This document shows positions 1 to 64,000 of a DNA stretch of 64,000 bases, piece by piece. Positions within the stretch are counted from its first letter, which is position 1, and every line of letters starts with the position of its first letter. Under the pieces are notes generated by a model, which was not told the origin of the DNA, searched no databases, and worked only from the letters and a program-made list of their open reading frames with translations. The position numbers and the translations under genes are program-made. The stretch comes from Bacteroidales bacterium (GTDB taxonomy: Bacteria; Bacteroidota; Bacteroidia; Bacteroidales; P3): contig JAGBJI010000008.1 of the NCBI GenBank assembly GCA_017934545.1, forward strand, positions 124,001 to 188,000. Reading direction: 5' to 3'.

Positions 1-1
1 T

Positions 2-550
2 CAGATAAGTATTGTCCACGGCAAGATGAAATCCGAACAGAAAGAATACGAGATGGAACGCTTTGTCAAGGGCATAACCAATATAATGGTGTCAACCACC
101 GTGATAGAAGTCGGGGTCAATGTTCCCAATGCTTCGGTGATGGTTATCCAAAACGCCGAACGTTTCGGTTTGAGCCAATTGCACCAACTTCGCGGCAGAG
201 TGGGCAGGGGAAGCGATAAATCGTATTGTATACTTATGACCAAGGACAATTTGAGTCAGGATTCCAAACGGCGTATAGAGATAATGTGTCAGACCAACGA
301 CGGATTTGTCTTGGCACAGGAAGACCTTGCCCTGCGTGGTCCGGGCGATATAGCGGGAACGCAGCAATCGGGTGTCTTGGATTTGAAGATAGCGGACATC
401 GTCAAGGACGAACCATTGGTGCGTACGGCAAGGGATTTGGCACAGTTTGTTTTGGACAAAGACCCTATGTTACAGGATGAAAACAACCGTTTGCTAAAGC
501 AATACATCACCGCCCATAAAGTCATCACCGATTATTCCGAAATTTCTTAA
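2..550 (+). CDS. recG: ATP-dependent DNA helicase RecG, C-terminal part
   Basis: The reading frame is open from the left window edge, so only about the last 182 residues of a protein of roughly 700 residues are present. What is visible is the end of helicase domain 2: VHGKMK near the edge, the motif V region (STTVIEVGVNVPNA) and motif VI (QLHQLRGRVGRG), then the wedge-like tail with the RecG-typical LRGPGDIAGTQQSG. RecG remodels stalled replication forks and branched recombination intermediates in the cytoplasm. The first ATG inside the window (26) is internal, not a start. The gene is followed by a 212-bp gap with palindromes and a new promoter, so it ends its transcription unit. Confidence 0.95.
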   Translation, partial: QISIVHGKMKSEQKEYEMERFVKGITNIMVSTTVIEVGVNVPNASVMVIQNAERFGLSQLHQLRGRVGRGSDKSYCILMTKDNLSQDSKRRIEIMCQTNDGFVLAQEDLALRGPGDIAGTQQSGVLDLKIADIVKDEPLVRTARDLAQFVLDKDPMLQDENNRLLKQYITAHKVITDYSEIS

Positions 551-619
551 ACTTCCTATTTTTTTCTTTTTTATAATTAAAGATTTACCGTAAAAACGGG
601 GTAGTATATGCGGCCGTAT

Positions 620-682
620 TAAAAATCCTTTTCAGAAAAGAAAAAATTGTTTTCTGAAAACAAAAAATTATTTTCTGAATTA
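620..682. repeat. Cluster of TTTTCWGAAAA palindromes
   Basis: Two 11-bp palindromes (TTTTCAGAAAA at 629-639, TTTTCTGAAAA at 650-660) and a third degenerate copy at 670-680 follow recG. The same core recurs between genes throughout the window: 7262, 7283, 16485, 28621, 28642, 37681, 40640, 43305, 50495, 50582, 58508 and 58597. I saw none inside the genes I read closely. Confidence 0.7.
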
Positions 683-693
683 AAGTATTATGC

Positions 694-724
694 TTTGTTG
701 TTTGAAAAAAATTGTATACTTTTG
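694..724 (+). promoter_or_regulatory. Bacteroidota-type promoter
   Basis: TTTG at 694-697, a 19-bp spacer and TACTTTTG at 717-724 match the -33/-7 consensus used by the primary sigma factor of this phylum. It would start transcription near 728, giving a leader of about 35 nt for the gene at 763. Confidence 0.75.
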
Positions 725-762
725 CAAATTGTTTTTTTTAACCGAAAAAATAGATTAAAAAT

Positions 763-1314
763 ATGAGTGTATTCAAAATTAATTCGGGCAATAAGTTCGA
801 TTTGACGGACAGAGATTTTTGGGTCAAAATAATCATTCTGACCATTTCCATTTGGATAGTTTCTTTTACGGCGTTGGTCAAAATAGAGGGCGGACCGCTT
901 TATGCACTGCTTGCCGCACTGATAATCAGTTTGCTCAACGCATTTTTGCGTCCCGTACTGTCATGGATTTCCATGCCGTTGGTTGTATCCACTTTAGGCA
1001 TTTTTATGTTGGTAATCAACGCTATAATAGTTCTTTTGACAAGTTGGTTGCTTTCGCCTCATTTTGTGGTAAACGGCTTTTGGAATGCGTTCTTTTTCTC
1101 CATAATAGTGACGTTTTTAAGTTTCCTTTTGGGCATTCCGACCCATGTAAAAAGGCTCAGGGACGATATCTTTAATCAAAAAGACCTATCCAATGGCGGT
1201 GAAAGTCAGAAAAATAACTATAACAATGCGGACTCTTCCAACCGTTTTGATTCAGACCCTTTCAATGACGACCCTCAACAAAAGAATTATACCGATTACG
1301 AGGACGTTGATTAG
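763..1314 (+). CDS. Phage holin family (YvlD-like) four-helix membrane protein
   Basis: A 183-residue protein. After a short N-terminal tail (about 1-22) come four hydrophobic segments, at about 23-42, 45-62, 72-95 and 105-125, with a conserved-looking NAFLRPVLSWISMPL stretch between helices 2 and 3. This pattern is known from the 'phage holin, superfamily IV' / YvlD membrane proteins, which despite the name are ordinary chromosomal proteins of unknown role. The last 50 residues are polar and rich in Asn and Asp (probably disordered), an extension beyond the usual length of about 115-130 residues. The gene is 32 bp upstream of panC and probably cotranscribed with it. Confidence 0.75.
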   Translation: MSVFKINSGNKFDLTDRDFWVKIIILTISIWIVSFTALVKIEGGPLYALLAALIISLLNAFLRPVLSWISMPLVVSTLGIFMLVINAIIVLLTSWLLSPHFVVNGFWNAFFFSIIVTFLSFLLGIPTHVKRLRDDIFNQKDLSNGGESQKNNYNNADSSNRFDSDPFNDDPQQKNYTDYEDVD

Positions 1315-1346
1315 TAAAAAAGATTGCAAAAATATACTGTAATTAA

Positions 1347-2189
1347 ATGAATATTTGTAGAACAATCAATCAGTTAACACAAGCTGTAAACGAATTCAAA
1401 CAACAAAACAAAACCATAGGATTGGTTCCTACGATGGGAGCCTTGCACGAGGGTCACAAATCCTTGTTTGAGCGGGCAAGAAAGGAAAACGACATATTTA
1501 TTGCCAGCGTTTTTGTCAACCCCGTTCAGTTCAACAACCCCGAAGACTTGGAAAAATATCCCCGCAGCGAAGAGCAGGATTTGCAGATGTTGGAAACATG
1601 CGGATGCGACGCAGTGTTCGTTCCTTCAGCCGAGGAAGTGTATCAGGGACAGGAAGTTGAAACATGGCATTTCGGCCAATTGGAACAGGTGATGGAGGGC
1701 AAACAACGCCCCGGACATTTCTCGGGCGTGGCAAACATAGTGTCGCGTCTGTTCAAATGGATAATGCCCGACAGGGCATACTTCGGCGAAAAAGATTTCC
1801 AACAGATTGCCATCATACGCGACATGGTCAGCCAAATGCAAAGCCCCGTTGAGATAGTTGCATGCCCTATATACCGTGAAAGCGACGGACTTGCAGCCTC
1901 GTCACGCAACCGCAGGTTAAGCCCGCAGGCACGGCTTATGGCTCCGAAGATACACTACATTTTGACCAAATCCTTTGAACAGAAAGATGCGTTGAGTTTA
2001 AGCCAAATCAAATCCTTTGTTGAACACGAGTTTGACAAATACAAAGACTTTGAATTGGAATATTTCCTTTTGGTTGACGACAAAACATTGCAACCCGTAC
2101 GCCAACGCAGCGTAAACCAAGGCATAGTAGGATGTTTGGCTGTATGGTTGGACGGCGTCAGATTGATTGATATTCAGCGTTATTGGTAA
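1347..2189 (+). CDS. panC: Pantothenate synthetase (pantoate-beta-alanine ligase)
   Basis: PanC condenses D-pantoate with beta-alanine using ATP, giving pantothenate for coenzyme A synthesis, in the cytoplasm. The 280-residue length is normal. Family signatures are clear: TMGALHEGH at residues 29-37 (nucleotide-binding HIGH-like motif), SVFVNPVQF, RPGHFSGV, FGEKDFQQ and the SSRNRRLS KMSKS-like loop. ATG 1347 is the first start and is followed at once by conserved sequence. No panB or panD is adjacent. The next gene, ftcD, is 34 bp downstream, so the two may share a transcript although their pathways differ. Confidence 0.96.
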   Translation: MNICRTINQLTQAVNEFKQQNKTIGLVPTMGALHEGHKSLFERARKENDIFIASVFVNPVQFNNPEDLEKYPRSEEQDLQMLETCGCDAVFVPSAEEVYQGQEVETWHFGQLEQVMEGKQRPGHFSGVANIVSRLFKWIMPDRAYFGEKDFQQIAIIRDMVSQMQSPVEIVACPIYRESDGLAASSRNRRLSPQARLMAPKIHYILTKSFEQKDALSLSQIKSFVEHEFDKYKDFELEYFLLVDDKTLQPVRQRSVNQGIVGCLAVWLDGVRLIDIQRYW

Positions 2190-2223
2190 AGACAATTAAA
2201 CAAAAACATTACATATCTAAAAC

Positions 2224-3921
2224 ATGAAACAGATTATTGAATGCGTGCCTAATATATCGGAGGGCAGAAATCAGAATATAATCAACCAAGTGGTTGAAGA
2301 GATAGAAAAAGTAGAGGGTGTCAAACTGTTGGACGTAGACCCGGGCAAGACAACCAACCGTACGGTTATAACCTTTGTGGGTGAACCCGAGCAGGTATGC
2401 CAAAGTGCGTTTTTGGTTGTGAAAAAAGCACAGGAACTTATAGACATGCGCGGCCATCACGGCGACCACCCGCGTTTCGGTGCTACGGACGTATGCCCGT
2501 TGATACCCGTTGCCAACATAACTATGGAAGAGGTTATGGAGTTAGCAAGAAAACTTGGCAAACGTATAGCCGAAGAGTTGAACATACCTGTGTATTGCTA
2601 CGAAAGTGCGGCGTTTACGCCTGAAAGAAAGAACCTTGCAGTATGTAGAAGCGGAGAATACGAAGCCTTGAAAGACCGTTTGGGAAAAGAGGGACAAAAG
2701 CCTGATTTCGGACCTACGCAATGGAGCGAACAGGTTGCCAAAAGCGGTGCAACGGCAGTGGGAGCAAGAGATTTCTTGTTGGCCGTTAACTACAATCTGA
2801 ACACCACTTCAACCCGCAGGGCCAACGCCATAGCTTTTGACGTAAGGGAAAAAGGACGTCCTAAACGTGAGGGCGGCAAACCTAACGGCAAACCCGTTTT
2901 GGACGAAAACGGAAAGAAGATTTGGATACCGGGAACGCTTAAAGGAACCAAGGCTATAGGCTGGTACATAGAGGAATACGGCATAGCACAGGTATCAATG
3001 AACATCACCAACGCCACACAGACGCCGTTGCATGTTTGCTTTGACGAAGTTTGCAACAAGGCTCAGGCAAGAGGCGTAAGGGTTACGGGCGTTGAAGTTG
3101 TGGGCTTGTTACCGAAAAAGACTTTGATTGACGCGGGTAAATATTACTTGGCTAAACAAAAGCGTTCGTTGGGCGTAAGCGAAGAGGAACTGATAAAGAT
3201 AGCCGTTAAATCCATGGGATTGGACGACTTGAAACCGTTCAAACCTGAAGAGAAAGTCATTGAATATCTGATAGAAGACCGCAGCAAAAAGAAACTTGTG
3301 GACATGACCTGCAAAGCCTTTGCCGACGAAACGGCAAGCGAAAGCCCTGCACCCGGAGGAGGAAGTATCTCGGCTTATTGCGGAGCGTTGTCGGCATCGC
3401 TTGCAACGATGGTTGCCAACCTTTCTTCGCACAAAGCGGGATGGGACGACAGATGGAAAGAGTTTTCGGACGTTGCCGAGCAAGGACAAAAGCTTAAAGA
3501 TGAGTTGATTGCATTGGTTGACGAAGATACTAACGCATTCAACGTACTGTTCAACGCATTTTCTTTGCCTAAAAAGACCGACGAAGAAAAACTTGCACGC
3601 AGCCGTGCTATAGAAGAGGCTACATTGTACGCAATATCAGTACCTTACCGTACGTTGCAAAGAAGTTTTGACTGCTTTGACATCTGCATAAAGATGATTG
3701 AAACGGGCAATCCTAACTCTGTTACCGACGCAGCGGTAGGAATACTTTGTGCAAAAGCTGCATGTATCGGTGCGTTTATGAACATGAAGATAAACCTTGC
3801 AGGATTGCAGGACAAAAGTGCATGCGACGGAATGTTTGCCCACGCACAGCAATTGGTTGACAAGGCCTGTGAGATTGAAAAACAGTACACTGCCAAAGTG
3901 CTTGAGCAAATTTCAAAGTAG
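2224..3921 (+). CDS. ftcD: Fused glutamate formiminotransferase / formiminotetrahydrofolate cyclodeaminase
   Basis: A 565-residue bifunctional enzyme. Residues 1 to about 325 form the formiminotransferase (starts MKQIIECVPNISEGR; contains the GHHGDHPRFGATDVCPLIP active-site stretch), which moves the formimino group from formiminoglutamate to tetrahydrofolate. Residues from about 360 form the cyclodeaminase (ESPAPGGGSISAYCGALSASLA), which converts formimino-THF to 5,10-methenyl-THF plus ammonia. The fused form is known from animals and many Bacteroidota and channels the folate intermediate. It belongs to histidine degradation and fits an amino-acid-fermenting lifestyle. hutH, hutU and hutI are not in the window. 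A good terminator follows directly. Confidence 0.96.
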   Translation: MKQIIECVPNISEGRNQNIINQVVEEIEKVEGVKLLDVDPGKTTNRTVITFVGEPEQVCQSAFLVVKKAQELIDMRGHHGDHPRFGATDVCPLIPVANITMEEVMELARKLGKRIAEELNIPVYCYESAAFTPERKNLAVCRSGEYEALKDRLGKEGQKPDFGPTQWSEQVAKSGATAVGARDFLLAVNYNLNTTSTRRANAIAFDVREKGRPKREGGKPNGKPVLDENGKKIWIPGTLKGTKAIGWYIEEYGIAQVSMNITNATQTPLHVCFDEVCNKAQARGVRVTGVEVVGLLPKKTLIDAGKYYLAKQKRSLGVSEEELIKIAVKSMGLDDLKPFKPEEKVIEYLIEDRSKKKLVDMTCKAFADETASESPAPGGGSISAYCGALSASLATMVANLSSHKAGWDDRWKEFSDVAEQGQKLKDELIALVDEDTNAFNVLFNAFSLPKKTDEEKLARSRAIEEATLYAISVPYRTLQRSFDCFDICIKMIETGNPNSVTDAAVGILCAKAACIGAFMNMKINLAGLQDKSACDGMFAHAQQLVDKACEIEKQYTAKVLEQISK

Positions 3922-3966
3922 GGCGTAATTAAATTTTTTTATAATTTTCTGAATTTTAAATGCTTG

Positions 3967-3999
3967 GTACCCTCTTCAAACAAACGGAGGGTACTTTTT
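3967..3999 (+). terminator. Intrinsic terminator after ftcD
   Basis: GTACCCTC (3967-3974) pairs perfectly with GAGGGTAC (3987-3994) across a 12-nt loop and is followed by five T. Confidence 0.85.
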
Positions 4000-4012
4000 C
4001 AATCTTCGTAAT

Positions 4013-4570
4013 ATGCCTGACATTCATACAGATAAAATCCAAGACAGGTATGCGGCCATAGTCCGCCCTGCTCTGCAAGAACCTCTGACGGAGTGTTCGG
4101 TTACGGCATATGACGACAGTCAGCAACACATTGATTTACGCCGTTTTGCACCGCAGATGATGAAATGCTTTGAGAAAACTCCCTCAAACGCTGCGGAAGG
4201 GGGTTGGATTGAGTGCAACATAACGGCATTGGAAAATTTGCTTTCGCCCGGAAACTTGGTGCATTCCTCGCATGCGGGCTGCATAACGGTAAGCAAAAAG
4301 GTTGAAGCACAACAAATTGTGTTGCTTTTTCAACATTACGGACTGTTTTTGCGGCAAAACATCTTCGTAAGGCTTGAACGCATGCAGATTTTCCGCTATT
4401 ACAACCCCGTTCAACGCAAATACGTCTTTGTCAAAAACTTCGCCAAAGGCATTGACACCCTTGCCCAAAGAAAGAAAAGCATAAAAAAGACGGGCTTTCC
4501 GTGCATATGCAACATGGGGTTGAGGATTCATTCCAATTTCGTTAAAACTTTCTGTATTTCAAAACCTTAA
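4013..4570 (+). CDS. Hypothetical protein, doubtful
   Basis: An open frame of 185 codons starting at ATG 4013, only 13 bp after a terminator and without a recognisable promoter. I do not recognise the protein. The middle (about 100-150; RLERMQIFRYYNPVQRKYVFVKNFAKG) reads like real protein, while the two ends look low in family character and Cys-rich. The opposite strand is also open over 4184-4531 but less convincing. It may be a decayed gene at the edge of the accessory block that starts here. Confidence 0.3.
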   Translation: MPDIHTDKIQDRYAAIVRPALQEPLTECSVTAYDDSQQHIDLRRFAPQMMKCFEKTPSNAAEGGWIECNITALENLLSPGNLVHSSHAGCITVSKKVEAQQIVLLFQHYGLFLRQNIFVRLERMQIFRYYNPVQRKYVFVKNFAKGIDTLAQRKKSIKKTGFPCICNMGLRIHSNFVKTFCISKP

Positions 4571-4783
4571 AGCATGTTCATCCCTATACGTATCACAGGG
4601 ATAATCGCTGTAAAGCAAACTAAGGTTTTTATCTTTACGTCCGCAAGGCGGTAAAGTGTAAAGATACGGTGTAAAACGCCCTTGATAATACATATAAATA
4701 TTTAAAAATCTGTTAGTTAAAACGTTTTCATAAAGTGTAATTGCAGTATTTTTGCCCTCACTAACAAAAATCGTTTACACATT
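4571..4783. other. Intergenic region with two hairpins and a -7 element
   Basis: This gap holds a small inverted repeat (ATCCCT/AGGGAT, about 4580-4602) and a bipartite hairpin: ATCTTTAC 4631-4638 pairs GTAAAGAT 4658-4665, and CCGC 4641-4644 pairs GCGG 4648-4651. No T-tract follows, so it is not a standard terminator. TATTTTTG at 4747-4754 is a plausible -7 element for the gene at 4784; no clear -33 is visible. Confidence 0.5.
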
Positions 4784-5743
4784 ATGAAGATACAATTTTT
4801 ATTTCTGCAAAGCGTTAACGCCGTGACGGTTATGCCTTGCACTGCAACCTTTGAAACCTTGGTCAAAAAACTCACCGTACCTGCCGACACCGAAGAAAAG
4901 GGTGCTGCGGGTGCGTTGATTTTTGCTCTGCCCAAGGATGTTAACCAAGTAAAACGTCCGAAACTGACCGACCTTCAGGCCGTGACAATGCTCAAGGCGG
5001 ACGTTGACGGAGTGAGTCAGGTGAAGTTTTATCAGTTGATAAAGCGTTGTTTTGCAAGCGGTTTGGATTTTATCATGGCTTCGTCGGCATCGGACTTTAA
5101 AGACGGAATGCGTAAGGTGCATGTGCTGTTCCCCGTTCTCCGTCCCGTCGGCGTGGATATGGCCAAGGAAGCCTTTTTTCAGTTGATGCACCGCTTGGGC
5201 ATAAGCCGCTGTGAAGATTTTGCCATTGACGTCAAAGCCAGCATTAACCCCTGTCAGATGTTGTTCAACCCCGTCAAATGCGTGTACGGAGAATTTTTCT
5301 CGCTGTTCAGAATGACGGGCAATGTGTTTGAAGTAAAAGATGATTTAAATATTGCAACGTATTATCAATCATCTGATAACAATACGGCAAAGCCTATGCA
5401 AAAACCCGTTGACGCTTCTGCCCGCAGGCAATATATTGACATGTATTCCCACCAAGGCACGATTGAAAAATTTAACACTATGTACAGTGCCGAGTATGTG
5501 CTGGACACATGGCTTGCGGACGTTTACAAAAAACAATCGCACAAGCGTTATGCCTATAAATCAAGCAATTCGCAGGCAGGTGCTGTCATTTTGTCAGACG
5601 GAAAGTTCTATTCCCATCACAACAATTCCGACCCTTTGGCAGACAACCGTTCGCATTCGCCCTTTGATTTGCTGTGCATTCACAGGTTTGCGGGCGACAA
5701 ACCAAGGACTTTGCAATGGATAAAAGACAATCGCTTGATATAG
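4784..5743 (+). CDS. BT4734/VirE_N-type protein, primase-like partner of VapE
   Basis: A 319-residue protein. Its N-terminal two thirds resemble the 'VirE N-terminal' / BT4734-BF3469 domain common in Bacteroidales just upstream of VapE helicases (MLKADVDGVSQV, FIMASSASDFKDGMRKVHVLFP, AKEAFFQLMHRLGI). The C-terminus (FYSHHNNSDPLADNRSHSPFDLLCIHRF) resembles the end of phage and plasmid primase-polymerase domains found beside D5/VapE helicases. The inferred role is priming or initiation of DNA replication in a mobile element. The partner helicase starts 46 bp downstream. Which domain would do catalysis is not clear from sequence alone. Confidence 0.7.
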   Translation: MKIQFLFLQSVNAVTVMPCTATFETLVKKLTVPADTEEKGAAGALIFALPKDVNQVKRPKLTDLQAVTMLKADVDGVSQVKFYQLIKRCFASGLDFIMASSASDFKDGMRKVHVLFPVLRPVGVDMAKEAFFQLMHRLGISRCEDFAIDVKASINPCQMLFNPVKCVYGEFFSLFRMTGNVFEVKDDLNIATYYQSSDNNTAKPMQKPVDASARRQYIDMYSHQGTIEKFNTMYSAEYVLDTWLADVYKKQSHKRYAYKSSNSQAGAVILSDGKFYSHHNNSDPLADNRSHSPFDLLCIHRFAGDKPRTLQWIKDNRLI

Positions 5744-5789
5744 CGGTAAATATTTAATTATTAACGTTTTAAAAACAGATTTCAAAACA

Positions 5790-7028
5790 ATGAAAGACAA
5801 AGAACAAATTGCCGCCATGCTTGAAAAATCGGGCGGAAAGACGGTGAACAGTATCAACAATTTCGTCACCGTGTTGCAAAACTACATGTGGTTCAAGGAA
5901 AGTTTCCGTTACAACGAACTGTCGCAGAAAATAGTCATCGCCAACCCTTTGCCGTGGAACAACGAAGTCAACCGCGAGTATTGCGACGCCGACGCCGCCA
6001 ACTTGCGTAAGTACATGCAGGACACGTATTTCCTTGTGTCCAAGTCCAACCTTGACGATGCGGTGCTGATAGTGAGTGACAATCAGAGGTTTTCGCCCGT
6101 TGAGGACTACCTTTTGGGCTTGGAAAAATGGGACGGCACCGAACGTATCAAGGATGTGTTCAGGGATTTTTTCGGCTGCGAGGACTGTTCGTATCACTCG
6201 CTGGTGCTGCGTAAGATGATGGTCGCTGCGGTCAAACGTACTTTCCATCCGGGCGTGAAATGGGACTATGTACCTATAATTGTAGGTGAGCAGGGCATAG
6301 GCAAAAGCCTTTTTGCCAGACGTTTAGCACGCAGTAACGAATGGTTTGACGACGGTTTTGTCATCAGCAACGACAGCAAACAAAACGCCGAGCAGATTAT
6401 AGGCAATTGGATAGTGGAGTTCGGCGAATTGGCGGGCATGCACAAGGCCGACATCAACAAGTTGAAGAGTTTTATCACCGCCCAATCGGACAAGGTGAGG
6501 CTGGCGTACAGGGCTAATACAGTGTCGTTTCCGCGGCGTTGCGTGTTTATCGGAACAACCAACGAAACCGAGTTTTTGACCGACAAATCGGGCAACCGCC
6601 GCTTTTGGATTGTGGAAACGCATATTGAAAAAGCGACGAAAAATATCTATGAAGAGTTTAATTATCAGTTGGTTGACAAACTGTGGGCGGAGGCTTACCA
6701 TTACAGCGAGGTGATGAACGAGCCGTTGTTTGACCGCAACCCGAATTTCTGGCATACGGCCAAGATTAAACAAGAGCAACACGAAACCCAAGACCCTTGG
6801 ACTGACGAGGTTACGGCGTTTGTTGACAGCCGTTTGGCGTACAATCCCGACTCGCATTTCACCGCTTCCGACATTTTTAAATTGAAATTTGAACGCAATA
6901 TCGGCACTATGACCCGGGCCGATGCCATTCGTATCAAGAACATTTTGCGTGCCTATCCGAAACTGAAGGAAGGTTTTTACCGTGTTAACGGTAGACATTT
7001 GAGATGTTTCAAAATATCTAATTCATAG
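5790..7028 (+). CDS. VapE family (virulence-associated E) P-loop helicase-like protein
   Basis: A 412-residue protein with the VapE family pattern. Walker A GEQGIGKSLFARRL is near residues 167-180, an acidic Walker B-like EFGELAG near 209-215, a sensor-like VFIGTTNETEFLTDKSGNRRFW, and a C-terminal winged-helix-like part (ASDIFKLKFERNIGTM). VapE/D5-like ATPases act as replicative helicases of phages, satellites and integrative elements. With the preceding VirE_N protein and the HU-like protein at 8641 it forms a set often seen in Bacteroidales genomes. The repeat at 7043-7293 begins immediately after the stop and could be a cis-acting site of this module (inference). Confidence 0.85.
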   Translation: MKDKEQIAAMLEKSGGKTVNSINNFVTVLQNYMWFKESFRYNELSQKIVIANPLPWNNEVNREYCDADAANLRKYMQDTYFLVSKSNLDDAVLIVSDNQRFSPVEDYLLGLEKWDGTERIKDVFRDFFGCEDCSYHSLVLRKMMVAAVKRTFHPGVKWDYVPIIVGEQGIGKSLFARRLARSNEWFDDGFVISNDSKQNAEQIIGNWIVEFGELAGMHKADINKLKSFITAQSDKVRLAYRANTVSFPRRCVFIGTTNETEFLTDKSGNRRFWIVETHIEKATKNIYEEFNYQLVDKLWAEAYHYSEVMNEPLFDRNPNFWHTAKIKQEQHETQDPWTDEVTAFVDSRLAYNPDSHFTASDIFKLKFERNIGTMTRADAIRIKNILRAYPKLKEGFYRVNGRHLRCFKISNS

Positions 7029-7042
7029 TTAGTTACAATACA

Positions 7043-7293
7043 GTGGCACACATGGCACACATTGACACACTTATTTTCTATTAAAGATTTTTTATCAAAA
7101 TAGATTTATATAGAAATAGTGTGTCAATGTGTGCCACTTTATATAAATAATTGAAAAATAACTGTTTATAAAAAATAGAAGTGTGCCAGATATGTGCCAT
7201 CTAAAAAACGTGGAAAAAAAATAAAAAACGGATAAAAATAGATTCAGAAAAGAAAAAATCCTTTTCAGAAAAGAAAAAATTGTTTTCTGAAAA
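7043..7293. repeat. Dispersed repeat family A, copy 1
   Basis: About 250 bp that recur at 28407-28652. The core has perfect 18-bp inverted arms (7053-7070 and 7119-7136; inner half TTGACACAC / GTGTGTCAA) around a conserved 48-bp AT-rich loop. Outer GGCACAC units at 7046-7060 match GTGTGCC units at 7181-7198. It ends with the TTTTCWGAAAA palindromes at 7262-7272 and 7283-7293. Iteron-like spacing beside vapE suggests a replication or recombination site; a structured transcript is also possible. Confidence 0.8.
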
Positions 7294-7328
7294 GGATTTC
7301 GGTTATTTGCGGTCTTTTTTTACGGCGA

Positions 7329-7613
7329 TTAAACGGTTTGCAAGTGGGGTGAGAATTGGCTTTGAAGCCTTTGTTGCAATCCTGCATTGTCAAACTTGTA
7401 GGAAAAGGTGTAATCGCCGTTCAAAAACCAATCGGGGTAAGGGTTTTGCAGCTGCGGGCTGAGTACGGAGGTTTCGCTTACGGTTGTCAGCATGTCGTTG
7501 TAAGCCTCTTCCAACGTGTCGCCCACGCCGAAAACGTAAAGGTTTTCGTCTTCGGCATATATGCTGTATTGGTCTTTATTGCCTGATACAATTAATGTTA
7601 CATTATGTTTCAT
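7329..7613 (-). CDS. hicB: HicB-family antitoxin, lacking the usual DNA-binding tail
   Basis: A 94-residue minus-strand protein. It has the HicB RNase-H-like fold signature: DQYSIYAEDENLYVFGVGDTLEEAYNDMLTTV, then PDWFLNGDYTFSYKFDNAGL. It lies 4 bp downstream of a HicA toxin gene, the usual pairing. In Bacteroidota most HicB proteins continue after the FxYKFD segment into a helix-turn-helix that represses the operon. Here the protein stops about 17 residues later (QRLQSQFSPHLQTV), so toxin binding may be kept while autoregulation is lost. A truncation by rearrangement is equally possible. Confidence 0.75.
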   Translation of the reverse strand: MKHNVTLIVSGNKDQYSIYAEDENLYVFGVGDTLEEAYNDMLTTVSETSVLSPQLQNPYPDWFLNGDYTFSYKFDNAGLQQRLQSQFSPHLQTV

Positions 7614-7617
7614 AAAG

Positions 7618-7800
7618 TTATCTTATATTTAGGTTTTTCATTATCTTTTTGCGTATCGGCTCGCTTATTTCTTTGCTGCCGTGATACGGTACGGGTTCAC
7701 TTTTTACTCCGTCTTTTTCGTAAAAATAGTGGCTTCCTCTTGCGTATAGGAATTTCCATCCTGCTTTTACTATCAGTCGGTGCAATTCGGTGTATTTCAT
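7618..7800 (-). CDS. hicA: HicA-family mRNA interferase toxin
   Basis: A 60-residue minus-strand protein with the dsRNA-binding-like HicA fold: MKYTELHRLIVKAGWKFL, ARGSHYFYEKDG with the catalytic His, and VPYHGSKEISEPIRKKI. HicA cuts mRNA and is neutralised by HicB. An in-frame ATG at 7833 lies upstream of the predicted transcription start, so ATG 7800, where homology begins, is the better start. Order is toxin first, then antitoxin, 4 bp apart. Confidence 0.85.
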   Translation of the reverse strand: MKYTELHRLIVKAGWKFLYARGSHYFYEKDGVKSEPVPYHGSKEISEPIRKKIMKNLNIR

Positions 7801-7822
7801 GTATATTTTTATATTGAATTTG

Positions 7823-7830
7823 CAAAAATA
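7823..7830 (-). promoter_or_regulatory. -7 element of the hicAB operon
   Basis: On the minus strand the sequence is TATTTTTG. The predicted start point is near 7819, about 19 nt before the hicA ATG at 7800. No good -33 is visible. Confidence 0.55.
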
Positions 7831-7904
7831 CATAAAAAATGAAAAAAAATAAAAAATAAACTGAAAAAATGAGTAAAAAATTGGGTTGGTGTCGGAAAAA
7901 TTAA

Positions 7905-7912
7905 TAATTTTG
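7905..7912 (+). promoter_or_regulatory. -7 element for the gene at 7928
   Basis: TAATTTTG lies 16 bp before the ATG at 7928. It overlaps a longer open frame that begins at TTG 7886, which argues that ATG 7928 is the true start. Confidence 0.5.
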
Positions 7913-7927
7913 CATGCTTTGGGGATT

Positions 7928-8170
7928 ATGAAAAAGATTATAAATGCGTTGATTTCCCATTCGGGTAAGAATTTTTGCGTTCAAAGCGATAGTGTTGCGG
8001 GCTGTTATGCCACTGCCAAAACGGCGGAACAAGCAAAGCAGGAGTTTATACAAGCTGTTGATTTTTATTTAGATACGCTTTCTGTGGACGGCGAGCAGTT
8101 GCCTTTTGAAAAGGGTGATTATACGATGGAATTTTCGTATACAACCGAAGCATTGTCTTTTTTTTTCTGA
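7928..8170 (+). CDS. HicB-like orphan protein, N-terminal domain only
   Basis: An 80-residue protein with the same fold pattern as the HicB at 7329-7613: SHSGKNFCVQSDSVAGCYATAKTAEQAKQEFIQAVDFYLD, then LPFEKGDYTMEFSYTTEAL. It ends in SFFF, encoded by a T-rich run at about 8155-8167, exactly where a HicB would enter its helix-turn-helix. No HicA gene is adjacent on this strand. It is read as a solitary or truncated HicB, transcribed divergently from hicAB. Confidence 0.55.
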   Translation: MKKIINALISHSGKNFCVQSDSVAGCYATAKTAEQAKQEFIQAVDFYLDTLSVDGEQLPFEKGDYTMEFSYTTEALSFFF

Positions 8171-8640
8171 CCGGGTTTCATCAGATAGGGTCGGAGTTGT
8201 GTTCGGTTAGGTGATATTGCGTTGAATATCTTTGTGTTATACGGAGTGATAACCGTTTTTGAAAAAATAAAAAATAATAAAAAAAAGAAGTAAAAAACGG
8301 TTGTTATGTCGTAGATTTTTTGTAATTTTGCAATATGAAAAGTAAAACAAAGTGAGGGGGATTGGCGGTGAGAGTTAAAGTTTTACTTTAGCATGAAAAG
8401 GGAGTAAAAAAGAGGGCAAAAAAGGAAGTAACAAGAGTGATAAAAACAGTATAAAAAGAGGAAGAGGGAATACTGGAAAAGGTAGGTAAGAGAGTAAGAG
8501 GAAGAGAGAAGAAATAAAAAAAAGAAATAAAAAAAACCGGTTTTATTAAATAAATTTTTTAACAAACAAACAATTAATTATTAATCAATTAAAAAAAAAG
8601 AACTCAGGTGAAAGAGGATAACAGGACACACCCAATTATT
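8171..8640. other. 470-bp gap: promoter and purine-rich tract
   Basis: TTG at 8301-8303, a 19-bp spacer and TAATTTTG at 8323-8330 form a good promoter whose transcript would run toward the HU-like gene at 8641. The leader then contains a strikingly purine-rich tract at about 8390-8535 (almost only A and G on the plus strand). The reverse strand is open over this tract, but its translation is low-complexity, so I do not call a gene. Confidence 0.5.
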
Positions 8641-9042
8641 ATGATAAACTTTGTAAAAGCAAAACGCAGTCTGAAGATAGACGGCACTAAAACGGACATG
8701 TATGTAGCGAAGATTTACCGCGCCCCTGACACTTCGTTGGACACTGTGGCACAGGAGATATCGCATGCAACGACCTTGGCTTACCCCGATGTGATGGCAG
8801 CCTTGAAAGCCTTTGAAATCCATGTTGCCAACCATGTTATGGAGGGTTCGGCGGTGAAATTCGGCACCTTGGGAGCGTTCATTCCCGCAATCCACAGCAA
8901 AGCAGTGAAAAACAGCGAAGACGTTGACGCTTCGATAGTTAAAAGAGTGGCGTGCAGGTTCTTCCCGTCCCGCAACTTTTACCGTCAGTTGAAGAAAGCA
9001 TCGTTGGAATACAAGGACTTAAGCAAGATAAAACATGTCTAA
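8641..9042 (+). CDS. HU-like DNA-binding protein (Bacteroidales HU/HIG type)
   Basis: A 133-residue basic protein resembling the HU-related family often found near VapE genes in Bacteroidales: an N-terminal TMYVAKIYRAPDT-like strand region, VAQEISHATTLAYPDVMAALKAFEIHVANHVMEGSAVKFGTLGAFIPAI as the HU helical base, and a C-terminal arm VKRVACRFFPSRNFYRQLKKASLEY. It probably binds and bends DNA. The frame extends upstream to a GTG at 8608, but ATG 8641 gives the family-like start MINFVKAKRSL. Its stop overlaps the start of the small membrane protein at 9035. Confidence 0.75.
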   Translation: MINFVKAKRSLKIDGTKTDMYVAKIYRAPDTSLDTVAQEISHATTLAYPDVMAALKAFEIHVANHVMEGSAVKFGTLGAFIPAIHSKAVKNSEDVDASIVKRVACRFFPSRNFYRQLKKASLEYKDLSKIKHV

Positions 9043-9142
9043 TCCCAATTTTAACAAAGAAATGGTTTTCATATTTTTTGTAGTGTTAACCTACTTGCTG
9101 TTAGGATTTTGTATCTATATACTGATAAATTTGGGTAATTAG
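9035..9142 (+). CDS. Small single-pass membrane protein, 35 residues
   Basis: ATG 9035 overlaps the last codons of the HU-like gene in another frame. The product is a short polar N-terminus (MSNPNFNKEM), one hydrophobic helix (about residues 11-32, VFIFFVVLTYLLLGFCIYIL) and INLGN. Overlap with the upstream gene and a terminator 43 bp downstream suggest it is translated from the same mRNA. Function unknown. Confidence 0.55.
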   Translation: MSNPNFNKEMVFIFFVVLTYLLLGFCIYILINLGN

Positions 9143-9185
9143 GTATTTTAAGTCAGATTATCTACTGAAAAGATGATGTTTTGCA

Positions 9186-9219
9186 GCGGCATATTTTGAA
9201 TAATATGCCGCCTTTTTTA
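9186..9219 (+). terminator. Intrinsic terminator after the HU-like operon
   Basis: GCGGCATATT (9186-9195) pairs perfectly with AATATGCCGC (9202-9211), 6-nt loop, followed by CCTTTTTTATT. Confidence 0.9.
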
Positions 9220-9226
9220 TTGAAAA

Positions 9227-9373
9227 GTGCCTCATAAAAATGTAAAATTCCGAAAAAAGTGCCTCATAAAAATGTAAAATTCCGAAAAAAGTGCCTCATA
9301 AAAATGTGAAATTTCAAGAAAAGTGCCTCATAAAAATGTAAAATTTCAAGAAAAGTGCCTCATAAAAATGTAA
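9227..9373. repeat. Tandem repeat, five 32-bp units without spacers
   Basis: Units start at 9227, 9259, 9291, 9323 and 9355, exactly 32 bp apart; the last is partial. Every unit begins GTGCCTCATAAAAATGT. Units 1-2 continue with AAAATTCCG, units 3-4 with (A/G)AAATTTCAAG. There are no unique spacers, so it is not CRISPR. Possible roles are protein-binding iterons or a recombination array. Confidence 0.95.
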
Positions 9374-9440
9374 TGTGTAAAAATTAATCCGTTGTTTTAT
9401 AGTATTTTAATGTTAAAAACTGCAAAAAATTAAAATTTTC

Positions 9441-9471
9441 TTTGGGGGGGGGGATTTTTTTGCTACTTTTG
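9441..9471 (+). promoter_or_regulatory. Promoter with a G10 tract in its spacer (candidate phase switch)
   Basis: TTTG at 9441-9444 and TACTTTTG at 9464-9471 match -33 and -7 elements with an ideal 19-bp spacer. The spacer starts inside a run of ten G (9444-9453). Gain or loss of one G would change the spacing, a known way to switch transcription. The promoter points at the outer-membrane protein remnant at 9571. Confidence 0.6.
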
Positions 9472-9570
9472 CAGGGCGGAAAAGATAAAAAAATGAGGAG
9501 AAAAAGTTTTTTCTGCGGATTGATGATTTATTAATAATTAAAAAGTAAAAAAAAACTGGAGGAAAAAAGT

Positions 9571-10093
9571 ATGAAAAGAGTAAAAACAATGATGTGGGCA
9601 GCGGTTGCTGTGTTTTTGACGGCGTCAATGACGGCAAACGCTCAATAACTTTTCGTTTGTTTACCAATATAATATCAACAGTCATTTTAATTTGGGTACG
9701 GGGTTGACATACAGATTGACATACAGTGCTTTGCAGGCAGGAAAAACCGCTGCGGTAACTAAACTGTACATGCACGACATAGATGTGCCGTTGTATGCCG
9801 ATTACAAGTTTAACATATTGGGTAACACTTCGTTGATAACGGGTGCGGGATTCAGCGGAATGTTTAACCTTTCGGTTGACGAAGATTACATAAGCAAGGA
9901 CATTTTTACTCCGTATTTGCTTTTGCGTACGGGCTTTGAGGTAAGGGCTTCGCACAAGATGCAGTTTTTGTTGCAGTACCGTTGGAGCATGAGCGAAAAT
10001 GCGGAATATCCGTGGGACAAAAGTTACCCGAGACTTGACGAAAAACCGTTCCGTATGAATATTTTTGAGGCAGGGGTGACGTTTTTCTTTTAA
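9571..10093 (+). pseudogene. Outer-membrane beta-barrel protein, frameshifted
   Basis: ATG 9571, preceded by an unusually strong Shine-Dalgarno (GGAGG, 9558-9562) for this phylum, encodes a normal signal peptide (MKRVKTMMWAAVAVFLTASM then TANAQ) and runs into TAA at 9646. The +1 frame continues directly from 9647 with barrel-type alternating strands (NFSFVYQYNINSHFNLGTGL, DVPLYADYKF, MQFLLQYRWSM) and ends with the aromatic terminus AGVTFFF at 10093. The mature part would be only about 149 residues and appears to lack its first strands, so a deletion plus frameshift is likely. A single base error is possible but would not restore the missing strands. Confidence 0.7.
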
Positions 10094-10120
10094 ATTTTCA
10101 TCTTTATTATATAATATAAG

Positions 10121-10160
10121 CACGCAAGGGCAAAAACCTATTGCGTGTTTTTGTTTTTTA
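10121..10160 (+). terminator. Intrinsic terminator
   Basis: CACGCAA (10121-10127) pairs with TTGCGTG (10141-10147), followed by TTTTTGTTTTTT. It ends the beta-barrel unit. Confidence 0.75.
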
Positions 10161-10194
10161 CGGCGTTTTGTGCAGAAAACAAAGAAAAAATACG

Positions 10195-10202
10195 TAACTT
10201 TG
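10195..10202 (+). promoter_or_regulatory. -7 element almost touching the start codon
   Basis: TAACTTTG ends 4 bp before the ATG at 10207. With the usual 4-nt distance the mRNA would start at about 10206, so the transcript would be leaderless or nearly so. Confidence 0.5.
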
Positions 10203-10206
10203 CAAT

Positions 10207-11025
10207 ATGGAAAAATGGGTTACAAGCGTTGACAAAAGCGAAAAAGAAAACAGTGTTACGGACAGTTATGGCGTTGAGTACTCAAAGGATGGCTTGAGGC
10301 TGTTGAGTGCAAGGCATTTGACGCAGAGCGATTACAGAGTGAAAGACGGCGTAAAGGTTATATGCGAAGCGGCGTTTATGGGTGTTATCATATTGAAACA
10401 CATCTCTTTGCCCGATTCAGTTGAAGTGATAGGCAGGGGTGCGTTTTACCACAGCGAAGAGTTGGAAAAAATAGACATGAACCACGGGCTGAAGCTGATA
10501 GAAAGCTGGGCGTTCAGCGGTTGCAAGAAATTGGATAACGTAGTGTTGGTTTCAACGTTGGAAAAGATAGAATTCCCTGCCTTTTCCCGTGACAATGTAA
10601 TGCATTTGACCTGTAAGACCGATAGATATGTGTATTACAAACGGGCGTTGTATACGCCGGACAGAAAGACCTTGTGCGAGTGTTTTACAAGGGGTACAAG
10701 GTTTGTCATTCCCGAGGGAACGGAGAGGATGGAAAGGTACTCTTTGTTTTCGTGCAAAAGGTTGAAAAAGATTTATTTGCCGCATTCACTTAAACATATA
10801 GCGGGTCATTGTGTTTTGGATTTTCATTCCAAAGTGGACGAAGTGTACACGGCACCCAATATGAAACGGCGTGCTGAACAGTTGTTAATAGATATGACGC
10901 ACGATTGGGGCAAAAAAGAGTACAAAATATACGTTGCCAAGGATAAAAACAAGCCTTTTGAGGCGGATAAAAATAATTTTCGTAAATTTGCATTCAGAAA
11001 AGATTTTTTGGGATTCAGAATATAA
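10207..11025 (+). CDS. BspA-type leucine-rich repeat protein, apparently cytoplasmic
   Basis: A 272-residue protein with repeats of the BspA/LRR_5 pattern (VKVICEAAFMGVIILKHISLPDSVEVIGRGAFYHSEELEKI, LKLIESWAFSGCKKLDNVVL, GTERMERYSLFSCKRLKKIYLPHSLKHI). These repeats usually mediate protein binding on the surface, but this protein has no signal peptide. The C-terminal 50 residues are basic and not repeat-like. It may share a transcript with lpdA, 14 bp downstream. A second, secreted member of the family lies at 36248-37657. Confidence 0.8.
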   Translation: MEKWVTSVDKSEKENSVTDSYGVEYSKDGLRLLSARHLTQSDYRVKDGVKVICEAAFMGVIILKHISLPDSVEVIGRGAFYHSEELEKIDMNHGLKLIESWAFSGCKKLDNVVLVSTLEKIEFPAFSRDNVMHLTCKTDRYVYYKRALYTPDRKTLCECFTRGTRFVIPEGTERMERYSLFSCKRLKKIYLPHSLKHIAGHCVLDFHSKVDEVYTAPNMKRRAEQLLIDMTHDWGKKEYKIYVAKDKNKPFEADKNNFRKFAFRKDFLGFRI

Positions 11026-11039
11026 AAACTTAATTTCAT

Positions 11040-12410
11040 ATGGATTACGATATAATAGTAATAGGTGCAGGTCCGGGAGGATATGTTGCAGCAGAAAAAG
11101 CAGCCAAAGCAGGCAAGAAAACATTGTTGGTTGAAAGGGAAAGATTGGGCGGAATATGCTTGAATTGGGGTTGTATACCGACCAAAGCCCTGTTGAAATC
11201 GGCACAGGCATACCATTATGCCGCAAAAGCCGAAGAATACGGCGTAAGCATTGCGGGAGAAGTAAAACCGGATTTCAATAAAATGGTGCAGCGTTCAAGG
11301 AACGTGGCTGACATGATGAACAAAGGCGTGGAGTTTTTGATGAACAAAAGCGGTGTTCAGGTGTTGAAAGGTACGGCTTCGTTGACTGCGGACAAAAAAG
11401 TGGAAGTGATGACCGAAAGCGGCGAAAAACAGTTGTTCTCTGCGGAACACATAATCCTTGCCGTAGGTGCTTCAAGCCGTCAGTTGCCCTCCTTGCCGCA
11501 GGACGGAAAGTATATAATAGGTTACCGTCAGGCTATGACCTTGGAACAACAGCCCAAGAGCATGGTCGTTGTGGGTTCGGGTGCCATAGGAAGCGAGTTC
11601 GCACATTTTTACCAAAGCATAGGAACGCAGGTGACGTTGGTTGAGTTTATGCCGACGATAGTTCCTAACGAAGACAAGGAAACGGCTTCTACGTTGCAGC
11701 GTTGTTTTAAGAAAAACGGAATGAAAGTCTACACCTCCACATCGGTTGAAAAGGTTGACGTAAAGGACGGCAAATGCGTTGTGACGTTAAGCGGCAAAAA
11801 GACCGAAACGGTTGAGTGCGACGTGGTTTTGTCGGCAGTGGGCGTTCAGACCAATTTGCAGGGCTTGGGATTGGAACAGGCAGGCATTCAAACGGAAAAA
11901 GGCAAGGTGATTGTTGACGATTATTACCGTACAAACGTTCAGGGCGTGTACGCAATAGGCGACATAGTACACGGTCCGGCGTTGGCACATGTGGCAAGTG
12001 CGGAAGCAACGGTTTGCGTTGAAAACATATTGGGCAAAGACCCTCAAAAGATAGATTATTCAAACATTCCGGGTTGTACGTATACAACGCCCGAGATAGC
12101 ATCGGTGGGTTTGACCGAAGACAAAGCCAAAGAGCAGGGCTTTGACGTTAAGACGGGCAAATTCATGTTCATGGCTTCGGGTAAGGCTACGGCTGCGGGC
12201 AACCGCGACGGTTTTGTAAAAATAGTGGCTGACAGGGCTACGGACAAAATATTGGGTTGTTCAATGATAGGCGACAACGTTACCGAGATGATAGAAGAAA
12301 TAGTTGTGGCAAGACAGAACAATTTGACGGTCAAACAAATACTGTCCGCCGTACATCCTCACCCTACGATGAGCGAAGGCGTTATGGAAGCCTTGGCTGC
12401 AATGCAATAA
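11040..12410 (+). CDS. lpdA: Dihydrolipoyl dehydrogenase
   Basis: A 456-residue flavoprotein of full length. FAD-binding GAGPGGYVAAEKAAKAG is near the N-terminus, the redox-active disulfide is in GGICLNWGCIPTKALL, the NAD-binding motif is VVVGSGAIGSEFAHFY, the second FAD contact is YAIGDIVHGPALAHVASAE, and the dimer-interface His-Pro-His is in AVHPHPTMSEGVMEA. It reoxidises lipoamide on E2/H-protein components of 2-oxoacid dehydrogenases or the glycine cleavage system. No partner subunits are in the window. Confidence 0.96.
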   Translation: MDYDIIVIGAGPGGYVAAEKAAKAGKKTLLVERERLGGICLNWGCIPTKALLKSAQAYHYAAKAEEYGVSIAGEVKPDFNKMVQRSRNVADMMNKGVEFLMNKSGVQVLKGTASLTADKKVEVMTESGEKQLFSAEHIILAVGASSRQLPSLPQDGKYIIGYRQAMTLEQQPKSMVVVGSGAIGSEFAHFYQSIGTQVTLVEFMPTIVPNEDKETASTLQRCFKKNGMKVYTSTSVEKVDVKDGKCVVTLSGKKTETVECDVVLSAVGVQTNLQGLGLEQAGIQTEKGKVIVDDYYRTNVQGVYAIGDIVHGPALAHVASAEATVCVENILGKDPQKIDYSNIPGCTYTTPEIASVGLTEDKAKEQGFDVKTGKFMFMASGKATAAGNRDGFVKIVADRATDKILGCSMIGDNVTEMIEEIVVARQNNLTVKQILSAVHPHPTMSEGVMEALAAMQ

Positions 12411-12424
12411 AAACGCATTACAAA

Positions 12425-12967
12425 ATGGAAGTAAAGCAGACGTTTATTGAAGGGTTGAAGGTAATCATACCCGATGTTTTCGGCGACAAAAGGGGTTATT
12501 TCTTTGAAGCGTACAGTTTACGCAAATTCAAAGACATGGGCATAGACACCGTATTCGTACAGGACAACGAAAGCATGAGTTCAAAGAATGTGTTGCGGGG
12601 ACTGCATTTCCAAAAGCCTCCTTATGCACAGGACAAATTGGTGCGGGTTGTCAGCGGTGCGGTGTATGACGTGGCTGTTGATTTGAGAAAAGATTCCCCT
12701 ACGTACGGAAAACATTTTGCAGCCGTGTTGAGCGGTGAAAACAAACACATGCTTTACATTCCCAAAGGTTTTGCACACGGATTTCTGACGTTGGAAGACA
12801 ACACGGTGTTTGCTTACAAGTGTTCGGAGTTTTACAACAAACAAAGCGAAGGGGGAATAATGTGGAACGATAAGGATTTGAACATTGATTGGCATGCTGA
12901 CAACCCCGTCATATCGGAAAAAGACACAAAGAACATAAGTTTCAAAGACTTTGTTTCGCCGTTCTGA
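12425..12967 (+). CDS. rfbC: dTDP-4-dehydrorhamnose 3,5-epimerase
   Basis: A 180-residue cupin enzyme of normal length. Signatures are DKRGYFFEAYS, FVQDNESMSSKNVLRGLHFQ, the catalytic-base region LVRVVSGAVYDVAVDLRK, MLYIPKGFAHGFLTLED and EGGIMWNDKDLNIDW. It epimerises C3 and C5 of dTDP-4-keto-6-deoxyglucose toward dTDP-L-rhamnose for surface polysaccharide. The frame opens inside lpdA, but ATG 12425 (14 bp after lpdA) matches the family start. The other rhamnose genes are not here. Confidence 0.95.
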   Translation: MEVKQTFIEGLKVIIPDVFGDKRGYFFEAYSLRKFKDMGIDTVFVQDNESMSSKNVLRGLHFQKPPYAQDKLVRVVSGAVYDVAVDLRKDSPTYGKHFAAVLSGENKHMLYIPKGFAHGFLTLEDNTVFAYKCSEFYNKQSEGGIMWNDKDLNIDWHADNPVISEKDTKNISFKDFVSPF

Positions 12968-12988
12968 CGTTTTTTATTCATTACTACA

Positions 12989-14740
12989 TTGCTTTCAAGC
13001 AGGGAAATACTGAAAAAATATTGGGGATATGATTCTTTCCGTAACAATCAGGAGGAAATCATATCCTCGGTTTTGAACAAAAAAGACACCTTGGCGGTAT
13101 TGCCTACGGGTGCGGGCAAAAGCATTATATACCAAGTGCCTGCCATGATGCAGCAAGGCATCTGTCTGGTAGTGGAACCGTTGATTTCGCTTATCAAAGA
13201 CCAGATAGACAATTTAGCCAAAGCAGGCATAAAAGCCGTGACTGTCAACTCGTTTCAGGGTTCGGACAAAAACTCTTCGGCATTGAACCAATGCTATCAA
13301 GGCAGGGCGAAATTTCTTTTCGTTTCGGCCGAAAGGATTACCAACACTGACTTTCATTATCATTTACGCAGTTTGAAACTGTCATTGGTTGTCGTGGACG
13401 AAGCCCATTGCATATCGCAGTGGGGGCATGATTTCCGTCCGTCATACAGCCGTTTGGGCATAATCAAAGAACTGTTGCCCGGTATAACGGTGTTGGCTCT
13501 GACGGCAACGGCTACATTGCAGGTAAGACAGGATATAATCAGCGTCATGCAGATGAAAAATCCCGCCGTTTATACGGGCGATTTTTTCAGAAAAAACATT
13601 TTTATCCGCACCGAAGAGTGTTCGGGCAAAGAAGAATACATAGCACGGTTTATAAAAACCAATGAAAAACGGTTTGAAGGCGGCAGCGGAATAGTTTATT
13701 GTCTGAAACGGGCTGATACGGAGTTGGTTGCCCGCAGGTTGAACGGCACTTACAACATATCTGCCGAAGCATACCACGCCATGATGACGCCTTATAAAAG
13801 ACAAAAAGTGCAGGATATGTGGGTTAACGGCAAAGTGCAGGTAATTGTTGCAACAACTGCCTTCGGAATGGGTATAAACAAGCCTGACGTAAGGTATGTT
13901 ATCCATTACGACATACCCGCCAACATAGAAGATTACTACCAGCAGGCAGGCCGTGCGGGACGTGACGGCAAGCCTTCGTACAGCATAGTGCTTTACAATC
14001 AGGACGACGTCTTTCTGCACGCCGTACGCTCGGCAGGGGCATACCCCGAAAGAGATGTTGTGAGCAAGGTTTATCTTTTGCTTTGCAATCAGTATCACAT
14101 CTCAATGGGAAGCGGCAGGGGAGTGAAAGCGGAATTTGATTTTGATGCCTTGGTACGCTCCGCCCGCGAGAAAGATATAGTGGTCAGAAGTGCGTTGAAG
14201 GTGTTGAAAAACGACGGTTGGGTGAATTTCGGACGCGACGCCAACCCGCAGAGTACGGTTAGGATATTGGTAAGCAACGGGCAGTTGAACGCTTTTGTCC
14301 AGCAATACGACCAATATTGGTATGTGTTTGAAGTTTTGTTGCGAATGTACCCCGAGATACGCAGCGAGGAAGTGTTTATCAACGAAACCGTCATGGCACG
14401 GCACGGTTATACCACTGTGGCACAGACGGAAAAAGATTTGAAAATGCTTTCGCAGAAAAACATAATATCTTACCAACCCAAGATTACGGGCGATTACGTG
14501 GTGTTTTGCAAGGACCGTCCGTTTACAACCCTGGGAATGTTGTCGCAAAAGATGTACGACATACCAAAGAAAGCATGCCTTGAGAAATCCAAACAGATGA
14601 CACAGTGGTTGTTGGGCGGAAAGTGCAGGTGGAAAGTGATAAAAGAATATTTTTCACAGACAATGCAAAATTGCAATATGTGTGACAACTGTTGCAAAGA
14701 ACATGGCGAAATGCCTGATTATGAACGTTCGGCAAAATAA
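12989..14740 (+). CDS. recQ: ATP-dependent DNA helicase RecQ
   Basis: About 583 residues. RecQ-type motif 0 is FRNNQEEIISSVLNKKDT, Walker A is PTGAGKS, motif II is VVDEAHCISQWGHDFRPSY, motif III ALTATAT, motif V ATTAFGMGINKPDVRYVIHYD and motif VI YYQQAGRAGRDG. The zinc-binding Cys cluster is displaced to the C-terminus (CRWKVIKEYFSQ ... CNMCDNCC), as in shorter Bacteroidota RecQ paralogues. No HRDC domain is visible. No ATG lies near the conserved N-terminus; TTG 12989 is the best start. It unwinds DNA in recombination and fork repair. Confidence 0.92.
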   Translation: MLSSREILKKYWGYDSFRNNQEEIISSVLNKKDTLAVLPTGAGKSIIYQVPAMMQQGICLVVEPLISLIKDQIDNLAKAGIKAVTVNSFQGSDKNSSALNQCYQGRAKFLFVSAERITNTDFHYHLRSLKLSLVVVDEAHCISQWGHDFRPSYSRLGIIKELLPGITVLALTATATLQVRQDIISVMQMKNPAVYTGDFFRKNIFIRTEECSGKEEYIARFIKTNEKRFEGGSGIVYCLKRADTELVARRLNGTYNISAEAYHAMMTPYKRQKVQDMWVNGKVQVIVATTAFGMGINKPDVRYVIHYDIPANIEDYYQQAGRAGRDGKPSYSIVLYNQDDVFLHAVRSAGAYPERDVVSKVYLLLCNQYHISMGSGRGVKAEFDFDALVRSAREKDIVVRSALKVLKNDGWVNFGRDANPQSTVRILVSNGQLNAFVQQYDQYWYVFEVLLRMYPEIRSEEVFINETVMARHGYTTVAQTEKDLKMLSQKNIISYQPKITGDYVVFCKDRPFTTLGMLSQKMYDIPKKACLEKSKQMTQWLLGGKCRWKVIKEYFSQTMQNCNMCDNCCKEHGEMPDYERSAK

Positions 14741-14811
14741 ACTGAACTTAAATGTACAAAAAATTTTCAATAAATACACAAAAATAAAGAGGATATTCAC
14801 ATTATTTTATT

Positions 14812-14819
14812 ATCTTTGC
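14812..14819 (+). promoter_or_regulatory. -7 element upstream of the glycosyltransferase
   Basis: TATCTTTG with predicted start near 14823, leaving a leader of about 70 nt. No clear -33. Confidence 0.5.
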
Positions 14820-14894
14820 ACAATAAATTGAGTAAAACGCTGCGGATAAACACTATACACGCCAGCGGATAAGTATAAAATAAAGACCAAAACT

Positions 14895-15647
14895 ATGAGG
14901 CAACCGTTAGTATCAATAATAACAGTTTGTTACAATGCAAAAGACACAATAGAAGCAACTATAAATTCCGTCCGTAACCAGATTTACGAAAACATAGAGT
15001 ACATAGTCGTAGACGGAGCGTCAACCGACGGAACCAAAGAGATAATAGAACAAAACCGTGACGCAGTGAGCAAATTCGTTTCCGAACCCGACCGCGGACT
15101 ATACTTTGCGATGAACAAAGGTTTGGACATGGCAACTGGCGAATATGTATGGTTTTTGAATGCAGGCGACCGTATACCTCACAGCAACACATTGTTCAAA
15201 GTGATGGATTCTTCTTATATTTTGCAGGATATATATTACGGACAAACAAAGATTATTGATAAAAGCGGTCATACCAAAGGCAGCCGCAGGCTTAAACCGC
15301 CTCACCATCTTACAGCGGATTCTTTCAAATGTGGAATGCTTGTCTGCCATCAGGCTGCGATAGTTAAGAAAAGCCTTACCAAACATTACGACACACGTTA
15401 CAAGATTTGTGCGGATTACGATTGGCTTTTGTCCGCAATAGAAAAAGCAGACCCTACGCTTATGCGTCACTCCACAAGGACTTATGTCAAATTCCTTGAA
15501 GGCGGAATATCGTCCAAACGCATGAACGAATCCAACAGGGAACGTTACCGTATAATGATAAAACATTACGGCTTTGTTAAGGCAACGTTTTACAACTTTT
15601 TGCTTACGTTCAGATTCTTAAAATCAAAAATAAAAGGAGAACTATAA
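14895..15647 (+). CDS. Family 2 glycosyltransferase
   Basis: A 250-residue GT-A enzyme. It starts PLVSIITVCYNAKDTIEATINSV, with the nucleotide-binding IEYIVVDGASTDGTKEII, a DxD-like region after LYFAMNKGLDMATGEYVWFLNAGDR, and the acceptor-side CADYDWLLSAIEKA. This is the WcaA-like subfamily that adds sugars to polysaccharide or glycan precursors at the inner face of the cytoplasmic membrane. The sugar specificity cannot be read from the sequence. It is followed at 13 bp (or 40 bp) by fabG. Confidence 0.88.
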   Translation: MRQPLVSIITVCYNAKDTIEATINSVRNQIYENIEYIVVDGASTDGTKEIIEQNRDAVSKFVSEPDRGLYFAMNKGLDMATGEYVWFLNAGDRIPHSNTLFKVMDSSYILQDIYYGQTKIIDKSGHTKGSRRLKPPHHLTADSFKCGMLVCHQAAIVKKSLTKHYDTRYKICADYDWLLSAIEKADPTLMRHSTRTYVKFLEGGISSKRMNESNRERYRIMIKHYGFVKATFYNFLLTFRFLKSKIKGEL

Positions 15648-15687
15648 TAATATAGAAACCATGAATTTACCTGAAAATAAGAAAAAC

Positions 15688-16434
15688 ATGAATTTACTTG
15701 AGAATAAAGTGGCTCTTGTTACGGGAGCGTCAAAAGGTATAGGCCGCTGCATTGCATTGGCTTATGCAAAAGAAGGATGCCAAGTGGCATTCACGGATTT
15801 GAACCGTGATGAGATGATGGAAAATACCGAAAAAGAGTTGACGGCATTGGGCGTAAAAGCCAAAGGATATGCCTCAAACGCAGCTTCATTTGAGGACAGC
15901 GAAAGAGTTGTGGCTCAGGTGATAGAAGATTTCGGAAGAATAGATATTTTGGTTAACAACGCCGGTATCACCAAGGACAATTTGCTTATGCGTATGAGCG
16001 AAAAAGATTGGGACGCAGTGATTGCCGTTAACTTGAAATCAGTGTTCAACCTTACCCATGCGGTGCAGAAATATATGTTGAAGCAAAAATCAGGCTCAAT
16101 AATCAACATGTCAAGCGTTGTCGGAGTAAGCGGAAACGCAGGACAGTCAAACTATTCGGCGTCAAAGGCGGGAATAATAGGTTTTACCAAATCAATAGCC
16201 AAGGAGTTGGGTTCACGCAACATACGTTCCAACGCCATAGCACCGGGATTTATCATCACCGACATGACAGCCCAAATACCCGAAGAGGCACGCAAGGCTT
16301 GGGAAGCAACCATACCTATGCGAAGAGGCGGACAACCCGAAGAGGTGGCAAAGGTAGCGGTATTTTTGGCAAGCGATTTGGCTTCGTATGTAAGCGGACA
16401 GGTTATCCATGTCTGCGGAGCGATGAACTGTTAA
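15688..16434 (+). CDS. fabG: 3-oxoacyl-ACP reductase (FabG-type SDR)
   Basis: A short-chain dehydrogenase: cofactor motif TGASKGIGR, NNAGITKDNLLMRM, catalytic Ser in INMSSVVG, YxxxK in YSASKAGIIGFTKSIAKELG, and the C-terminal ASYVSGQVIHVCG. FabG reduces 3-ketoacyl-ACP with NADPH in fatty acid elongation. Two in-frame ATGs exist, 15661 and 15688, produced by a 27-bp near-duplication of the first nine codons (MNLPENKK.. / MNLLENK..). The second gives 248 residues, the usual FabG length, so I start there; both could be used. The gene is alone rather than in a fab cluster. Confidence 0.9.
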   Translation: MNLLENKVALVTGASKGIGRCIALAYAKEGCQVAFTDLNRDEMMENTEKELTALGVKAKGYASNAASFEDSERVVAQVIEDFGRIDILVNNAGITKDNLLMRMSEKDWDAVIAVNLKSVFNLTHAVQKYMLKQKSGSIINMSSVVGVSGNAGQSNYSASKAGIIGFTKSIAKELGSRNIRSNAIAPGFIITDMTAQIPEEARKAWEATIPMRRGGQPEEVAKVAVFLASDLASYVSGQVIHVCGAMNC

Positions 16435-16726
16435 AGAATTATGCGGCACTTGGCAACTTATAAAAACGTCGTATTAATTAATTGTTTTCAGAAAACAATC
16501 CGCCAAAATGCCGCTTTATTTTATTTAAAACGCCCTTTTACATCGGGAGAATAAAACAGTTTAACAAAAGTATAAAGCATTATAAACTAAAAAGATAACA
16601 TAATTTAAATCTGAAATATAAAACCTTTTTTTAACATAAAAAGATAATAAAACAGCGGTAAAATGTGTTTTATATAAAGGTATAAAAAAGCGGAGTAAGA
16701 AACCGTTAATAAAAAAATATATAAAA
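16435..16726. other. 292-bp gap with an extended palindrome
   Basis: The gap contains ATTGTTTTCAGAAAACAAT, a perfect 19-bp palindrome at 16481-16499 and an extended member of the TTTTCWGAAAA set. GCGGCA (16443) and GCCGC (16509) could close a larger stem around it. The remaining sequence is AT-rich leader for the gene at 16727; I see no convincing -7 element. Confidence 0.5.
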
Positions 16727-17935
16727 ATGAATAATACAAAATTTGACCCTGCAATGGCTATCAACAGCGTGCAGGAAATTTCATCAGAAAAAGGTGTAAA
16801 CGTAAACATCAATGATTCGGCTACATTTTGTTTTCCTAAAGGACAATTGATGACCGACACGTTCCACGGCGAAACCGAAGGATATTTCCTTTATTCACGT
16901 CATTGGAACCCGTCAAACATGGCATTGTGCAAAGCATTGGCAGCAATGGAAGGCACACAGGCAGCATGGTGTACAGGCTCGGGAATGGCAGCTATCACAT
17001 GCACGTTGATGGAGTTGGCAAAAGCAGGCGACCATATAGTTGCTTCCATGACAGTTTACGGCGGAACGTTCGCATTCTTAAAGAATTACATCGTTAAATA
17101 CGGCGTTGAAGTTACGTTCGTTGACACTACCAACTTGGAAGAGGTCAAAGCAGCTTGCAAACCTAACACCAAAGTTATATATACAGAAACTATGTCCAAT
17201 CCGTTGTTGAGAATATCCAACATAAAGGAATTGAGAAAGATAGCAGACGGTTGCGGTGCTAAATTGGTTGTTGACAACACGTTCACCCCGATGATATTCT
17301 CGCCTTACAGATTGGGAGCTCATATCGTTGTTTACTCCATGACCAAGTACGTTAACGGAAAGAACGACTGCGTTGCAGGTGCTATATGCGGCGATGCGGA
17401 CTTTATCAACGGATTGATAGACGTAAACTGCGGAACGGCAATGTTGTTGGGACCTGTTTTGGATTCGTTCCGTTCAACCAGCATATTGAAGAATTTGTAC
17501 GACTTGCACATCCGTATGAAAAAACATTCGGAAAACGCAATGTATTTGGCAAAACGTTTCAACGAAATAGGCATCAAAGCCAATTATCCTGGATTGGAAG
17601 AACATGTTGACCACAAATTGATGGTTGAACAATACAACGAACAATTCGGATTCGGCGGAATGATAGCAATAGATTTGGGTACTGCAGAACGTGCAAACGC
17701 ATTCATGGAAAAAATGCAGGAAAAAGGCGTAGGCTATTTGGCTGTATCGTTAGGATATTTCCGTACGTTGTTCTCATGCTCGGGCAAATCAACGTCAAGC
17801 GAAGTGCCTGAAGACGTACAAAAGAAAATGGGTATGAGTGAAGGTTTGGTACGTTATTCCGTTGGTTTGGACAACGATATGGAGATGACGTTCCAAAAGA
17901 TTGAAGAAGCATTGAAAGAATTGAAATTTATTTAA
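16727..17935 (+). CDS. Methionine gamma-lyase (Cys/Met metabolism PLP enzyme)
   Basis: A 402-residue PLP-dependent enzyme of the trans-sulfuration family: YSRHWNPSNMALCKALAAMEGTQAAWCTGSGMAAI (phosphate-binding region), VVDNTFTPMIFSP (cofactor-contacting Asp) and YSMTKYVNGKNDCVAG with the Schiff-base Lys near residue 207. In anaerobic Bacteroidota this type usually cleaves methionine to methanethiol, ammonia and 2-oxobutyrate. Cystathionine or cysteine cleavage cannot be excluded from sequence alone. It is a single gene with its own terminator. Together with ftcD and the lysine enzyme at 39287 it points to amino-acid fermentation. Confidence 0.88.
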   Translation: MNNTKFDPAMAINSVQEISSEKGVNVNINDSATFCFPKGQLMTDTFHGETEGYFLYSRHWNPSNMALCKALAAMEGTQAAWCTGSGMAAITCTLMELAKAGDHIVASMTVYGGTFAFLKNYIVKYGVEVTFVDTTNLEEVKAACKPNTKVIYTETMSNPLLRISNIKELRKIADGCGAKLVVDNTFTPMIFSPYRLGAHIVVYSMTKYVNGKNDCVAGAICGDADFINGLIDVNCGTAMLLGPVLDSFRSTSILKNLYDLHIRMKKHSENAMYLAKRFNEIGIKANYPGLEEHVDHKLMVEQYNEQFGFGGMIAIDLGTAERANAFMEKMQEKGVGYLAVSLGYFRTLFSCSGKSTSSEVPEDVQKKMGMSEGLVRYSVGLDNDMEMTFQKIEEALKELKFI

Positions 17936-17947
17936 CATTGTGCTATT

Positions 17948-17987
17948 CAGGTGCGGCATACATCGCTTTATGCCGTACCTGTTTTTT
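17948..17987 (+). terminator. Intrinsic terminator
   Basis: CAGGTGCGGCATA (17948-17960) pairs with TATGCCGTACCTG (17969-17981), one G-U, then TTTTTT. Confidence 0.9.
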
Positions 17988-18094
17988 ATTAAAATTTCCG
18001 TTGTTATTCATATAAATATCAGCGGCATAAAGAGGAAAAGAAAACAGTTAAAGTAATAAGTAATAATAATTTAAAAACAAAAAATTAAACAGTT

Positions 18095-18886
18095 ATGAAG
18101 AAAATATTTTTATCTTTAGCGGCAATGTTTGCAATGGTAAATATTGCACAGTCGCAGGTGGTTTACACCGATTTGAACAACAATCCCGTGATAGTCAGTT
18201 CGCAGAATATGGAGTACGGACTCAACTTCATGGGCGGCGAAGCGGAGTTTATGATTCAGAATTACAGTGCAGAAGGTGAAGCGATATACTTTGCAAGTTT
18301 CCTTCCGGGAACGGCGGTCGTATCCACCCAAGCGGATTACAATGCCAATGTGGACGTGCTTGTGCAGGGTACGGTGATAGGAGAGAATTCAACGTTTTTC
18401 GGTTGTGAAGACGGAAGCCCTTATTTCAACGTGTTCTATTTGCCAGGTACATACACCAAATGGGCGGATTTGGAAGAGCCGCAGTTCATAGGATTTAAGT
18501 TCAAAAACGGAAACAATACGTATTACGGTTGGGCTGAAGTTTCGTTGGAAACAGATTACGATATGGAATTCGTATTGTACGGATATGCTTATCAATCGAC
18601 GCCTAACACGGCGATAAAAGCGGGTGATAAAGGCACTAATGCGTTGGTTTTGACGGAAAATGACGTTAAGATAAGCGTTTATCCTAACCCTGCAAGTGAA
18701 AGCATAAGCATAGCAACGCAGCAACAAATTGACAGAGCGAAAATCGTCAACGCTTTGGGACAGAAAGTATTGGACGTAAAGGGTAATACGCAAAGCATAG
18801 ACATTTCTTCATTGGAAAGAGGTGTGTACACGGTGGGGATATATACCCAAAACGGATGCAACAGATATAAATTTATTAAAAAATAA
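18095..18886 (+). CDS. Secreted protein with type IX secretion sorting domain
   Basis: A 263-residue protein. It has a signal peptide (MKKIFLSLAAMFAMVNIAQS), a central beta-rich domain I do not recognise (about 21-185; contains FIGFKFKNGNNTYYGWAEVSLE), and a C-terminal type A sorting domain from about residue 195: ISVYPNPASESISI, AKIVNALGQKVLDVKG, SLERGVYTVGIYTQNG, KFIKK. Such domains direct cargo through the outer membrane by T9SS, where the domain is removed and the protein anchored or released. This is strong evidence for T9SS in the organism. It is monocistronic, followed by a terminator. Confidence 0.9.
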   Translation: MKKIFLSLAAMFAMVNIAQSQVVYTDLNNNPVIVSSQNMEYGLNFMGGEAEFMIQNYSAEGEAIYFASFLPGTAVVSTQADYNANVDVLVQGTVIGENSTFFGCEDGSPYFNVFYLPGTYTKWADLEEPQFIGFKFKNGNNTYYGWAEVSLETDYDMEFVLYGYAYQSTPNTAIKAGDKGTNALVLTENDVKISVYPNPASESISIATQQQIDRAKIVNALGQKVLDVKGNTQSIDISSLERGVYTVGIYTQNGCNRYKFIKK

Positions 18887-18905
18887 TTAATTAAATAAAC
18901 TGCTC

Positions 18906-18940
18906 AATCCCTATTTCATAAGCAAGTAGGGATTTTTTTT
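18906..18940 (+). terminator. Intrinsic terminator
   Basis: AATCCCTA (18906-18913) pairs perfectly with TAGGGATT (18927-18934), then a T run to 18940. Confidence 0.88.
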
Positions 18941-18953
18941 GGGAATTAAAAAA

Positions 18954-20237
18954 ATGAAAACGACACATACACTTGTAAACGGTGACAGCAGGGCAATGTC
19001 TTTGATAGCCGACAAGTCGGTGCATTTAATTGTAACTTCACCGCCTTATTGGCAATTAAAAGATTACGGCACAGAAAACCAAATAGGATTTAATGATACG
19101 TATGAGCAATATATCAACAATTTAAATCTTGTTTGGAAAGAATGTTACAGAGTGTTGCATGACGGATGCAGGTTGTGTGTTAATATAGGCGACCAATTTG
19201 CACGCAGTGTTTACTACGGACGCTATAAAGTAATACCTATACGGGAAGAGATTATACGTTTTTGCGAAACAATCGGATTTGATTATATGGGGGCGGTTAT
19301 TTGGCAAAAACAAACTACAATGAACACCACCGGGGGCGGTGCGGTTATGGGCAGTTTTCCGTATCCCCGTAACGGAATAATGAAAATTGATTATGAATTC
19401 ATTTTGATATTTAAAAAACAGGGTACAGCTCCTTTGGTGACAAAGCAGCAAAAGTTGCAATCCGAAATGACAAAAGAGGAATGGAATAAATATTTTTCGT
19501 CACATTGGAATTTCAACGGTGTAAAACAGGACGGTCACATTGCAATGTTTCCCGAAGAATTGCCGCATAGATTGATAAAGATGTTTTCTTTTGTCGGTGA
19601 AACAATATTGGACCCTTTTATGGGCAGCGGTACAACGGCTTTGGCTGCAAAAAATCTTTTCAGAAACTCAATCGGTTATGAAATTAATTCGGACTTTAAA
19701 TCTATATATGCAAAAAAAGTCGGAGAACTGTCATTGTATTCTGATTTTGCAGTAAATTATGAAACAGACAGCAGTGTTATTGATTTAAAATCAGAATTTA
19801 AAAAGTTGCCTTATCTATTTAAAGACCCGTTATTGTTTAATAATAAAATAGATGTAAAGAAATTGCAGTTCGGTTCCAAATTGGATAAAAACAGCGTAAA
19901 AAAGGAAGAAATGTTTTCCGTGAAATCCGTTATAAATCCCAATAAACTTTTGTTGAGTAACGGACTTATGATTAGATTGTTAGGAATAAAAGAAAATGAT
20001 TCAAAGGCAGAGAAAGCCGTTGATTATCTTGTTAATGCAACAAAAGGAAAAAAAGTTTTTTTACGATACGATAATGTTAAATACGATGACAATAACACCC
20101 TTTTGTGCTATTTGTATTTGGAAAACAAAACTTTTATCAATGCCCATCTTATAAAAAACGGACTCACTTATGTAGACGATGTTATTGATTTTAAGTATAA
20201 AGGGAAATTTTTAAACATTCAAAAAAGTATTTCATAA
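18954..20237 (+). CDS. Type II DNA methyltransferase (beta class) with C-terminal SNase-like domain
   Basis: A 427-residue protein starting at ATG 18954 (an in-frame TTG at 18939 lies in the terminator). Catalytic motif IV TSPPYW (28-33) comes first and the AdoMet-binding motif ILDPFMGSGTTALAAK (about 218-233) later, the order of beta-class N4-cytosine or N6-adenine methyltransferases; TSPPYW is common in N4-C enzymes. The last 110 residues resemble a staphylococcal-nuclease fold (LSNGLMIRLLGIKE, AVDYLVNATKGKKVFLRYD, YDDNNTLLCYLYLENKTFINAHLIKNGLTYV). The Arg that normally follows the third acidic strand (DGR) is replaced here by NNT, so cleavage activity is doubtful. Two bp upstream of the restriction enzyme. 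Confidence 0.88.
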   Translation: MKTTHTLVNGDSRAMSLIADKSVHLIVTSPPYWQLKDYGTENQIGFNDTYEQYINNLNLVWKECYRVLHDGCRLCVNIGDQFARSVYYGRYKVIPIREEIIRFCETIGFDYMGAVIWQKQTTMNTTGGGAVMGSFPYPRNGIMKIDYEFILIFKKQGTAPLVTKQQKLQSEMTKEEWNKYFSSHWNFNGVKQDGHIAMFPEELPHRLIKMFSFVGETILDPFMGSGTTALAAKNLFRNSIGYEINSDFKSIYAKKVGELSLYSDFAVNYETDSSVIDLKSEFKKLPYLFKDPLLFNNKIDVKKLQFGSKLDKNSVKKEEMFSVKSVINPNKLLLSNGLMIRLLGIKENDSKAEKAVDYLVNATKGKKVFLRYDNVKYDDNNTLLCYLYLENKTFINAHLIKNGLTYVDDVIDFKYKGKFLNIQKSIS

Positions 20238-20239
20238 AT

Positions 20240-20890
20240 ATGGCAAAAGAATGGATTTTGAACAATGCGACTAACCGTTTTCAGCTTAATTTTAAACGGA
20301 ATGTCGGTGCAACATCCGCTTCAATCAGAGAATGTTCTCCCAAAACTATGGAACAATGGAGGGAATATTATTATACAAATGTCCGTTCCGAGCAGCAAAT
20401 TGAAGAACTCGGCAGAATATTGTATGTGAAGATAACCGAAGTTTTGCAAGCCGAAATTGAAGAAATAACGGAACAAGATTGCATAGATTATATAAAACAG
20501 CTTGTAATAGACAGAACTTATGACGGTTATACAACGGAAATAAAAACCATATACGGACAATTACAAAAAGATATACCTGATTACAAAATAGAACCTGCAT
20601 GCGATGAGTGGGACAGACTTTACAATGTTGATTTCTTTATAAAGGTTAACAAATCTTATATAGGCTTACAGATAAAACCTGTTAACCAAGGTATTCAGTT
20701 ATCGGAAATTTTTAAAGAAAAGAATATTCAAAAGCATACACACAAAAAATTTACGGAGAAATATAACGGCAATGTATTTTATATTTTTTCTTCCAAAAAG
20801 GAAGGAGGCAGTAATGCTAAAGAGATTGTGAATAAAGAAGTTGTGTATGCAATTAAAGAAGAAATAAAAAGATTGGAAAAAATATACTGA
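20240..20890 (+). CDS. MjaI-family type II restriction endonuclease
   Basis: A 216-residue protein whose N-terminus (EWILNNATNRFQLNFKRNVGATSASIRECSPK) matches my memory of the MjaI restriction endonuclease family. The likely PD-(D/E)XK core is DEWDRLYNVDFFIKVNKSYIGLQIKP, with Gln in the usual Glu position and the catalytic Lys. MjaI from Methanocaldococcus cuts CTAG; whether this enzyme shares that site cannot be read here. It starts 2 bp after the methyltransferase, the standard modification-then-restriction order. Codon use is more AT-rich than the flanking core genes, which suggests transfer. Confidence 0.8.
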   Translation: MAKEWILNNATNRFQLNFKRNVGATSASIRECSPKTMEQWREYYYTNVRSEQQIEELGRILYVKITEVLQAEIEEITEQDCIDYIKQLVIDRTYDGYTTEIKTIYGQLQKDIPDYKIEPACDEWDRLYNVDFFIKVNKSYIGLQIKPVNQGIQLSEIFKEKNIQKHTHKKFTEKYNGNVFYIFSSKKEGGSNAKEIVNKEVVYAIKEEIKRLEKIY

Positions 20891-20894
20891 AATC

Positions 20895-21737
20895 ATGTTA
20901 TTATTGGCGGACAGCGGGGCAACGAAAGTGGATTGGTGCGTGGCAGACAAACAAGGCGTGAAGGCGTCGTTTCAATCCATGGGAATGAACCCTTACAATA
21001 TTTCGGCCGAAAGGTTGCACGGCGAGATTGAACAAAAGGTTATGCCCAATGTTCAGGGTTTTGATATTGAACGGATGTATTTTTACGGAAGCGGTTGTTC
21101 TTCCGTGCAGAAAAAGAAAGAGATGACGGACGTTTTCGCTCAATATCTGCCCGGCACAAAAATATATATTGAAGACGATTTGTTGGGTGCAGCCCGTGCA
21201 GCATGCGGACACAACAAAGGCGTGGCGGCTATCTTGGGTACGGGTTCTAATTCGTGTCTGTACGACGGCAATAGGATTACGGAAAACTTGCCTTCGTTGG
21301 GCTATGTTTTGTGCGACGAAGGTGCGGGAACGAACATCGGTAAGTTGGTGTTGAGGAATTATTTACGCAGACAGTTCCCAGAAGATTTGCATGAGGAGTT
21401 CCGCAATGAAAACCCCGGTGAAGAATCGGACTTTTTAGACCGTTTGTACAAAGGCGAAGTGCCGAACTATTATCTGGCATCGTTTGCAAAATTTGCCATA
21501 ATGCGTCAAAACCATCCTTATTGCAGGGCATTGATTGAAGAAGCTTTTGACGGATTTTTCCGAATGCAGGTTACACAATACAAAGATTACAACCTGTTGC
21601 CTATAAGCGTTGTAGGCAGTGTGGGCTATCATGCAAGAGAGGTTTTTAAAGCCGTTGCAAAGAAATATGGCATGAAAGTGGATAAGATAATAAAAGCACC
21701 GATGGAAGAATTGTTAAAATTCCATCTCGGGGAATAA
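20895..21737 (+). CDS. BadF/BadG-type ATPase, N-acetylglucosamine kinase-like
   Basis: A 280-residue ASKHA-fold protein: N-terminal phosphate-1 loop LLADSGATKVDW, phosphate-2 region VAAILGTGSNSCLYDG, LCDEGAGTNIGKLVLR, and the adenosine-loop region PISVVGSVGYHAREVFKAVAKKYGM. Bacteroidota members are generally taken to phosphorylate N-acetylglucosamine or related amino sugars, perhaps recycling cell-wall sugar. The substrate is not proven by the sequence. It begins 4 bp after the restriction gene, which suggests that the RM pair was inserted upstream of a resident gene. Confidence 0.8.
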   Translation: MLLLADSGATKVDWCVADKQGVKASFQSMGMNPYNISAERLHGEIEQKVMPNVQGFDIERMYFYGSGCSSVQKKKEMTDVFAQYLPGTKIYIEDDLLGAARAACGHNKGVAAILGTGSNSCLYDGNRITENLPSLGYVLCDEGAGTNIGKLVLRNYLRRQFPEDLHEEFRNENPGEESDFLDRLYKGEVPNYYLASFAKFAIMRQNHPYCRALIEEAFDGFFRMQVTQYKDYNLLPISVVGSVGYHAREVFKAVAKKYGMKVDKIIKAPMEELLKFHLGE

Positions 21738-21772
21738 ATCGGAATGTATAAAATGATAAACGTTAGGTGATT

Positions 21773-22327
21773 ATGTGCAGATTGTTGTTAAAAGATTACA
21801 TAGATAAGGATTCGGTTTTGAAGGATTATCCCGTTAAAGGCGTTAACTTTTTGGATATTATGCCATTGCTGCAAACAAAAAGTAATATTGTGTTGCTGCA
21901 AAAAGAGTTATCCGCAGCCATACAAACGCCTGTCATTGCGTTGGCTGAAGCAAGGGGATTTTTGTTCGGCGGATTGGTATTGAACGGTGTTTCGCCTGTG
22001 GAATGTATGATTCCGTTCAGAAAGACGGGCAAATTGCCTCCTATAGGCAGGGTATACAATGCCGAAATTGAAAAGGAATACGGATTGGATGTGTTGCAAT
22101 ACAGGGAAACGGACATGCTCAACGCCAAAAAGATAAGCAACCGCATAACCGTTTTTGACGATGTGTTGGCAACGGGAGGCACTGCCAGACAGATGGCTTT
22201 GTCACTGAAAGAACACGGTTTTGTGGTGGAAAAATTTGTTTTTGTGACCAAAATCAACGGTTTACAAGGCATGGAACAATTGAAAGACATTGCCCCTGCG
22301 GAGATTATTTTTGACAACAATCTGTGA
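21773..22327 (+). CDS. apt: Adenine phosphoribosyltransferase-like PRTase
   Basis: A 184-residue type I phosphoribosyltransferase. It has the Apt-like start KDYPVKGVNFLDIMPLL, a substrate loop around PVIALAEARGFLFGGLVLN, and the PRPP-binding motif ITVFDDVLATGGTARQM. Apt salvages adenine to AMP. ATG 21773 is preferred over an in-frame GTG two codons upstream. The gene precedes purA, the next step of AMP metabolism in the reverse direction. The N-terminus is shorter than in classic Apt, so a related PRTase remains possible. Confidence 0.82.
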   Translation: MCRLLLKDYIDKDSVLKDYPVKGVNFLDIMPLLQTKSNIVLLQKELSAAIQTPVIALAEARGFLFGGLVLNGVSPVECMIPFRKTGKLPPIGRVYNAEIEKEYGLDVLQYRETDMLNAKKISNRITVFDDVLATGGTARQMALSLKEHGFVVEKFVFVTKINGLQGMEQLKDIAPAEIIFDNNL

Positions 22328-22386
22328 TGAAGAAAAGGGACGGGAAAATTTTTTGACAAAATCCGAATAAATTGAAGATTTTATTG

Positions 22387-22394
22387 TATTTTTG
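22387..22394 (+). promoter_or_regulatory. -7 element of purA
   Basis: TATTTTTG, predicted start near 22398, giving a leader of about 27 nt. No clear -33. Confidence 0.5.
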
Positions 22395-22424
22395 TAAATT
22401 CAATAAAAAAGACATATAGATACA

Positions 22425-23717
22425 ATGAATAATATAGACGTATTGTTAGGATTGCAATGGGGCGACGAAGGCAAAGGCAAGGTGGTGGACGTACTGACGC
22501 CTCATTATGATATTATAGCAAGGTTCAACGGCGGTCCGAACGCAGGCCATACGCTTGAATTCAACGGAATGAAACATGTATTGCGTACCATACCTTCGGG
22601 CATATGCCACAAGGACAAAACCAATGTCATAGGCAACGGAGTGTTGATAGAACCCAATATATTCATGCAGGAAATAAAATCTTTGCAGGACAAAGGTTTT
22701 AATCCGCAGGACAATCTTCTGATTTCAAGGAAAGCACATTTGATATTGCCTACCCACAGACTGACCGATGCGGCTAACGAAAAGTCAAAAGGCGACCGCA
22801 AAATAGGTTCAACACTCAAAGGCATAGGACCGGCTTATACGGACAAGATAGCAAGAACGGGTTTGAGAGTGGGGGATTTGTCCGCAAAAGATTTTGACGC
22901 TAAATACAATGCTTTGAAAAACCTGCACATACGCCATATAGAATCATTGGGTTACAAGGCAGAGGATTTCCTTATAGAAGAAAAAACGCTTGCACAGTAC
23001 GAACAGTTGTGGATGCAGGCCGCAGAGGAATTGAAAAAATTACAGATAATTGACACCGAATATTTTATAAACGAGAACCTGCAACAAGGGAAAAAGATTT
23101 TGGCAGAAGGAGCTCAAGGAACAATGTTGGACATAGACTTCGGGTCATATCCTTTTGTTACTTCGTCTTCCACGGTTACGGCGGGAGTTTGCTCGGGTTT
23201 GGGCGTAGCACCGCAGAACATAGGCAGGGTTTTCGGCATAGTCAAAGCATACTGCACCAGAGTGGGTTCGGGTCCGTTCCCTACGGAGTTGTTTGACAAA
23301 ACGGGCGAAGAATTGTGCGAAAAAGGACATGAATTCGGTTCGGTTACGGGAAGAAAAAGACGTTGCGGATGGTTGGACATGCCTGCATTGAAATATGCTT
23401 GTATGATAAACGGTGTTACAGACCTGATGTTGATGAAAATAGACGTCATGGACAGTTTTGACAAAGTTAAAATTTGTACGGGATACATCATGGAGGGTAA
23501 CAAAACGGAAAAACTTCCGTATAATATGGAACGGGAGATTGTGCCGGTGTTTGAAGAGTTTGACGGTTGGAAGCAGGATGTAAGCAAGACAAAACACTAC
23601 GAAGACTTGCCGTTACAAATGCAGACCTATATACAAGCAATAGAGAGGATGACATCGTTGCCTGTGTCCATGGTTTCGGTATCTCCCGACAGAAATGACA
23701 CGATAATAAGAAACTAA
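22425..23717 (+). CDS. purA: Adenylosuccinate synthetase
   Basis: A 430-residue enzyme of full length. It has the GTP-binding N-terminus VLLGLQWGDEGKGKVVD, the IMP site FNGGPNAGHTLEF, ILAEGAQGTMLDIDFGSYPFVTSSS, the GVCSGLGVAP loop, and the C-terminal base-recognition VTGRKRRCGWLD. It joins IMP and aspartate with GTP in the first step from IMP to AMP. Confidence 0.97.
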   Translation: MNNIDVLLGLQWGDEGKGKVVDVLTPHYDIIARFNGGPNAGHTLEFNGMKHVLRTIPSGICHKDKTNVIGNGVLIEPNIFMQEIKSLQDKGFNPQDNLLISRKAHLILPTHRLTDAANEKSKGDRKIGSTLKGIGPAYTDKIARTGLRVGDLSAKDFDAKYNALKNLHIRHIESLGYKAEDFLIEEKTLAQYEQLWMQAAEELKKLQIIDTEYFINENLQQGKKILAEGAQGTMLDIDFGSYPFVTSSSTVTAGVCSGLGVAPQNIGRVFGIVKAYCTRVGSGPFPTELFDKTGEELCEKGHEFGSVTGRKRRCGWLDMPALKYACMINGVTDLMLMKIDVMDSFDKVKICTGYIMEGNKTEKLPYNMEREIVPVFEEFDGWKQDVSKTKHYEDLPLQMQTYIQAIERMTSLPVSMVSVSPDRNDTIIRN

Positions 23718-23734
23718 AAAAAACATTATATAAT

Positions 23735-24814
23735 ATGAAACGTTTGGTTTTGACAATATTGCTGGCAACATGTGTTTTGTCTGCCAATGCACAGCAGAAA
23801 CTCCGCAAAAGCGAAGTTCCGCAGGAAGTACGCATGGGATTGGAAAACACATATACTGACTATAAATTGGAAGGTTGGTATTTTGAAACCGGACAATATG
23901 TAGCCCAAATAAATATTGATAACAACACGGGCAGAGTGTTCTTCACCGCTACGGGCAATTGGCAGTACACAATCTTTGACATCAAAGAAGAAGAGTTGCC
24001 TACCTTGGTTGACAATTATTTTATAAACAATTATCCGGGTTACAGGGTAAAGAAATCGCAGTATATTGAGGATGCAAGCGGTGACAATTACTACCGTTTG
24101 ATAATAGCGATGAAAGGCATCGGACAGACGGAATACGAAATGGTGTTTGACCCGAGGGGACGTCTGACCAAGACCAATGCTCCCGACCCTAACTATGTAA
24201 AGAAAGATTATATAGAAAGACTTAACCCAGAAGCCATAGAATACCGCCAGCAAAAGATGGCAAAACGAGAGGGTATACAGGGCGAAGGCGTTCAGGTAAA
24301 CGTTGAAAAAGAATTGGCAAAAGAGAAGAGTAGCAAAGAGGTTAAACTGTCAACCCAAGACGCTGTAGAAGAGCCTAAAATACCTGAAGAAGTAACCAAA
24401 GCCTTTAAGAAAAAATACGCAAGGGCTGAAGTGAAACAATGGAAAGAAGTTGACGGAAACTATTGTGCGGTATATGACAACAGAGGTTCGGAATCGGAAA
24501 TGCTGTTGCAAAAAGACGGAACCATAATATCTACGACCGTTAACTTGGAAAAAGCACGTTATCCGCGTAAAGCCATTAAGGATTTGGAGATAAGATACCC
24601 TAAAGCAAAGATAAAGAAATTTCAGAAAGTTGATTACGATATGAAATACAAGAAATCTGTTACCGACAGAAAACTTGACACATATTTTTATGTAGAACTT
24701 GAAGAAAAAATCAAAGGTAAGAAAGACAAAAAAACAATCAAACTTACTTACGATAAGAACGGCGTATATCAAGGTCTTGCAGGCAGTGATGACGAATATG
24801 CCGATGAAGATTAA
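23735..24814 (+). CDS. Exported PepSY-like repeat protein
   Basis: A 359-residue protein with signal peptide (MKRLVLTILLATCVLSANAQ). Two beta-alpha regions resemble the PepSY-like putative periplasmic domains common in Bacteroidota: about 25-150 (LENTYTDYKLEGWYFETGQYVAQI) and about 215-350 (VTKAFKKKYARAEVKQWKEVDGNYCAVYDN). A charged linker joins them. These domains are thought to bind or inhibit periplasmic enzymes, but no member near this one has a known role. It is 6 bp upstream of the OstA-like gene and probably cotranscribed with it. Confidence 0.7.
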   Translation: MKRLVLTILLATCVLSANAQQKLRKSEVPQEVRMGLENTYTDYKLEGWYFETGQYVAQINIDNNTGRVFFTATGNWQYTIFDIKEEELPTLVDNYFINNYPGYRVKKSQYIEDASGDNYYRLIIAMKGIGQTEYEMVFDPRGRLTKTNAPDPNYVKKDYIERLNPEAIEYRQQKMAKREGIQGEGVQVNVEKELAKEKSSKEVKLSTQDAVEEPKIPEEVTKAFKKKYARAEVKQWKEVDGNYCAVYDNRGSESEMLLQKDGTIISTTVNLEKARYPRKAIKDLEIRYPKAKIKKFQKVDYDMKYKKSVTDRKLDTYFYVELEEKIKGKKDKKTIKLTYDKNGVYQGLAGSDDEYADED

Positions 24815-24820
24815 TCCTGT

Positions 24821-26362
24821 ATGAAGCGGATAAGAGGGGCTGTTTTAATATTTTTATCTTTATTTACTGCAGAACTTTATTCGCAAAATCAGATAGAATA
24901 TCGTTCGGACTTCGGGTATGTTTACCCTGAAAGTCCGGACGAAATTGTTTTGACACGCAACGTTGTTTTTACCCACAAAGGTATGGTAATGTATTGCGAC
25001 AGTGCCGTGTATAATCAAAAGGAAAACTATTTCTTTGCGTATTATAATATACATATGTACCAAGATGACACCGTGCATCTTACGGGCGATATGCTGCAAT
25101 ATTTCGGTAATGACAAAACTGGTATGTTGAGCGGAAATAACAACAAGGTAACCCTTGAAGACGGCGACATCACCATGCAGACCGATTATCTGTTGCTTGA
25201 CCGCAATGACAACACAGTCCGTTATTTGAGCGGGGCTGATATTTGGGACAAAGAAAACACGCTTACAAGCAAGACGGGTATATATTTCATTGATGATAAA
25301 TATTTTAACTTTGTCAATCAGGTGGAGATGACGTCCAAAGACGGTAACATGTTGACCGATACTTTGTTTTACTATACCAAAACAAAAGAAGCGGAATTTT
25401 TCGGTCCGACAACTATCCTTGACAATGATTCTACAAAGATAGAAGCCTTGCAGGGAAAATATAATTCAAAGACCGAAGAGTTTTCGTCATATTCTTCGGC
25501 AAACATTTATACCAAAGACAAATACATGAAAGCCGATACCGTTTATTACCACAAAAAAGACAAAAACGGTTATGCCTACGGACAGGTTTATGTGCAGGAT
25601 ACTGTCAACGATATGTATTTAAACTGCGATTCAGTGGTTTTGCAAACCGTAGACACCGTATCTTCGGCTTTTATAACGGGACGGCTGACAATACGTCAGG
25701 TTGACGGAAAGGACACTTTGTATTTTCATTCCGATACGGTTAATGTCATAATGGATACAAGTTTTGACGTTAAACGGATATATGCTTACAAGCATTGCAA
25801 ATTTTACCGTGAAGACATGCAGGGAGCATGCGAACATGCCGTTTACGACCGCAGCGATTCTTCGTTGACGATGACTTTACGTCCTGTGCTGTGGGCTGAA
25901 CAGGCTCAACTTACGTCAGACACCATTATAATGTATACCGACGAAAAGGAAGTGAAAACCCTTTACATGCAACCCAACACCTTTATAGTTCAGAATTCCG
26001 ATACCAATACCGAAGAGTTTTTCAATCAGGTGAGCGGAGGCAACCTTATAGGTTATTTCAATAAGAACAAATTGTACTATGCCGAGATTTACGGCAATAC
26101 CAAAAGTATCTATTTCCTTTGGGACGAGAACAAAAAAAGCAAGATAAAGAAACTGACGGGAGTAAACATAGGAACAAGCAAAAACCTGCATCTTTATTTC
26201 AAAAGAGGCAAGCTGACAAAGATGTCAGCCATAAAAGACCCTGAATTTTTTATGGACAGTTATCAAAATACAGACGAAAACGAACGGCGTTTAAAAGGGT
26301 TTATATATTCTGAAAGTGACAGACCTGTCACACCGTATGACATATATGTCCACCGTAAATGA
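24821..26362 (+). CDS. OstA/LptA-like periplasmic protein
   Basis: A 513-residue exported protein (signal peptide MKRIRGAVLIFLSLFTAELYS) made of many short beta turns of the OstA/LptA jellyroll type (VVFTHKGMVMYCDSAVYNQKENYFFAYYNIHMYQDDTVHLTGDMLQYFGN and later repeats). LptA-type proteins form a bridge carrying lipopolysaccharide across the periplasm. Bacteroidota encode this longer OstA-like form. The C-terminus carries no barrel, so it is not LptD. Confidence 0.8.
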   Translation: MKRIRGAVLIFLSLFTAELYSQNQIEYRSDFGYVYPESPDEIVLTRNVVFTHKGMVMYCDSAVYNQKENYFFAYYNIHMYQDDTVHLTGDMLQYFGNDKTGMLSGNNNKVTLEDGDITMQTDYLLLDRNDNTVRYLSGADIWDKENTLTSKTGIYFIDDKYFNFVNQVEMTSKDGNMLTDTLFYYTKTKEAEFFGPTTILDNDSTKIEALQGKYNSKTEEFSSYSSANIYTKDKYMKADTVYYHKKDKNGYAYGQVYVQDTVNDMYLNCDSVVLQTVDTVSSAFITGRLTIRQVDGKDTLYFHSDTVNVIMDTSFDVKRIYAYKHCKFYREDMQGACEHAVYDRSDSSLTMTLRPVLWAEQAQLTSDTIIMYTDEKEVKTLYMQPNTFIVQNSDTNTEEFFNQVSGGNLIGYFNKNKLYYAEIYGNTKSIYFLWDENKKSKIKKLTGVNIGTSKNLHLYFKRGKLTKMSAIKDPEFFMDSYQNTDENERRLKGFIYSESDRPVTPYDIYVHRK

Positions 26363-26403
26363 CACCTTGTCATAAAATATATTTCATGGAATGATTTTTG
26401 GCT

Positions 26404-27018
26404 ATGGCACAACTAAATTTTAAAATATTTAAAAAGATGAAAGATAAGAACATAAAAGAGAATACAGACAAACAAGCACAGCAAACGCAAAACATTGAAA
26501 CCGAAGAAACGCAACAAACTCAAACACCGCAAGACCAACCTGCAGAACAAGAAACCCAAGAGGACAAAGTAGAATCCATGGGAGTAAAACTTGCGGAAAT
26601 CAACGAGAAATACTTACGTTTGTATTCAGAATTTGAAAATTACAGAAAACGTACTTCAAAAGAAAAGATAGAACTTATATCCAATGCAAGCGAAGAGATG
26701 ATAAAAGATTTGCTGCCTGTTTTGGACGATTATCAAAGGGCGTTGGACGCAATTGATAAGATGGAAAACCAACAGGACAAACAGACTTTTGAGGGTTTGA
26801 CACTGATATATAAAAAGTTCTATTCTGTATTGGAAAACAGAGGTTTGAAACCTATAAACGCAATAGGTGAGGTATTTGACGAAAATCTTCACGACGCCAT
26901 AGCACAACTGCCTGCACCTAAACCCGAAGACAAAGGCAAGGTTTTAGACGAAACCACCAAGGGATATTATTTGAATGACAAGGTTATAAGGTATTCAAAA
27001 GTTGTTGTGGCGATATAA
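26404..27018 (+). CDS. grpE: Nucleotide exchange factor GrpE
   Basis: A GrpE protein of about 204 residues. The first 60 residues are Gln/Glu/Thr-rich and disordered. Then come the long dimer helix (KLAEINEKYLRLYSEFENYRKRTSKEKIELI) and the C-terminal beta domain (VFDENLHDAIAQLPAP, GYYLNDKVIRYSKVVV). It releases ADP from DnaK. ATG 26404 gives the longest sensible start; ATG 26437 (MKDKNIKEN) is an equally good alternative. It lies 19 bp upstream of dnaJ. Confidence 0.95.
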   Translation: MAQLNFKIFKKMKDKNIKENTDKQAQQTQNIETEETQQTQTPQDQPAEQETQEDKVESMGVKLAEINEKYLRLYSEFENYRKRTSKEKIELISNASEEMIKDLLPVLDDYQRALDAIDKMENQQDKQTFEGLTLIYKKFYSVLENRGLKPINAIGEVFDENLHDAIAQLPAPKPEDKGKVLDETTKGYYLNDKVIRYSKVVVAI

Positions 27019-27037
27019 ATACGGTAAATGATTGATT

Positions 27038-28216
27038 ATGGCTAAAAGAGATTATTATGAAGTCTTGGGTGTAAGCAAGAATGCATCCGAAGATGAATTG
27101 AAGAAAGCGTATAGGAAGTTAGCATTGAAATACCATCCCGACCGCAATCCGGGAGATAAGGAAGCGGAAGAAAAATTCAAGGAAGCGGCGGAAGCCTATA
27201 GTGTTTTAAGTGATAAGGACAAGAGGGCAAGATATGACCAATTCGGCGAAGCGGGATTAGGCGACAACGGAGGCTTCGGCGGAGCGGGAATGAATATGGA
27301 CGACATATTCTCTATGTTCGGCGATTTGTTCGGCGGACACGGAGGAGGTTTCGGTGGTTTCGGCGGATTTGACTTCGGCGGATTCGGAGGCTCTTCCCGT
27401 TCTTCGCAACGGCGGCGTGTAAACAAAGGTTCCAACCTGCGGATAAGGTTGAAGATGACTTTGGAAGATATAGCCAACGGTGTTGAAAAGAAAATAAAAG
27501 TCAATAAATACATTCCTTGCAAAGACTGCGGCGGCTCTGGGGCAAGACAAGGCAGCGGCATGGACACATGTCCTCAATGTCACGGCAGCGGAGTGGTTAT
27601 ACAGACCCAACGCACCATCTTGGGACAGATGCAGACACAAAGCGTTTGCCCTACATGTGCAGGAGAGGGAAAGATAATCAAGGACAAATGTCCTAATTGC
27701 CACGGCGACGGAATAGTAAAAGGCGAAGAAATCATCTCCATCAACATTCCTGCGGGAGTACAGGACGGAATGCAGTTGTCGTTCTCGGGCAAAGGCAACG
27801 CTGGGGCAAGAAACGGAGTTGCAGGCGATTTGATTGTTTCCATAGAAGAAGTTAAGCACGACCAATTCGAACGCAACGGCAACGATTTGTGCTTGCAGAC
27901 CTATATAACATTCCCTCAGGCAGTGGAAGGAACAACCATTGAAGTACCGACGCTTTCGGGCAAGGTTAAGTTCAAAATAGAACAAGGTATGCCTTCGGGT
28001 AAGATATACAGATTAAGAGGTAAAGGATTGCCCGATTTCAACAATCCGTACAGCAAAGGCGACTTACTGGTAAGGGTTGACGTATGGGTACCGAAGAATA
28101 CGACTAAACAGGAGAGGGAAGTGCTGGACAAATTGGAAACCTTTGACAATTTTAAACCGAACCCTACGCAAAAAGACAAATCATTCTTTGATAAGATGAA
28201 GGATATATTCAGTTAA
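27038..28216 (+). CDS. dnaJ: Chaperone DnaJ
   Basis: A 392-residue full-length (type I) DnaJ: J domain 1-70 with HPD (YHPDRNPGD), a Gly/Phe-rich linker, four CxxCxGxG-type zinc repeats ([32 protein letters not shown]) and the C-terminal substrate-binding domain. It stimulates DnaK ATPase and delivers substrates. ATG 27038 is chosen over an upstream in-frame TTG because [12 protein letters not shown] is the standard start. A terminator follows. Confidence 0.97.
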
Positions 28217-28268
28217 GAAACTCATTTTTTTTCATTTTTTTTATTATTTTAACATATATTTATTTGGA

Positions 28269-28300
28269 TTTGCGGTATGAACAATGCCGCAAATTTTTTT
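28269..28300 (+). terminator. Intrinsic terminator of grpE-dnaJ
   Basis: TTTGCGGTAT (28269-28278) pairs with ATGCCGCAAA (28284-28293) with one G-U and a 5-nt loop, followed by seven T. Confidence 0.88.
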
Positions 28301-28406
28301 ACTATGAATTTTTATTGTCATGAACTCAAACTTTAATTTCCGTCAAAATAATACCTGTTATTACGTAAAATTAAAAGTATTTGATAATAAATCAATTACG
28401 CAAGAC

Positions 28407-28652
28407 TGACACACATGACACACATTGGCACACTTATTTTCTATTAAAGATTTTTTATCAAAATAGATTTATATAAAAATAGTGTGTCAATGTGTGCCAC
28501 TTTTGTAAAATATTAATTGACAATATATTATAAAAAACAGATGTGTGTCAGAAATGTGTCAGCAAAAAACCGACAAAAAATCCCAACCTCTCAAAAATAA
28601 ATTCAGAAAACAAAAAATCCTTTTCAGAAAAGAAAAAATTGTTTTCTGAAAA
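28407..28652. repeat. Dispersed repeat family A, copy 2
   Basis: This matches the repeat at 7043-7293 over its whole length: GACACAC units at 28408-28423, inner arm to 28433, the conserved AT-rich loop, GTGTGTCAATGTGTGCCA at 28482-28499, outer GTGTGTC units at 28543-28560, and TTTTCWGAAAA palindromes at 28621-28631 and 28642-28652. The outer left units (GGCACAC in copy 1, GACACAC here) change together with the outer right units (GTGTGCC to GTGTGTC). No vapE gene is nearby. The rest of the 28301-29049 gap contains a short direct repeat (GCAGTGGTGATGT twice, about 28713-28752). Confidence 0.85.
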
Positions 28653-28933
28653 GAGAAAAACGTAATGTCTTTGGACTACGGTAAAGTGAAAAAAAAAACG
28701 AAAATGAAATACTGTTAGGCAGTGGTGATGTGATTGGGGGCAGTGGTGATGTTCAGTGTTGTAAGGATAAAATGGGATTGGGGAGGAAGTAAATGTATTA
28801 GTAGCGGTGGTGGATTGGCTTAAAACGTTGTATGTGTCTGACGGAAAGAAAGAAAATATATATGCGGATTGTGTTTTTGCAAAAACGAAAATTGGGAAAA
28901 TGGATTAAAATTTAAAGAATTTCGGCTTATATG

Positions 28934-28964
28934 TCTGAAAATTCAAAAATAATTTGTAATTTTG
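28934..28964 (+). promoter_or_regulatory. Promoter of the phospho-signalling operon
   Basis: TCTG at 28934-28937 (three of four bases of TTTG), a 19-bp spacer and TAATTTTG at 28957-28964. Predicted start near 28968, leader about 82 nt. Confidence 0.6.
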
Positions 28965-29049
28965 TGGTTGCAATTGTGCAGGCATAACTTTAGGCATTTG
29001 ATTATTTTCAATCTTTTAATCATTTGCCGTACAAATAAACTGATATTAG

Positions 29050-29771
29050 ATGAGATGCAATAACTGCGGATGGAACAATCCGGATACAAGTGCGGTCTGC
29101 GAAAAATGCAAGGCACCGCTTACACCACAAAACAATTACAATGCGGATTTAAACAGCCCGAACGCCGAAAATTATAGGGGGGGGGAATTCCGCAACAACT
29201 AAACGGAACTGTCAATGAGTTAAGTTCATTCAGCGAACCGCACATAGCGGACAAGACAGTTAACGAAGATTTTGCCGAAAATACTTCTGACAGATGTCCG
29301 AAATGCGGATACAAATTAAGAAGCGGTGTGACTATATGTCCTAATTGCCGCACCGTGATTTCGGAAAGTAAAAACAAGCAGCCAAAACCGCAGCAGGAGG
29401 TTAAAAATCCCTTCGCATCACCTGCAAATAACGGCTCTTCGCAACCGTTGCAAAGAAACAAAACGGTCACACCTTGGCAACAAACAGGTAAAAAATTTTC
29501 TTTAAAGATGATACCCCATGAAAATGAGGGTGAGTATGATTCTATTACGTATCAGGGAGAACAAACCGTATTGAACCGAGCCAATACCGAGCATAATAAC
29601 ATGTACATAACCTCCAAACAACAGGCGGTTATAGTCAATGAAAACGGCAAATGGTACATAGAAGATAAGAGCGAATTGCAGACAACTTATCTTTATGTAA
29701 GCGGCAAAAGGGAAATTCATTCCGGCGATATAATCTTGTTAGGCAACAGAAGGTTTATCTTTGAAGAGTAG
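29050..29771 (+). CDS. Zinc-ribbon and FHA-domain protein, frame broken at a G9 tract (phase-variable candidate)
   Basis: ATG 29050 opens with a zinc ribbon (RCNNCGWNNPDTSAVCEKCKAPL). At 29177-29185 a run of nine G shifts the frame into TAA at 29200. One G more, or two fewer, joins it to the downstream frame. That frame carries a second zinc ribbon (RCPKCGYKLRSGVTICPNCRTVI), a Pro/Gln linker and a C-terminal FHA-like domain (TVLNRANTEHNNMYITSKQQAVIVNENGKWYIED, IHSGDIILLGNRRFIFEE), ending at 29771. The intact protein would be about 240 residues. FHA domains bind phosphothreonine, fitting the kinases downstream. As sequenced the gene is OFF, or the run length is an assembly error. It ends 5 bp before the kinase gene. 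Confidence 0.75.
29177..29185. repeat. Homopolymer G9 inside the zinc-ribbon/FHA gene
   Basis: Nine consecutive G between the first zinc ribbon and the rest of the gene, directly responsible for the frame change. Only one other G run of this size (ten, at 9444-9453) was seen in the window. Confidence 0.95.
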
Positions 29772-29776
29772 GACAT

Positions 29777-31075
29777 ATGCCTGAAAGGATTGTCAACAGA
29801 TGTGATTTTGCAAAGGGAGATTATATCAACGAATATTTTATAGACAAGACCTTGGGAGAGGGGTCTTTCGGTAAAGTATTCAAAGTAAAAGATAAGCATA
29901 ATCAGTTTTATGCTTTGAAATTGCTTAAACTGTGGGAAGTACACCCCGATATACGCGGCTCTTTGTTGGACAGGTTTGAAATGGAATTTGAAACAGGAAA
30001 AATACAAAGTGATTATCTTGTCCATTCCTACAGTTATGGCTATGCGGAAGGCAATCCTTATATAATTATGGAGTTCTGTCCGAACGGCGATTTGATAAAT
30101 ATGTCGCAAAAACGGCGTTTGGATTATGTCAAAGTGGCACGTCAGGTGCTTTACGGGTTGAACGATTTACACAAATGCGGAAAAGTCCACCGTGATTTAA
30201 AGCCCGAAAACGTGTTGGTTAAGCAGGACGGCAATTTTGCGTTGACGGATTTCGGCATATCGGGTGACAGAAACAAACGGATGACCGAAAGAAACATATT
30301 GGGCAAGCCCCAGCAAATTTTCGGTACCTATGCATACATGCCGCCCGAGCAGGTAAACCCGAAGAAAAATGCAACGGTTCTGCCGACAACGGATATATTT
30401 TCGTTCGGAGTTATGATGTATCAGTTGATTGCAGGAAAATTGCCATTCGGAACACTTAACGACGACAACGATTTGGCGGTATACCTAAAGAACGGTAAGA
30501 CGGGAAATTGGGATAGAAACGCATTGCGGAGCGGAAGTAATACTGCGGAATGGGAAAAAATCATATCGGGTTGTCTTGTACCTGATTTCAGAAACAGACT
30601 GCAAACAACCAACGATGTTATTTCTCTGTTGCCTGCGGCGTCTTATGCAGAAAACCGCAATGTTTACGGCAATGCTAACATCAATATAGACAATATTAAA
30701 AACGGACTGATGCTCCGTGTGATGCAGGGCGAGGAATACGGCAAAGTGTACAGGTTGGACGACATTGCAAAGGCAAATGACAGATGTGTTTTGAGAGTGG
30801 GACGTGACGATGTGGGAGTTGATAACGACATAACCATAACAGAACACCAAAGTTGTTATATATCACGCAAACATTGCACCTTGGAATTGGATGAATTTAC
30901 GGGTCTTTGGTATATAAGGGACGGACAATGGGACGGATATTCATCGTCCAATTGGAAATTGTCAATGAACGGCACTTATTTAAACTCAAGGGAAGTGTCT
31001 TCTGATGGCTTGTGTATAACCGTAGGTGATATAATTTCCATAGGTGACACCAAATTAAGAGTAGAAGGATATTAA
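29777..31075 (+). CDS. Ser/Thr protein kinase with C-terminal FHA domain
   Basis: A 432-residue cytoplasmic Hanks-type kinase. It has the Gly loop GEGSFGKVF (27-35), ATP-contacting Lys48 (YALK), catalytic HRDLKPEN (Asp about 140), DFG (about 158), and PPE in place of APE. From about residue 310 an FHA domain follows (LRVGRDDVG, CYISRKHCTLELDE, MNGTYLNSREV, VGDIISIGD). All catalytic residues are present. A kinase fused to a phosphothreonine-reading domain is suited to autophosphorylation-dependent docking. Second gene of the operon; no membrane segment. Confidence 0.92.
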   Translation: MPERIVNRCDFAKGDYINEYFIDKTLGEGSFGKVFKVKDKHNQFYALKLLKLWEVHPDIRGSLLDRFEMEFETGKIQSDYLVHSYSYGYAEGNPYIIMEFCPNGDLINMSQKRRLDYVKVARQVLYGLNDLHKCGKVHRDLKPENVLVKQDGNFALTDFGISGDRNKRMTERNILGKPQQIFGTYAYMPPEQVNPKKNATVLPTTDIFSFGVMMYQLIAGKLPFGTLNDDNDLAVYLKNGKTGNWDRNALRSGSNTAEWEKIISGCLVPDFRNRLQTTNDVISLLPAASYAENRNVYGNANINIDNIKNGLMLRVMQGEEYGKVYRLDDIAKANDRCVLRVGRDDVGVDNDITITEHQSCYISRKHCTLELDEFTGLWYIRDGQWDGYSSSNWKLSMNGTYLNSREVSSDGLCITVGDIISIGDTKLRVEGY

Positions 31076-31099
31076 TATAAAAACAAAAACAATTAACAT

Positions 31100-32560
31100 A
31101 TGCAAACACAGGCATACAAGAGAACGGTTTCGGGTTCAATAGGAGCGGGTGTAGGTTCGCTGTTCGCTCCAAACGGAAGAACATATTATATCTTGGAACA
31201 CAGGGTTTCAAGCAAGTATCATAAGGCGGGTGAAAGCCAGCAGATAATTGTCAACCAAATAGAGTTGGGACGTGCAGCTGAATGTCAGGTGCGTTTTGAC
31301 GAAAGTTTTGCAACGGTTTCACGGCGTCATGCCGCAATAGTTAAAGACGGCAACAATTGGAAATTGGTTCAGTTATCCAAGACGAATTCTACGTTTTTGA
31401 ACGGTCAGAAGATAAGTACGGAATGGTATCTGCAGAACGGAGATGAGATACAATTGTCGGTAAACGGACCTAAATTAGGATTCATTGTTCCGACAGGCAA
31501 ACAGGCATCGGTAGGAAGCATAGGTTTGTCAAGACGTTTAAGTCTTTTCAGGCAACAAGCGTTGCGTCCTTACAGAAGAGCGTTGACGGCATTGAGTATT
31601 TTACTGGTTTTGGCTATCGGTTGCGGTATAGGATATTCCATATATTTCAGCAACGACTTTACAAACAAACTTGCCAAAGTGGATAAAAGGTATGTGGAAT
31701 TGTTTAAACATGTAAAATTGCAGGATAAAAAGATAGATGCTTGGAAAAAGAACGCACCGCGAATCAGCGGAGGCTCAAGCGGAACCGTAGTAAACGGTGT
31801 TAATTTGGACGAAGCGAAGAAAGATATATATTTTTTGATGGCTGCTGCATATATAGAGTTAGACGGAGAGAAAAAACAGTTCACCGGATGGACAGGCACG
31901 GGATTTTTGCTTAACGACGGCAGCTTTGTGACGGCACGTCATTGTGTTGAAGGTTGGTTTTATGATTTTTCGGACAATGAAATTATGGCAGCCAATGTGT
32001 TGACAACTACATACCCTGATAACGTTAAAGTTTATTCTGAAATAAGAGCTATGAATATGGAAGGCAAGGAAATACGTCTTACAAGCAAACAATTCAAAAT
32101 AGACAGAAGCCGCGATTCCAAACAAGTGGCACAGACAGACGAAAACGGTAATCCTCTTTATATCCGTGTAGTTGTGCCTGACAAAACGGCTTGGGGCGGA
32201 GATTGGGCTGTAGCAAAAACATCATTGAAAGGCAGATTGACCGCTGACTATGAATTGAGTGCTAACTTGAAAGCAGGAACCAAACTTATATTGTTAGGAT
32301 TTCCTAGAACATTGGGAGTCGGTGACGGTCAACAGAGCATAATAGAACCTATATATAATTCATTGGAAGTTGCAAGAAACGGATTGAACGAATCAAGATG
32401 TATAATGACAACATCGGGTTCGGACCACGGTAACAGCGGCGGACCTGTATTAGTTTCGGGCAAAAGCGGAAAACTTTCCGTTGTTGGAATCGTATCACGC
32501 GGTGATGCAAAAAGCGAACATTATAATCATATGGTACCTGTGTATAACATACAAAAATAA
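31100..32560 (+). CDS. FHA domain - transmembrane - trypsin-like serine protease
   Basis: A 486-residue protein. An N-terminal FHA domain (about 45-125; IELGRAAECQVRFDESFATVSRRHAAIV, TNSTFLNGQKI) is followed by a basic stretch and one transmembrane helix (about 161-184, ALTALSILLVLAIGCGIGYS). The C-terminal part is a chymotrypsin-fold protease with an apparently complete triad: His281 (TARHCVEG), Asp368 (GGDWAVAK) and Ser446 (DHGNSGGPV). The predicted topology puts FHA in the cytoplasm and the protease in the periplasm. An inside phospho-signal could therefore control a protease outside (inference). I know no characterised protein with this architecture. Confidence 0.88.
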   Translation: MQTQAYKRTVSGSIGAGVGSLFAPNGRTYYILEHRVSSKYHKAGESQQIIVNQIELGRAAECQVRFDESFATVSRRHAAIVKDGNNWKLVQLSKTNSTFLNGQKISTEWYLQNGDEIQLSVNGPKLGFIVPTGKQASVGSIGLSRRLSLFRQQALRPYRRALTALSILLVLAIGCGIGYSIYFSNDFTNKLAKVDKRYVELFKHVKLQDKKIDAWKKNAPRISGGSSGTVVNGVNLDEAKKDIYFLMAAAYIELDGEKKQFTGWTGTGFLLNDGSFVTARHCVEGWFYDFSDNEIMAANVLTTTYPDNVKVYSEIRAMNMEGKEIRLTSKQFKIDRSRDSKQVAQTDENGNPLYIRVVVPDKTAWGGDWAVAKTSLKGRLTADYELSANLKAGTKLILLGFPRTLGVGDGQQSIIEPIYNSLEVARNGLNESRCIMTTSGSDHGNSGGPVLVSGKSGKLSVVGIVSRGDAKSEHYNHMVPVYNIQK

Positions 32561-32565
32561 AAAAA

Positions 32566-33438
32566 ATGAAGAAGATAATAGTTTTAATGGTGTCGGCATT
32601 CGTTGCATTTAATGCACAAAGCCAATTTGATTTGTCAAAGATTACTGCAAGCAGTGGTTCTCAAGATATGGTTAAACAGGCAATACATGACGGTTTTTAT
32701 ATAGTCCGAACTGATTTTGCTCTGCACGATGCAAACGGTGAGGAATTCGTATACCCTGACAAAAATTATTGGGGAAGGTCGTATTCACTTGCAATCAAAA
32801 CAGAATTGGGATTGGTTTTGACAGACCATATCAAGCAACCGTGGTTATATAATAAGGAATCGGTATTTGATGCAGGACGTTATACTCCGTTTGTTCAATC
32901 GATTCAGTATATTGCATTGGGAGATTCCATTTACAAAGAATTGCACATGGATAATTTGGCAACGATTGAAAATCTTTATACAATAAAGTACGGCAGCGAT
33001 GATAAATTTGTAATAAACCACAACAAAGAAAATCAAAAAGGATGGATAGTTTGGTTTTTGTCCAATGAGGATTTGTCAAATTTGCCTGATACTTCCGTCG
33101 TACCGACACAGATTTCCACTTATATAAAGGAGTTGGATTTTTCAAAAGATACTGTATTTACTTTATCCAAGAATGATAAAGATTTGATTAAAGATAAAAC
33201 CGTGTTGGGCGGATGTTATTTTGAACCTGTTGTAACGGGAGTCGGACAGTTGTCTTTTAAGTTGTCGGGCGTTTTATATATGAACAGCAATGAACAATGG
33301 CAGATGCAATCAATGATAAAAGACAAAAAACATAAAGCACGTCCTGTTATAGTTCCACAACAAGTAAAACCCGTTGCACCTGCAGCACCTGTTGCTCCTC
33401 AACCGGTGAGCAGAGATAACAAGAATAGAAAGAATTAA
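32566..33438 (+). CDS. Exported protein of unknown function
   Basis: A 290-residue protein with a signal peptide (MKKIIVLMVSAFVAFNAQS) and no lipobox. The middle is mixed alpha/beta with no motif I recognise. The C-terminus (about 260-290) is a Pro/Ala/Val-rich, basic tail (VKPVAPAAPVAPQPVSRDNKNRKN), probably a flexible periplasmic linker. It lies 5 bp after the membrane protease and 2 bp before the PP2C gene, so it is an integral part of the operon, possibly a substrate or regulator of the protease (inference). Confidence 0.75.
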   Translation: MKKIIVLMVSAFVAFNAQSQFDLSKITASSGSQDMVKQAIHDGFYIVRTDFALHDANGEEFVYPDKNYWGRSYSLAIKTELGLVLTDHIKQPWLYNKESVFDAGRYTPFVQSIQYIALGDSIYKELHMDNLATIENLYTIKYGSDDKFVINHNKENQKGWIVWFLSNEDLSNLPDTSVVPTQISTYIKELDFSKDTVFTLSKNDKDLIKDKTVLGGCYFEPVVTGVGQLSFKLSGVLYMNSNEQWQMQSMIKDKKHKARPVIVPQQVKPVAPAAPVAPQPVSRDNKNRKN

Positions 33439-33440
33439 TT

Positions 33441-34775
33441 ATGGAAAAGATAAAATTCATAATGGCCGCCAAGACCGATGTGGGATTGGAAAGGACCAAC
33501 AATGAAGACAATTTTCAGGTTACAAGCAACCTTGAAGACAATCAATGGACATGGCTTAACGATGAACAGTGTACATTGTCCGAAAAAGGAATTTTGTTGG
33601 CAGTTGCCGACGGAATGGGAGGCATGAATGCGGGGGAAGTAGCCTCGGAAATTGCCATCAATACTATAAAAGATTATTTTAAAGAGGACAAGCTGACAAA
33701 GGATGTCTTAAAAAATACAGACAGTATTAACAAATACATGAAGACGGCTATTGTTGCAGCCGATTTGTGTATAAAACAAGCAGGACATCACAACCCAGAC
33801 TTAAGCGGTATGGGTACAACCATTGTTTTGGCATGGATAATAAAAGATAATCTTTATGTTGCATGGTGTGGTGACAGCAGAGCCTATGTTTACAACCCGG
33901 AGATAGGTTTGAACCAATTGAGCAAAGACCATTCTTATGTTCAGAAATTGGTTGACGAGGGTAAACTTTCAAAAGAAAATGCCTTTGACCATCCGAACAG
34001 CAATATTATAACCCGCAGTTTAGGTGATGTAAACCATACGGCAGTTCCTGATTGCTTAAACACTCCTTATAAATTGTGCAAGGACGACATTGTCATGCTT
34101 TGTACCGACGGTTTGAGCGGGATGATTCGCGATGAGCAAATACAATCAATCATTGAAGAAAACCAAAGCAGTATGTCAAATTGTATTGACGCATTGATAC
34201 AAGGTGCGTACGGCGGAGGAGGAGCTGACAACATAACCATAGCATTGTGCAAAATATTAACCGATACAAGCAATAAACCTGTAATGTTAAAACAAACGGC
34301 AAGCATAAAGCAGCCGAAGAAAAGTAAAGTTAAATTGTGGGTAATACTTGCTTGTTTGGTTGGGGTATTAGTCGGATTGGCAGTAGGTTATATTTATTTC
34401 AGCCAAATGTCTACACCGAAACAACCGAGTAAACCTTTGCAGGAGAAAACCAATACCGCAACTAAACATTTCGGACATACCAAAGAAGCAAACAGTACTG
34501 ACAGGAAAAACACTTCCGTAAAGACAGCGGATAAACAAAAACTCAATACCGCAAACAAACAAAAAACTGTTACAGGCGGTAAATCCGCAATAAAAGTTAC
34601 TAAACCTGCATCCGTAAATACGGACAATAACACGGAAAATGCTTCACAGCAGGAAAATACATCCAAAACCGTAACCCCTGTACCTGCAACCAAGAAAGTT
34701 ACGACTACGGTTCAGCAGGGTGCAACGCAAAATACAAACAAAAAAACTACAACACCTGTTAAGAAGAAACAATAA
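33441..34775 (+). CDS. PP2C-type Ser/Thr phosphatase with transmembrane helix
   Basis: A 444-residue protein. Residues 1-270 form a PPM/PP2C phosphatase with metal-binding motifs RTNNEDNF (about 18-25), VADGMGGMNAGE (about 55-66), SGMGTTIVLAWI, WCGDSRAYVY, ITRSLG, MLCTDGLSG and GGADNITIALC. One transmembrane helix follows (about 297-317, WVILACLVGVLVGLAVGYIY), then about 125 residues of Lys/Thr/Gln-rich low-complexity sequence, predicted periplasmic. It would reverse the action of the two kinases of the operon. Its stop overlaps the next start by 1 nt (TAATG). Confidence 0.92.
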   Translation: MEKIKFIMAAKTDVGLERTNNEDNFQVTSNLEDNQWTWLNDEQCTLSEKGILLAVADGMGGMNAGEVASEIAINTIKDYFKEDKLTKDVLKNTDSINKYMKTAIVAADLCIKQAGHHNPDLSGMGTTIVLAWIIKDNLYVAWCGDSRAYVYNPEIGLNQLSKDHSYVQKLVDEGKLSKENAFDHPNSNIITRSLGDVNHTAVPDCLNTPYKLCKDDIVMLCTDGLSGMIRDEQIQSIIEENQSSMSNCIDALIQGAYGGGGADNITIALCKILTDTSNKPVMLKQTASIKQPKKSKVKLWVILACLVGVLVGLAVGYIYFSQMSTPKQPSKPLQEKTNTATKHFGHTKEANSTDRKNTSVKTADKQKLNTANKQKTVTGGKSAIKVTKPASVNTDNNTENASQQENTSKTVTPVPATKKVTTTVQQGATQNTNKKTTTPVKKKQ

Positions 34776-36232
34776 TGAGATTGGAAGAAAACAAACTAAT
34801 AAGCGGAAGATATGAACTAATCAGAAGATTAGGCTACGGAGGATATTCCGAAGTTTGGCTTGCGGAAGACAAACAGATAGAGAAAAAAGTTGTAATCAAG
34901 TTCTATGCGGCAGGCAGCGGATTGGACAATGACGGAAAAAACATGTTTAAAGACGAATTCGTCAAAATGTTTGAACTTAACCACACCAACTTGTTGAAAC
35001 CTGTATTTTTTGATATTACGGAAGACACTCCTTTTTTAATTCTTCCTTATTGTGCCAACGGGTCATGCAAAAACAAAATCGGTAACATGAGCGAAGATGA
35101 GATATGGCAATTTATCAAAGACGTTTCATCGGGGTTGTCGTACTTGCATTCCCGCGAACAACCGATAATACACCAAGATATAAAGCCCGACAATATCTTA
35201 ATAGACGAAAACGGAAATTATCTTATATCCGATTTCGGCATAAGTACCCGTGCGAGAGCAACATTGAGAAAAAGCGTTGACATGAAACAAAGCACGGGAA
35301 CGTTGGCTTACATGGCACCCGAACGGTTTTCACAGCAGCGTGACGCCATTATGGCAAGTGATATTTGGTCTTTGGGAGCAACCATATATGAGTTGATGGA
35401 AGGCGATGTACCTTATTCCGACCAAGGAGGATTGTTGCAAAAAGGCGGAGCGGATTTCAAAGGATTTTACAATGAAGACTATTCCAAACAATTGCAAAAT
35501 GTAGTGTTGGCATGTTTGAACCAAGAACCGTGGGACAGACCTAAAGCCGAAGATTTGTACGAATATGCTTGTTTTGCATTGGACGGTAAACTCAACAAAA
35601 TCGTCATCAAACTTCCGTCCGAGAAAGAAAAAAAGCCTTCTTTGTTCAAATTCAAAAAGAAACATGCCTTGATAACAGCGGCAATATTGCTTATTGTCGC
35701 GGGCGGAATACTTTTGTACATATTTAAACCCGAACCTAAACCTATTGAACCAATACCTGCCGTCGTGTCTGCATATCCTATAATAATAGACAGCATAGAC
35801 ATTGCCAATTTAGATGAAGACAGTTTGGTTTATACTGAATACGGCGAAGACATATATTCAATCAATTCCATGTTTTTGAAACCCCGCATAACGTATAAGT
35901 ACGGCAACCCCGACAAAGATACGGTTGTGTTGAACATCAAGTGGTTTTTGAATGACAAGATGTACCCTGAACCAACAAAATCGGGTTATTCGTACAGCGA
36001 TACTATATTTAAGAAAAGCATAAACCCCGACAGCGTGACAGTGCAATCGTTTACGGCTTATCTTACCTCGTGGGGTTCGGCTGAAGCGGGGTCGTGGGAT
36101 GCAGGAACGGCAAGATTGGAAATTTGGTATAACGATACCTGTTTGAAAACCAAGTCTTTTGAAATCCACAAAGGCGAAGTACCCAAACATTTGGAAGAAT
36201 TACCGGACATGATAGAAACACCGACATTTTAA
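34775..36232 (+). CDS. Transmembrane Ser/Thr protein kinase with extracytoplasmic domain
   Basis: A 485-residue protein. The kinase domain has Gly loop GYGGYSEVW (20-28), Lys42 (VIKF), catalytic loop HQDIKPDN (Asp about 135; HQD replaces HRD) and DFG (about 153). One transmembrane helix is at about 297-317. A beta-rich C-terminal domain of about 165 residues follows, predicted periplasmic, and might sense envelope conditions or bind the exported partners. HQD rather than HRD occurs in some kinases with altered activation-loop control and is compatible with activity. It is translationally coupled to the phosphatase. Confidence 0.9.
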   Translation: MRLEENKLISGRYELIRRLGYGGYSEVWLAEDKQIEKKVVIKFYAAGSGLDNDGKNMFKDEFVKMFELNHTNLLKPVFFDITEDTPFLILPYCANGSCKNKIGNMSEDEIWQFIKDVSSGLSYLHSREQPIIHQDIKPDNILIDENGNYLISDFGISTRARATLRKSVDMKQSTGTLAYMAPERFSQQRDAIMASDIWSLGATIYELMEGDVPYSDQGGLLQKGGADFKGFYNEDYSKQLQNVVLACLNQEPWDRPKAEDLYEYACFALDGKLNKIVIKLPSEKEKKPSLFKFKKKHALITAAILLIVAGGILLYIFKPEPKPIEPIPAVVSAYPIIIDSIDIANLDEDSLVYTEYGEDIYSINSMFLKPRITYKYGNPDKDTVVLNIKWFLNDKMYPEPTKSGYSYSDTIFKKSINPDSVTVQSFTAYLTSWGSAEAGSWDAGTARLEIWYNDTCLKTKSFEIHKGEVPKHLEELPDMIETPTF

Positions 36233-36247
36233 ACATTGAAAATTATT

Positions 36248-37657
36248 ATGTACAATAAGTTAAAGATAATATTATTTGCAGCAAGTTTGGCGTGTTGTAC
36301 GATAGTTAAAGCACACGACCATGAAGAAATTACGCGAGGAGTTAAAATTTTCTACAACATAACTTCGTCCACCAACAAAACAGTGGAAGTTACATACCGG
36401 GGAACCGACACTTCCATGTACCAAGACAGATATACGGGCAAGGTTTTTATACCGCCTTCGGTTACCATTGACGGCTTTAAATACAAGGTTACCGCAGTCG
36501 GTAAAAATGCTTTTGTCAATTGCGGTCAATTGCAGGAAGTTGTTCTGCCTGCAACGGTGGAAGAAATCAAAGAACAGGCGTTTTTGTCATCGGGATTGAC
36601 TACTGTCACTTTGCCGAAGAATGTTACTTCCATCGGACAATATGCTTTTGCGGGGTGCATAAACTTGCAATCGGTCAAATTACCCAAATCTTTGAACCAA
36701 CTGTCAAGCGATGCGTTTTATATGTGCAGAAATTTGTCCGATATAGCGATAGACAAAAGCAATAAAAACTTTTCCGTTGACGACAAAGTGTTGTATACCT
36801 ACACAAAAGATACGTTGTTGTTGTTTCCCTCCAACCATGAAAAAACCGTGTTTGACATTCCTGCAACGGTAAAAGTTATATCCCGCAATGCTTTTGTGGA
36901 ATCCAAACTTGCGACAGTATTGTTCCCTTATACTTTGACCGAGATTCAGGACTATGCTTTTGTGTCCTGTATGAATTTAACCGCCTTGACACTGTCCGGC
37001 AATATCAGTAAACTGACAGGGTATTCATTTGTCAGTTGTCAGAATATAAATAAGATAGAAGTTGAATCTGGTAACAGAAATTTTGTTACATACAACGATA
37101 TTTTGTATTCGTCTGACAGAAAAACATTGGTATACTATGCACCAGGAAAGAGCAGCACTATGTTCAATATACCGTCGTATGTACGGACAATAGGCAACGG
37201 AGCATTTCATTGTTGTCAGAATTTAAAAACGGTAGTAATGCCGAGTTCGGTAGTGTATATAGGTTACGGTGCATTTGAAAGTTGCGTGGCATTGAGCAGC
37301 GTAACCCTGTCCGACTCATTGTCGGTAATAGGAGAGTATGCTTTTGCCAATTGCGACAAATTGGAGAAGATTCATCTGCCTATAAAGTTGTTGACCTTGA
37401 GAAATGATGTGTTCTACGATTGCGACAGATTGCAAAACGTGGAAATTTTTGAGGACACAAAATACACAAAAGCAAAAACATTCAGCAATTGCAGCAAGAA
37501 CTTGGTTATAGAAACATACAGCCGTCCTAAAGAAACGGAATACAAACCTGCAATAGAACCTGTTACGGTCAAAGAACCTGTAAACAAGAAACGAAACAAG
37601 CCTGCCGCTCCGGCAAAAGAGAAAAAGACGGGCAAACAGTTTAAAAAAGGCCGTTAA
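36248..37657 (+). CDS. Secreted BspA-type leucine-rich repeat protein
   Basis: A protein of about 469 residues. It has a signal peptide (MYNKLKIILFAASLACCTIVKA) and about ten LRR_5 repeats from about residue 70 to 420 (YKVTAVGKNAFVNCGQLQEVVLPATVEEIKEQAFLSSGLTTVTLPKNVTSIGQYAFAGC and so on). A basic, Pro/Lys-rich tail ends it (NKKRNKPAAPAKEKKTGKQFKKGR). It lacks a T9SS sorting domain or lipobox, so it is probably periplasmic. ATG 36248 is preferred over TTG 36236. BspA repeats bind proteins; as the last gene of the operon it may be an adaptor of the signalling system (inference). Confidence 0.85.
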   Translation: MYNKLKIILFAASLACCTIVKAHDHEEITRGVKIFYNITSSTNKTVEVTYRGTDTSMYQDRYTGKVFIPPSVTIDGFKYKVTAVGKNAFVNCGQLQEVVLPATVEEIKEQAFLSSGLTTVTLPKNVTSIGQYAFAGCINLQSVKLPKSLNQLSSDAFYMCRNLSDIAIDKSNKNFSVDDKVLYTYTKDTLLLFPSNHEKTVFDIPATVKVISRNAFVESKLATVLFPYTLTEIQDYAFVSCMNLTALTLSGNISKLTGYSFVSCQNINKIEVESGNRNFVTYNDILYSSDRKTLVYYAPGKSSTMFNIPSYVRTIGNGAFHCCQNLKTVVMPSSVVYIGYGAFESCVALSSVTLSDSLSVIGEYAFANCDKLEKIHLPIKLLTLRNDVFYDCDRLQNVEIFEDTKYTKAKTFSNCSKNLVIETYSRPKETEYKPAIEPVTVKEPVNKKRNKPAAPAKEKKTGKQFKKGR

Positions 37658-37677
37658 CGGATAGATATTTTAATCAT

Positions 37678-37893
37678 TTGTTTTCAGAAAACAAAAAATC
37701 CTTTTCTGCAAACAAAACATCCTTTTCACAAAAGAAATTTTTGAATTCAGAAAACAATTTGTTTTGGACGGTTTAAAACTATATTTCAGACCGTCCAAAA
37801 TCAATTTTTGAACCGTCCGAAACTTACTTTCAGACGGTCTGAAAAAAATTATTTTCTCAAAAGAGAAAAATCCTTTTCTGAATTGAATTTTTT
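37678..37893. repeat. Intergenic palindrome cluster (TTTTCAGAAAA and GGACGGT types)
   Basis: The 374-bp gap 37658-38031 begins with TTTTCAGAAAA (37681-37691) and degenerate copies. Then TTTTGGACGGT (37762-37772) pairs perfectly with ACCGTCCAAAA (37790-37800), and a second ACCGTC (37812-37817) pairs with GACGGT (37833-37838). Four GGACGGT-type half-sites in about 80 bp could act as a bidirectional terminator or a protein-binding array. From 37894 to the next gene I see only AT-rich leader. Confidence 0.65.
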
Positions 37894-38031
37894 ATTCTTT
37901 GATGCAGTGTTTTTAATAAAATGTACGGCGTTTGCAATAAACGGTATGCGAATTGCGTTATATAGTATTCAATGTCTTTAATTGCAAAGGCACGAAGAAA
38001 AAATAACAAACAACAAAACAATTTTATTCTA

Positions 38032-39177
38032 ATGAAAAAAATATTATTAACAATCAGCAAATTACTGACAGTTGTCGTAGTGTCGGCAGGTATTGCGGCA
38101 TGCGGCGATTCGTCAGATGAAAAAAAGGACAACTCTTTTGCGGCCGTTGATGAAACGCCTTCGGGCAATACGTCGTTGATATCCGCTTCGGACAACGGCT
38201 ATTACGTACTTTGCGAGGGTACTTACCCGCAGTACAACGCTTCGTTGGATTTCATCAATTCGGACAATCTTACCGAGTATACCAATGCTTTCAGCACCAT
38301 AAACGGAATGGGAATAGGAGGTACGGCCAACGATATGATTCAGGTAGGGGAGTATATCTTTGTGGCGGTAACCGACGATGCTATGGTGCGGGTTTTGAAT
38401 GCCAAAGATATGACTGTTTACAAGCGTTTTTCGCTTTTAAACAACTCTGGGGTTAACCGTGAACCGCGTCATTTGGTTTACTATCAGGGCGATGTGTATG
38501 TGACCTGTTTTGACGGCAATGTGGTAAGAATCAATGTCAATCAGATGAAAATCACGGGCGTTTTACCGACGCAGGGTGCTAACCCCGAGGGTATAGCAGA
38601 ATGTAACGGCAGACTTTATGTGGCAAACAGCGGCGGCAAATCGTATCCTAATTACGACAAAACCGTATCGGTTATTGACCCTGTGTCGTTCAGCGTTGAA
38701 AAAATTATAACCGTCGAGGATAATCCGCAGATAGTCAAGGCATACAACGGCAAAGTGTACACGGTTTCTACGGGAGATTATACTTCGGATTACAGACTTA
38801 CGGTCATAGAGGGTACGCAAAAGGTGGATTCGTTGGATATAAACATGACAGATTTTGATTTCTGCGGCGGTTATCTTTACTATGTTTACAAGCCGTGGGG
38901 CAGCGGAAATGCAGTTTTGAACAAAATAAATCTTAACGATTTGCATTCGCAGCCGCAAAGTTTTGCTTCGGCACCGGATAATTTGGCAACGCCTTACCGT
39001 ATTCAGATTTTGCCGACAAAATTCGGGGATTCTTCAATATTCGTTTTTGATACCAAGAACGCCGTAGTGTCGGGTCAGGTGTTTGAATTCGTGTTAAACG
39101 GGCAGTTGTTCCGCACTTTCAACACGTCGGTCGGCCCTAACAAAATATTAATCAAAACAGGTGTAAAGGCAATTTAA
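38032..39177 (+). CDS. YncE-like beta-propeller lipoprotein, possibly BtuG-like
   Basis: A lipoprotein of 381 residues. It has the signal MKKILLTISKLLTVVVVSAG and lipobox IAAC with Cys at about residue 24, then a seven-bladed-propeller pattern (GYYVLCEGTYPQYNASLDFIN, GTANDMIQVGEYIFVAVTDDAMVRVLNAKDM, GANPEGIAECNGRLYVANSGGKS, NPQIVKAYNGKVYTVSTG). Surface propellers of this kind include BtuG, which binds cobalamin for a TonB receptor. No TonB receptor is next to it, so the ligand is open. ATG 38032 is the start; an upstream ATG at 37972 would put a charged extension before the signal peptide. Confidence 0.75.
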   Translation: MKKILLTISKLLTVVVVSAGIAACGDSSDEKKDNSFAAVDETPSGNTSLISASDNGYYVLCEGTYPQYNASLDFINSDNLTEYTNAFSTINGMGIGGTANDMIQVGEYIFVAVTDDAMVRVLNAKDMTVYKRFSLLNNSGVNREPRHLVYYQGDVYVTCFDGNVVRINVNQMKITGVLPTQGANPEGIAECNGRLYVANSGGKSYPNYDKTVSVIDPVSFSVEKIITVEDNPQIVKAYNGKVYTVSTGDYTSDYRLTVIEGTQKVDSLDINMTDFDFCGGYLYYVYKPWGSGNAVLNKINLNDLHSQPQSFASAPDNLATPYRIQILPTKFGDSSIFVFDTKNAVVSGQVFEFVLNGQLFRTFNTSVGPNKILIKTGVKAI

Positions 39178-39189
39178 TGGGTTATTTGA

Positions 39190-39220
39190 TTTGCAAGTAC
39201 CGAAAAATTGCGTAACTTTG
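39190..39220 (+). promoter_or_regulatory. Consensus promoter of the 3,5-diaminohexanoate dehydrogenase gene
   Basis: TTTG (39190-39193), a 19-bp spacer and TAACTTTG (39213-39220) are a full match to the phylum consensus. Start near 39224, leader about 63 nt. Confidence 0.85.
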
Positions 39221-39286
39221 CAACCCGGTTGGTTTAAACCGAAAGAGAAAAATATTTACTAACAATTTAAAATATAACAAGTAATC

Positions 39287-40360
39287 ATGCAGAAAAAAGG
39301 AAACAAATACGGTACTCACCGTGTCATAGAGCCTAAAGGTGTTTTGCCTCAACCGGCAAACAAGATTGATAACAACATGGATGAAATCTATGATAATGAA
39401 ATTCTTATTGACGTTCAAACCCTTAACATAGACTCCGCTTCTTTTACGGACATACATAACTATGCCAAACAGCAGGCAGGCGAGGGTGCAAGCGAAGCAA
39501 AAATAGAAGAAGAGATAAAAAAAGAAATGCTTTTGAACGTTGAATTGCAAGGCAAACACCGCAACCGCAGAACAGGTTCTGGAGGTATGCTTTTGGGACG
39601 CGTAGAGAAGATAGGCGATGCGTTGAAAGGCAAAATTGATTTGAAAGAAGGCGACCGTATAGCAACATTGGTTTCCCTTTCGTTGACCCCTTTGCGTATA
39701 GACGAGATACTTAAGATAAAGGCAGACGTAGACCAAGTGGACATAAAAGGTAAAGCTATATTGTTCGAAAGCGGTATATATGCAAAAATTCCTGATGATA
39801 TGCCTGAAAAACTTGCTTTGTCGGCATTGGATGTAGCAGGCGCACCTGCACAAACTGCAAAACTTTGCCAATACGGACAAAACGTTGTCATATTGGGTGC
39901 AGGCGGCAAGAGCGGAATGCTTTGTTGCTACGAGGCAAAGAAACGTGTCGGCGTTACAGGTAAGGTTATCGGTTTGACAAACAGTCCTAAATCTACTAAC
40001 AGATTGAAAGATTTGGAGTTTTGCGACGTCGTAGTGTCGGTAGCAGGCAAGACACCTGTTGAAGTATACGAATTGGTAAGCGAACTTACCAACGGACAGA
40101 TGGCAGATGTTACAATCAACTGCGTAAACGTACCAGACCAGGAAATGACTGCAGTGCTTTGCACCAAAGATGACGGAGTTGTTTACTTCTTCTCAATGGC
40201 TACAAGCTTTACAAAAGCGTCTTTGGGCGCTGAAGGTATAGGTTCGGACGTTAACATGATAATGGGTAACGGTTATACCAAAGGACACGCAGAATTTACA
40301 TTGCAAGAGTTGAGGGAAAGCCCTAAACTACGCAAGATTTTTGAAGAATTGTACGCTTAA
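39287..40360 (+). CDS. kdd: L-erythro-3,5-diaminohexanoate dehydrogenase
   Basis: A 357-residue NAD(P)-binding enzyme. The N-terminus GNKYGTHRVIEPKGVLPQPANKIDN is characteristic of Kdd, and the nucleotide-binding fold is seen at VVILGAGGKSGMLCCYEAKKR. It oxidatively deaminates 3,5-diaminohexanoate to 5-amino-3-oxohexanoate in the lysine fermentation pathway to acetate and butyrate. The pathway's other genes (kamA, kamDE, kce, kal) are not adjacent, which is unusual since they are normally clustered. The strong promoter and tight terminator show that the gene is expressed alone. The pathway needs B12 for lysine 5,6-aminomutase. Confidence 0.93.
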   Translation: MQKKGNKYGTHRVIEPKGVLPQPANKIDNNMDEIYDNEILIDVQTLNIDSASFTDIHNYAKQQAGEGASEAKIEEEIKKEMLLNVELQGKHRNRRTGSGGMLLGRVEKIGDALKGKIDLKEGDRIATLVSLSLTPLRIDEILKIKADVDQVDIKGKAILFESGIYAKIPDDMPEKLALSALDVAGAPAQTAKLCQYGQNVVILGAGGKSGMLCCYEAKKRVGVTGKVIGLTNSPKSTNRLKDLEFCDVVVSVAGKTPVEVYELVSELTNGQMADVTINCVNVPDQEMTAVLCTKDDGVVYFFSMATSFTKASLGAEGIGSDVNMIMGNGYTKGHAEFTLQELRESPKLRKIFEELYA

Positions 40361-40381
40361 TTTCATATAATTCATAAACTT

Positions 40382-40417
40382 AAGGCGGTAATTTTTAAAG
40401 AATTACCGCCTTTTTTT
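40382..40417 (+). terminator. Intrinsic terminator of kdd
   Basis: AAGGCGGTAATT (40382-40393) pairs perfectly with AATTACCGCCTT (40401-40412), followed by a T run. Confidence 0.92.
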
Positions 40418-40526
40418 ATTTCAATAAAATACAATCAACTATAATTGAATTCTATTTTAACTTTAACTTCTTTACCTTGTTTTTTATACATTCTTATTCT
40501 ATTCCTGCCCAATTTTATTCCACCAC

Positions 40527-40675
40527 TGCCTTTTCGCACTCTTCCGCCGCCCTTTGAGAAAGTAAAAGCAAAAAAATCTGATTTTTTGCCATAAAAAACC
40601 ACATTTTTTGACCGAAAAAATCTATTTTTTTTGAAAATCTTTTCAGAAAAGGCAACGGTAAAGTGCGAAAAGGCA
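40527..40675. repeat. Repeat family B, copy 1 (MITE-like)
   Basis: A 149-bp element bounded by perfect 14-bp inverted ends, TGCCTTTTCGCACT (40527-40540) and AGTGCGAAAAGGCA (40662-40675), with nested GATTTTTT/AAAAAATC arms inside. It matches 43192-43340; similarity extends about 30 bp to the left (CGCCCAATTTTATT-like sequence). No open frame. Confidence 0.85.
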
Positions 40676-40834
40676 AAAATGGAATGTCTTTGGGGAGTTG
40701 TGAAGCGGGATTGAACGAAAATAAGAACTAAAAGAGTGACAATAAAGTAAAGAATAAATAAAGAAGAATGCGGACAGAAGAAAAAGATTAGTGATTTTCG
40801 TTGCGGCGGTTAGCGGTAATTAAAAATTTATTCG

Positions 40835-40842
40835 TACTTTTG
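40835..40842 (+). promoter_or_regulatory. -7 element within the shared motif TTATTCGTACTTTTGCA
   Basis: TACTTTTG at 40835-40842 predicts a start at 40846, exactly the first base of the 5' hairpin below. The surrounding TTATTCGTACTTTTGCA is also found at 50751 and 58766. Confidence 0.65.
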
Positions 40843-40845
40843 CAA

Positions 40846-41124
40846 TTGTGATATGCAAATATCACAAAATGTTTTGTTACGGAAGCGTTTGTGCTTTATA
40901 ACTTGTTCATAAAAATGCCTGAGAAACATTTGTACACAAGTTTAGCATAATAGTTTGTTATACGCCTTTGCCGGCGTGTTATCAACTATAGTTATATCTT
41001 TGTACAGTGGTAATTATTTCTCAGGAACCTTTATGAAAGGATATAAATAGCATGGTGATTTCACGCCTTCTTTGTATTACTGAATAAAGGGTTGATAAGG
41101 CAATCCGTTCCTTTTTGAAATCAC
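40846..41124 (+). ncRNA. Structured 5' leader RNA upstream of the WG-repeat lipoprotein
   Basis: Three hairpins follow the predicted start. First, TTGTGATAT (40846-40854), GCAA tetraloop, ATATCACAA (40859-40867), a perfect 9-bp stem. Second, CCTGAGAAA (about 40918) with TTTCTCAGG (about 41011) enclosing an inner ACGCC/GGCGT hairpin. Third, GTGATTTC (41055-41062) with GAAATCAC (41117-41124), ending 1 nt before GGAGGA at 41126, the likely ribosome site of the gene at 41146. This is a candidate cis-regulatory leader or a processed small RNA. I do not recognise a known riboswitch class. Confidence 0.5.
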
Positions 41125-41145
41125 GGAGGATAAATACTAAAAACA

Positions 41146-42981
41146 ATGAAAAAGCGGAATATTTTTGCAACGGTTGTGGTTTTGTTATCTGTGTTAGTAA
41201 CCGTATCTTCATGTTCCAAAAGAAACGACGCAAATTTAAACATTGATTATATTCCTTTCAAGTTGGATAAGGATGACAATTGGGGAATGTTGAAACGGGA
41301 CGGCACTCCGCTGTTTAAAGATGAGTTTGAGGGTACTCCGTCACTGTGTATTAACAATGTTTTTACCGTTGCAGACAAAAACGGAATTACTGTTTACACC
41401 GCTTCGGAGAAACCTAAAGCCATTAAAGACTGCGAGAATTTGGTTGATGCGGGTGTGATGTCCGAAGGTATTATACCTGTTGTCAAAAAAGGCGAAAGAA
41501 TAAAATTCGTGGATGTTAACGGAAAAGTGAAATTTATCTTGCAACCGTATAAAAATAAAGAGATAGAAGCCGTTTGTTCATATTTCAGTGACGGACTTGC
41601 ATGGTTTAAGACTTCGGACGGTAAATATGGTTTTATAAACACATCGGGCAAGGTAGTTATAGAACCTAAATATGACGGCGTGAATGCAAGATTTTCCGAC
41701 GGATTGGCAGTAGTGTATAAGGTAGAAAAGAATAAAGACGATGAAGATAAGGTTTTCAATTATATAATCAACAAATCTGGAAAAGAAATTAAGAAACTGA
41801 AAGAGGATATAGAGATATTATCTGATTATGAGGATAATCATTTTATTGCTACAATAGGTTCTGATGACAACAAGCGATATGTTTTGTTGGATAAAAACGG
41901 AGAAATAACCAAGAAATTTCCATCAAAAGTCAAAGGTATTACCGATATGAAAGACGGAAAATATATTTACCGCGACGCAAATGACAAATACGGTGTTAAC
42001 AATATGAAAGACGAAACCGTAATCCGTGCTAAATATGAATCAATGAGGTTTTTAGGCTCTACGGGAAATTATATTGCAGAAAAAGGCAGTGGTAAATTAG
42101 TTATCGTAAATGATAAGGACGACAAGATAAAGGAATTTTATGAATATGAAGAACTGGCTTATTTTAAAGATTGGGATGTTATACTTGCCCTAAATGAAGA
42201 TTACGACTGTGAAATACTGAATTTAAAAGGTGAAACCGTTTCAAAAGAAGCGTATATTATTAATTTTGACAACCCTAAAAGTGTGAAATCGGATTATTTT
42301 AACGCCGAGGCACTAGCAAAAACCATTGCAGATAATATTTCCGACAAAGGAATGGGAAATATACATTTAGGCGACGGTATAGTCGGGTTATTGTCAAATT
42401 ATAGTCCTAATGAATACAAAAACGAAACAATGTTTGTAATCTATGATAACGATAAAACAGGTATTAAAGACGGCAGTAAATACTACTGTGGGATGACAGT
42501 AGTATCTGATACGGTTATAGTAAAAGAAAAATATGTAAACAAAGATTTTTACGGATATACCTATGAAAGTTATGACGGTTTGGAATTTAACAATTCGGCA
42601 AAGATTACAAGCTTGTACTTGCATGTAATTTTGAATACAGATGATAAATCAAACAGAATAGAAAGTTTGGCAAAATTAGTTAAAAATGAACTTGTTAAAC
42701 AAGGGTATAAACTGACGGAAAGCAGAAAATACTCTTTTGAATTGTCAAAAGGCAACAACAGAGTTATTGTCACGCCTGAAACCTACAGACTAATGGTTAT
42801 ATTGACAACAAATAAATACCGGCAGGGATTAAAGTCCTTGAAAGAAATGGATAATATGTATTTGGACAAGAAGAATAATAAAAATGAAACCGAAAACGGT
42901 GACAACAATGATTATGATTACTATTCAGAACCGACTACAGAACCCAATGTAGAAGAAGTAGCGGAAGATGACGAGATTTGA
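41146..42981 (+). CDS. WG-repeat lipoprotein
   Basis: A 611-residue lipoprotein: signal MKKRNIFATVVVLLSVLVTV, lipobox VSSC with Cys at about 23. At least five WG-type beta repeats follow (NWGMLKRDGTPLFKDEFEG, KYGFINTSGKVVIEPKYDGV, KYGVNNMKDETVIRAKYESM), then an alpha/beta domain from about 380 (AEALAKTIADNISDKG) and a very acidic, Asn-rich tail. WG repeats are common in exported Bacteroidota proteins of unknown role, probably ligand binding. It is preceded by a long structured leader and an unusually good ribosome site (GGAGGA at 41126), suggesting leader-mediated control. Confidence 0.85.
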   Translation: MKKRNIFATVVVLLSVLVTVSSCSKRNDANLNIDYIPFKLDKDDNWGMLKRDGTPLFKDEFEGTPSLCINNVFTVADKNGITVYTASEKPKAIKDCENLVDAGVMSEGIIPVVKKGERIKFVDVNGKVKFILQPYKNKEIEAVCSYFSDGLAWFKTSDGKYGFINTSGKVVIEPKYDGVNARFSDGLAVVYKVEKNKDDEDKVFNYIINKSGKEIKKLKEDIEILSDYEDNHFIATIGSDDNKRYVLLDKNGEITKKFPSKVKGITDMKDGKYIYRDANDKYGVNNMKDETVIRAKYESMRFLGSTGNYIAEKGSGKLVIVNDKDDKIKEFYEYEELAYFKDWDVILALNEDYDCEILNLKGETVSKEAYIINFDNPKSVKSDYFNAEALAKTIADNISDKGMGNIHLGDGIVGLLSNYSPNEYKNETMFVIYDNDKTGIKDGSKYYCGMTVVSDTVIVKEKYVNKDFYGYTYESYDGLEFNNSAKITSLYLHVILNTDDKSNRIESLAKLVKNELVKQGYKLTESRKYSFELSKGNNRVIVTPETYRLMVILTTNKYRQGLKSLKEMDNMYLDKKNNKNETENGDNNDYDYYSEPTTEPNVEEVAEDDEI

Positions 42982-43191
42982 GATTCTCTTCTGCCGTCCT
43001 TTATTTGTTAACATCAACGACATACCGCCTGATAATATTTTTATTCATACATACGATATATTGTTTGATTGTTAATTAAAACCTGTCTTTTATTGTTTTT
43101 GTATATAGTTATAATACATTTGATTGTTACATTTTAACAATTAAATTGTAGGTTAAAATCATTCTATCCCCGCCCAATTTTATTTCTCCGC

Positions 43192-43340
43192 TGCCTTTTC
43201 GCACTATGCTGTTGCCTTTTCTGAAAGTAAAAGCAAAAAAATGTGATTTTTTGCCATAAAAAACCACATTTTTTGACCGAAAAAATCTATTTTTTTTGAA
43301 AATCTTTTCAGAAAAGGCAGCAGTGAGGTGTGAAAAGGCG
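43192..43340. repeat. Repeat family B, copy 2
   Basis: Same element as 40527-40675, with left end TGCCTTTTCGCAC (43192-43204), right end GTGTGAAAAGGCG (43328-43340) and an inner GTTGCCTTTTCTGAAAG / CTTTTCAGAAAAGGCA pair. The rest of the 42982-43541 gap is AT-rich with the operator-like sites described next. Confidence 0.85.
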
Positions 43341-43416
43341 AAAACTTAGTGTCATTGGGCAGTGGTAATATGAATTTTAGTGAGGGTGAAAAGGTAAAAA
43401 CAGGTAAAATTTAGGT

Positions 43417-43519
43417 GGATTTACAGGCAGTAATCCGAAAATTAATGTTAAAATTTTGGATTGTAATCCAAAAAATATATTATAAAATTTGGATTATATT
43501 CCGAAAAGTTGTAATTTTG
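43417..43519 (+). promoter_or_regulatory. Promoter with GGATT/AATCC palindromes
   Basis: The central palindrome is TTTTGGATT-gt-AATCCAAAA (43454-43473). A looser GGATT/AATCC pair lies at 43417-43436 and a degenerate one (GGATTatATTCC) at 43491-43502. The -7 element TAATTTTG is at 43512-43519, so the third site overlaps the promoter. Looks like an operator array for the ATPase gene. Confidence 0.55.
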
Positions 43520-43541
43520 CAACATCAAAATCTAACGTATT

Positions 43542-44672
43542 ATGGATATAAAGCGTACAATTCAACCTTTGATAGAATCAAAACTGTTTAAGCATAAAGT
43601 GATTGTGATTATAGGTGCAAGACAAGTAGGGAAAAGCACTTTGCTTCGGCAGATAACCAAACAAAGAACGGAATCGGTATTGTTTATGGAGTGTGACGAC
43701 CCTGTAACACGCCAAACGTTGACCGATATAAACCTTTCTGAAATTAAAACAGTGATAGGCAACAACGAAATAGTGGTGATTGACGAAGCACAGTTGGTAC
43801 CTAATATCGGCCGTTCGTTGAAATTGATTGTTGACAACATGAAAAACGTACAGTTGATTGTTTCCGGGTCGTCGGCTTTTGAGTTGCAAAACCGTTTGAA
43901 TGAGCCTTTGACAGGACGTAAGTTTGAATATAGCTTGTATTCAATCTCAACGGAAGAACTTGTTAACTACGGCGGATTGTTGAATGTTAAGCAAAATTTG
44001 GAACAACGGCTTATTTTCGGTTCGTACCCCGACATTATAATGAACAAAGACGATGCAAAAGATGTGTTGATGAACATAACCGAGAGTTATTTGTATAAAG
44101 ATGTTCTGACCGTTGACAATTTGCGTAAACCCGTTCTTATAACTAAATTATTGACAGCCCTTGCATTGCAGTTGGGAAGCGAAGTTTCGTACAATGAACT
44201 TGCCAAAACCATAGGTTCGGACAGCAAAACGGTTGAAAAATATATTGATTTGCTGGAAAAATGTTGCGTAGTGTTCCGCCTCAATGCTTTCAGCAGAAAT
44301 CTTCGCAGCGAACTGAAGAAAAGCAAAAAGATTTATTTTTATGACAACGGAGTACGCAATGCCATAATCAGAAATTTCGCTCCCTTGGAACTCCGTACTG
44401 ATGTAGGTGCATTGTGGGAAAACTTTTTTGTTACGGAACGTATTAAATACAATCACTATCATAATCATTATGTTAACTGTTATTTTTGGCGTACAACCCA
44501 ACAACAAGAAATAGATTTTGTAGAAGAAACGGACGGCAAATTCAATCTGTTTGAGATGAAATGGAATCCTAAAAAAGCAAAGGCTACGCTTCCGAAAATT
44601 TTCGGACAAACATACGATGTAAGGGAGTTTAACATCGTAACTCCGTTGAATTATTTAGAGTTTGTAATGTAG
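43542..44672 (+). CDS. AAA family ATPase with DUF4143
   Basis: A 376-residue protein: Walker A IIGARQVGKSTLLRQI (about 21-36), Walker B EIVVIDEAQLVPNIG, sensor VSGSSAFEL, then a winged-helix part (NELAKTIGSDSKTVEKYIDLLEKCCVVFRL). The C-terminal DUF4143 region has a PD-(D/E)XK-like strand pattern (QEIDFVEETDGKFNLFEMKWN). These ATPases are very abundant in Bacteroidales; their role is unknown though a mobile or defensive function has been suggested. A second one lies at 55530, also behind a palindromic promoter. Confidence 0.9.
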   Translation: MDIKRTIQPLIESKLFKHKVIVIIGARQVGKSTLLRQITKQRTESVLFMECDDPVTRQTLTDINLSEIKTVIGNNEIVVIDEAQLVPNIGRSLKLIVDNMKNVQLIVSGSSAFELQNRLNEPLTGRKFEYSLYSISTEELVNYGGLLNVKQNLEQRLIFGSYPDIIMNKDDAKDVLMNITESYLYKDVLTVDNLRKPVLITKLLTALALQLGSEVSYNELAKTIGSDSKTVEKYIDLLEKCCVVFRLNAFSRNLRSELKKSKKIYFYDNGVRNAIIRNFAPLELRTDVGALWENFFVTERIKYNHYHNHYVNCYFWRTTQQQEIDFVEETDGKFNLFEMKWNPKKAKATLPKIFGQTYDVREFNIVTPLNYLEFVM

Positions 44673-44767
44673 ACATAGATGGTGAAATTAATAAACTTTA
44701 TATTTAATATTGTAATCAAAAACGCTGGTTTTTGAAAAAGTAGTTTTTTTGTTGTTTGAAATTGTTA

Positions 44768-44775
44768 TATCTTTG
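44768..44775 (+). promoter_or_regulatory. -7 element for the DUF4468 gene
   Basis: TATCTTTG, predicted start near 44779, leader about 27 nt. A TTTG at 44748 is 16 bp upstream, slightly short for a -33. Confidence 0.55.
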
Positions 44776-44805
44776 CAGGTGCAATCATGTAAAATAAAGA
44801 ACATT

Positions 44806-45492
44806 ATGCGTAAGTTATTTTGTATATTGGCAATGTGCATAAGCGTGTTTAGCGTTGAGGCACAGGTATTGCGTACGGAGGATTTGGAAAAGTATGCAAA
44901 GGAGAATTACGGCAGCAATTGGACTGATGCAGCCGAAAACTTGTCAAAGCAACTGACTTTGGACAAGAATGATGCCCTTACTTTCACGGAAGTTACCGAG
45001 TGTAAGGGACAAACCAAGGAGCAGTTGTATACCAAGTTGAATTATTGGTTTGCTTCAACGTTCAATGACGCCAATTCAGTCATTCAGTTGAATGACAAAG
45101 AGAGCGGAACGCTTATCGGAGTCGGTTTTGTGGAAGCCGTAGCCTCGCATACGGGAGGATTCAATCAGTATACGGTGCATATCCGTCCTGTTATCAAGGT
45201 TGACATCAAGGATGACAAAATCCGTGTAACCTATTCCGTACAATATTACCATGTTTCCAAAATCGTGGGCGGCGGATGGATAAGCGGCGTTGAGCAGGAA
45301 GACCAACTTTACACTGAACAGAAATGGCCGTTGAACACTTGCTGGCCTTTTGCCGCCAAGGACACACATCATGCAAAGAAAACCTCTGCCAAATCGCTTG
45401 TTATGACATATGCTTATTCCAATGTCATAATGGACAAAATCAAAGAGGCGGCGTTGAACGGTGTTGTGGGCAACGAAAACGACGAATGGTAG
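44806..45492 (+). CDS. Exported DUF4468-like protein
   Basis: A 228-residue protein with signal peptide (MRKLFCILAMCISVFSVEAQ). Its core resembles the DUF4468 domain with TBP-like fold: FTEVTECKGQTKEQLYTKLNYWFASTFNDANSVIQLNDKESGTLIG, and YTVHIRPVIKVDIKDDKIRVTYSVQYY. The function of the family is unknown. ATG 44806 is preferred because upstream in-frame starts precede the predicted transcription start. It converges with the MurL-MurD2 gene, with only 40 bp between the stops. Confidence 0.75.
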   Translation: MRKLFCILAMCISVFSVEAQVLRTEDLEKYAKENYGSNWTDAAENLSKQLTLDKNDALTFTEVTECKGQTKEQLYTKLNYWFASTFNDANSVIQLNDKESGTLIGVGFVEAVASHTGGFNQYTVHIRPVIKVDIKDDKIRVTYSVQYYHVSKIVGGGWISGVEQEDQLYTEQKWPLNTCWPFAAKDTHHAKKTSAKSLVMTYAYSNVIMDKIKEAALNGVVGNENDEW

Positions 45493-45532
45493 AAGACATT
45501 CGGCAAAACGCAGGATAAGGGACAAAAAACAG

Positions 45533-48205
45533 TTAAGATAATGCCAACTGTTTGAAAAAGTCGCCCCTGTGTTCAAAGTTTTTGAATTTGTCGTACGAAC
45601 TTGCAGCAGGGGAGAGCAGGACATTGGTGTTTTCTTCGGCGTTTTGACGGCAAAAATCCATGATTTCGTTCCAATCGTCAGTGATTATGAATTTGTTATC
45701 CGAATGTTTGATGTCAAATTCTTCCGCCATTCTCTTGCCAGCAAGCCCTGTAAACGCAATGCACAGACCTTTGTTTTTCTTCAGTTCCTCTTTTAACGGA
45801 CTGTAATCAATGCCACGGTCCATTCCTCCGAGAATCAATACCGACACATTGTCAACTGCGTGCAGTGCGGCGATGGTTGCCTGAGGCACGGTGCTGATAC
45901 TGTCATCGTAATAACCCACACCGTTGTGTTTGCCTATGAATTCTATTCTGTGCGGCAGGCTTTTGAACTCCAAGGCATCTGCAACGGCTTGGTTGTAATC
46001 AATATCCGCCGTTTTTGCACATGCAAGCGAAGCCATTATATTCAGACGGTTATGGTTACCTAACAGGTATTTGCTGTCATCAATATTATATTCATCAATA
46101 TGAAGCGGAACGTATCGGCGGGTCAAACCGAAATATTTTACCCAATGATTGATTCTTTCATCATCTGCGTTGTATATAAATATGTCGTTTTCACAACCTT
46201 TGGTCAGTAGGTTGACCTTTGCCAATTGGTAATCCTCAAAACTGTAGTAGTGGTCAAGGTGTTCTTCGTAGAGATTAAGCAATACGGAAACATGGGGCGA
46301 GCGGTGGATAAGTTGCAATTGGTGGCATGACAGTTCAAGCACTATCTTTGATTGGCAGGTTATGCTTTCCAATATATCCAAAACAGGTATGCCTATGTTG
46401 CCTGCAAGAACGGTGTCAGGCAGTTGTTGTTTCAGTACGGTGTAAGTAAGTGAACTTACGGTGGACTTGCCTTTGGTTCCCGATATGCCTATGGTTTGCG
46501 GGGCGAAAACGTTTAAAAACAAGTCGCATTGGTTGGTCAGTTTCGTTTCGTTCAGTTGCGTGAAATCTTTTTTCGCCATTGCGGGCGACAGAAATATCAT
46601 TGAACACAGCGAATCAATGGTCGGTAAGTCTTTTTTTTCGGTAAAAACACGGCAACCTGACAATAAATCCTTATATTTTTCCGCAGTGTCGCGGTTTTGT
46701 TCAAAAACAACGCAACTCTTTTTACCGTGCAATTCTTTTATAAGTTTAAGCGTTGCAACGCCTTCACGTCCCAATCCCATTACGGCAATGCTTTCATCTT
46801 GCAAGGTGCGTGATATTTCCGCTTTTTTTATATAACAGTACGGATTTTTAAGCACGTGCTGCAAATCTTCGGGTATATTGTAAGGATGTTTTGAAGAACC
46901 AAGCAGTTTTTGAGAGTTTGTGTCGGAATATTTTCGGCTTAAATCAGTTGAAAGCCAATATTTCAACAGAATTTCATCATCTTTTACGCCGAAATTTTTT
47001 ATCCTTAATGCTATTGCGGCGTTGACTTCTTCCACCGTACCCACACATTCAAACGGTTTAACCTTTTCCAATCCCGTCAATTGTTTGAAATACGTCATCA
47101 GGTTCGGGTCTGAATAAAGGTTTTTGCCCGAAAAAACATTCAGAAGTTTGTCCTGCGGGGCAAAAGGCGACAGAATGATGAATGCAAAAAGACATTTCGG
47201 GCAGTTGCCGCACCAAATATCCTGTTTGGAACCTACGTTGCAACTTCTGAAGACTTCAAAACAATTGCACCAAGAGAACATACGTGCAATTTCCAACTCA
47301 CAAAACGGTCTTAAAAGCGAGAAATAGCAAAAACTGTCCGAGATATACTCTTGGCAATATGCACGAAAATCGTTTTCAAACTCCAAACTCTTGCTGTATT
47401 GGTGGTTTACGCCGCTGTCAATGTCGGTGGCTTCGTTGGCGGACAACTCATTGCTCAAAGCAATGTACTTCCTGCCGCTTAAAGCTGCGGTCAAAAGTGT
47501 GGTGAAAGCCAACATGGCCGAAAAAGGAGTGTGTCCGTTAAGAAAACCTTCGCCGTTTAGTTTTATAAGGTTTGCATCTATTGTCCGCAAAACACGGACT
47601 TGTTGTTTGTAACCCGTCTGAATGATGCAACCTTGTGTGGCTTTGTTCGGATTTATCACCATAGGCAGAACGTCTTTGCCCGCTCCGCGTAAAAGTTCCA
47701 ACGATACAACGCTGTCTTTTCCCCCTCCGACAGGCACAAGATAGTTATCCTCAAGTTGAAAATTCTGTTTATGTAAACAGACCGTGCTTTGACATTCAAC
47801 GGTCATAAATTCATTGATGTCTGTTGTTATATTGTTCAGATAGAAAAACTCTCCCAAGCCGTTGAAATATATTTTCTTCCAAAAACTTATCTGTCCGTCG
47901 GTAAGGTTTGCCGCTTTTATTACAACCGTAGGCGAACAAAAGGCTTTCCAATAGGAAACCAACTCAATCATTCCTATATTGAAAACAAGCAAACGCAGTT
48001 GTTCTGAACTTAACTGCAAATTAAAACACTCATTGTGTTCAATTACATGCGTAGGACGGAATGTGATATCATTGCAAGTGAAGCAAAATTCAGATTTAAT
48101 ATCGTTATTGTCCGTAAAAGAATAGGAAAAACTTTCGTAGGTGAACACCGGATATTGTTGTCTTAATATTTCAAACTTTTTGGAATTGTCTTGGTATTCT
48201 GTCAT
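45533..48205 (-). CDS. MurL-MurD2 fusion: UDP-MurNAc-L-Ala-L-Glu epimerase / L-Glu-adding ligase
   Basis: An 890-residue minus-strand protein. Residues 1 to about 445 resemble MurL, including a PP-loop-like VPVGGGKDSVVSLELL (about 156-171) and Cys clusters (CNVGSKQDIWCGNCPKC). From about 465 it is a MurD-type ligase: SIAVMGLGREGVATLKLI, ATP loop GISGTKGKSTVSSL (about 567-580), LELSCHQLQLI, NLYEEHLDHY, GNHNRLNIMASLACA, LPHRIEFIGKHNGVGYYDDSISTVP and LSPAASSYDKFKNFEHRGDFF. In Xanthomonas separate MurD2 and MurL add L-Glu to UDP-MurNAc-L-Ala and then epimerise it to D-Glu, replacing glutamate racemase. A longer frame reaches 48928 but overlaps RNase R; ATG 48205 fits homology. Confidence 0.85.
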   Translation of the reverse strand: MTEYQDNSKKFEILRQQYPVFTYESFSYSFTDNNDIKSEFCFTCNDITFRPTHVIEHNECFNLQLSSEQLRLLVFNIGMIELVSYWKAFCSPTVVIKAANLTDGQISFWKKIYFNGLGEFFYLNNITTDINEFMTVECQSTVCLHKQNFQLEDNYLVPVGGGKDSVVSLELLRGAGKDVLPMVINPNKATQGCIIQTGYKQQVRVLRTIDANLIKLNGEGFLNGHTPFSAMLAFTTLLTAALSGRKYIALSNELSANEATDIDSGVNHQYSKSLEFENDFRAYCQEYISDSFCYFSLLRPFCELEIARMFSWCNCFEVFRSCNVGSKQDIWCGNCPKCLFAFIILSPFAPQDKLLNVFSGKNLYSDPNLMTYFKQLTGLEKVKPFECVGTVEEVNAAIALRIKNFGVKDDEILLKYWLSTDLSRKYSDTNSQKLLGSSKHPYNIPEDLQHVLKNPYCYIKKAEISRTLQDESIAVMGLGREGVATLKLIKELHGKKSCVVFEQNRDTAEKYKDLLSGCRVFTEKKDLPTIDSLCSMIFLSPAMAKKDFTQLNETKLTNQCDLFLNVFAPQTIGISGTKGKSTVSSLTYTVLKQQLPDTVLAGNIGIPVLDILESITCQSKIVLELSCHQLQLIHRSPHVSVLLNLYEEHLDHYYSFEDYQLAKVNLLTKGCENDIFIYNADDERINHWVKYFGLTRRYVPLHIDEYNIDDSKYLLGNHNRLNIMASLACAKTADIDYNQAVADALEFKSLPHRIEFIGKHNGVGYYDDSISTVPQATIAALHAVDNVSVLILGGMDRGIDYSPLKEELKKNKGLCIAFTGLAGKRMAEEFDIKHSDNKFIITDDWNEIMDFCRQNAEENTNVLLSPAASSYDKFKNFEHRGDFFKQLALS

Positions 48206-48259
48206 AACTGTTTTTGTTAAAAATATTTGCGAAATTACAAAAACTTTTTCGGAATATAT

Positions 48260-48267
48260 TATCTTTG
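48260..48267 (+). promoter_or_regulatory. -7 element of rnr, almost leaderless
   Basis: TATCTTTG ends 4 bp before the ATG at 48272. The predicted start (48271) leaves essentially no leader. It lies in the 66-bp divergent region between the murL-murD2 and rnr starts. Confidence 0.5.
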
Positions 48268-48271
48268 CAGC

Positions 48272-50443
48272 ATGAAAAAGATTAGCACAACAGCTCAAAC
48301 GGACAATTTGGAAGGTTTGGAAAAAAGAATATTGTCCGTTTTTGCGAACAATACCAATAAAGATTATTCCATCAAACAGGTATACGGAATCTTGGGATAT
48401 AAGGACCGTGCCGTCAAACTGAAAGTCAAAGAAATCATTATGGACATGATGCAGCAAAACATTCTGATTAAATCGGGTACGCGTTTTGTTTTGCATCCGC
48501 AATATGTCAGCAAAGACACTTCGCCCAAGCATTATGTGACGGGTATTACGGAGTTTGCCCGCTCGGGTAGGATTTCGGTCATACCAGACGACGCATCGGA
48601 AGAAATCCATATAGCTTCGGGCAACGCTTCGTCCGCTCTTGACGGCGACAAAGTAAAGGTTTACCTGTTTCCAAAGAAGAGAGGACGCAAACGTGAGGGA
48701 CAGATAGTGGATATAATTGAGAGAAAACGGGTTTGTTTTGCGGGAATACTCAACAAAAAGAAATATTTTGCACTTGTAACATGCAACGAAAACGAAATAC
48801 CTTATGATATTATCGTCCATTCTTATGACAATACGATAGAAGACAAGACAAAGGTTATAGTCAAAATCACCGATTGGAAACAGGCAAGCAACAATCCCGT
48901 GGGCGTAATCACCAAAGTGCTTGGCCAACCGGGCGATAACGACGTGGAAATGGAAACCATACTCGTTGAAAACGATTTTTCAATAGATTTTCCACCGCAA
49001 GTATTGAAACAAGCCGAAGCTATTGCGACAGTTATACCGCAAAAAGAGATTGACAAAAGAAAAGATTACCGCAAAATAACCACATTTACCATAGACCCGA
49101 AAGACGCCAAAGATTTTGACGATGCCATATCGTTCAAACTTTTGGACAATAACAACTATCAGATAGGCGTTCACATTGCCGACGTTTCGCACTATGTCCG
49201 CCCCGATACCCCTATTGACCAAGAAGCGTTTAACCGTGCGACGAGCGTTTACTTGGTTGACAGATGCATACCTATGTTGCCCGAAAAACTGTGCAACGAA
49301 GTTTGTTCTTTGCGTGAAAACGAGGACTCGCTTACTTATTCGGTTATGTTTGAAATCTCGCCCGATGCCCAAGTGGTGTCGTACAGCATAGACAAAAGTA
49401 TAATACATTCCGACAAACGCTTCACTTACGAACAGGTACAGGCTATTATAGACGCTTCGGAATACGGTGCATTCCACCAACCTTCCGAATTTTCGCCGCA
49501 GATAACTCTTTTGTGGAAAATAGCAAAGCAACTGAGGGAAAAACGTTTTGCTGCGGGGGCAATACAATTTGAATCGCCCGAATTTGTTTTTGATTTGGAT
49601 GAAGCCAAATACCCGATTGCCGTACACGTAAAACAATCCACGCCTGCCAATTGGTTGGTGGAAGAGTTTATGTTGCTTGCCAACAAAACCGTTGCACAAA
49701 CCATAGGCAAGGTAAGCAAAGACAAAGCCAAGACTTTTGTTTACCGTGTACACGACGAGCCGAACAAAGAAAAGGTGGAAACGTTTAAAACCTTTGCATC
49801 CAAACTCGGCTACAAGATAAGCAATTCTTCACGCAGCAAATTGGTAAAATCTTACAACGATATATTTGAAAAAGTACGCGGCAAGGCTGAACAAACCCTT
49901 ATAACCAACATTGCCTTAAGGACAATGAGCAAGGCGTACTATTCAACGGACAATATAGGCCATTACGGTTTGGCTTTTGACTATTACACCCACTTTACTT
50001 CGCCCATAAGACGTTACCCTGATTTGATGGTTCACCGCTTGCTTGATGCATATCTGTCGGGCGGACAAAGCGAAGACAAAGATTTTTACGAGCAATGCTG
50101 CGAACATTGTTCGGTTATGGAACGCAAGGCCGCCGATGCAGAACATGAAAGCATTAAATACAAACAGGCGGAATTTCTTGCAGACCGTATAGGCAAAATA
50201 TTTGCAGGTGAAATCAGCGGAGTAAGCAAATGGGGCTTTTATGTAATGCTTGATGACAACAAATGCGAAGGATTGGTTAAGATGACGTCATTGAAAGACG
50301 ATTTTTACCAATTGGACGAAGACAATTACCGTATAGTAGGGGAGGAACACGGCAATACCTATCAGTTGGGACAGAAACTGTACGTACGGGTTGTGAGTGT
50401 CAACATGCAGAAAAAGCAGATAAATTTCCAACTTGCAGAATAG
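48272..50443 (+). CDS. rnr: Ribonuclease R
   Basis: A 723-residue RNB-family 3'-5' exoribonuclease: N-terminal winged helix (LEKRILSVFANNTNKDYSIKQVYGILGYKD), cold-shock domains (about 85-230), the RNB catalytic domain with TIDPKDAKDFDDAISF (metal-binding Asp cluster), HIADVSHYVRPDTPIDQEAFNRATSVYLVDRCIPMLPEKL and HFTSPIRRYPDLMVHR, and a C-terminal S1 domain (GKIFAGEISGVSKWGFYVML). It degrades structured RNA. The start is fixed by the winged helix; upstream codons lie in the promoter. Confidence 0.96.
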   Translation: MKKISTTAQTDNLEGLEKRILSVFANNTNKDYSIKQVYGILGYKDRAVKLKVKEIIMDMMQQNILIKSGTRFVLHPQYVSKDTSPKHYVTGITEFARSGRISVIPDDASEEIHIASGNASSALDGDKVKVYLFPKKRGRKREGQIVDIIERKRVCFAGILNKKKYFALVTCNENEIPYDIIVHSYDNTIEDKTKVIVKITDWKQASNNPVGVITKVLGQPGDNDVEMETILVENDFSIDFPPQVLKQAEAIATVIPQKEIDKRKDYRKITTFTIDPKDAKDFDDAISFKLLDNNNYQIGVHIADVSHYVRPDTPIDQEAFNRATSVYLVDRCIPMLPEKLCNEVCSLRENEDSLTYSVMFEISPDAQVVSYSIDKSIIHSDKRFTYEQVQAIIDASEYGAFHQPSEFSPQITLLWKIAKQLREKRFAAGAIQFESPEFVFDLDEAKYPIAVHVKQSTPANWLVEEFMLLANKTVAQTIGKVSKDKAKTFVYRVHDEPNKEKVETFKTFASKLGYKISNSSRSKLVKSYNDIFEKVRGKAEQTLITNIALRTMSKAYYSTDNIGHYGLAFDYYTHFTSPIRRYPDLMVHRLLDAYLSGGQSEDKDFYEQCCEHCSVMERKAADAEHESIKYKQAEFLADRIGKIFAGEISGVSKWGFYVMLDDNKCEGLVKMTSLKDDFYQLDEDNYRIVGEEHGNTYQLGQKLYVRVVSVNMQKKQINFQLAE

Positions 50444-50488
50444 ACTGAATTGTTTTCACAAAACAAAATTGCAAAATCACATTCCGCC

Positions 50489-50598
50489 GTTGCCTTTTCA
50501 GAAAACAATCTTGAAAAAAGGGGGTTTTTTACACGGAAAAACCCCCTTTTTTGATGTAAAAAACCCCTTTTTTTGAAACTCTTTTCAGAAAAGGCAAC
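50489..50598. repeat. Repeat family C, copy 1
   Basis: A 110-bp element with perfect 17-bp inverted ends, GTTGCCTTTTCAGAAAA (50489-50505) and its complement (50582-50598), and an inner AAAAAGGGGGTTTTTT / AAACCCCCTTTTTT hairpin plus a third ACCCCTTTTTTT arm. It matches 58503-58613. Similarity continues to about 50665 (AGAAAGGCGGAAGTAA, then ACATTACGT). The inner hairpin with its T run could terminate rnr transcripts. Confidence 0.85.
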
Positions 50599-50757
50599 AG
50601 CAAAATGCAGAAAGGCGGAAGTAAGGGGTTGTTTTGTGAAAAATAAAAAGACATTACGTGAAAATTTACCGAATGGTAAAAATATTTCTTTGCAATAAAA
50701 GCCGCCGTTTTTCTTTTAATTTCTTGGGGCTATAAGTATTAATTCAAAAATTATTCG

Positions 50758-50765
50758 TACTTTTG
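50758..50765 (+). promoter_or_regulatory. -7 element upstream of the structured RNA and peptide cluster
   Basis: TACTTTTG within TTATTCGTACTTTTGCA (50751-50767), the motif shared with 40828 and 58765. Predicted start near 50769. No -33 match. Confidence 0.65.
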
Positions 50766-50806
50766 CAGTTGCAATAGTGCTTAAAAACTTAAAGTAACTA
50801 TTATTT

Positions 50807-51003
50807 CACCTCCAAATAAGACCTGGGAAATCTGTTTTTGGAGTTTTAGGGGAATAATAATTCGGAGTTAAGTTTTAGGAAAGAGAAATCCACATGTATT
50901 AGTTATGTTTGCACCGCTTTCGGTGTAGGCTTTCTATGTGGACAATGGGTTTCTTATTTTTCCTAGGTCTTAACCCGGAGGTGAGTAGAAGAGTTTACAC
51001 CTC
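50807..51003 (+). ncRNA. Large hairpin RNA, possible 6S-type RNA or leader switch
   Basis: CACCTCC (50807-50813) pairs GGAGGTG (50977-50983). AAGACCTGGGAAA (50818-50830) pairs TTTCCTAGGTCTT (50959-50971) with one G-U. CCACAT (50890-50895) pairs ATGTGG (50936-50941), and CACCG/CGGTG (50912-50925) caps the apical hairpin. The overall shape, a long rod with a large internal bubble of about 180 nt, is like 6S RNA. A competing stem GAGGTG (50978-50983) / CACCTC (50998-51003) plus TTTTATTT looks like a terminator that excludes the closing stem. Either a free small RNA ends there, or the peptide operon is controlled by this choice. Confidence 0.55.
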
Positions 51004-51106
51004 TTTTATTTGCACAATCCGAAAATGAAATCTTGGTTACAATTCAGTAACAAGCCTTTTGCACGGTTTATTAACATATTTATTAATCTTTAAATCTTAA
51101 AAAAAG

Positions 51107-51424
51107 ATGGAAGAAAAGAAAAACAAACAGGAAGAATTGCAGACAAGACGCGAATTTTTCAAAAAAGCAGCAAAAGGTGTATTGCCTGTATTAGGTGCAA
51201 TCGCATTAGCAAATGTTCCGTTGTTATCTCACGCAATGGAAGAAGGAAAAACTCCTAACGGATGTAACTATGGATGTATGGGTAGTTGCTATGGTTCTTG
51301 TAATGGCGGATGTATGGGTTGTTCAGGGACATGTACTGGAGGATGTTCAGGATGTGGCGGTAATTGTTTTGCAACTTGCGAGGGTTCTTGTTCAAGGGCT
51401 TGTGATAGTAGTTCAATAATTTAA
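51107..51424 (+). CDS. Tat-exported CXXX-repeat precursor peptide
   Basis: A 105-residue protein. Residues 1-43 form a twin-arginine signal (TRREFFKK at 13-20, hydrophobic VLPVLGAIALANVPLL, cleavage after SHA). The mature part is Gly/Ser-rich with 13 Cys at 53, 57, 61, 65, 69, 72, 76, 80, 83, 87, 91, 95 and 99, spaced four apart with two spacings of three. No other Cys is present, so the Cys pattern is the modification target. From memory, TIGRFAM describes CXXX-repeat peptides next to radical SAM maturases. The product's chemistry and role are unknown. Export by Tat implies that modification and folding finish in the cytoplasm. Confidence 0.85.
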   Translation: MEEKKNKQEELQTRREFFKKAAKGVLPVLGAIALANVPLLSHAMEEGKTPNGCNYGCMGSCYGSCNGGCMGCSGTCTGGCSGCGGNCFATCEGSCSRACDSSSII

Positions 51425-51438
51425 TAGATACTATAATT

Positions 51439-51765
51439 ATGATTAATTTTGAAGATTTAGCCCTTGCATTTGAACATTTAGTACAAGATTATACTGGTTG
51501 CAATTATCTTAGGGCAGATTTATTTAGGGCTTGTCCAGATATAGACATTTCAAAAAGTAAAGATTTGAAACAAGCTAAACATTTAGGTGAAATTTTAGCT
51601 TATGTTGAAATTGCTTTATGTAATCTTATGGCAAAATATGAGAAATCTGATAGCGAAAAGTACCATATAATTGAACAATGTAAAGATAATCTGTCAGACA
51701 ATCCTAATTATCAATGCCTGTATGAGACAATTGAGACGTTAAAAGAAAACAAGATTATTGTTTAA
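51439..51765 (+). CDS. Small protein of the peptide-modification cluster
   Basis: A 108-residue, mostly helical acidic protein (MINFEDLALAFEHLVQDYTGCNYLRADLFRACPDIDISKS ... KYHIIEQCKDNLSDNPNYQCLYETIETLKENKIIV). I do not recognise a family. It is 14 bp after the precursor gene and 2 bp before the radical SAM gene, so it is likely a peptide-binding chaperone or adaptor of the pathway (inference from position only). Confidence 0.65.
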   Translation: MINFEDLALAFEHLVQDYTGCNYLRADLFRACPDIDISKSKDLKQAKHLGEILAYVEIALCNLMAKYEKSDSEKYHIIEQCKDNLSDNPNYQCLYETIETLKENKIIV

Positions 51766-51767
51766 CC

Positions 51768-52976
51768 ATGTACAAAGACAATAATATTCAATGGCAAGAA
51801 GGTATGTATAAAAGTATTACCTTTATTGTTACGAAAGATTGTCAGTTGGCTTGTAAATATTGCTACCTTGTGGGGAAAAACGAAAAAGAACGTATGACCT
51901 TTGAGGTAGCAAAACAAGCCATAGACTATATTTTAGCCAGAGAAGAGGAATTTACCGAACAGTCGGTAACGTGGGATTTTATCGGAGGCGAACCTTTCTT
52001 GGAAATAGAGTTGATAGATAAGATTTGCGACTACTTAAAACTGCGGATGTTTGAGTTAAACCACCATTGGTTCAATTCTTACCGCTTCAACTTCTCCACA
52101 AACGGCATAAACTACTCCACCAAAGCCGTACAAGATTACATAAAGAAGAATTTTACACATTTGAGTATAGGAATAACCATTGACGGAACTGAACTTAAGC
52201 ACGATTTAAACCGTGTCTATAAGGTAACAGGCAAAGGCTCTTATCAGGATGTGGTGAAAAATATTCCTTTATGGCTGAAACAGTTCCTAAATGCAGGCAC
52301 CAAGGTAACGATTTCCTCTGCCGACATACCTTATATCAAAGAAAGTGTACTGCATCTGTATTCTCTTGGAATAAAGCAGGTGAATATCAACGTGGTATTC
52401 GAAGACGTTTGGCAGGAAGGCGATGACAAGAGATTCGAGGAGCAATTGATTAGTCTGGCAGATGAAATCATTGACAAGGGATATTATAAGGATTATGCGT
52501 GTTCATTTTTCAGCGAACGTTTAGGCAAACCTTTGGATAAGGTGTTGATGAATCAAAACTGGTGCGGGGCAGGAAAAATGCTCAGTGTGGATGCTCACGG
52601 CAATTTTTACCCATGTACGCGTTTTGCACAGTATTCTCTGCGGGACAAAAAGGCATGGATTATCGGCAATATCAAAGACGGTATTGATAAAAACAAGTTG
52701 CGTCCTTTCCTTTGCTTAGACCGTTGTACTCAAAGTAAACAAGAATGTATTGACTGCGAAGTTGCCGAAGGTTGTGCGTGGTGTCAAGGCGAAAACTACG
52801 ATGCCGCCGAAACTCCTACCATATATCAGCGTTCTACGGCTATATGTAAGATGCACAAGGCGAGAGTTCGGGCGAATAACTACTATTGGAACAAACTTTA
52901 CCGCAAACTTGAGTTAGAGGGTGAGCGTGAAGAGTTTGAGAAGAACAAAAAAGAAGTTAAACATCAAATTTGTTAA
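51768..52976 (+). CDS. Radical SAM/SPASM peptide maturase
   Basis: A 402-residue enzyme. The radical SAM cluster motif CQLACKYCYL has Cys25, Cys29 and Cys32. WDFIGGEPFLE matches the GGEP SAM-binding motif. A C-terminal SPASM region for extra Fe-S clusters follows (CGAGKMLSVDAHGNFYPCTRFAQY, then CLDRCTQSKQECIDCEVAEGCAWCQG and CKMH). SPASM enzymes modify ribosomal peptides, for example by Cys-to-carbon thioether bonds. With a CXXX-rich precursor next door, a thioether-type modification is a reasonable inference. Confidence 0.9.
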   Translation: MYKDNNIQWQEGMYKSITFIVTKDCQLACKYCYLVGKNEKERMTFEVAKQAIDYILAREEEFTEQSVTWDFIGGEPFLEIELIDKICDYLKLRMFELNHHWFNSYRFNFSTNGINYSTKAVQDYIKKNFTHLSIGITIDGTELKHDLNRVYKVTGKGSYQDVVKNIPLWLKQFLNAGTKVTISSADIPYIKESVLHLYSLGIKQVNINVVFEDVWQEGDDKRFEEQLISLADEIIDKGYYKDYACSFFSERLGKPLDKVLMNQNWCGAGKMLSVDAHGNFYPCTRFAQYSLRDKKAWIIGNIKDGIDKNKLRPFLCLDRCTQSKQECIDCEVAEGCAWCQGENYDAAETPTIYQRSTAICKMHKARVRANNYYWNKLYRKLELEGEREEFEKNKKEVKHQIC

Positions 52977-52980
52977 GGTT

Positions 52981-54051
52981 ATGTTACAATATTTAGTTAT
53001 ATTATTAAGTAAGGACAGCGTTTCCTATTGCCACTATGACGCAAGGTTTTCGGACAGTAACGCTGTTAATAGCGATAAGCAGACGGAATGGGCGGAAAAC
53101 AATTTGATAAGTAAAGAAGATTTGAAAGCAGGTATTCTTTTCGCTATGAAAGAAAATCTGAACATTCAATTTGTTTATCCGAAAAAGGAGCTGCCGCAGG
53201 ATTATAAGGACATAATACATACTATTGACCATACGGATATACGCCATATTTCAGCAAAAACTAATCCTGCCGCAAAAGGATCTGACCAAACGGAAGTGCT
53301 TTTGCAGGATACGGTATGGATTGCGGACAGTATAAAGGAATTTACTCAAAGTAATCTGACGGATAAGAAAGTTGCGGTTATAAGGTGTGATAAGGAAGAA
53401 TTATTATCGCATTTCAGAAAAATCTCTTGCGAAGAGACTGAAATCTCATGCGAAGAGACGGCCGTCCCATGCGAAGAGATTTTCGGGATAAATGAAAAGA
53501 CTTCTTTGGAAAGGATAAATATCGTAATAAAAGATATTGATACTTTTACAGATAGCGATTTTACGGAATACAAGTCGGTGCTTAGCAAGATTTCTTTGGC
53601 TCTTGAAAGAATTTATAAGCAAGGAAAATTCCTGCAAATCAATATTCTGACTGACAGAATTATGCTTGACAAGATGAATAACTGCAATGCAGGGGATAAT
53701 AACTTAACATTGGCTCCTGACGGCAGATTTTATATTTGTCCTGCGTTTTACTATTCGGGTGAGGAGGCTGTCGGCGATTTGCAGACGGGAATTGATATAA
53801 AAAATCCGCAACTTTACCGCTTGGAGTACGCTCCTTTGTGCCGTGAGTGCGACAGTTATCATTGCAAAAGGTGTGTTTGGCTGAATAAGAAAACAACATT
53901 GGAAGTCAATACCCCGTCTCATGAGCAGTGTGTGGTAAGTCATTTGGAAAGGAACGCATCAAGGGAATTTCTTTTGAGAACAAAGATTTTTGACAAGGAA
54001 ATAAAGGAAATTGATTACTTAGACCCGTTTGACGTTAGGAAACAATGGTAA
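52981..54051 (+). CDS. Second CXXX-peptide maturase, SPASM-like without a radical SAM core motif
   Basis: A 356-residue protein. It has no CxxxCxxC in its N-terminal half, but the C-terminal part has SPASM-like cysteines (CNAGDNNLTLAPDGRFYICPAFYYSG, then LCRECDSYHCKRCVWLNKK and HEQC). It may hold iron-sulfur clusters and act with the radical SAM enzyme. A 21-bp triplication near 53425-53490 encodes ISCEETE-ISCEETA-VPCEEIF, adding three Cys. The frame opens earlier at GTG 52921, inside the previous gene, but ATG 52981 is the more natural start. TIGRFAM lists a 'CXXX repeat peptide maturase' that I believe this is. Confidence 0.75.
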   Translation: MLQYLVILLSKDSVSYCHYDARFSDSNAVNSDKQTEWAENNLISKEDLKAGILFAMKENLNIQFVYPKKELPQDYKDIIHTIDHTDIRHISAKTNPAAKGSDQTEVLLQDTVWIADSIKEFTQSNLTDKKVAVIRCDKEELLSHFRKISCEETEISCEETAVPCEEIFGINEKTSLERINIVIKDIDTFTDSDFTEYKSVLSKISLALERIYKQGKFLQINILTDRIMLDKMNNCNAGDNNLTLAPDGRFYICPAFYYSGEEAVGDLQTGIDIKNPQLYRLEYAPLCRECDSYHCKRCVWLNKKTTLEVNTPSHEQCVVSHLERNASREFLLRTKIFDKEIKEIDYLDPFDVRKQW

Positions 54052-54073
54052 AATTTTTTAAATATTTATTGCA

Positions 54074-54343
54074 ATGAAAAGAAAAGTAGGACAGGTAACA
54101 ACAGAAGAGAAGAATGCAATCCAACAACTCTTTGAACGCAGAAACGGACTTAGCGAATTGTCTAAAGTTTTGACGGCAGACAATACGGAATTGTACGAAA
54201 AGTTAGTAAAAGATATGGGCTTTACTTCCGCAAAATTTCAGCAGTGGTGGAATGATACGTCTGCCAAATATAAATGGGAAGGAGCGGAAAACGGCAATTG
54301 GGAAATAAATTTTGAAACTTGTGAAATCTTTTTAAATTGTTAG
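54074..54343 (+). CDS. Small CXXX-peptide modification system protein
   Basis: An 89-residue protein (KRKVGQVTTEEKNAIQQLFERRNGLSELSKVLTADNTELYEKLV, then a Trp-rich end FQQWWNDTSAKYKWEGAENGNWEINFETCEIFLNC). It fits, from memory, the short 'CXXX repeat peptide modification system protein' family; the assignment rests mostly on gene context. It is 22 bp after the second maturase and 6 bp before tatA. Confidence 0.65.
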   Translation: MKRKVGQVTTEEKNAIQQLFERRNGLSELSKVLTADNTELYEKLVKDMGFTSAKFQQWWNDTSAKYKWEGAENGNWEINFETCEIFLNC

Positions 54344-54349
54344 AGGCTT

Positions 54350-54613
54350 ATGATACATATACCTTTATTGATGATAGGCACTACCGAATTGTTAGTTATA
54401 GGCGGTGCGGTGTTGTTGCTTTTCGGCGGAAAGAAAATCCCAGAACTTATGCGTTCTTTGGGTAGCGGTGTCAAGGAATTTAAACAAGGAATGAACGAAG
54501 TTACCAATCCTGACACTGACAAGCAAAAAGAAGAAACCAAAGAGGAAGATTCTTCAAAGGAAAACCAACAACCGCAGCAGGAAACCGCAACCGATGACGG
54601 CAAAGAGGGATAA
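54350..54613 (+). CDS. tatA: Twin-arginine translocase subunit TatA/TatE type
   Basis: An 87-residue protein with one N-terminal transmembrane helix ([18 protein letters not shown]), the hinge [13 protein letters not shown], an amphipathic helix ([11 protein letters not shown]) and a charged Gln/Glu-rich tail. TatA forms the protein-conducting part of the Tat system. It lies inside the peptide cluster and overlaps tatC by 20 bp, which ties this Tat system to the Tat-signal precursor at 51107. Confidence 0.92.
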
Positions 54614-55397
54614 CAAGGTGCAGAAGCTTACATTCTCGGGGCATCTTGACGTATTTCGTAAGATGCTCTTGAGAATTATTGCCGTCAGTGGCGTATTGTC
54701 TGCATTGATATTTATAAATAAGCAGACGACATTTGATATTCTCTTCGCTCCGAGGGAATGGAATTTCATTACTTACCGATTAATAGAAAGTCTTTTGCAA
54801 ACTTGCGGCATTGACTTTCATTTTCAGCCTTACCATGTCAAGATGATAAGTACTGATTTGTCCGCTCAATTTATGATGCACCTGTCTACATCGCTTTATC
54901 TCGGACTTTTGCTGTCTTCTCCTTACATAATGTTTGAGTTATTCCGCTTCGTACTGCCTGCATTATACGAAAAAGAGAAGAAATCTTCGGTATTGGTTGC
55001 CGTAAGTATGTACATGCTGTTCGCAATGGGCGTTTTGATGAATTATTTTGTAATCTTCCCCGTGTCTTTTCGGTTCTTGGGGACTTACAGTGTGGATCCG
55101 TCGGTGGAAAGTACGATAACGCTGGCATCATATATCAAAACATTTTCCACTCTTACCTTTGTGCTTGGACTGATATTCCAATTGCCGATAGTGTCTTATA
55201 TCCTTGCGAAAATGAATGTAATTCAGGCGGAATTTCTTTCGCACTACCGCAAACACGCATTCATAATTATTTTGGTAGTGTCCGCAATCATCACTCCGCC
55301 TGACCTATTCACGTTGTTTTTAGTAACAATCCCGATGTATTTGTTATATGAAATTTGCATAATCATCGCAAAACGGGTACGCAAAACAGAAGAGTAG
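54594..55397 (+). CDS. tatC: Twin-arginine translocase subunit TatC
   Basis: A 267-residue membrane protein. It has the cytoplasmic TatC N-terminus ([18 protein letters not shown]) and six predicted helices: about 18-38, 95-120, 130-155, 180-205, 215-232 and 235-255. [23 protein letters not shown] and the C-terminal [29 protein letters not shown] are typical. TatC recognises the twin-arginine motif. It is translationally coupled to tatA. No tatB is present, as in minimal TatAC systems. Confidence 0.94.
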
Positions 55398-55446
55398 GGG
55401 CTAAGATGTGCTAGTAATTTACGAATATTAGAAATAAAATATTTAT

Positions 55447-55504
55447 ATTTTTAATAAAAATTTGCAATGTATTGCAAATTTTTATTAAAAATGTCGTAAA
55501 TTTG
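55447..55504 (+). promoter_or_regulatory. Promoter overlapped by a 46-bp perfect palindrome
   Basis: Arms 55447-55468 and 55471-55492 (22 bp each) pair without mismatch around a central gt; the core reads TTTGCAAT-gt-ATTGCAAA. The -7 element TAAATTTG is at 55497-55504, so the right arm covers the -33 position. This is an obvious operator candidate for the ATPase gene at 55530. Confidence 0.75.
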
Positions 55505-55529
55505 CAGTCTAATTCAAATTTATTATAAT

Positions 55530-56726
55530 ATGATATTACGACAGGAATATTTGCAAACACTTGACAGATGGCGTGATAAAAAGGTTATAAAAGTGATAAC
55601 TGGCATCAGAAGATGCGGAAAGAGTTATTTGATGAACAGTTTTATAGATACGCTTCTTAAAGACGGTGTAAGTAAAAAGCAAATTCAGCACTTTAATTTG
55701 GAAGATCTAGATAATGAAAAGTATTTAGATTATCATAATTTGTATTCAAACATCAAGAAAAACTTACTTGACGGCAAGATGAACTATATTTTTCTGGACG
55801 AAGTTCAACTTGTAAAAGATTTTCAGCGATGTGTGGACAGTCTTTTTTTACTTGACAATATTGACATATATCTTACAGGTTCTAATGCTTATTTACTTTC
55901 GGGTGAGATAGCAACTCTGTTATCGGGAAGGTATATTGAAATCAATATGTTGCCGTTTTCTTTCAAGGAATATTCACTTGCCTTTGACAGTATAACAAAA
56001 GAAAACCTTTACAGGCAATATACCGAATACACTTCCTTTCCTTATGCCGTGCAGTTGCAGGATGATTTGTATCAGGTCAGGGAGTACTTGAACGGTATTT
56101 ATAATACAATAGTTTTAAAGGATATTGTGTCCCGTAAAAAGATAAATGACGTACTTCTGTTGGAAAGTGTGATAAGGTTTTTGGCAGATAACGTCGGTAA
56201 TGTTACATCTGTAAAGCGTATAAGTGACACTCTGTCTTCCAATGGCAGAAAAATATCTTCCCATACGACAGAAAGTTATATTGAAGCCTTAATTGAAAGC
56301 TATGTTTTCTATCCTGTGAGGCGTTATGACATAAAAGGATTGCAGTTTTTGAAAACAGGACAAAAGTATTACTTAACTGATGTCGGCCTTAGGAATATTC
56401 TGCTATCCCAAAAGACAGTTGATTTGGGTAGAATGCTGGAAAATATCGTGTTTTTGGAACTTTACCGCAGGGGTCTTACTGTTTATGTCGGTAAAAACGA
56501 TAAACAGGAGATTGATTTCATAACACTCAAAGGCAATAACAGAGCTTACTATCAGGTTGCCTTATCTGTGAGAGACGAAAACACATTGCAAAGGGAACTT
56601 TTGCCGCTTTCGGAAATTAATGACCATTATCCCAAATATCTTCTTACAATGGATAACGATATGGTGCAAAATTTCGACGGTATAAAGAAACTTTATGTCC
56701 TTGATTGGTTAATGGGGAAGATTTAA
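55530..56726 (+). CDS. AAA family ATPase with DUF4143
   Basis: A 398-residue relative of the protein at 43542, from a different subfamily. It has Walker A ITGIRRCGKSYLMNSF (about 22-37), Walker B YIFLDEVQLVKDFQ and LTGSNAYLLSGEIATLLSGRYIEI. The winged-helix region is VKRISDTLSSNGRKISSHTTESYIEALIESYVFYPVRRYD, and the C-terminal DUF4143 nuclease-like strand is KQEIDFITLKGNNRAYYQVALS. Full length; biological role unknown. It is transcribed from its own palindrome-controlled promoter and is not part of the Tat operon. Confidence 0.9.
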   Translation: MILRQEYLQTLDRWRDKKVIKVITGIRRCGKSYLMNSFIDTLLKDGVSKKQIQHFNLEDLDNEKYLDYHNLYSNIKKNLLDGKMNYIFLDEVQLVKDFQRCVDSLFLLDNIDIYLTGSNAYLLSGEIATLLSGRYIEINMLPFSFKEYSLAFDSITKENLYRQYTEYTSFPYAVQLQDDLYQVREYLNGIYNTIVLKDIVSRKKINDVLLLESVIRFLADNVGNVTSVKRISDTLSSNGRKISSHTTESYIEALIESYVFYPVRRYDIKGLQFLKTGQKYYLTDVGLRNILLSQKTVDLGRMLENIVFLELYRRGLTVYVGKNDKQEIDFITLKGNNRAYYQVALSVRDENTLQRELLPLSEINDHYPKYLLTMDNDMVQNFDGIKKLYVLDWLMGKI

Positions 56727-56734
56727 ATTTGATT

Positions 56735-56805
56735 AGTTGGGCTTTTCACCCCGTCTGACCTTTTCAGTAAAGTGCAGAAAGGCGGAAGCGGAATATGATT
56801 TTATT
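56735..56805. repeat. Degenerate family C remnant, and the following gap
   Basis: CCTTTTCAGTAAAGTGCAGAAAGGCGGAAGCGG (about 56759-56791, not continuous identity) resembles the right flank of family C copies (AGAAAGGCGGAAGTAA) without the central hairpin. The remainder of the gap (to 57068) is AT-rich leader. TACTTTTG at 57031-57038 is a -7 element for the gene at 57069. Confidence 0.5.
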
Positions 56806-57068
56806 TTTAATGAAACGCATTTTTAATAGAATAAGGTGAAAGATATTGGTAATTGCGGTGATATTTTCGTATTTTGATTATATTGAAAATTTCTGATACA
56901 AGGAAATAACTTTGATAATAATGTGTTATAATAATGTATTATCAGCAAAACTGAAAATTATACTTAGAGGTGTTAGACTTTAAAGTGTAATTTTTATTAT
57001 ACTTTTGTTGGCTGTTAAAATAATTCTGTGTACTTTTGCTTAACTTTTTGCAATTAGTACAATACAAT

Positions 57069-58343
57069 ATGGTTATGACAAGAGAAGACAGAATCAATGT
57101 TTACAGGCAGACGATCGCAGTTTGCAATCAAGGATGGTATATTGACGCCAACGGCAACAGAATTGATTTGCCCGATGATACACAAATAGCGGAGAATACG
57201 CAGTTTTATGACAAAGAATTTACGGTTGATGACATTAAAGCGAATAATCAACCGACAGAAATCACAGTTATCAATACCGATACCATAAATGCAGCACACA
57301 ATTTATTGCTTGACGGATATAATCCCGTTGCTTTGAACTTTGCAAACAGACATAATCCCGGCGGAGGGGTGATTGGCGGAAGCAGAGCCCAGGAAGAAAG
57401 TCTTTTCCGTGCGACTAATCTCTTCCGTTCGTTATATCAATACATCTATTACGCAGAAGAGTACGGTGTGAAAAGAAATCCCGACCGTCAATACCCAATG
57501 GACAGACATTTCGGGGGAATTTACACTCCTAATGCCACGGTTTTCAGAGATTCCAACAAAGATTATGTGTTTATAAGCAAGCCTTATCAAATTTCTTTCA
57601 TTGCTGTTGCTGCTTTGAACCGACCCCGTTTGATTGATGACAAATTTCTTAATGACAAAGATGCACAAACAACCAAGGATAAGATAAGAACAATCCTTCG
57701 AATCGGACTTAAAAACAGTCATGACGCAATTGTCTTGGGTGCTTTCGGATGCGGTGCTTTCCATAATCCGCCTGCACATCTTGCAAAGATATTTCATCAG
57801 GTTATAGAGGAAAAAGAATTTAAGGATAAATACAAAAAGATTGTTTTTGCTATAATTGAAGACCATAATTCCACAAACGGCAATTTTAAACCGTTTTATG
57901 ATGAATTTAATAACTCATTATTTGATACGGAAAATACAAAAGAGAATAACAGACCTAAATTTACGCCGAATCATATCAATTCTTTGAAAGACGATGAAGT
58001 GTTTGTTTTCGGCAGTAACTTACAAGGAATGCATGCAGGCGGTGCTGCACGGGCTGCGGTAGTAAAATTCGGAGCCATAATGGGACAAGGCGTCGGTATG
58101 CAGGGACAATCCTACGCTATTCCTACAATGCACGGCGGCGTTGAAACCATTAAACCCTACGTTGATGAGTTTATAGAATACGCAAAACAGCATAAAGACA
58201 AGTTTTTCTATGTAACACGTATCGGATGCGGGATAGCGGGTTTCTTGGATGAGGAGATAGCACCGTTATTTGTAAAGGCAGTCGGAGAAAGTAACATCTG
58301 CCTGCCGCAAAGTTTCGCCGATATTTTGTATAATGATAAATAA
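57069..58343 (+). CDS. Bacterial-type poly(ADP-ribose) glycohydrolase fused to a second ADP-ribose-related domain
   Basis: A protein of 424 residues. The N-terminal part (about 1-285) is a microbial-type PARG/TIGR02452 macrodomain with the signature NPGGGVIGGSRAQEE (GGG...QEE catalytic loop) and VLGAFGCGAFHNPP. The C-terminal part (about 295-420; LKDDEVFVFGSNLQGMHAGGAARAAVVKFGAIMGQGVGMQGQSYAIPTM, TRIGCGIAGFLDEEIAPLF) matches a small family also found alone in phages and bacteria. It looks macrodomain-like, with its own Gly-rich loop. Likely role: removal of ADP-ribose from proteins or nucleic acids. ATG 57069 or 57075 follows the promoter; an in-frame TTG at 57036 lies inside the -7 element. 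Confidence 0.85.
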   Translation: MVMTREDRINVYRQTIAVCNQGWYIDANGNRIDLPDDTQIAENTQFYDKEFTVDDIKANNQPTEITVINTDTINAAHNLLLDGYNPVALNFANRHNPGGGVIGGSRAQEESLFRATNLFRSLYQYIYYAEEYGVKRNPDRQYPMDRHFGGIYTPNATVFRDSNKDYVFISKPYQISFIAVAALNRPRLIDDKFLNDKDAQTTKDKIRTILRIGLKNSHDAIVLGAFGCGAFHNPPAHLAKIFHQVIEEKEFKDKYKKIVFAIIEDHNSTNGNFKPFYDEFNNSLFDTENTKENNRPKFTPNHINSLKDDEVFVFGSNLQGMHAGGAARAAVVKFGAIMGQGVGMQGQSYAIPTMHGGVETIKPYVDEFIEYAKQHKDKFFYVTRIGCGIAGFLDEEIAPLFVKAVGESNICLPQSFADILYNDK

Positions 58344-58502
58344 TTTTCATAATCCGTTATTTACCAACAATAGATAGAGGCCTAACTTAATACAGAGGAA
58401 TAAAATATAACCATCAAAAACCAATACGACATCACACAAAATTAAAGTCGCACTTTATTTCAATAATGTCGGATATTATTTCAGTAAAGTGCGGTTTGGT
58501 TT

Positions 58503-58613
58503 TTGCCTTTTCAGAAAACAATTTTGAAAAAAGGGGGTTTTTTACACGAAAAAAACCCCCTTTTTTGATGTAAAAAACCCCCTTTTTTTGAAACTCTTTT
58601 CTGAAAAGGCAAC
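58503..58613. repeat. Repeat family C, copy 2
   Basis: A 111-bp element with inverted ends TTGCCTTTTCAGAAAA (58503-58518) and TTTTCTGAAAAGGCAA (58597-58612) and the same inner GGGGG/CCCCC hairpin as copy 1. Downstream similarity to copy 1 continues to about 58680, then resumes at the promoter motif TTATTCGTACTTTTGCA. The rest of the 58344-58812 gap is AT-rich without a recognisable feature. Confidence 0.85.
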
Positions 58614-58771
58614 AGCAAAGTACAGAAAGGCGGAAGTAAATGGTTGTTTTGTAAAAAATAAAAAAACATTACGTAAAAATAAAACTTCAAAATATAAAAA
58701 TTATCGGTATTTAAAACGGTATTATTTATTGATTTTGGATTAATACATCTTGTTATTCAAAAATTTATTCG

Positions 58772-58779
58772 TACTTTTG
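58772..58779 (+). promoter_or_regulatory. -7 element in the shared TTATTCGTACTTTTGCA motif
   Basis: TACTTTTG, predicted start near 58783, leader of about 30 nt to ATG 58813. Confidence 0.6.
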
Positions 58780-58812
58780 CAGTCGGTAATAACAGATAAG
58801 AACAACAGGCAA

Positions 58813-59055
58813 ATGAACAGTGTGAGTGTATGATTGGATGTTCCCCGTTCGGAATTGCGTTTTTTGAAGAAATTTGCTAAAGGTATGGGTTGGAAATGCA
58901 ATGACATTGTTGTAGGTGACAGTCTTTATGATTCCGAAAGCGGATTGTATCTCAACGAAGAAACTATGCAGACTGTCAGGGAGATAGAAGACGGTACGGC
59001 AGAATTGTATTATGCAAAAGATGCAGCGGATTTAATTGCACAATGTTTGAAATGA
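58813..59055 (+). pseudogene. Small antitoxin-like protein with an in-frame TGA
   Basis: ATG 58813 gives MNSVSV, then TGA at 58831-58833, then the same frame continues with LDVPRSELRFLKKFAKGMGWKC ... DGTAELYYAKDAADLIAQCLK. The pattern beta strand - VPRSELRFLKKFAKGMGW resembles small Bacteroidota proteins that pair with toxin-like partners, and those normally begin with a strand like MNSVSV. Either a nonsense mutation has disabled the gene or translation begins at TTG 58834 (73 residues). It ends 1 bp before the next gene. Confidence 0.55.
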
Positions 59056-59056
59056 T

Positions 59057-59659
59057 ATGGGGTACACTTTAGTTTATACCGATGAATTTAAGACTCAAAT
59101 AGAAAACAATTGGGTAAAACTTTTTACAAGTAAAGAAATTGTAGAAAAAGACGGGTTATATATTTTTGCATGTAGATATGATAATCATCTTGATTATGAG
59201 GCGTATTTTCTAAATAAAGGTGAAAAATATTGGAAATACTTCATAGATGAATTTTCTCATAGTGATGGATGGATGACAATAGACCCTCTTGCAGTACATT
59301 ATATTCCTCCTTATGATAAAGACAATAATACGGGCTGGGCAAACATATCTCAAGGTTGTTATGACCGCAGAACTAATTTGTGCATAGTCGCATATACATT
59401 GGATAATCAAATAAAATATGCATTTTATCATTATGATTTGGACCCTATAGAAGATGATGAATTTAATAAAAAGTATAAAGATATAAACGAGAGAATAAGT
59501 TATTTATCAAGTATAAGACATAAAATAAGTTTAGAAGGAATGTATTTATTTCATAAATGCAACGAGGGTGACCATATCAGACATTGGAATCAAGTATTTC
59601 AAGAGCCTAAAATTCCGTTTCTGAAAAGAATTTTCAGAAGGGTAGGTCGGGGTAAATAA
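59057..59659 (+). CDS. Hypothetical protein, partner of the small upstream gene
   Basis: A 200-residue acidic/aromatic protein with no family I recognise (IFACRYDNHLDYEAYFLNKGEKYWKYFIDEFSHSDGWMTIDPLAVHYIPPYDKDNNTGWANISQGCYDRRTNLCIVAYTLDNQIKYAFYHY) and a basic tail (PFLKRIFRRVGRGK). No signal peptide or membrane helix. It starts 1 bp after the small gene, so the two are one transcription unit, and its codon use is AT-rich. It might be an immunity-type or toxin-antitoxin protein, but nothing in the sequence proves that. Confidence 0.6.
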   Translation: MGYTLVYTDEFKTQIENNWVKLFTSKEIVEKDGLYIFACRYDNHLDYEAYFLNKGEKYWKYFIDEFSHSDGWMTIDPLAVHYIPPYDKDNNTGWANISQGCYDRRTNLCIVAYTLDNQIKYAFYHYDLDPIEDDEFNKKYKDINERISYLSSIRHKISLEGMYLFHKCNEGDHIRHWNQVFQEPKIPFLKRIFRRVGRGK

Positions 59660-59691
59660 AAGCGTAATATAGTATTTTCTTAAACGTGCAT

Positions 59692-59722
59692 TTTGCAGAT
59701 ACGGATAATTTGATTAACTTTG
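59692..59722 (+). promoter_or_regulatory. Consensus promoter of the rlmI-like gene
   Basis: TTTG (59692-59695), a 19-bp spacer and TAACTTTG (59715-59722). Start near 59726; leader of about 100-130 nt. Confidence 0.8.
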
Positions 59723-59824
59723 CACACGTGTTTTAGTATTGCATTGTGTGCAGTGCTGAAAAATTGCAGGCAACTTTTATAGGTTTTAAAGCATGATTCG
59801 GTTTTCTTTAACTGTAAACCAAAC

Positions 59825-61066
59825 ATGCAAGAAACTGAAAAAAGAAATTTAAGAATGAATATAAACACAGATAAATCAACACGATATAAACGTATAACAC
59901 TTCATTTGGGAAAGGACAAGTCGTTGTCAAGGCTTCATCCGTGGGTTTTTTCCGGTGCAATTGAGAATAAAGACAAAAATATTGCGGAAGGAGATATTAC
60001 CGAAGTGTACACGCATGACGGACAATACATAGCAACGGGATTTTTTCAAAACGGAACCATCGCCGTTAAGATACTGACTTTTGAAAGGGAAAAGATAGAC
60101 TTTGATTTTTTTGACCGCCGCATCCGTTCTGCCGTCAATTACCGCAAGACAATGGGAATGTTCGGCAATGAAAACAACAATATTTTCCGTGTAGTGAACG
60201 CCGAAGGCGATTTTATGCCGGGATTTATTGCCGATTATTATGCAGGCAGATTGGTGGTTCAGTTTCACTCCGCAGGAATGTATCTTATGCGTGGAGAAAT
60301 AGTTTCAGCGTTGAGAAACAATCTGAAAGACATTGAGTTTATCTTCTCAAAATCTTCGTCAACCTTACCAAAAAGCAAAGATATTGAGCCTAAAGATGAG
60401 TTTTTGTTCGGTTGTAGTGACCAAGAAACTTTTGTTGCAAAAGAAAATTCAATACAATACCTTATAGACTATAAGCAAGGACAAAAGACTGGCTTCTTTG
60501 TAGACCAGCAAAGCAACAGAGAATTGCTTTGCAAATTGAGTTACGGCAAAAAAGTACTGAATTGTTTCGGCTACACGGGCGGATTTTCGCTTTCGGCTCT
60601 AAAAGGCGGGGCTTTAAGTGTGGAAACGTTGGATATATCCAAGCGTGCGTTGGAGATTTGTACGGAAAACGCAAAGATAAATGCTTTTGCCGACCGTCAC
60701 GTTTCACAGTGTGAAGACGTAGTAAGGTTTATTGACAATATTCCGAAAGATGTTTATGATATTATAGTGTTGGACCCGCCCGCTTTTGCAAAGCATCAAC
60801 GTGATTTGCAACAGGCTTTGAAAGGCTACCGCACCATAAACAAAAAAGCAATGGAGAAAATAAAAAGCGGAGGGTTGATATTTACCTTTTCTTGTTCACA
60901 GGCTGTGTCAAAAGAAGATTTTCTTACCATGTTGTTTTCATGTGCCGTCACCGCAAAGAGAAAAGTGCGTATAGTAAGGCGGCTGCCACACAATGTAGAC
61001 CACCCTCAAAGCATATTCCATCCTGAAGGCGAATATCTGAAAGGCTTTTTGCTTTATGTTGAATAG
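59825..61066 (+). CDS. rlmI: 23S rRNA (cytosine-C5) methyltransferase, RlmI type
   Basis: A protein of 413 residues (403 if it starts at ATG 59855). It has an N-terminal PUA domain (ITLHLGKDKSLSRLHPWVFSGAI), an EEHEE-like linker, then a Rossmann methyltransferase (VLNCFGYTGGFSLSALKGGALSVETLDISKRALEICTENAKIN). The catalytic-side motif IIVLDPPAFAKHQRDLQQALKGYRTINKKAM and the Cys-bearing FTFSCSQAVS follow. RlmI methylates C1962 of 23S rRNA in E. coli; the same target is inferred here. uvrA starts 39 bp downstream. Confidence 0.9.
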   Translation: MQETEKRNLRMNINTDKSTRYKRITLHLGKDKSLSRLHPWVFSGAIENKDKNIAEGDITEVYTHDGQYIATGFFQNGTIAVKILTFEREKIDFDFFDRRIRSAVNYRKTMGMFGNENNNIFRVVNAEGDFMPGFIADYYAGRLVVQFHSAGMYLMRGEIVSALRNNLKDIEFIFSKSSSTLPKSKDIEPKDEFLFGCSDQETFVAKENSIQYLIDYKQGQKTGFFVDQQSNRELLCKLSYGKKVLNCFGYTGGFSLSALKGGALSVETLDISKRALEICTENAKINAFADRHVSQCEDVVRFIDNIPKDVYDIIVLDPPAFAKHQRDLQQALKGYRTINKKAMEKIKSGGLIFTFSCSQAVSKEDFLTMLFSCAVTAKRKVRIVRRLPHNVDHPQSIFHPEGEYLKGFLLYVE

Positions 61067-61105
61067 TAGAAATAATTTATTGGAAAACAATCCGAAAACG
61101 GTTTT

Positions 61106-63898
61106 ATGATGAAAAAAGAAGAACGGACATTTATAACACTCAAAGGCATACGTGTTAACAATCTGAAGAATATAGATATAAAAATACCTCAAAATACTCT
61201 TACCGTAATAACGGGTGTATCGGGTTCGGGTAAATCGTCGTTGGCATTTGACACTTTGTTTGCCGAAGGTCAACGGCGTTACATTGAATCCCTTTCGTCC
61301 TATGCCCGTCAGTTTATAGGCAGAATGAAAAAGCCTGAAGTGGATTTTATAGAAAATATTCCGCCTGCCATAGCCGTTCAACAGCGGACTATGAACCGTA
61401 ATCCCCGCAGTACAGTGGGAACAACTACCGAAATATATGAATATTTAAAGCTTTTGTTTGCAAAGATTGGGCGGACTTATTCCCCTATAAGCGGCAAAGA
61501 AGTCAAAAGAGATTCGGTTTCCAATGTCGTGGATACGCTTTTGAACAATTACGACGGCAAAAAAATTTATATATTGTGTCCTGTAAAAGAGTCGGATTCG
61601 GAAACATTGGAAGACAAACTTAACATACTTTTGCAGAACGGTTATACGCGTTTGTTTTACAAAGAAGAAATTGTTCAGATAGAGGATTATCTGTCAAACA
61701 AAAAGAAGAAAAGCAAGGACGATATTCTGTTGTTGATAGATAGGTTGACAGTCAGAGGTGACGATGAGGAGAATTATCTGCGTTTAAGCGAAAGCGTGCA
61801 TACGGCATTCAGCGAATCGGACGGTGATTGCGTGATATGGTCGGAGCAAAAGCAGGAAAAATTTTCCAACCGTTTTGAATGTGACGGCATGACTTTCGTT
61901 AAACCGTCGGAAAACTTCTTTTCGTTCAACAATTCTTACGGTGCGTGTCCTACATGCAAGGGTTTGGGACAGATAGAAGGCATAAGCGAAGATTTGGTTA
62001 TCACCAAGCCGTATTTAAGTGTATACGAAGATGTGGTGAATTGTTGGAAAGGGGTGATGATGAGCAAATTCAAAGAGGATTTTATCAAAAAAGCCCATAA
62101 AAAATTTCCTGTTCACAAACCTTACAACGAACTTACGGAAGAACAAAAACACTTGCTGTGGTACGGCGACGGCAATATTATAGGAATATATCCTTTCTTT
62201 GACTTGATGCGTAAAGAAAGTTACAAGATTCAATTCCGTGTGCTTATATCAAGGTATACAGGCCGCACGGTGTGTCCTGACTGTCACGGAACAAGATTAA
62301 GAAAAGACGTTGCATATGTAAAAATCAACGGCAAAAGTATTGTAGACCTTTTGGTAATGCCTGTAAACGAGTTGGCGGAATTCTTTGATAATTTGACTTT
62401 GACGGACTATCAGACGAAAATAGCCGAAAGAATAATCAAAGAAATCAAATCGCGTTTGCATTATTTGTTGGAAGTAGGATTGAATTACCTTAATTTAAAC
62501 CGTCAATGTTCCACTCTGTCGGGCGGGGAAAGCCAAAGAATAGTATTGGCAACATCAATAGGTTCGCCGTTAGTGGGAAGTATGTATATTTTGGACGAAC
62601 CTACGATAGGTCTTCATACAATGGATACCGACAGATTGATAGGAGTGTTGAAGGATTTGCGTGACGAGGGCAACACGGTCATAGTTGTTGAACACGATGA
62701 GGACGTTATACGCAATGCAGATTACATCATAGACATAGGACCGCTGGCCGGAATACACGGAGGTGAAGTGGTGTTTGCTGGAACGGTGAAAGAATTGATA
62801 AAGGACGGCAAATCGCTGACGGCGGCATATCTTTGCAACAAAAAGAAAATAGCAATACCCGTACGACATATACATTCCAAAGAATTTTTATCAATAGAAA
62901 ACGTTTATGCAAACAATTTGCAAAACGTTACGTTCAAAGTTCCGCTGAATGAAAAGGTGGTTGTATGCGGTGTATCGGGTTCTGGCAAGAGTACATTGGT
63001 GAACAAAGTTTTCGTAAATGCGGTCAGAATGCATTTTGACATCCCTGTAGAGATACAGCCTCACTGTTCGGAGTTGAAAGGTTCGCTTTCGCTGATAAAA
63101 GACGTGCAAGTGGTTGACCAAAATCCTATAGGACGTTCCTCAAGGAGCAATCCTGCACTGTATATAGGGGCGTTTGATGACATCAGGGACTTGTATGCAG
63201 CACAACCGTTAGCTAAAACACGGGGAATAAAAGCAGGATATTTTTCGTTCAATGTTGAAGGCGGACGGTGCGAAGTGTGCAAAGGCGAAGGCAAAGTGGA
63301 TATACACATGCAGTTTATGGCCGATGTTACTTTAGAATGCGAAGAGTGTCACGGTAAACGTTACAGGGAAGACGTTTTGGAGATAAAATACAAGGACAAA
63401 AACATATCCGACGTATTGGCGATGACCGTTGACGAAGCCATAGAGTTTTTTAACGACAAGACCGATGCCGTTTGCGGAAAGATAATTCACAAACTGTCCG
63501 TTTTGCAACGCACGGGATTGGGCTATTTGCAGTTGGGACAGACGTTGAGTACTGTATCGGGCGGAGAAGCACAGCGTATCAAACTTGCCACATATCTTGC
63601 CAAAGAACACGATTCCAAACCTACTTTGTTTGTTTTTGACGAACCGACAACGGGATTGCATTTGGACGACATCAACAAGTTGAATACATGTTTTGACGAT
63701 TTGATTCGTTTCGGTCACAGCGTGCTTATAATAGAACACCATTTGGATATAATCAAAACAGCCGATTGGTTGATTGAACTCGGACCTGAAGGCGGAAAGA
63801 ACGGAGGCAAGATTATCTTTGAAGGAACGCCCGAACAATTGGCTGCAAGCAATACTCCGACAAGCAAATACTTAAAACAAAAACTTGAAACCAATTGA
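61106..63898 (+). CDS. uvrA: Excinuclease ABC subunit UvrA
   Basis: A 930-residue protein of normal length. Two ABC ATPase halves have Walker A sites GVSGSGKSSL (N-half) and GVSGSGKSTL (C-half), signatures LSGGESQR and VSGGEAQR, and Walker B ILDEPTIGLH and VFDEPTTGLH. Zinc modules CPTCKGLG, CPDCHGT, CEVCKGEG and CEECHG are seen, plus QQRTMNRNPRSTVGTTTEIYEYLKLLFAKIG and SRSNPALYIGAFDDIR. UvrA finds bulky DNA damage and loads UvrB in nucleotide excision repair. Two adjacent ATGs (61106, 61109) are equivalent. Confidence 0.97.
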   Translation: MMKKEERTFITLKGIRVNNLKNIDIKIPQNTLTVITGVSGSGKSSLAFDTLFAEGQRRYIESLSSYARQFIGRMKKPEVDFIENIPPAIAVQQRTMNRNPRSTVGTTTEIYEYLKLLFAKIGRTYSPISGKEVKRDSVSNVVDTLLNNYDGKKIYILCPVKESDSETLEDKLNILLQNGYTRLFYKEEIVQIEDYLSNKKKKSKDDILLLIDRLTVRGDDEENYLRLSESVHTAFSESDGDCVIWSEQKQEKFSNRFECDGMTFVKPSENFFSFNNSYGACPTCKGLGQIEGISEDLVITKPYLSVYEDVVNCWKGVMMSKFKEDFIKKAHKKFPVHKPYNELTEEQKHLLWYGDGNIIGIYPFFDLMRKESYKIQFRVLISRYTGRTVCPDCHGTRLRKDVAYVKINGKSIVDLLVMPVNELAEFFDNLTLTDYQTKIAERIIKEIKSRLHYLLEVGLNYLNLNRQCSTLSGGESQRIVLATSIGSPLVGSMYILDEPTIGLHTMDTDRLIGVLKDLRDEGNTVIVVEHDEDVIRNADYIIDIGPLAGIHGGEVVFAGTVKELIKDGKSLTAAYLCNKKKIAIPVRHIHSKEFLSIENVYANNLQNVTFKVPLNEKVVVCGVSGSGKSTLVNKVFVNAVRMHFDIPVEIQPHCSELKGSLSLIKDVQVVDQNPIGRSSRSNPALYIGAFDDIRDLYAAQPLAKTRGIKAGYFSFNVEGGRCEVCKGEGKVDIHMQFMADVTLECEECHGKRYREDVLEIKYKDKNISDVLAMTVDEAIEFFNDKTDAVCGKIIHKLSVLQRTGLGYLQLGQTLSTVSGGEAQRIKLATYLAKEHDSKPTLFVFDEPTTGLHLDDINKLNTCFDDLIRFGHSVLIIEHHLDIIKTADWLIELGPEGGKNGGKIIFEGTPEQLAASNTPTSKYLKQKLETN

Positions 63899-63918
63899 TA
63901 CTGCAATCAAAAGCACAA

Positions 63919-64000
63919 ATGGAAAAGACAAAAACATACAATACGGCAAAGGTTTTGCATTTGTGCTTTTTGATAATTGCAACCATTGTTTTTTCTTCGT
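63919..64000 (+). CDS. Start of an exported or membrane protein, cut by the window edge
   Basis: ATG 63919 opens a frame that runs off the window: MEKTKTYNTAKVLHLCFLII then ATIVFSS, a signal peptide or first membrane helix. It begins 20 bp after uvrA. Its start codon lies within the left arm of a 13-bp inverted repeat (63909-63921 / 63958-63970) that is followed by T residues. Confidence 0.5.
   Translation, partial: MEKTKTYNTAKVLHLCFLIIATIVFSS

Follow-up and report, generated by a model that had tools for sequence, protein, structure and literature searches.

The maturation genes considered here belong to families already named in NCBIfam for a CXXX-repeat peptide system, which comprises the precursor models TIGR04114 and TIGR04117 together with TIGR04115, TIGR04119, and TIGR04116. 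The locus that we analyzed lies in a 64,000-nucleotide stretch of a Bacteroidales genome (hereafter the window) and shares with that system three enzymes and helpers scoring over their cut-offs, a CXXX precursor, and the adjacency of these genes; its precursor falls under the TIGR04117 cut-off, with the CXXX periodicity present. An initial sequence-only reading of the window had noted that such family names exist but knew of no determined product structure or function, and both remarks fit the present results: the families are as listed, and in literature without bioRxiv and most subscription journals we found no paper naming these TIGR models and none describing a product.

Several characterized systems resemble parts of this locus. 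QhpD, the maturation enzyme of quinohemoprotein amine dehydrogenase, acts on a single protein substrate that is exported after modification; unlike the window precursor, that substrate has no CXXX repeat. The TatAd–TatCd translocase of Bacillus is linked to PhoD, including by gene neighborhood, and has a narrow substrate range, as proposed for the window pair, but its cargo is an ordinary enzyme, whereas the cargo proposed here is a repeat peptide encoded with its maturation genes. Published work describes radical SAM thioether formation by QhpD (PMC5682303) and a second Bacillus TatC isoform that directs particular substrates (PMC3827258). Like the window enzyme, PapB and the enzyme of PDB entry 5wgg combine radical SAM and SPASM regions and act on a Cys-rich peptide; the PapB substrate motif, given as Cys-X3-Asp/Glu in PMC9413430, is absent here, and the window system differs further in its SPASM-only partner and Tat-type leader. 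In bufferins and oxazolins, too, the leader of a Cys-rich precursor serves for export and the product is located outside the cytoplasm; bufferins, which are RiPPs modified at Cys, bind copper once in the periplasm (PMC12452194). These peptides use a Sec signal and an MNIO enzyme, whereas the window system has a Tat signal, a radical SAM enzyme, and its own translocase; a Sec signal and an MNIO gene, the features by which bufferins are recognized, were not found at the operon, and the eight proteins that we scanned in its region gave no match to an MNIO family in NCBIfam or Pfam. Finally, nisin has been displayed on phage through an engineered Tat route in which the modified RiPP is carried folded (PMC11048544). 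RiPPs that have been modified can thus be Tat cargo, although in that construct nisin is artificially fused to a phage coat protein and has neither a natural Tat leader nor a translocase of its own. Natural Tat export of a radical SAM-modified peptide was not described in the titles and abstracts of the matches listed in the same literature set. With the maturation families already named, what is new here is the tatAC linkage, the specialized TatC, and a conserved leader element.

Seven genes lie on the + strand within 51107–55397, and all of them except the 108-aa ORF form one compact operon. Our ORF check bore out the positions previously proposed for them, and the NCBIfam and Pfam searches gave the scores listed:

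50786..50975, +, 5' leader of the operon with a strong predicted RNA fold (bounds picked by eye)
51107..51424, +, precursor, 105 aa; leader of Tat type (TRREFFKKAAKGVLPVLG) ahead of a core with 13 Cys in CXXX/CXX repeats
51439..51765, +, 108-aa orphan ORF
51768..52976, +, radical SAM/SPASM peptide maturase; TIGR04115, 629.6 bits (cut-off 350)
52981..54051, +, CXXX-repeat peptide maturase, SPASM-like (the SPASM-only partner); TIGR04119, 243 bits (cut-off 150)
54074..54343, +, 89-aa modification-system protein (helper); TIGR04116, 95.3 bits (cut-off 50)
54350..54613, +, cluster tatA; TIGR01411, 64.3 bits (cut-off 53.9), and PF02416, 52.6 bits (cut-off 21)
54594..55397, +, cluster tatC, its start overlapping the end of tatA; PF00902, 187.4 bits (cut-off 25.1), and TIGR00945, 144.3 bits (cut-off 132.7)

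The 5' region folds with a minimum free energy of −54.7 kcal/mol (z −4.07 against 200 shuffles). Rfam gave no family match inside it (three sub-threshold miRNA matches lie upstream), a repeat search there returned no inverted repeat, and no copies were found in the fetched relatives. The 108-aa ORF, previously listed among the cluster genes, is present as an ORF, and there the agreement ends: it has no NCBIfam family and no convincing Pfam family, no match in 80 related loci, and, besides itself, only five weak matches (30–34% identity, three with in-frame stops) in 393 Bacteroidales genomes. We therefore rejected it as a conserved cluster member; it is unlikely to belong to the conserved system. 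Across 77 loci compared (L151, L194, and L137 left out), only three neighbor families recur in at least five: an SH3-domain protein, a family that matches nothing in Pfam, and a family whose only match is below the cut-off.

The precursor carries R14-R15 within TRREFFKK, and its 13 Cys span residues 53–99 at spacings of 4, 4, 4, 4, 3, 4, 4, 3, 4, 4, 4, and 4, as anticipated in the proposal of a twin-arginine signal with regularly spaced Cys. It scores 43.7 bits against TIGR04117 (cut-off 50) and 15 against the other precursor model, TIGR04114 (cut-off 20). We assembled 144 distinct related precursors, the window's included, by the pattern RRxF[FILMV] and at least six Cys, so that F at +3 is present by construction. 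In this set, adjacent Cys lie exactly four residues apart in 2383 of 2744 steps (87%), against a mean of 10.5% and a maximum of 11.8% when the same cores were shuffled 50 times. The number of Cys per core ranges from 6, the minimum that our script required, to 74. Within the 4-spaced units, Asp and Glu each make up only 2–5% at +1 to +3, and +4 is Cys, so that the PapB motif is absent. Three sequence features typical of RiPPs are present: a conserved leader (mean pairwise identity of 63% over 18 positions, inflated by the RRxF choice of rows), a variable core (892 different XXX triplets among 2390 units), and several precursors per cluster (more than one in 41 of 75 loci).

Beyond the twin arginines, the leader contains a conserved Leu-Pro element, with Pro at +13 in 96% of the 144 precursors. 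Under a looser RR rule, this Pro recurs in 139 of 150 precursors and in 0 of 25 ordinary Tat signals, the latter counted after five of 30 control ORFs had been dropped as not Tat-like, one of which, a spurious ORF, has Pro at +13. Three Chlorobia-type precursors without RR retain KTLPG. The persistence of Leu-Pro in these non-Tat relatives suggests that the leader doubles as an enzyme recognition site, with the Lys-x-x-Leu-Pro element as the candidate determinant for the maturation enzymes. Of all 155 precursor ORFs, 150 show RR in Tat-like surroundings with a hydrophobic stretch behind it; start codons were picked mechanically in our scripts. The five without RR in place are L143 (6539), L159 (140), L177 (1050), L180 (9193), and L196 (5979); some of these starts may be miscalled or cut, L180 resembles another protein, and in L196 the RR is displaced. 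The four clusters with an RR-less precursor contain an ABC transporter and lack tatAC in the fetched stretch.

Some relatives' precursors have a lipobox, and some of these also a surface-export signal. Among loci with a scorable precursor (L151 and L194 left out, as they share contigs with L081 and L074), precursors were of the lipobox type only in 8 of 9 loci without tatAC vs 8 of 58 with it (p 1.6e-5). We do not rely on this link, because the lipobox rule was loosened after the data had been seen and the tree-based test yielded only four independent pairs with support, an average of 3.1 of them showing no difference.

The radical SAM maturase has its CX3CX2C motif at C25/C29/C32 and SPASM-type Cys at C266, C283, C327, C330, C336, C339, and C360, invariant in 16 aligned sequences including its own. 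Its best PDB profile match is 5wgg (E 2.6e-36, profile positions 13–371 of 398), which we take to be CteB. Cys-Thr thioethers are reported for CteB (PMC10352776). Against the PapB model NF047865, the window maturase scores 200.2 bits (cut-off 340), and against the QhpD model 106 bits (cut-off 453), below the threshold in both cases. In an alignment of 19 sequences, the partner maturase shows seven invariant SPASM-like Cys plus C17 and no CX3CX2C motif, and its profile matches that of the radical SAM protein over the C-terminal part, where the SPASM region lies, with a probability of 83.4% (the fused protein L071 being left out of the radical SAM alignment for this comparison). Together with the TIGR04119 score, this match bears out the earlier call of a SPASM-like second maturase. 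The 89-aa helper has 24 invariant columns in 50 sequences; PDB sequence searches with the partner maturase and the helper returned nothing credible.

The association of the maturases with tatAC recurs widely. Of the 80 best related loci, 64 show the order precursor(s)–maturases–tatA–tatC; six contigs end too early and ten loci lack tat genes, giving 64 of the 74 with enough sequence to see. Among 393 Bacteroidales genomes, 12, the window's included, exceed the TIGR04119 cut-off, and in nine of these tatAC lies directly downstream of the maturases. The system occurs across gut and rumen Bacteroidales. Nine of the ten tat-less loci show a precursor, all with RR leaders, and for eight of the ten a TatC is found elsewhere in the genome; in one of these genomes, G791, one of two TatCs sits in a second CXXX cluster.

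Phylogenetic analysis of TatC (L151 and L194 excluded here and from the genome TatC counts, for the shared contigs mentioned above) placed 55 cluster TatCs, the window's among them, on one branch (SH-aLRT 99) with no housekeeping TatC inside. At position 170 (E. coli numbering), 53 of the 55 have Gln, one has Leu, and one is unread, whereas all 24 non-cluster TatCs and all 15 other cluster TatCs of the same alignment have Glu there; a further set of non-cluster TatCs has Glu170 in 35 of 39, or 59 of 63 with both sets together. In E. coli, the E170A change abolishes Tat activity, and E170 is assigned to the step at which substrate passes to TatA (PMC10092561). The window proteins score as TatA and TatC by family, and the window TatC has Q at 170 in place of the conserved Glu, V at 15, and a retained E103, a residue found in all 94 aligned TatCs. 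The Gln170 signature, as read from these alignments, is neither necessary nor unique, because 15 of 70 cluster TatCs, placed outside the specialized clade among or beside ordinary TatCs, keep Glu170, and 4 of 39 non-cluster TatCs (L255, L259, L260, and L265) have Gln170, which weakens it as a unique marker of dedication. Loss of Glu15 was rejected as a marker, since an acid is missing there from 21 of 39 non-cluster TatCs and, in the 94-TatC alignment, from 3 of 6 housekeeping TatCs and 3 of 18 others.

The window genome also encodes a second, ordinary tatAC (contig C5, 60976–61853), with an RR protein containing an aldo/keto reductase domain two genes away. Contamination as its source (8.1% for this assembly, G000) was rejected on tetranucleotide profile: that contig agrees with the window at 0.94–0.96, as within the window itself, against at most 0.81 for nine other loci. 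More generally, at least two TatC matches were found in 6 of 12 cluster genomes vs 17 of 381 others (Fisher p 1.5e-5). The Tat-signal model TIGR01409 has three matches in the window genome, two of which fall in identical copies of a duplicated sequence. The sequence-only reading would have taken several unrelated Tat substrates in the genome as a sign that the Tat genes are general; such signals do occur, formally as it described, but they do not refute dedication, because those proteins can use the second tatAC. Genome TatC counts covered the ten tat-less loci and 40 of those with tatAC, 50 of the remaining 78 in total, and found the cluster TatC to be the only TatC in 9 of 40 genomes, plus 3 of 9 in the cluster-genome set, 8 of these 12 having the Gln170 form. 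Hoylesella loescheii An865 (L200) is one carrier with a sole TatC, whereas Xylanibacter rarus 109 (L143) has two TatCs over the cut-off and one weak match. A TIGR01409 signal over the cut-off is present in 3 of the 12 sole-TatC genomes vs 18 of 23 two-TatC genomes (17 of the 31 in the 50-locus set plus 6 from the 9-genome set; p 0.0038), a comparison made with an insensitive model, which missed the RR protein beside the window genome's own housekeeping tatAC, and on many incomplete MAGs. The three exceptions, G796, G802, and G804, all have a Gln170 TatC, so that the specialized form may also carry other cargo.

On balance, we think it probable that the peptide is cross-linked in the cytoplasm, that its Tat-type leader also serves as an enzyme site, and that it is exported folded by its own specialized TatAC. 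The dedicated TatAC of the earlier proposal gains support from the gene order, the second tatAC, and the cluster-only TatC clade with its residue signature. The cluster tatAC could instead be a second general Tat system, in the operon by chance, with the CXXX precursor one of several clients of either translocase; the three sole-TatC genomes with another Tat signal and a specialized TatC, the 15 cluster TatCs among or beside ordinary ones, and the RR precursors of tat-less loci, most with a TatC elsewhere, would all fit. This seems to us rather unlikely given a clade of 55 without a housekeeping member, 53 of them with Gln170, the nine sole-TatC genomes without another signal over the cut-off, and an order conserved in 64 of 74 viewable loci. 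At the opposite extreme, the RR motif might be a mere part of an enzyme-recognition leader on a peptide that Tat does not export. Conservation of the leader does exceed the needs of Tat and persists where RR is lost, yet the near-universal RR context with its hydrophobic stretch, the tatAC genes of the same operon, and the ABC transporter that appears instead in the four RR-less clusters make this highly improbable.

A different question is what the enzymes make. The characterized relatives of the maturase, PapB and the presumed CteB, form thioethers, and by analogy with them cross-linking would occur at Cys. Alternatively, the Cys core could take up a metal or cluster while still in the cytoplasm, with Tat preserving the metal site and the radical SAM enzyme making another change, such as ligand formation or epimerization; the copper-binding bufferins, the absence of the PapB acceptor motif, and the strict four-residue repeat of up to 74 Cys, which would suit ligand arrays, speak for it. 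We regard this as unlikely in view of the thioether-forming relatives and of the three recurrent neighbor families, none of which points to metals.

Under the favored reading of a cross-linked peptide with a dedicated translocase, the locus would be a RiPP-like maturation and export operon in which the leader acts at once as twin-arginine signal and, judging from the Lys-x-x-Leu-Pro element, as recognition site for the maturation enzymes. The radical SAM/SPASM enzyme, its SPASM-only partner, and the 89-aa protein would work along the CXXX repeat, joining Cys sulfur to the carbon of small neighboring residues, as the enzyme relatives suggest, to give a compact chain of short loops. Such a rigid core could not be unfolded for Sec and is therefore proposed to leave via the operon's own specialized TatAC and not via the housekeeping pair; given the preference of Tat for folded cargo, export may double as a check that modification is complete. 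Signal peptidase I would then cleave the leader, so that no leader peptidase gene is needed, and in the lipobox relatives the product may be anchored on the envelope. We also put forward, more tentatively, a broader possibility drawn from these comparisons: a family of radical-SAM-modified repeat peptides whose leader is both Tat signal and enzyme site, with a co-evolved TatAC in which the transfer-site Glu has become Gln, the folded-cargo rule acting as a checkpoint for fully modified, rod-like peptides, and lipidated versions on the cell surface.

If the favored reading is correct, the operon would represent a natural RiPP-type peptide family with its own Tat translocase. Its TatC would naturally lack the Glu170 that E. 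coli TatC needs, making the role of this residue directly testable, and the peptide, as a natural Tat cargo of small size, could be used to ask how Tat recognizes a folded state. Given the spread of the system over gut and rumen Bacteroidales, gut and rumen communities would commonly contain an uncharacterized modified peptide.

As the sequence-only reading had proposed, seven genes follow one another closely at 51107-55397, with short gaps or overlaps, and the maturation genes among them belong to the NCBIfam CXXX-repeat families, three scoring over cut-off:

51107-55397, + strand: CXXX-repeat operon, in the order precursor, 108-aa ORF, radical SAM/SPASM maturase, SPASM-only partner, 89-aa protein, tatA and tatC
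Within it, + strand: precursor, TIGR04117, 43.7 bits, below the cut-off of 50
Within it, + strand: radical SAM/SPASM maturase, TIGR04115, 629.6 bits, over cut-off
Within it, + strand: SPASM-only partner, TIGR04119, 243 bits, over cut-off
Within it, + strand: 89-aa protein, TIGR04116, 95.3 bits, over cut-off

Since searches of family models, related loci and Bacteroidales genomes gave the 108-aa ORF neither a family nor a convincing relative, it is best kept out of the system. Upstream of the precursor, 50786-50975 folds into a long predicted hairpin far stabler than its shuffles (z -4.07), with no Rfam match inside and no copy among the fetched relatives; it could be an attenuator or another regulator.

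TIGR04115 exceeded its cut-off in 6 of 395 genomes phylum-wide and TIGR04119 in 12 of 393 Bacteroidales genomes (the order sample), the window's own included in both. We also searched the genome_contigs collection with a radical SAM alignment, which matched 474 relatives, and retained the best 80. Most of these are MAGs from gut or rumen, alongside a few named strains (Xylanibacter rarus, Bacteroides sp. GM023, B. congonensis and Hoylesella loescheii An865). Of the 80, 64 have tatA and tatC downstream of the genes for the precursor(s), the radical SAM enzyme, its partner and the 89-aa protein; 6 break off with their contig before that point, and 10 lack tatAC. In the order sample, tatAC lies downstream in 9 of the 12 cluster genomes, the window's included. 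Some genomes carry two CXXX clusters (loci L254 and L264, genomes G791 and G825), one with and one without tatAC in G791, and locus L169 (10117-11739) holds partial second copies of the partner, 89-aa protein and tatA within one cluster. Varied small exported or lipoprotein-like proteins, such as SH3-domain proteins (L195, L174, L178, L199 and others), lie between precursor and maturase genes.

The leader consensus of 144 distinct precursors, selected by RRxF with the other leader positions left free, is S-R-R-E-F-F-K-K-A-A-K-x-x-L-P-I-L-G. Its Pro at +13 occurs in 96% of the 144 (139 of 150 by a looser rule) and in none of 25 ordinary Tat signals, the Tat-like members of a comparison set of 30 ORFs from ordinary Tat-signal places. 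Four clusters have precursors lacking the twin arginine. Three, of Chlorobia type (L035, L036, L037), retain KTLPG, have a very short core that hardly varies, with five Cys at CXXX spacing (four in L036) and GGQCLSGCKDECITVSK at its end, and encode an ABC transporter after the maturases; the fourth, in genome G431, has a short leader devoid of Leu-Pro and adjoins an ABC transporter and a subtilase. Signal type and export type thus switch together in these four, and since three of them keep Leu-Pro without Tat, this element is best read as a probable enzyme-recognition site.

The radical SAM protein carries CX3CX2C and seven SPASM-type Cys, all unchanged across 16 aligned sequences. A profile built from it aligns over positions 13-371 of 398 with a protein of solved structure, 5wgg (E 2.6e-36), which we take to be CteB. 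CteB makes Cys-Thr thioethers (PMC10352776). Against the PapB family model the protein scores 200 bits, short of the cut-off of 340. The partner keeps seven SPASM-type Cys, lacks CX3CX2C, and in a profile comparison matches the C-terminal portion of the radical SAM enzyme with a probability of 83.4%. Fusions of radical SAM and partner (L071, 6101-8266) and of partner and 89-aa protein (L033, 4436-5968; L034, 4726-6258) suggest that the three form a working complex. In the core, the next Cys stands four residues on in 2383 of 2744 steps, with mostly small residues and few acids between; given this composition, the Cys-X3-Asp/Glu bond formed by PapB cannot be general here. The residue just before the next Cys is Ser, Gly or Thr in 70%, and these are candidate cross-link acceptors.

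The operon's TatAC had been proposed to be dedicated to the peptide. A search for other Tat genes in the window genome (2.38 Mb, 14 contigs), which its relatives place in the Bacteroidales, found a second tatAC on contig C5. The next two genes downstream of it encode, in turn, a 4Fe-4S protein and a twin-arginine protein of 472 aa with an aldo/keto reductase domain; this stretch shares the window's tetranucleotide profile, so foreign origin is unlikely. Elsewhere in the same genome, an identical 3075-base stretch containing a Tat-signal protein occurs at C4:144793 (L113) and C7:137353 (L119), either a repeat or an assembly duplication. In the order sample, 6 of 12 cluster genomes contain at least two TatC matches, versus 17 of 381 others (p 1.5e-5). 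Of 40 tat-cluster genomes reached via loci, 31 have at least two TatC matches and nine the cluster TatC alone, as do three of nine tat-cluster genomes in the order sample.

The TatC tree comprises 94 sequences: 70 from clusters, 6 from housekeeping partners and 18 others. In it, 55 cluster TatCs, the window's included, group on one branch that holds no housekeeping TatC (SH-aLRT 99, quick method). The other 15 cluster TatCs fall among or beside ordinary TatCs, including the sole TatCs of G433, G767 and G772; a general tatAC was likely first captured into the operon and then specialised. Position 170, in E. coli numbering, is Gln in 53 of the 55; of the remaining two, one has Leu and one is unread. 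The 39 aligned TatCs outside the branch (24 non-cluster, 15 cluster) all have Glu there. A further 39 non-cluster TatCs divide into 35 with Glu and four with Gln; the latter (L255, L259, L260, L265; genomes G791, G801, G810, G825) form one subtype adjoining a transporter-like gene, named by eye as a MATE family member, and possibly represent another specialised Tat. The E170A change abolishes transport in E. coli, where Glu170 has been proposed to take part in handing substrate over to TatA (PMC10092561). Every one of the 70 cluster TatCs has Val or Ala in place of Glu15, which contacts the signal's first arginine through water (PMC13323110); as Glu15 is also missing from many housekeeping TatCs here, we rejected its loss as a marker. 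All 94 aligned TatCs retain Glu103, the residue that binds the second arginine.

Of the 12 sole-TatC genomes, 3 yielded a further Tat signal above the TIGR01409 cut-off, versus 18 of 23 two-TatC genomes examined (p 0.0038). This is a trend rather than proof, given the low sensitivity of TIGR01409 and the incompleteness of many genomes. Among the 18, G800 depends on a frame of only 65 codons, and CXXX precursors may account for some of the extra matches. The sole TatC is the specialised Gln170 form in 8 of the 12, and all three genomes with another Tat signal (G796, G802, G804) are among these eight, which speaks against exclusive use by the CXXX peptide. Dedication is favoured by the recurrent gene order, the second, ordinary tatAC and the separate TatC branch with its residue signature, and is weakened by these three exceptions.

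A loosened pattern finds a lipobox ending the leader in 43 of 144 precursors, 11 of which show C-X-(K/R)-(D/E)2, close to the Capnocytophaga surface-export signal C-X-K-(D/E)2 (PMC5080379). Although lipobox precursors were associated with a lack of tatAC, a tree-based test did not bear this out. Precursors without a lipobox, the window's included, would be cleaved by signal peptidase I.

Signal peptides as RiPP leaders have been called highly unusual, and Sec export of a RiPP in its natural host is, according to the same source, shown only for bufferins (PMC12452194); the CXXX system differs in its Tat-type leader. In an engineered case, modified nisin was displayed by way of Tat (PMC11048544), whereas here a natural operon with its own tatAC would export the modified peptide. 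Bacillus TatC isoforms with particular substrates (PMC3827258) parallel a cluster TatC beside a housekeeping one. A survey of RiPP clusters in Bacteroidales (PMC10352776) lacks Tat and CXXX terms, and the literature searched, mostly open-access titles and abstracts, yielded no account of a CXXX peptide with its own Tat, though earlier notice of the Tat link is possible. The genes neighbouring the related loci gave no clear pointer to function. A conserved leader, a highly variable core and as many as six precursors in one locus fit a RiPP family, whose product might act in antagonism, bind metal or serve structurally in the envelope.
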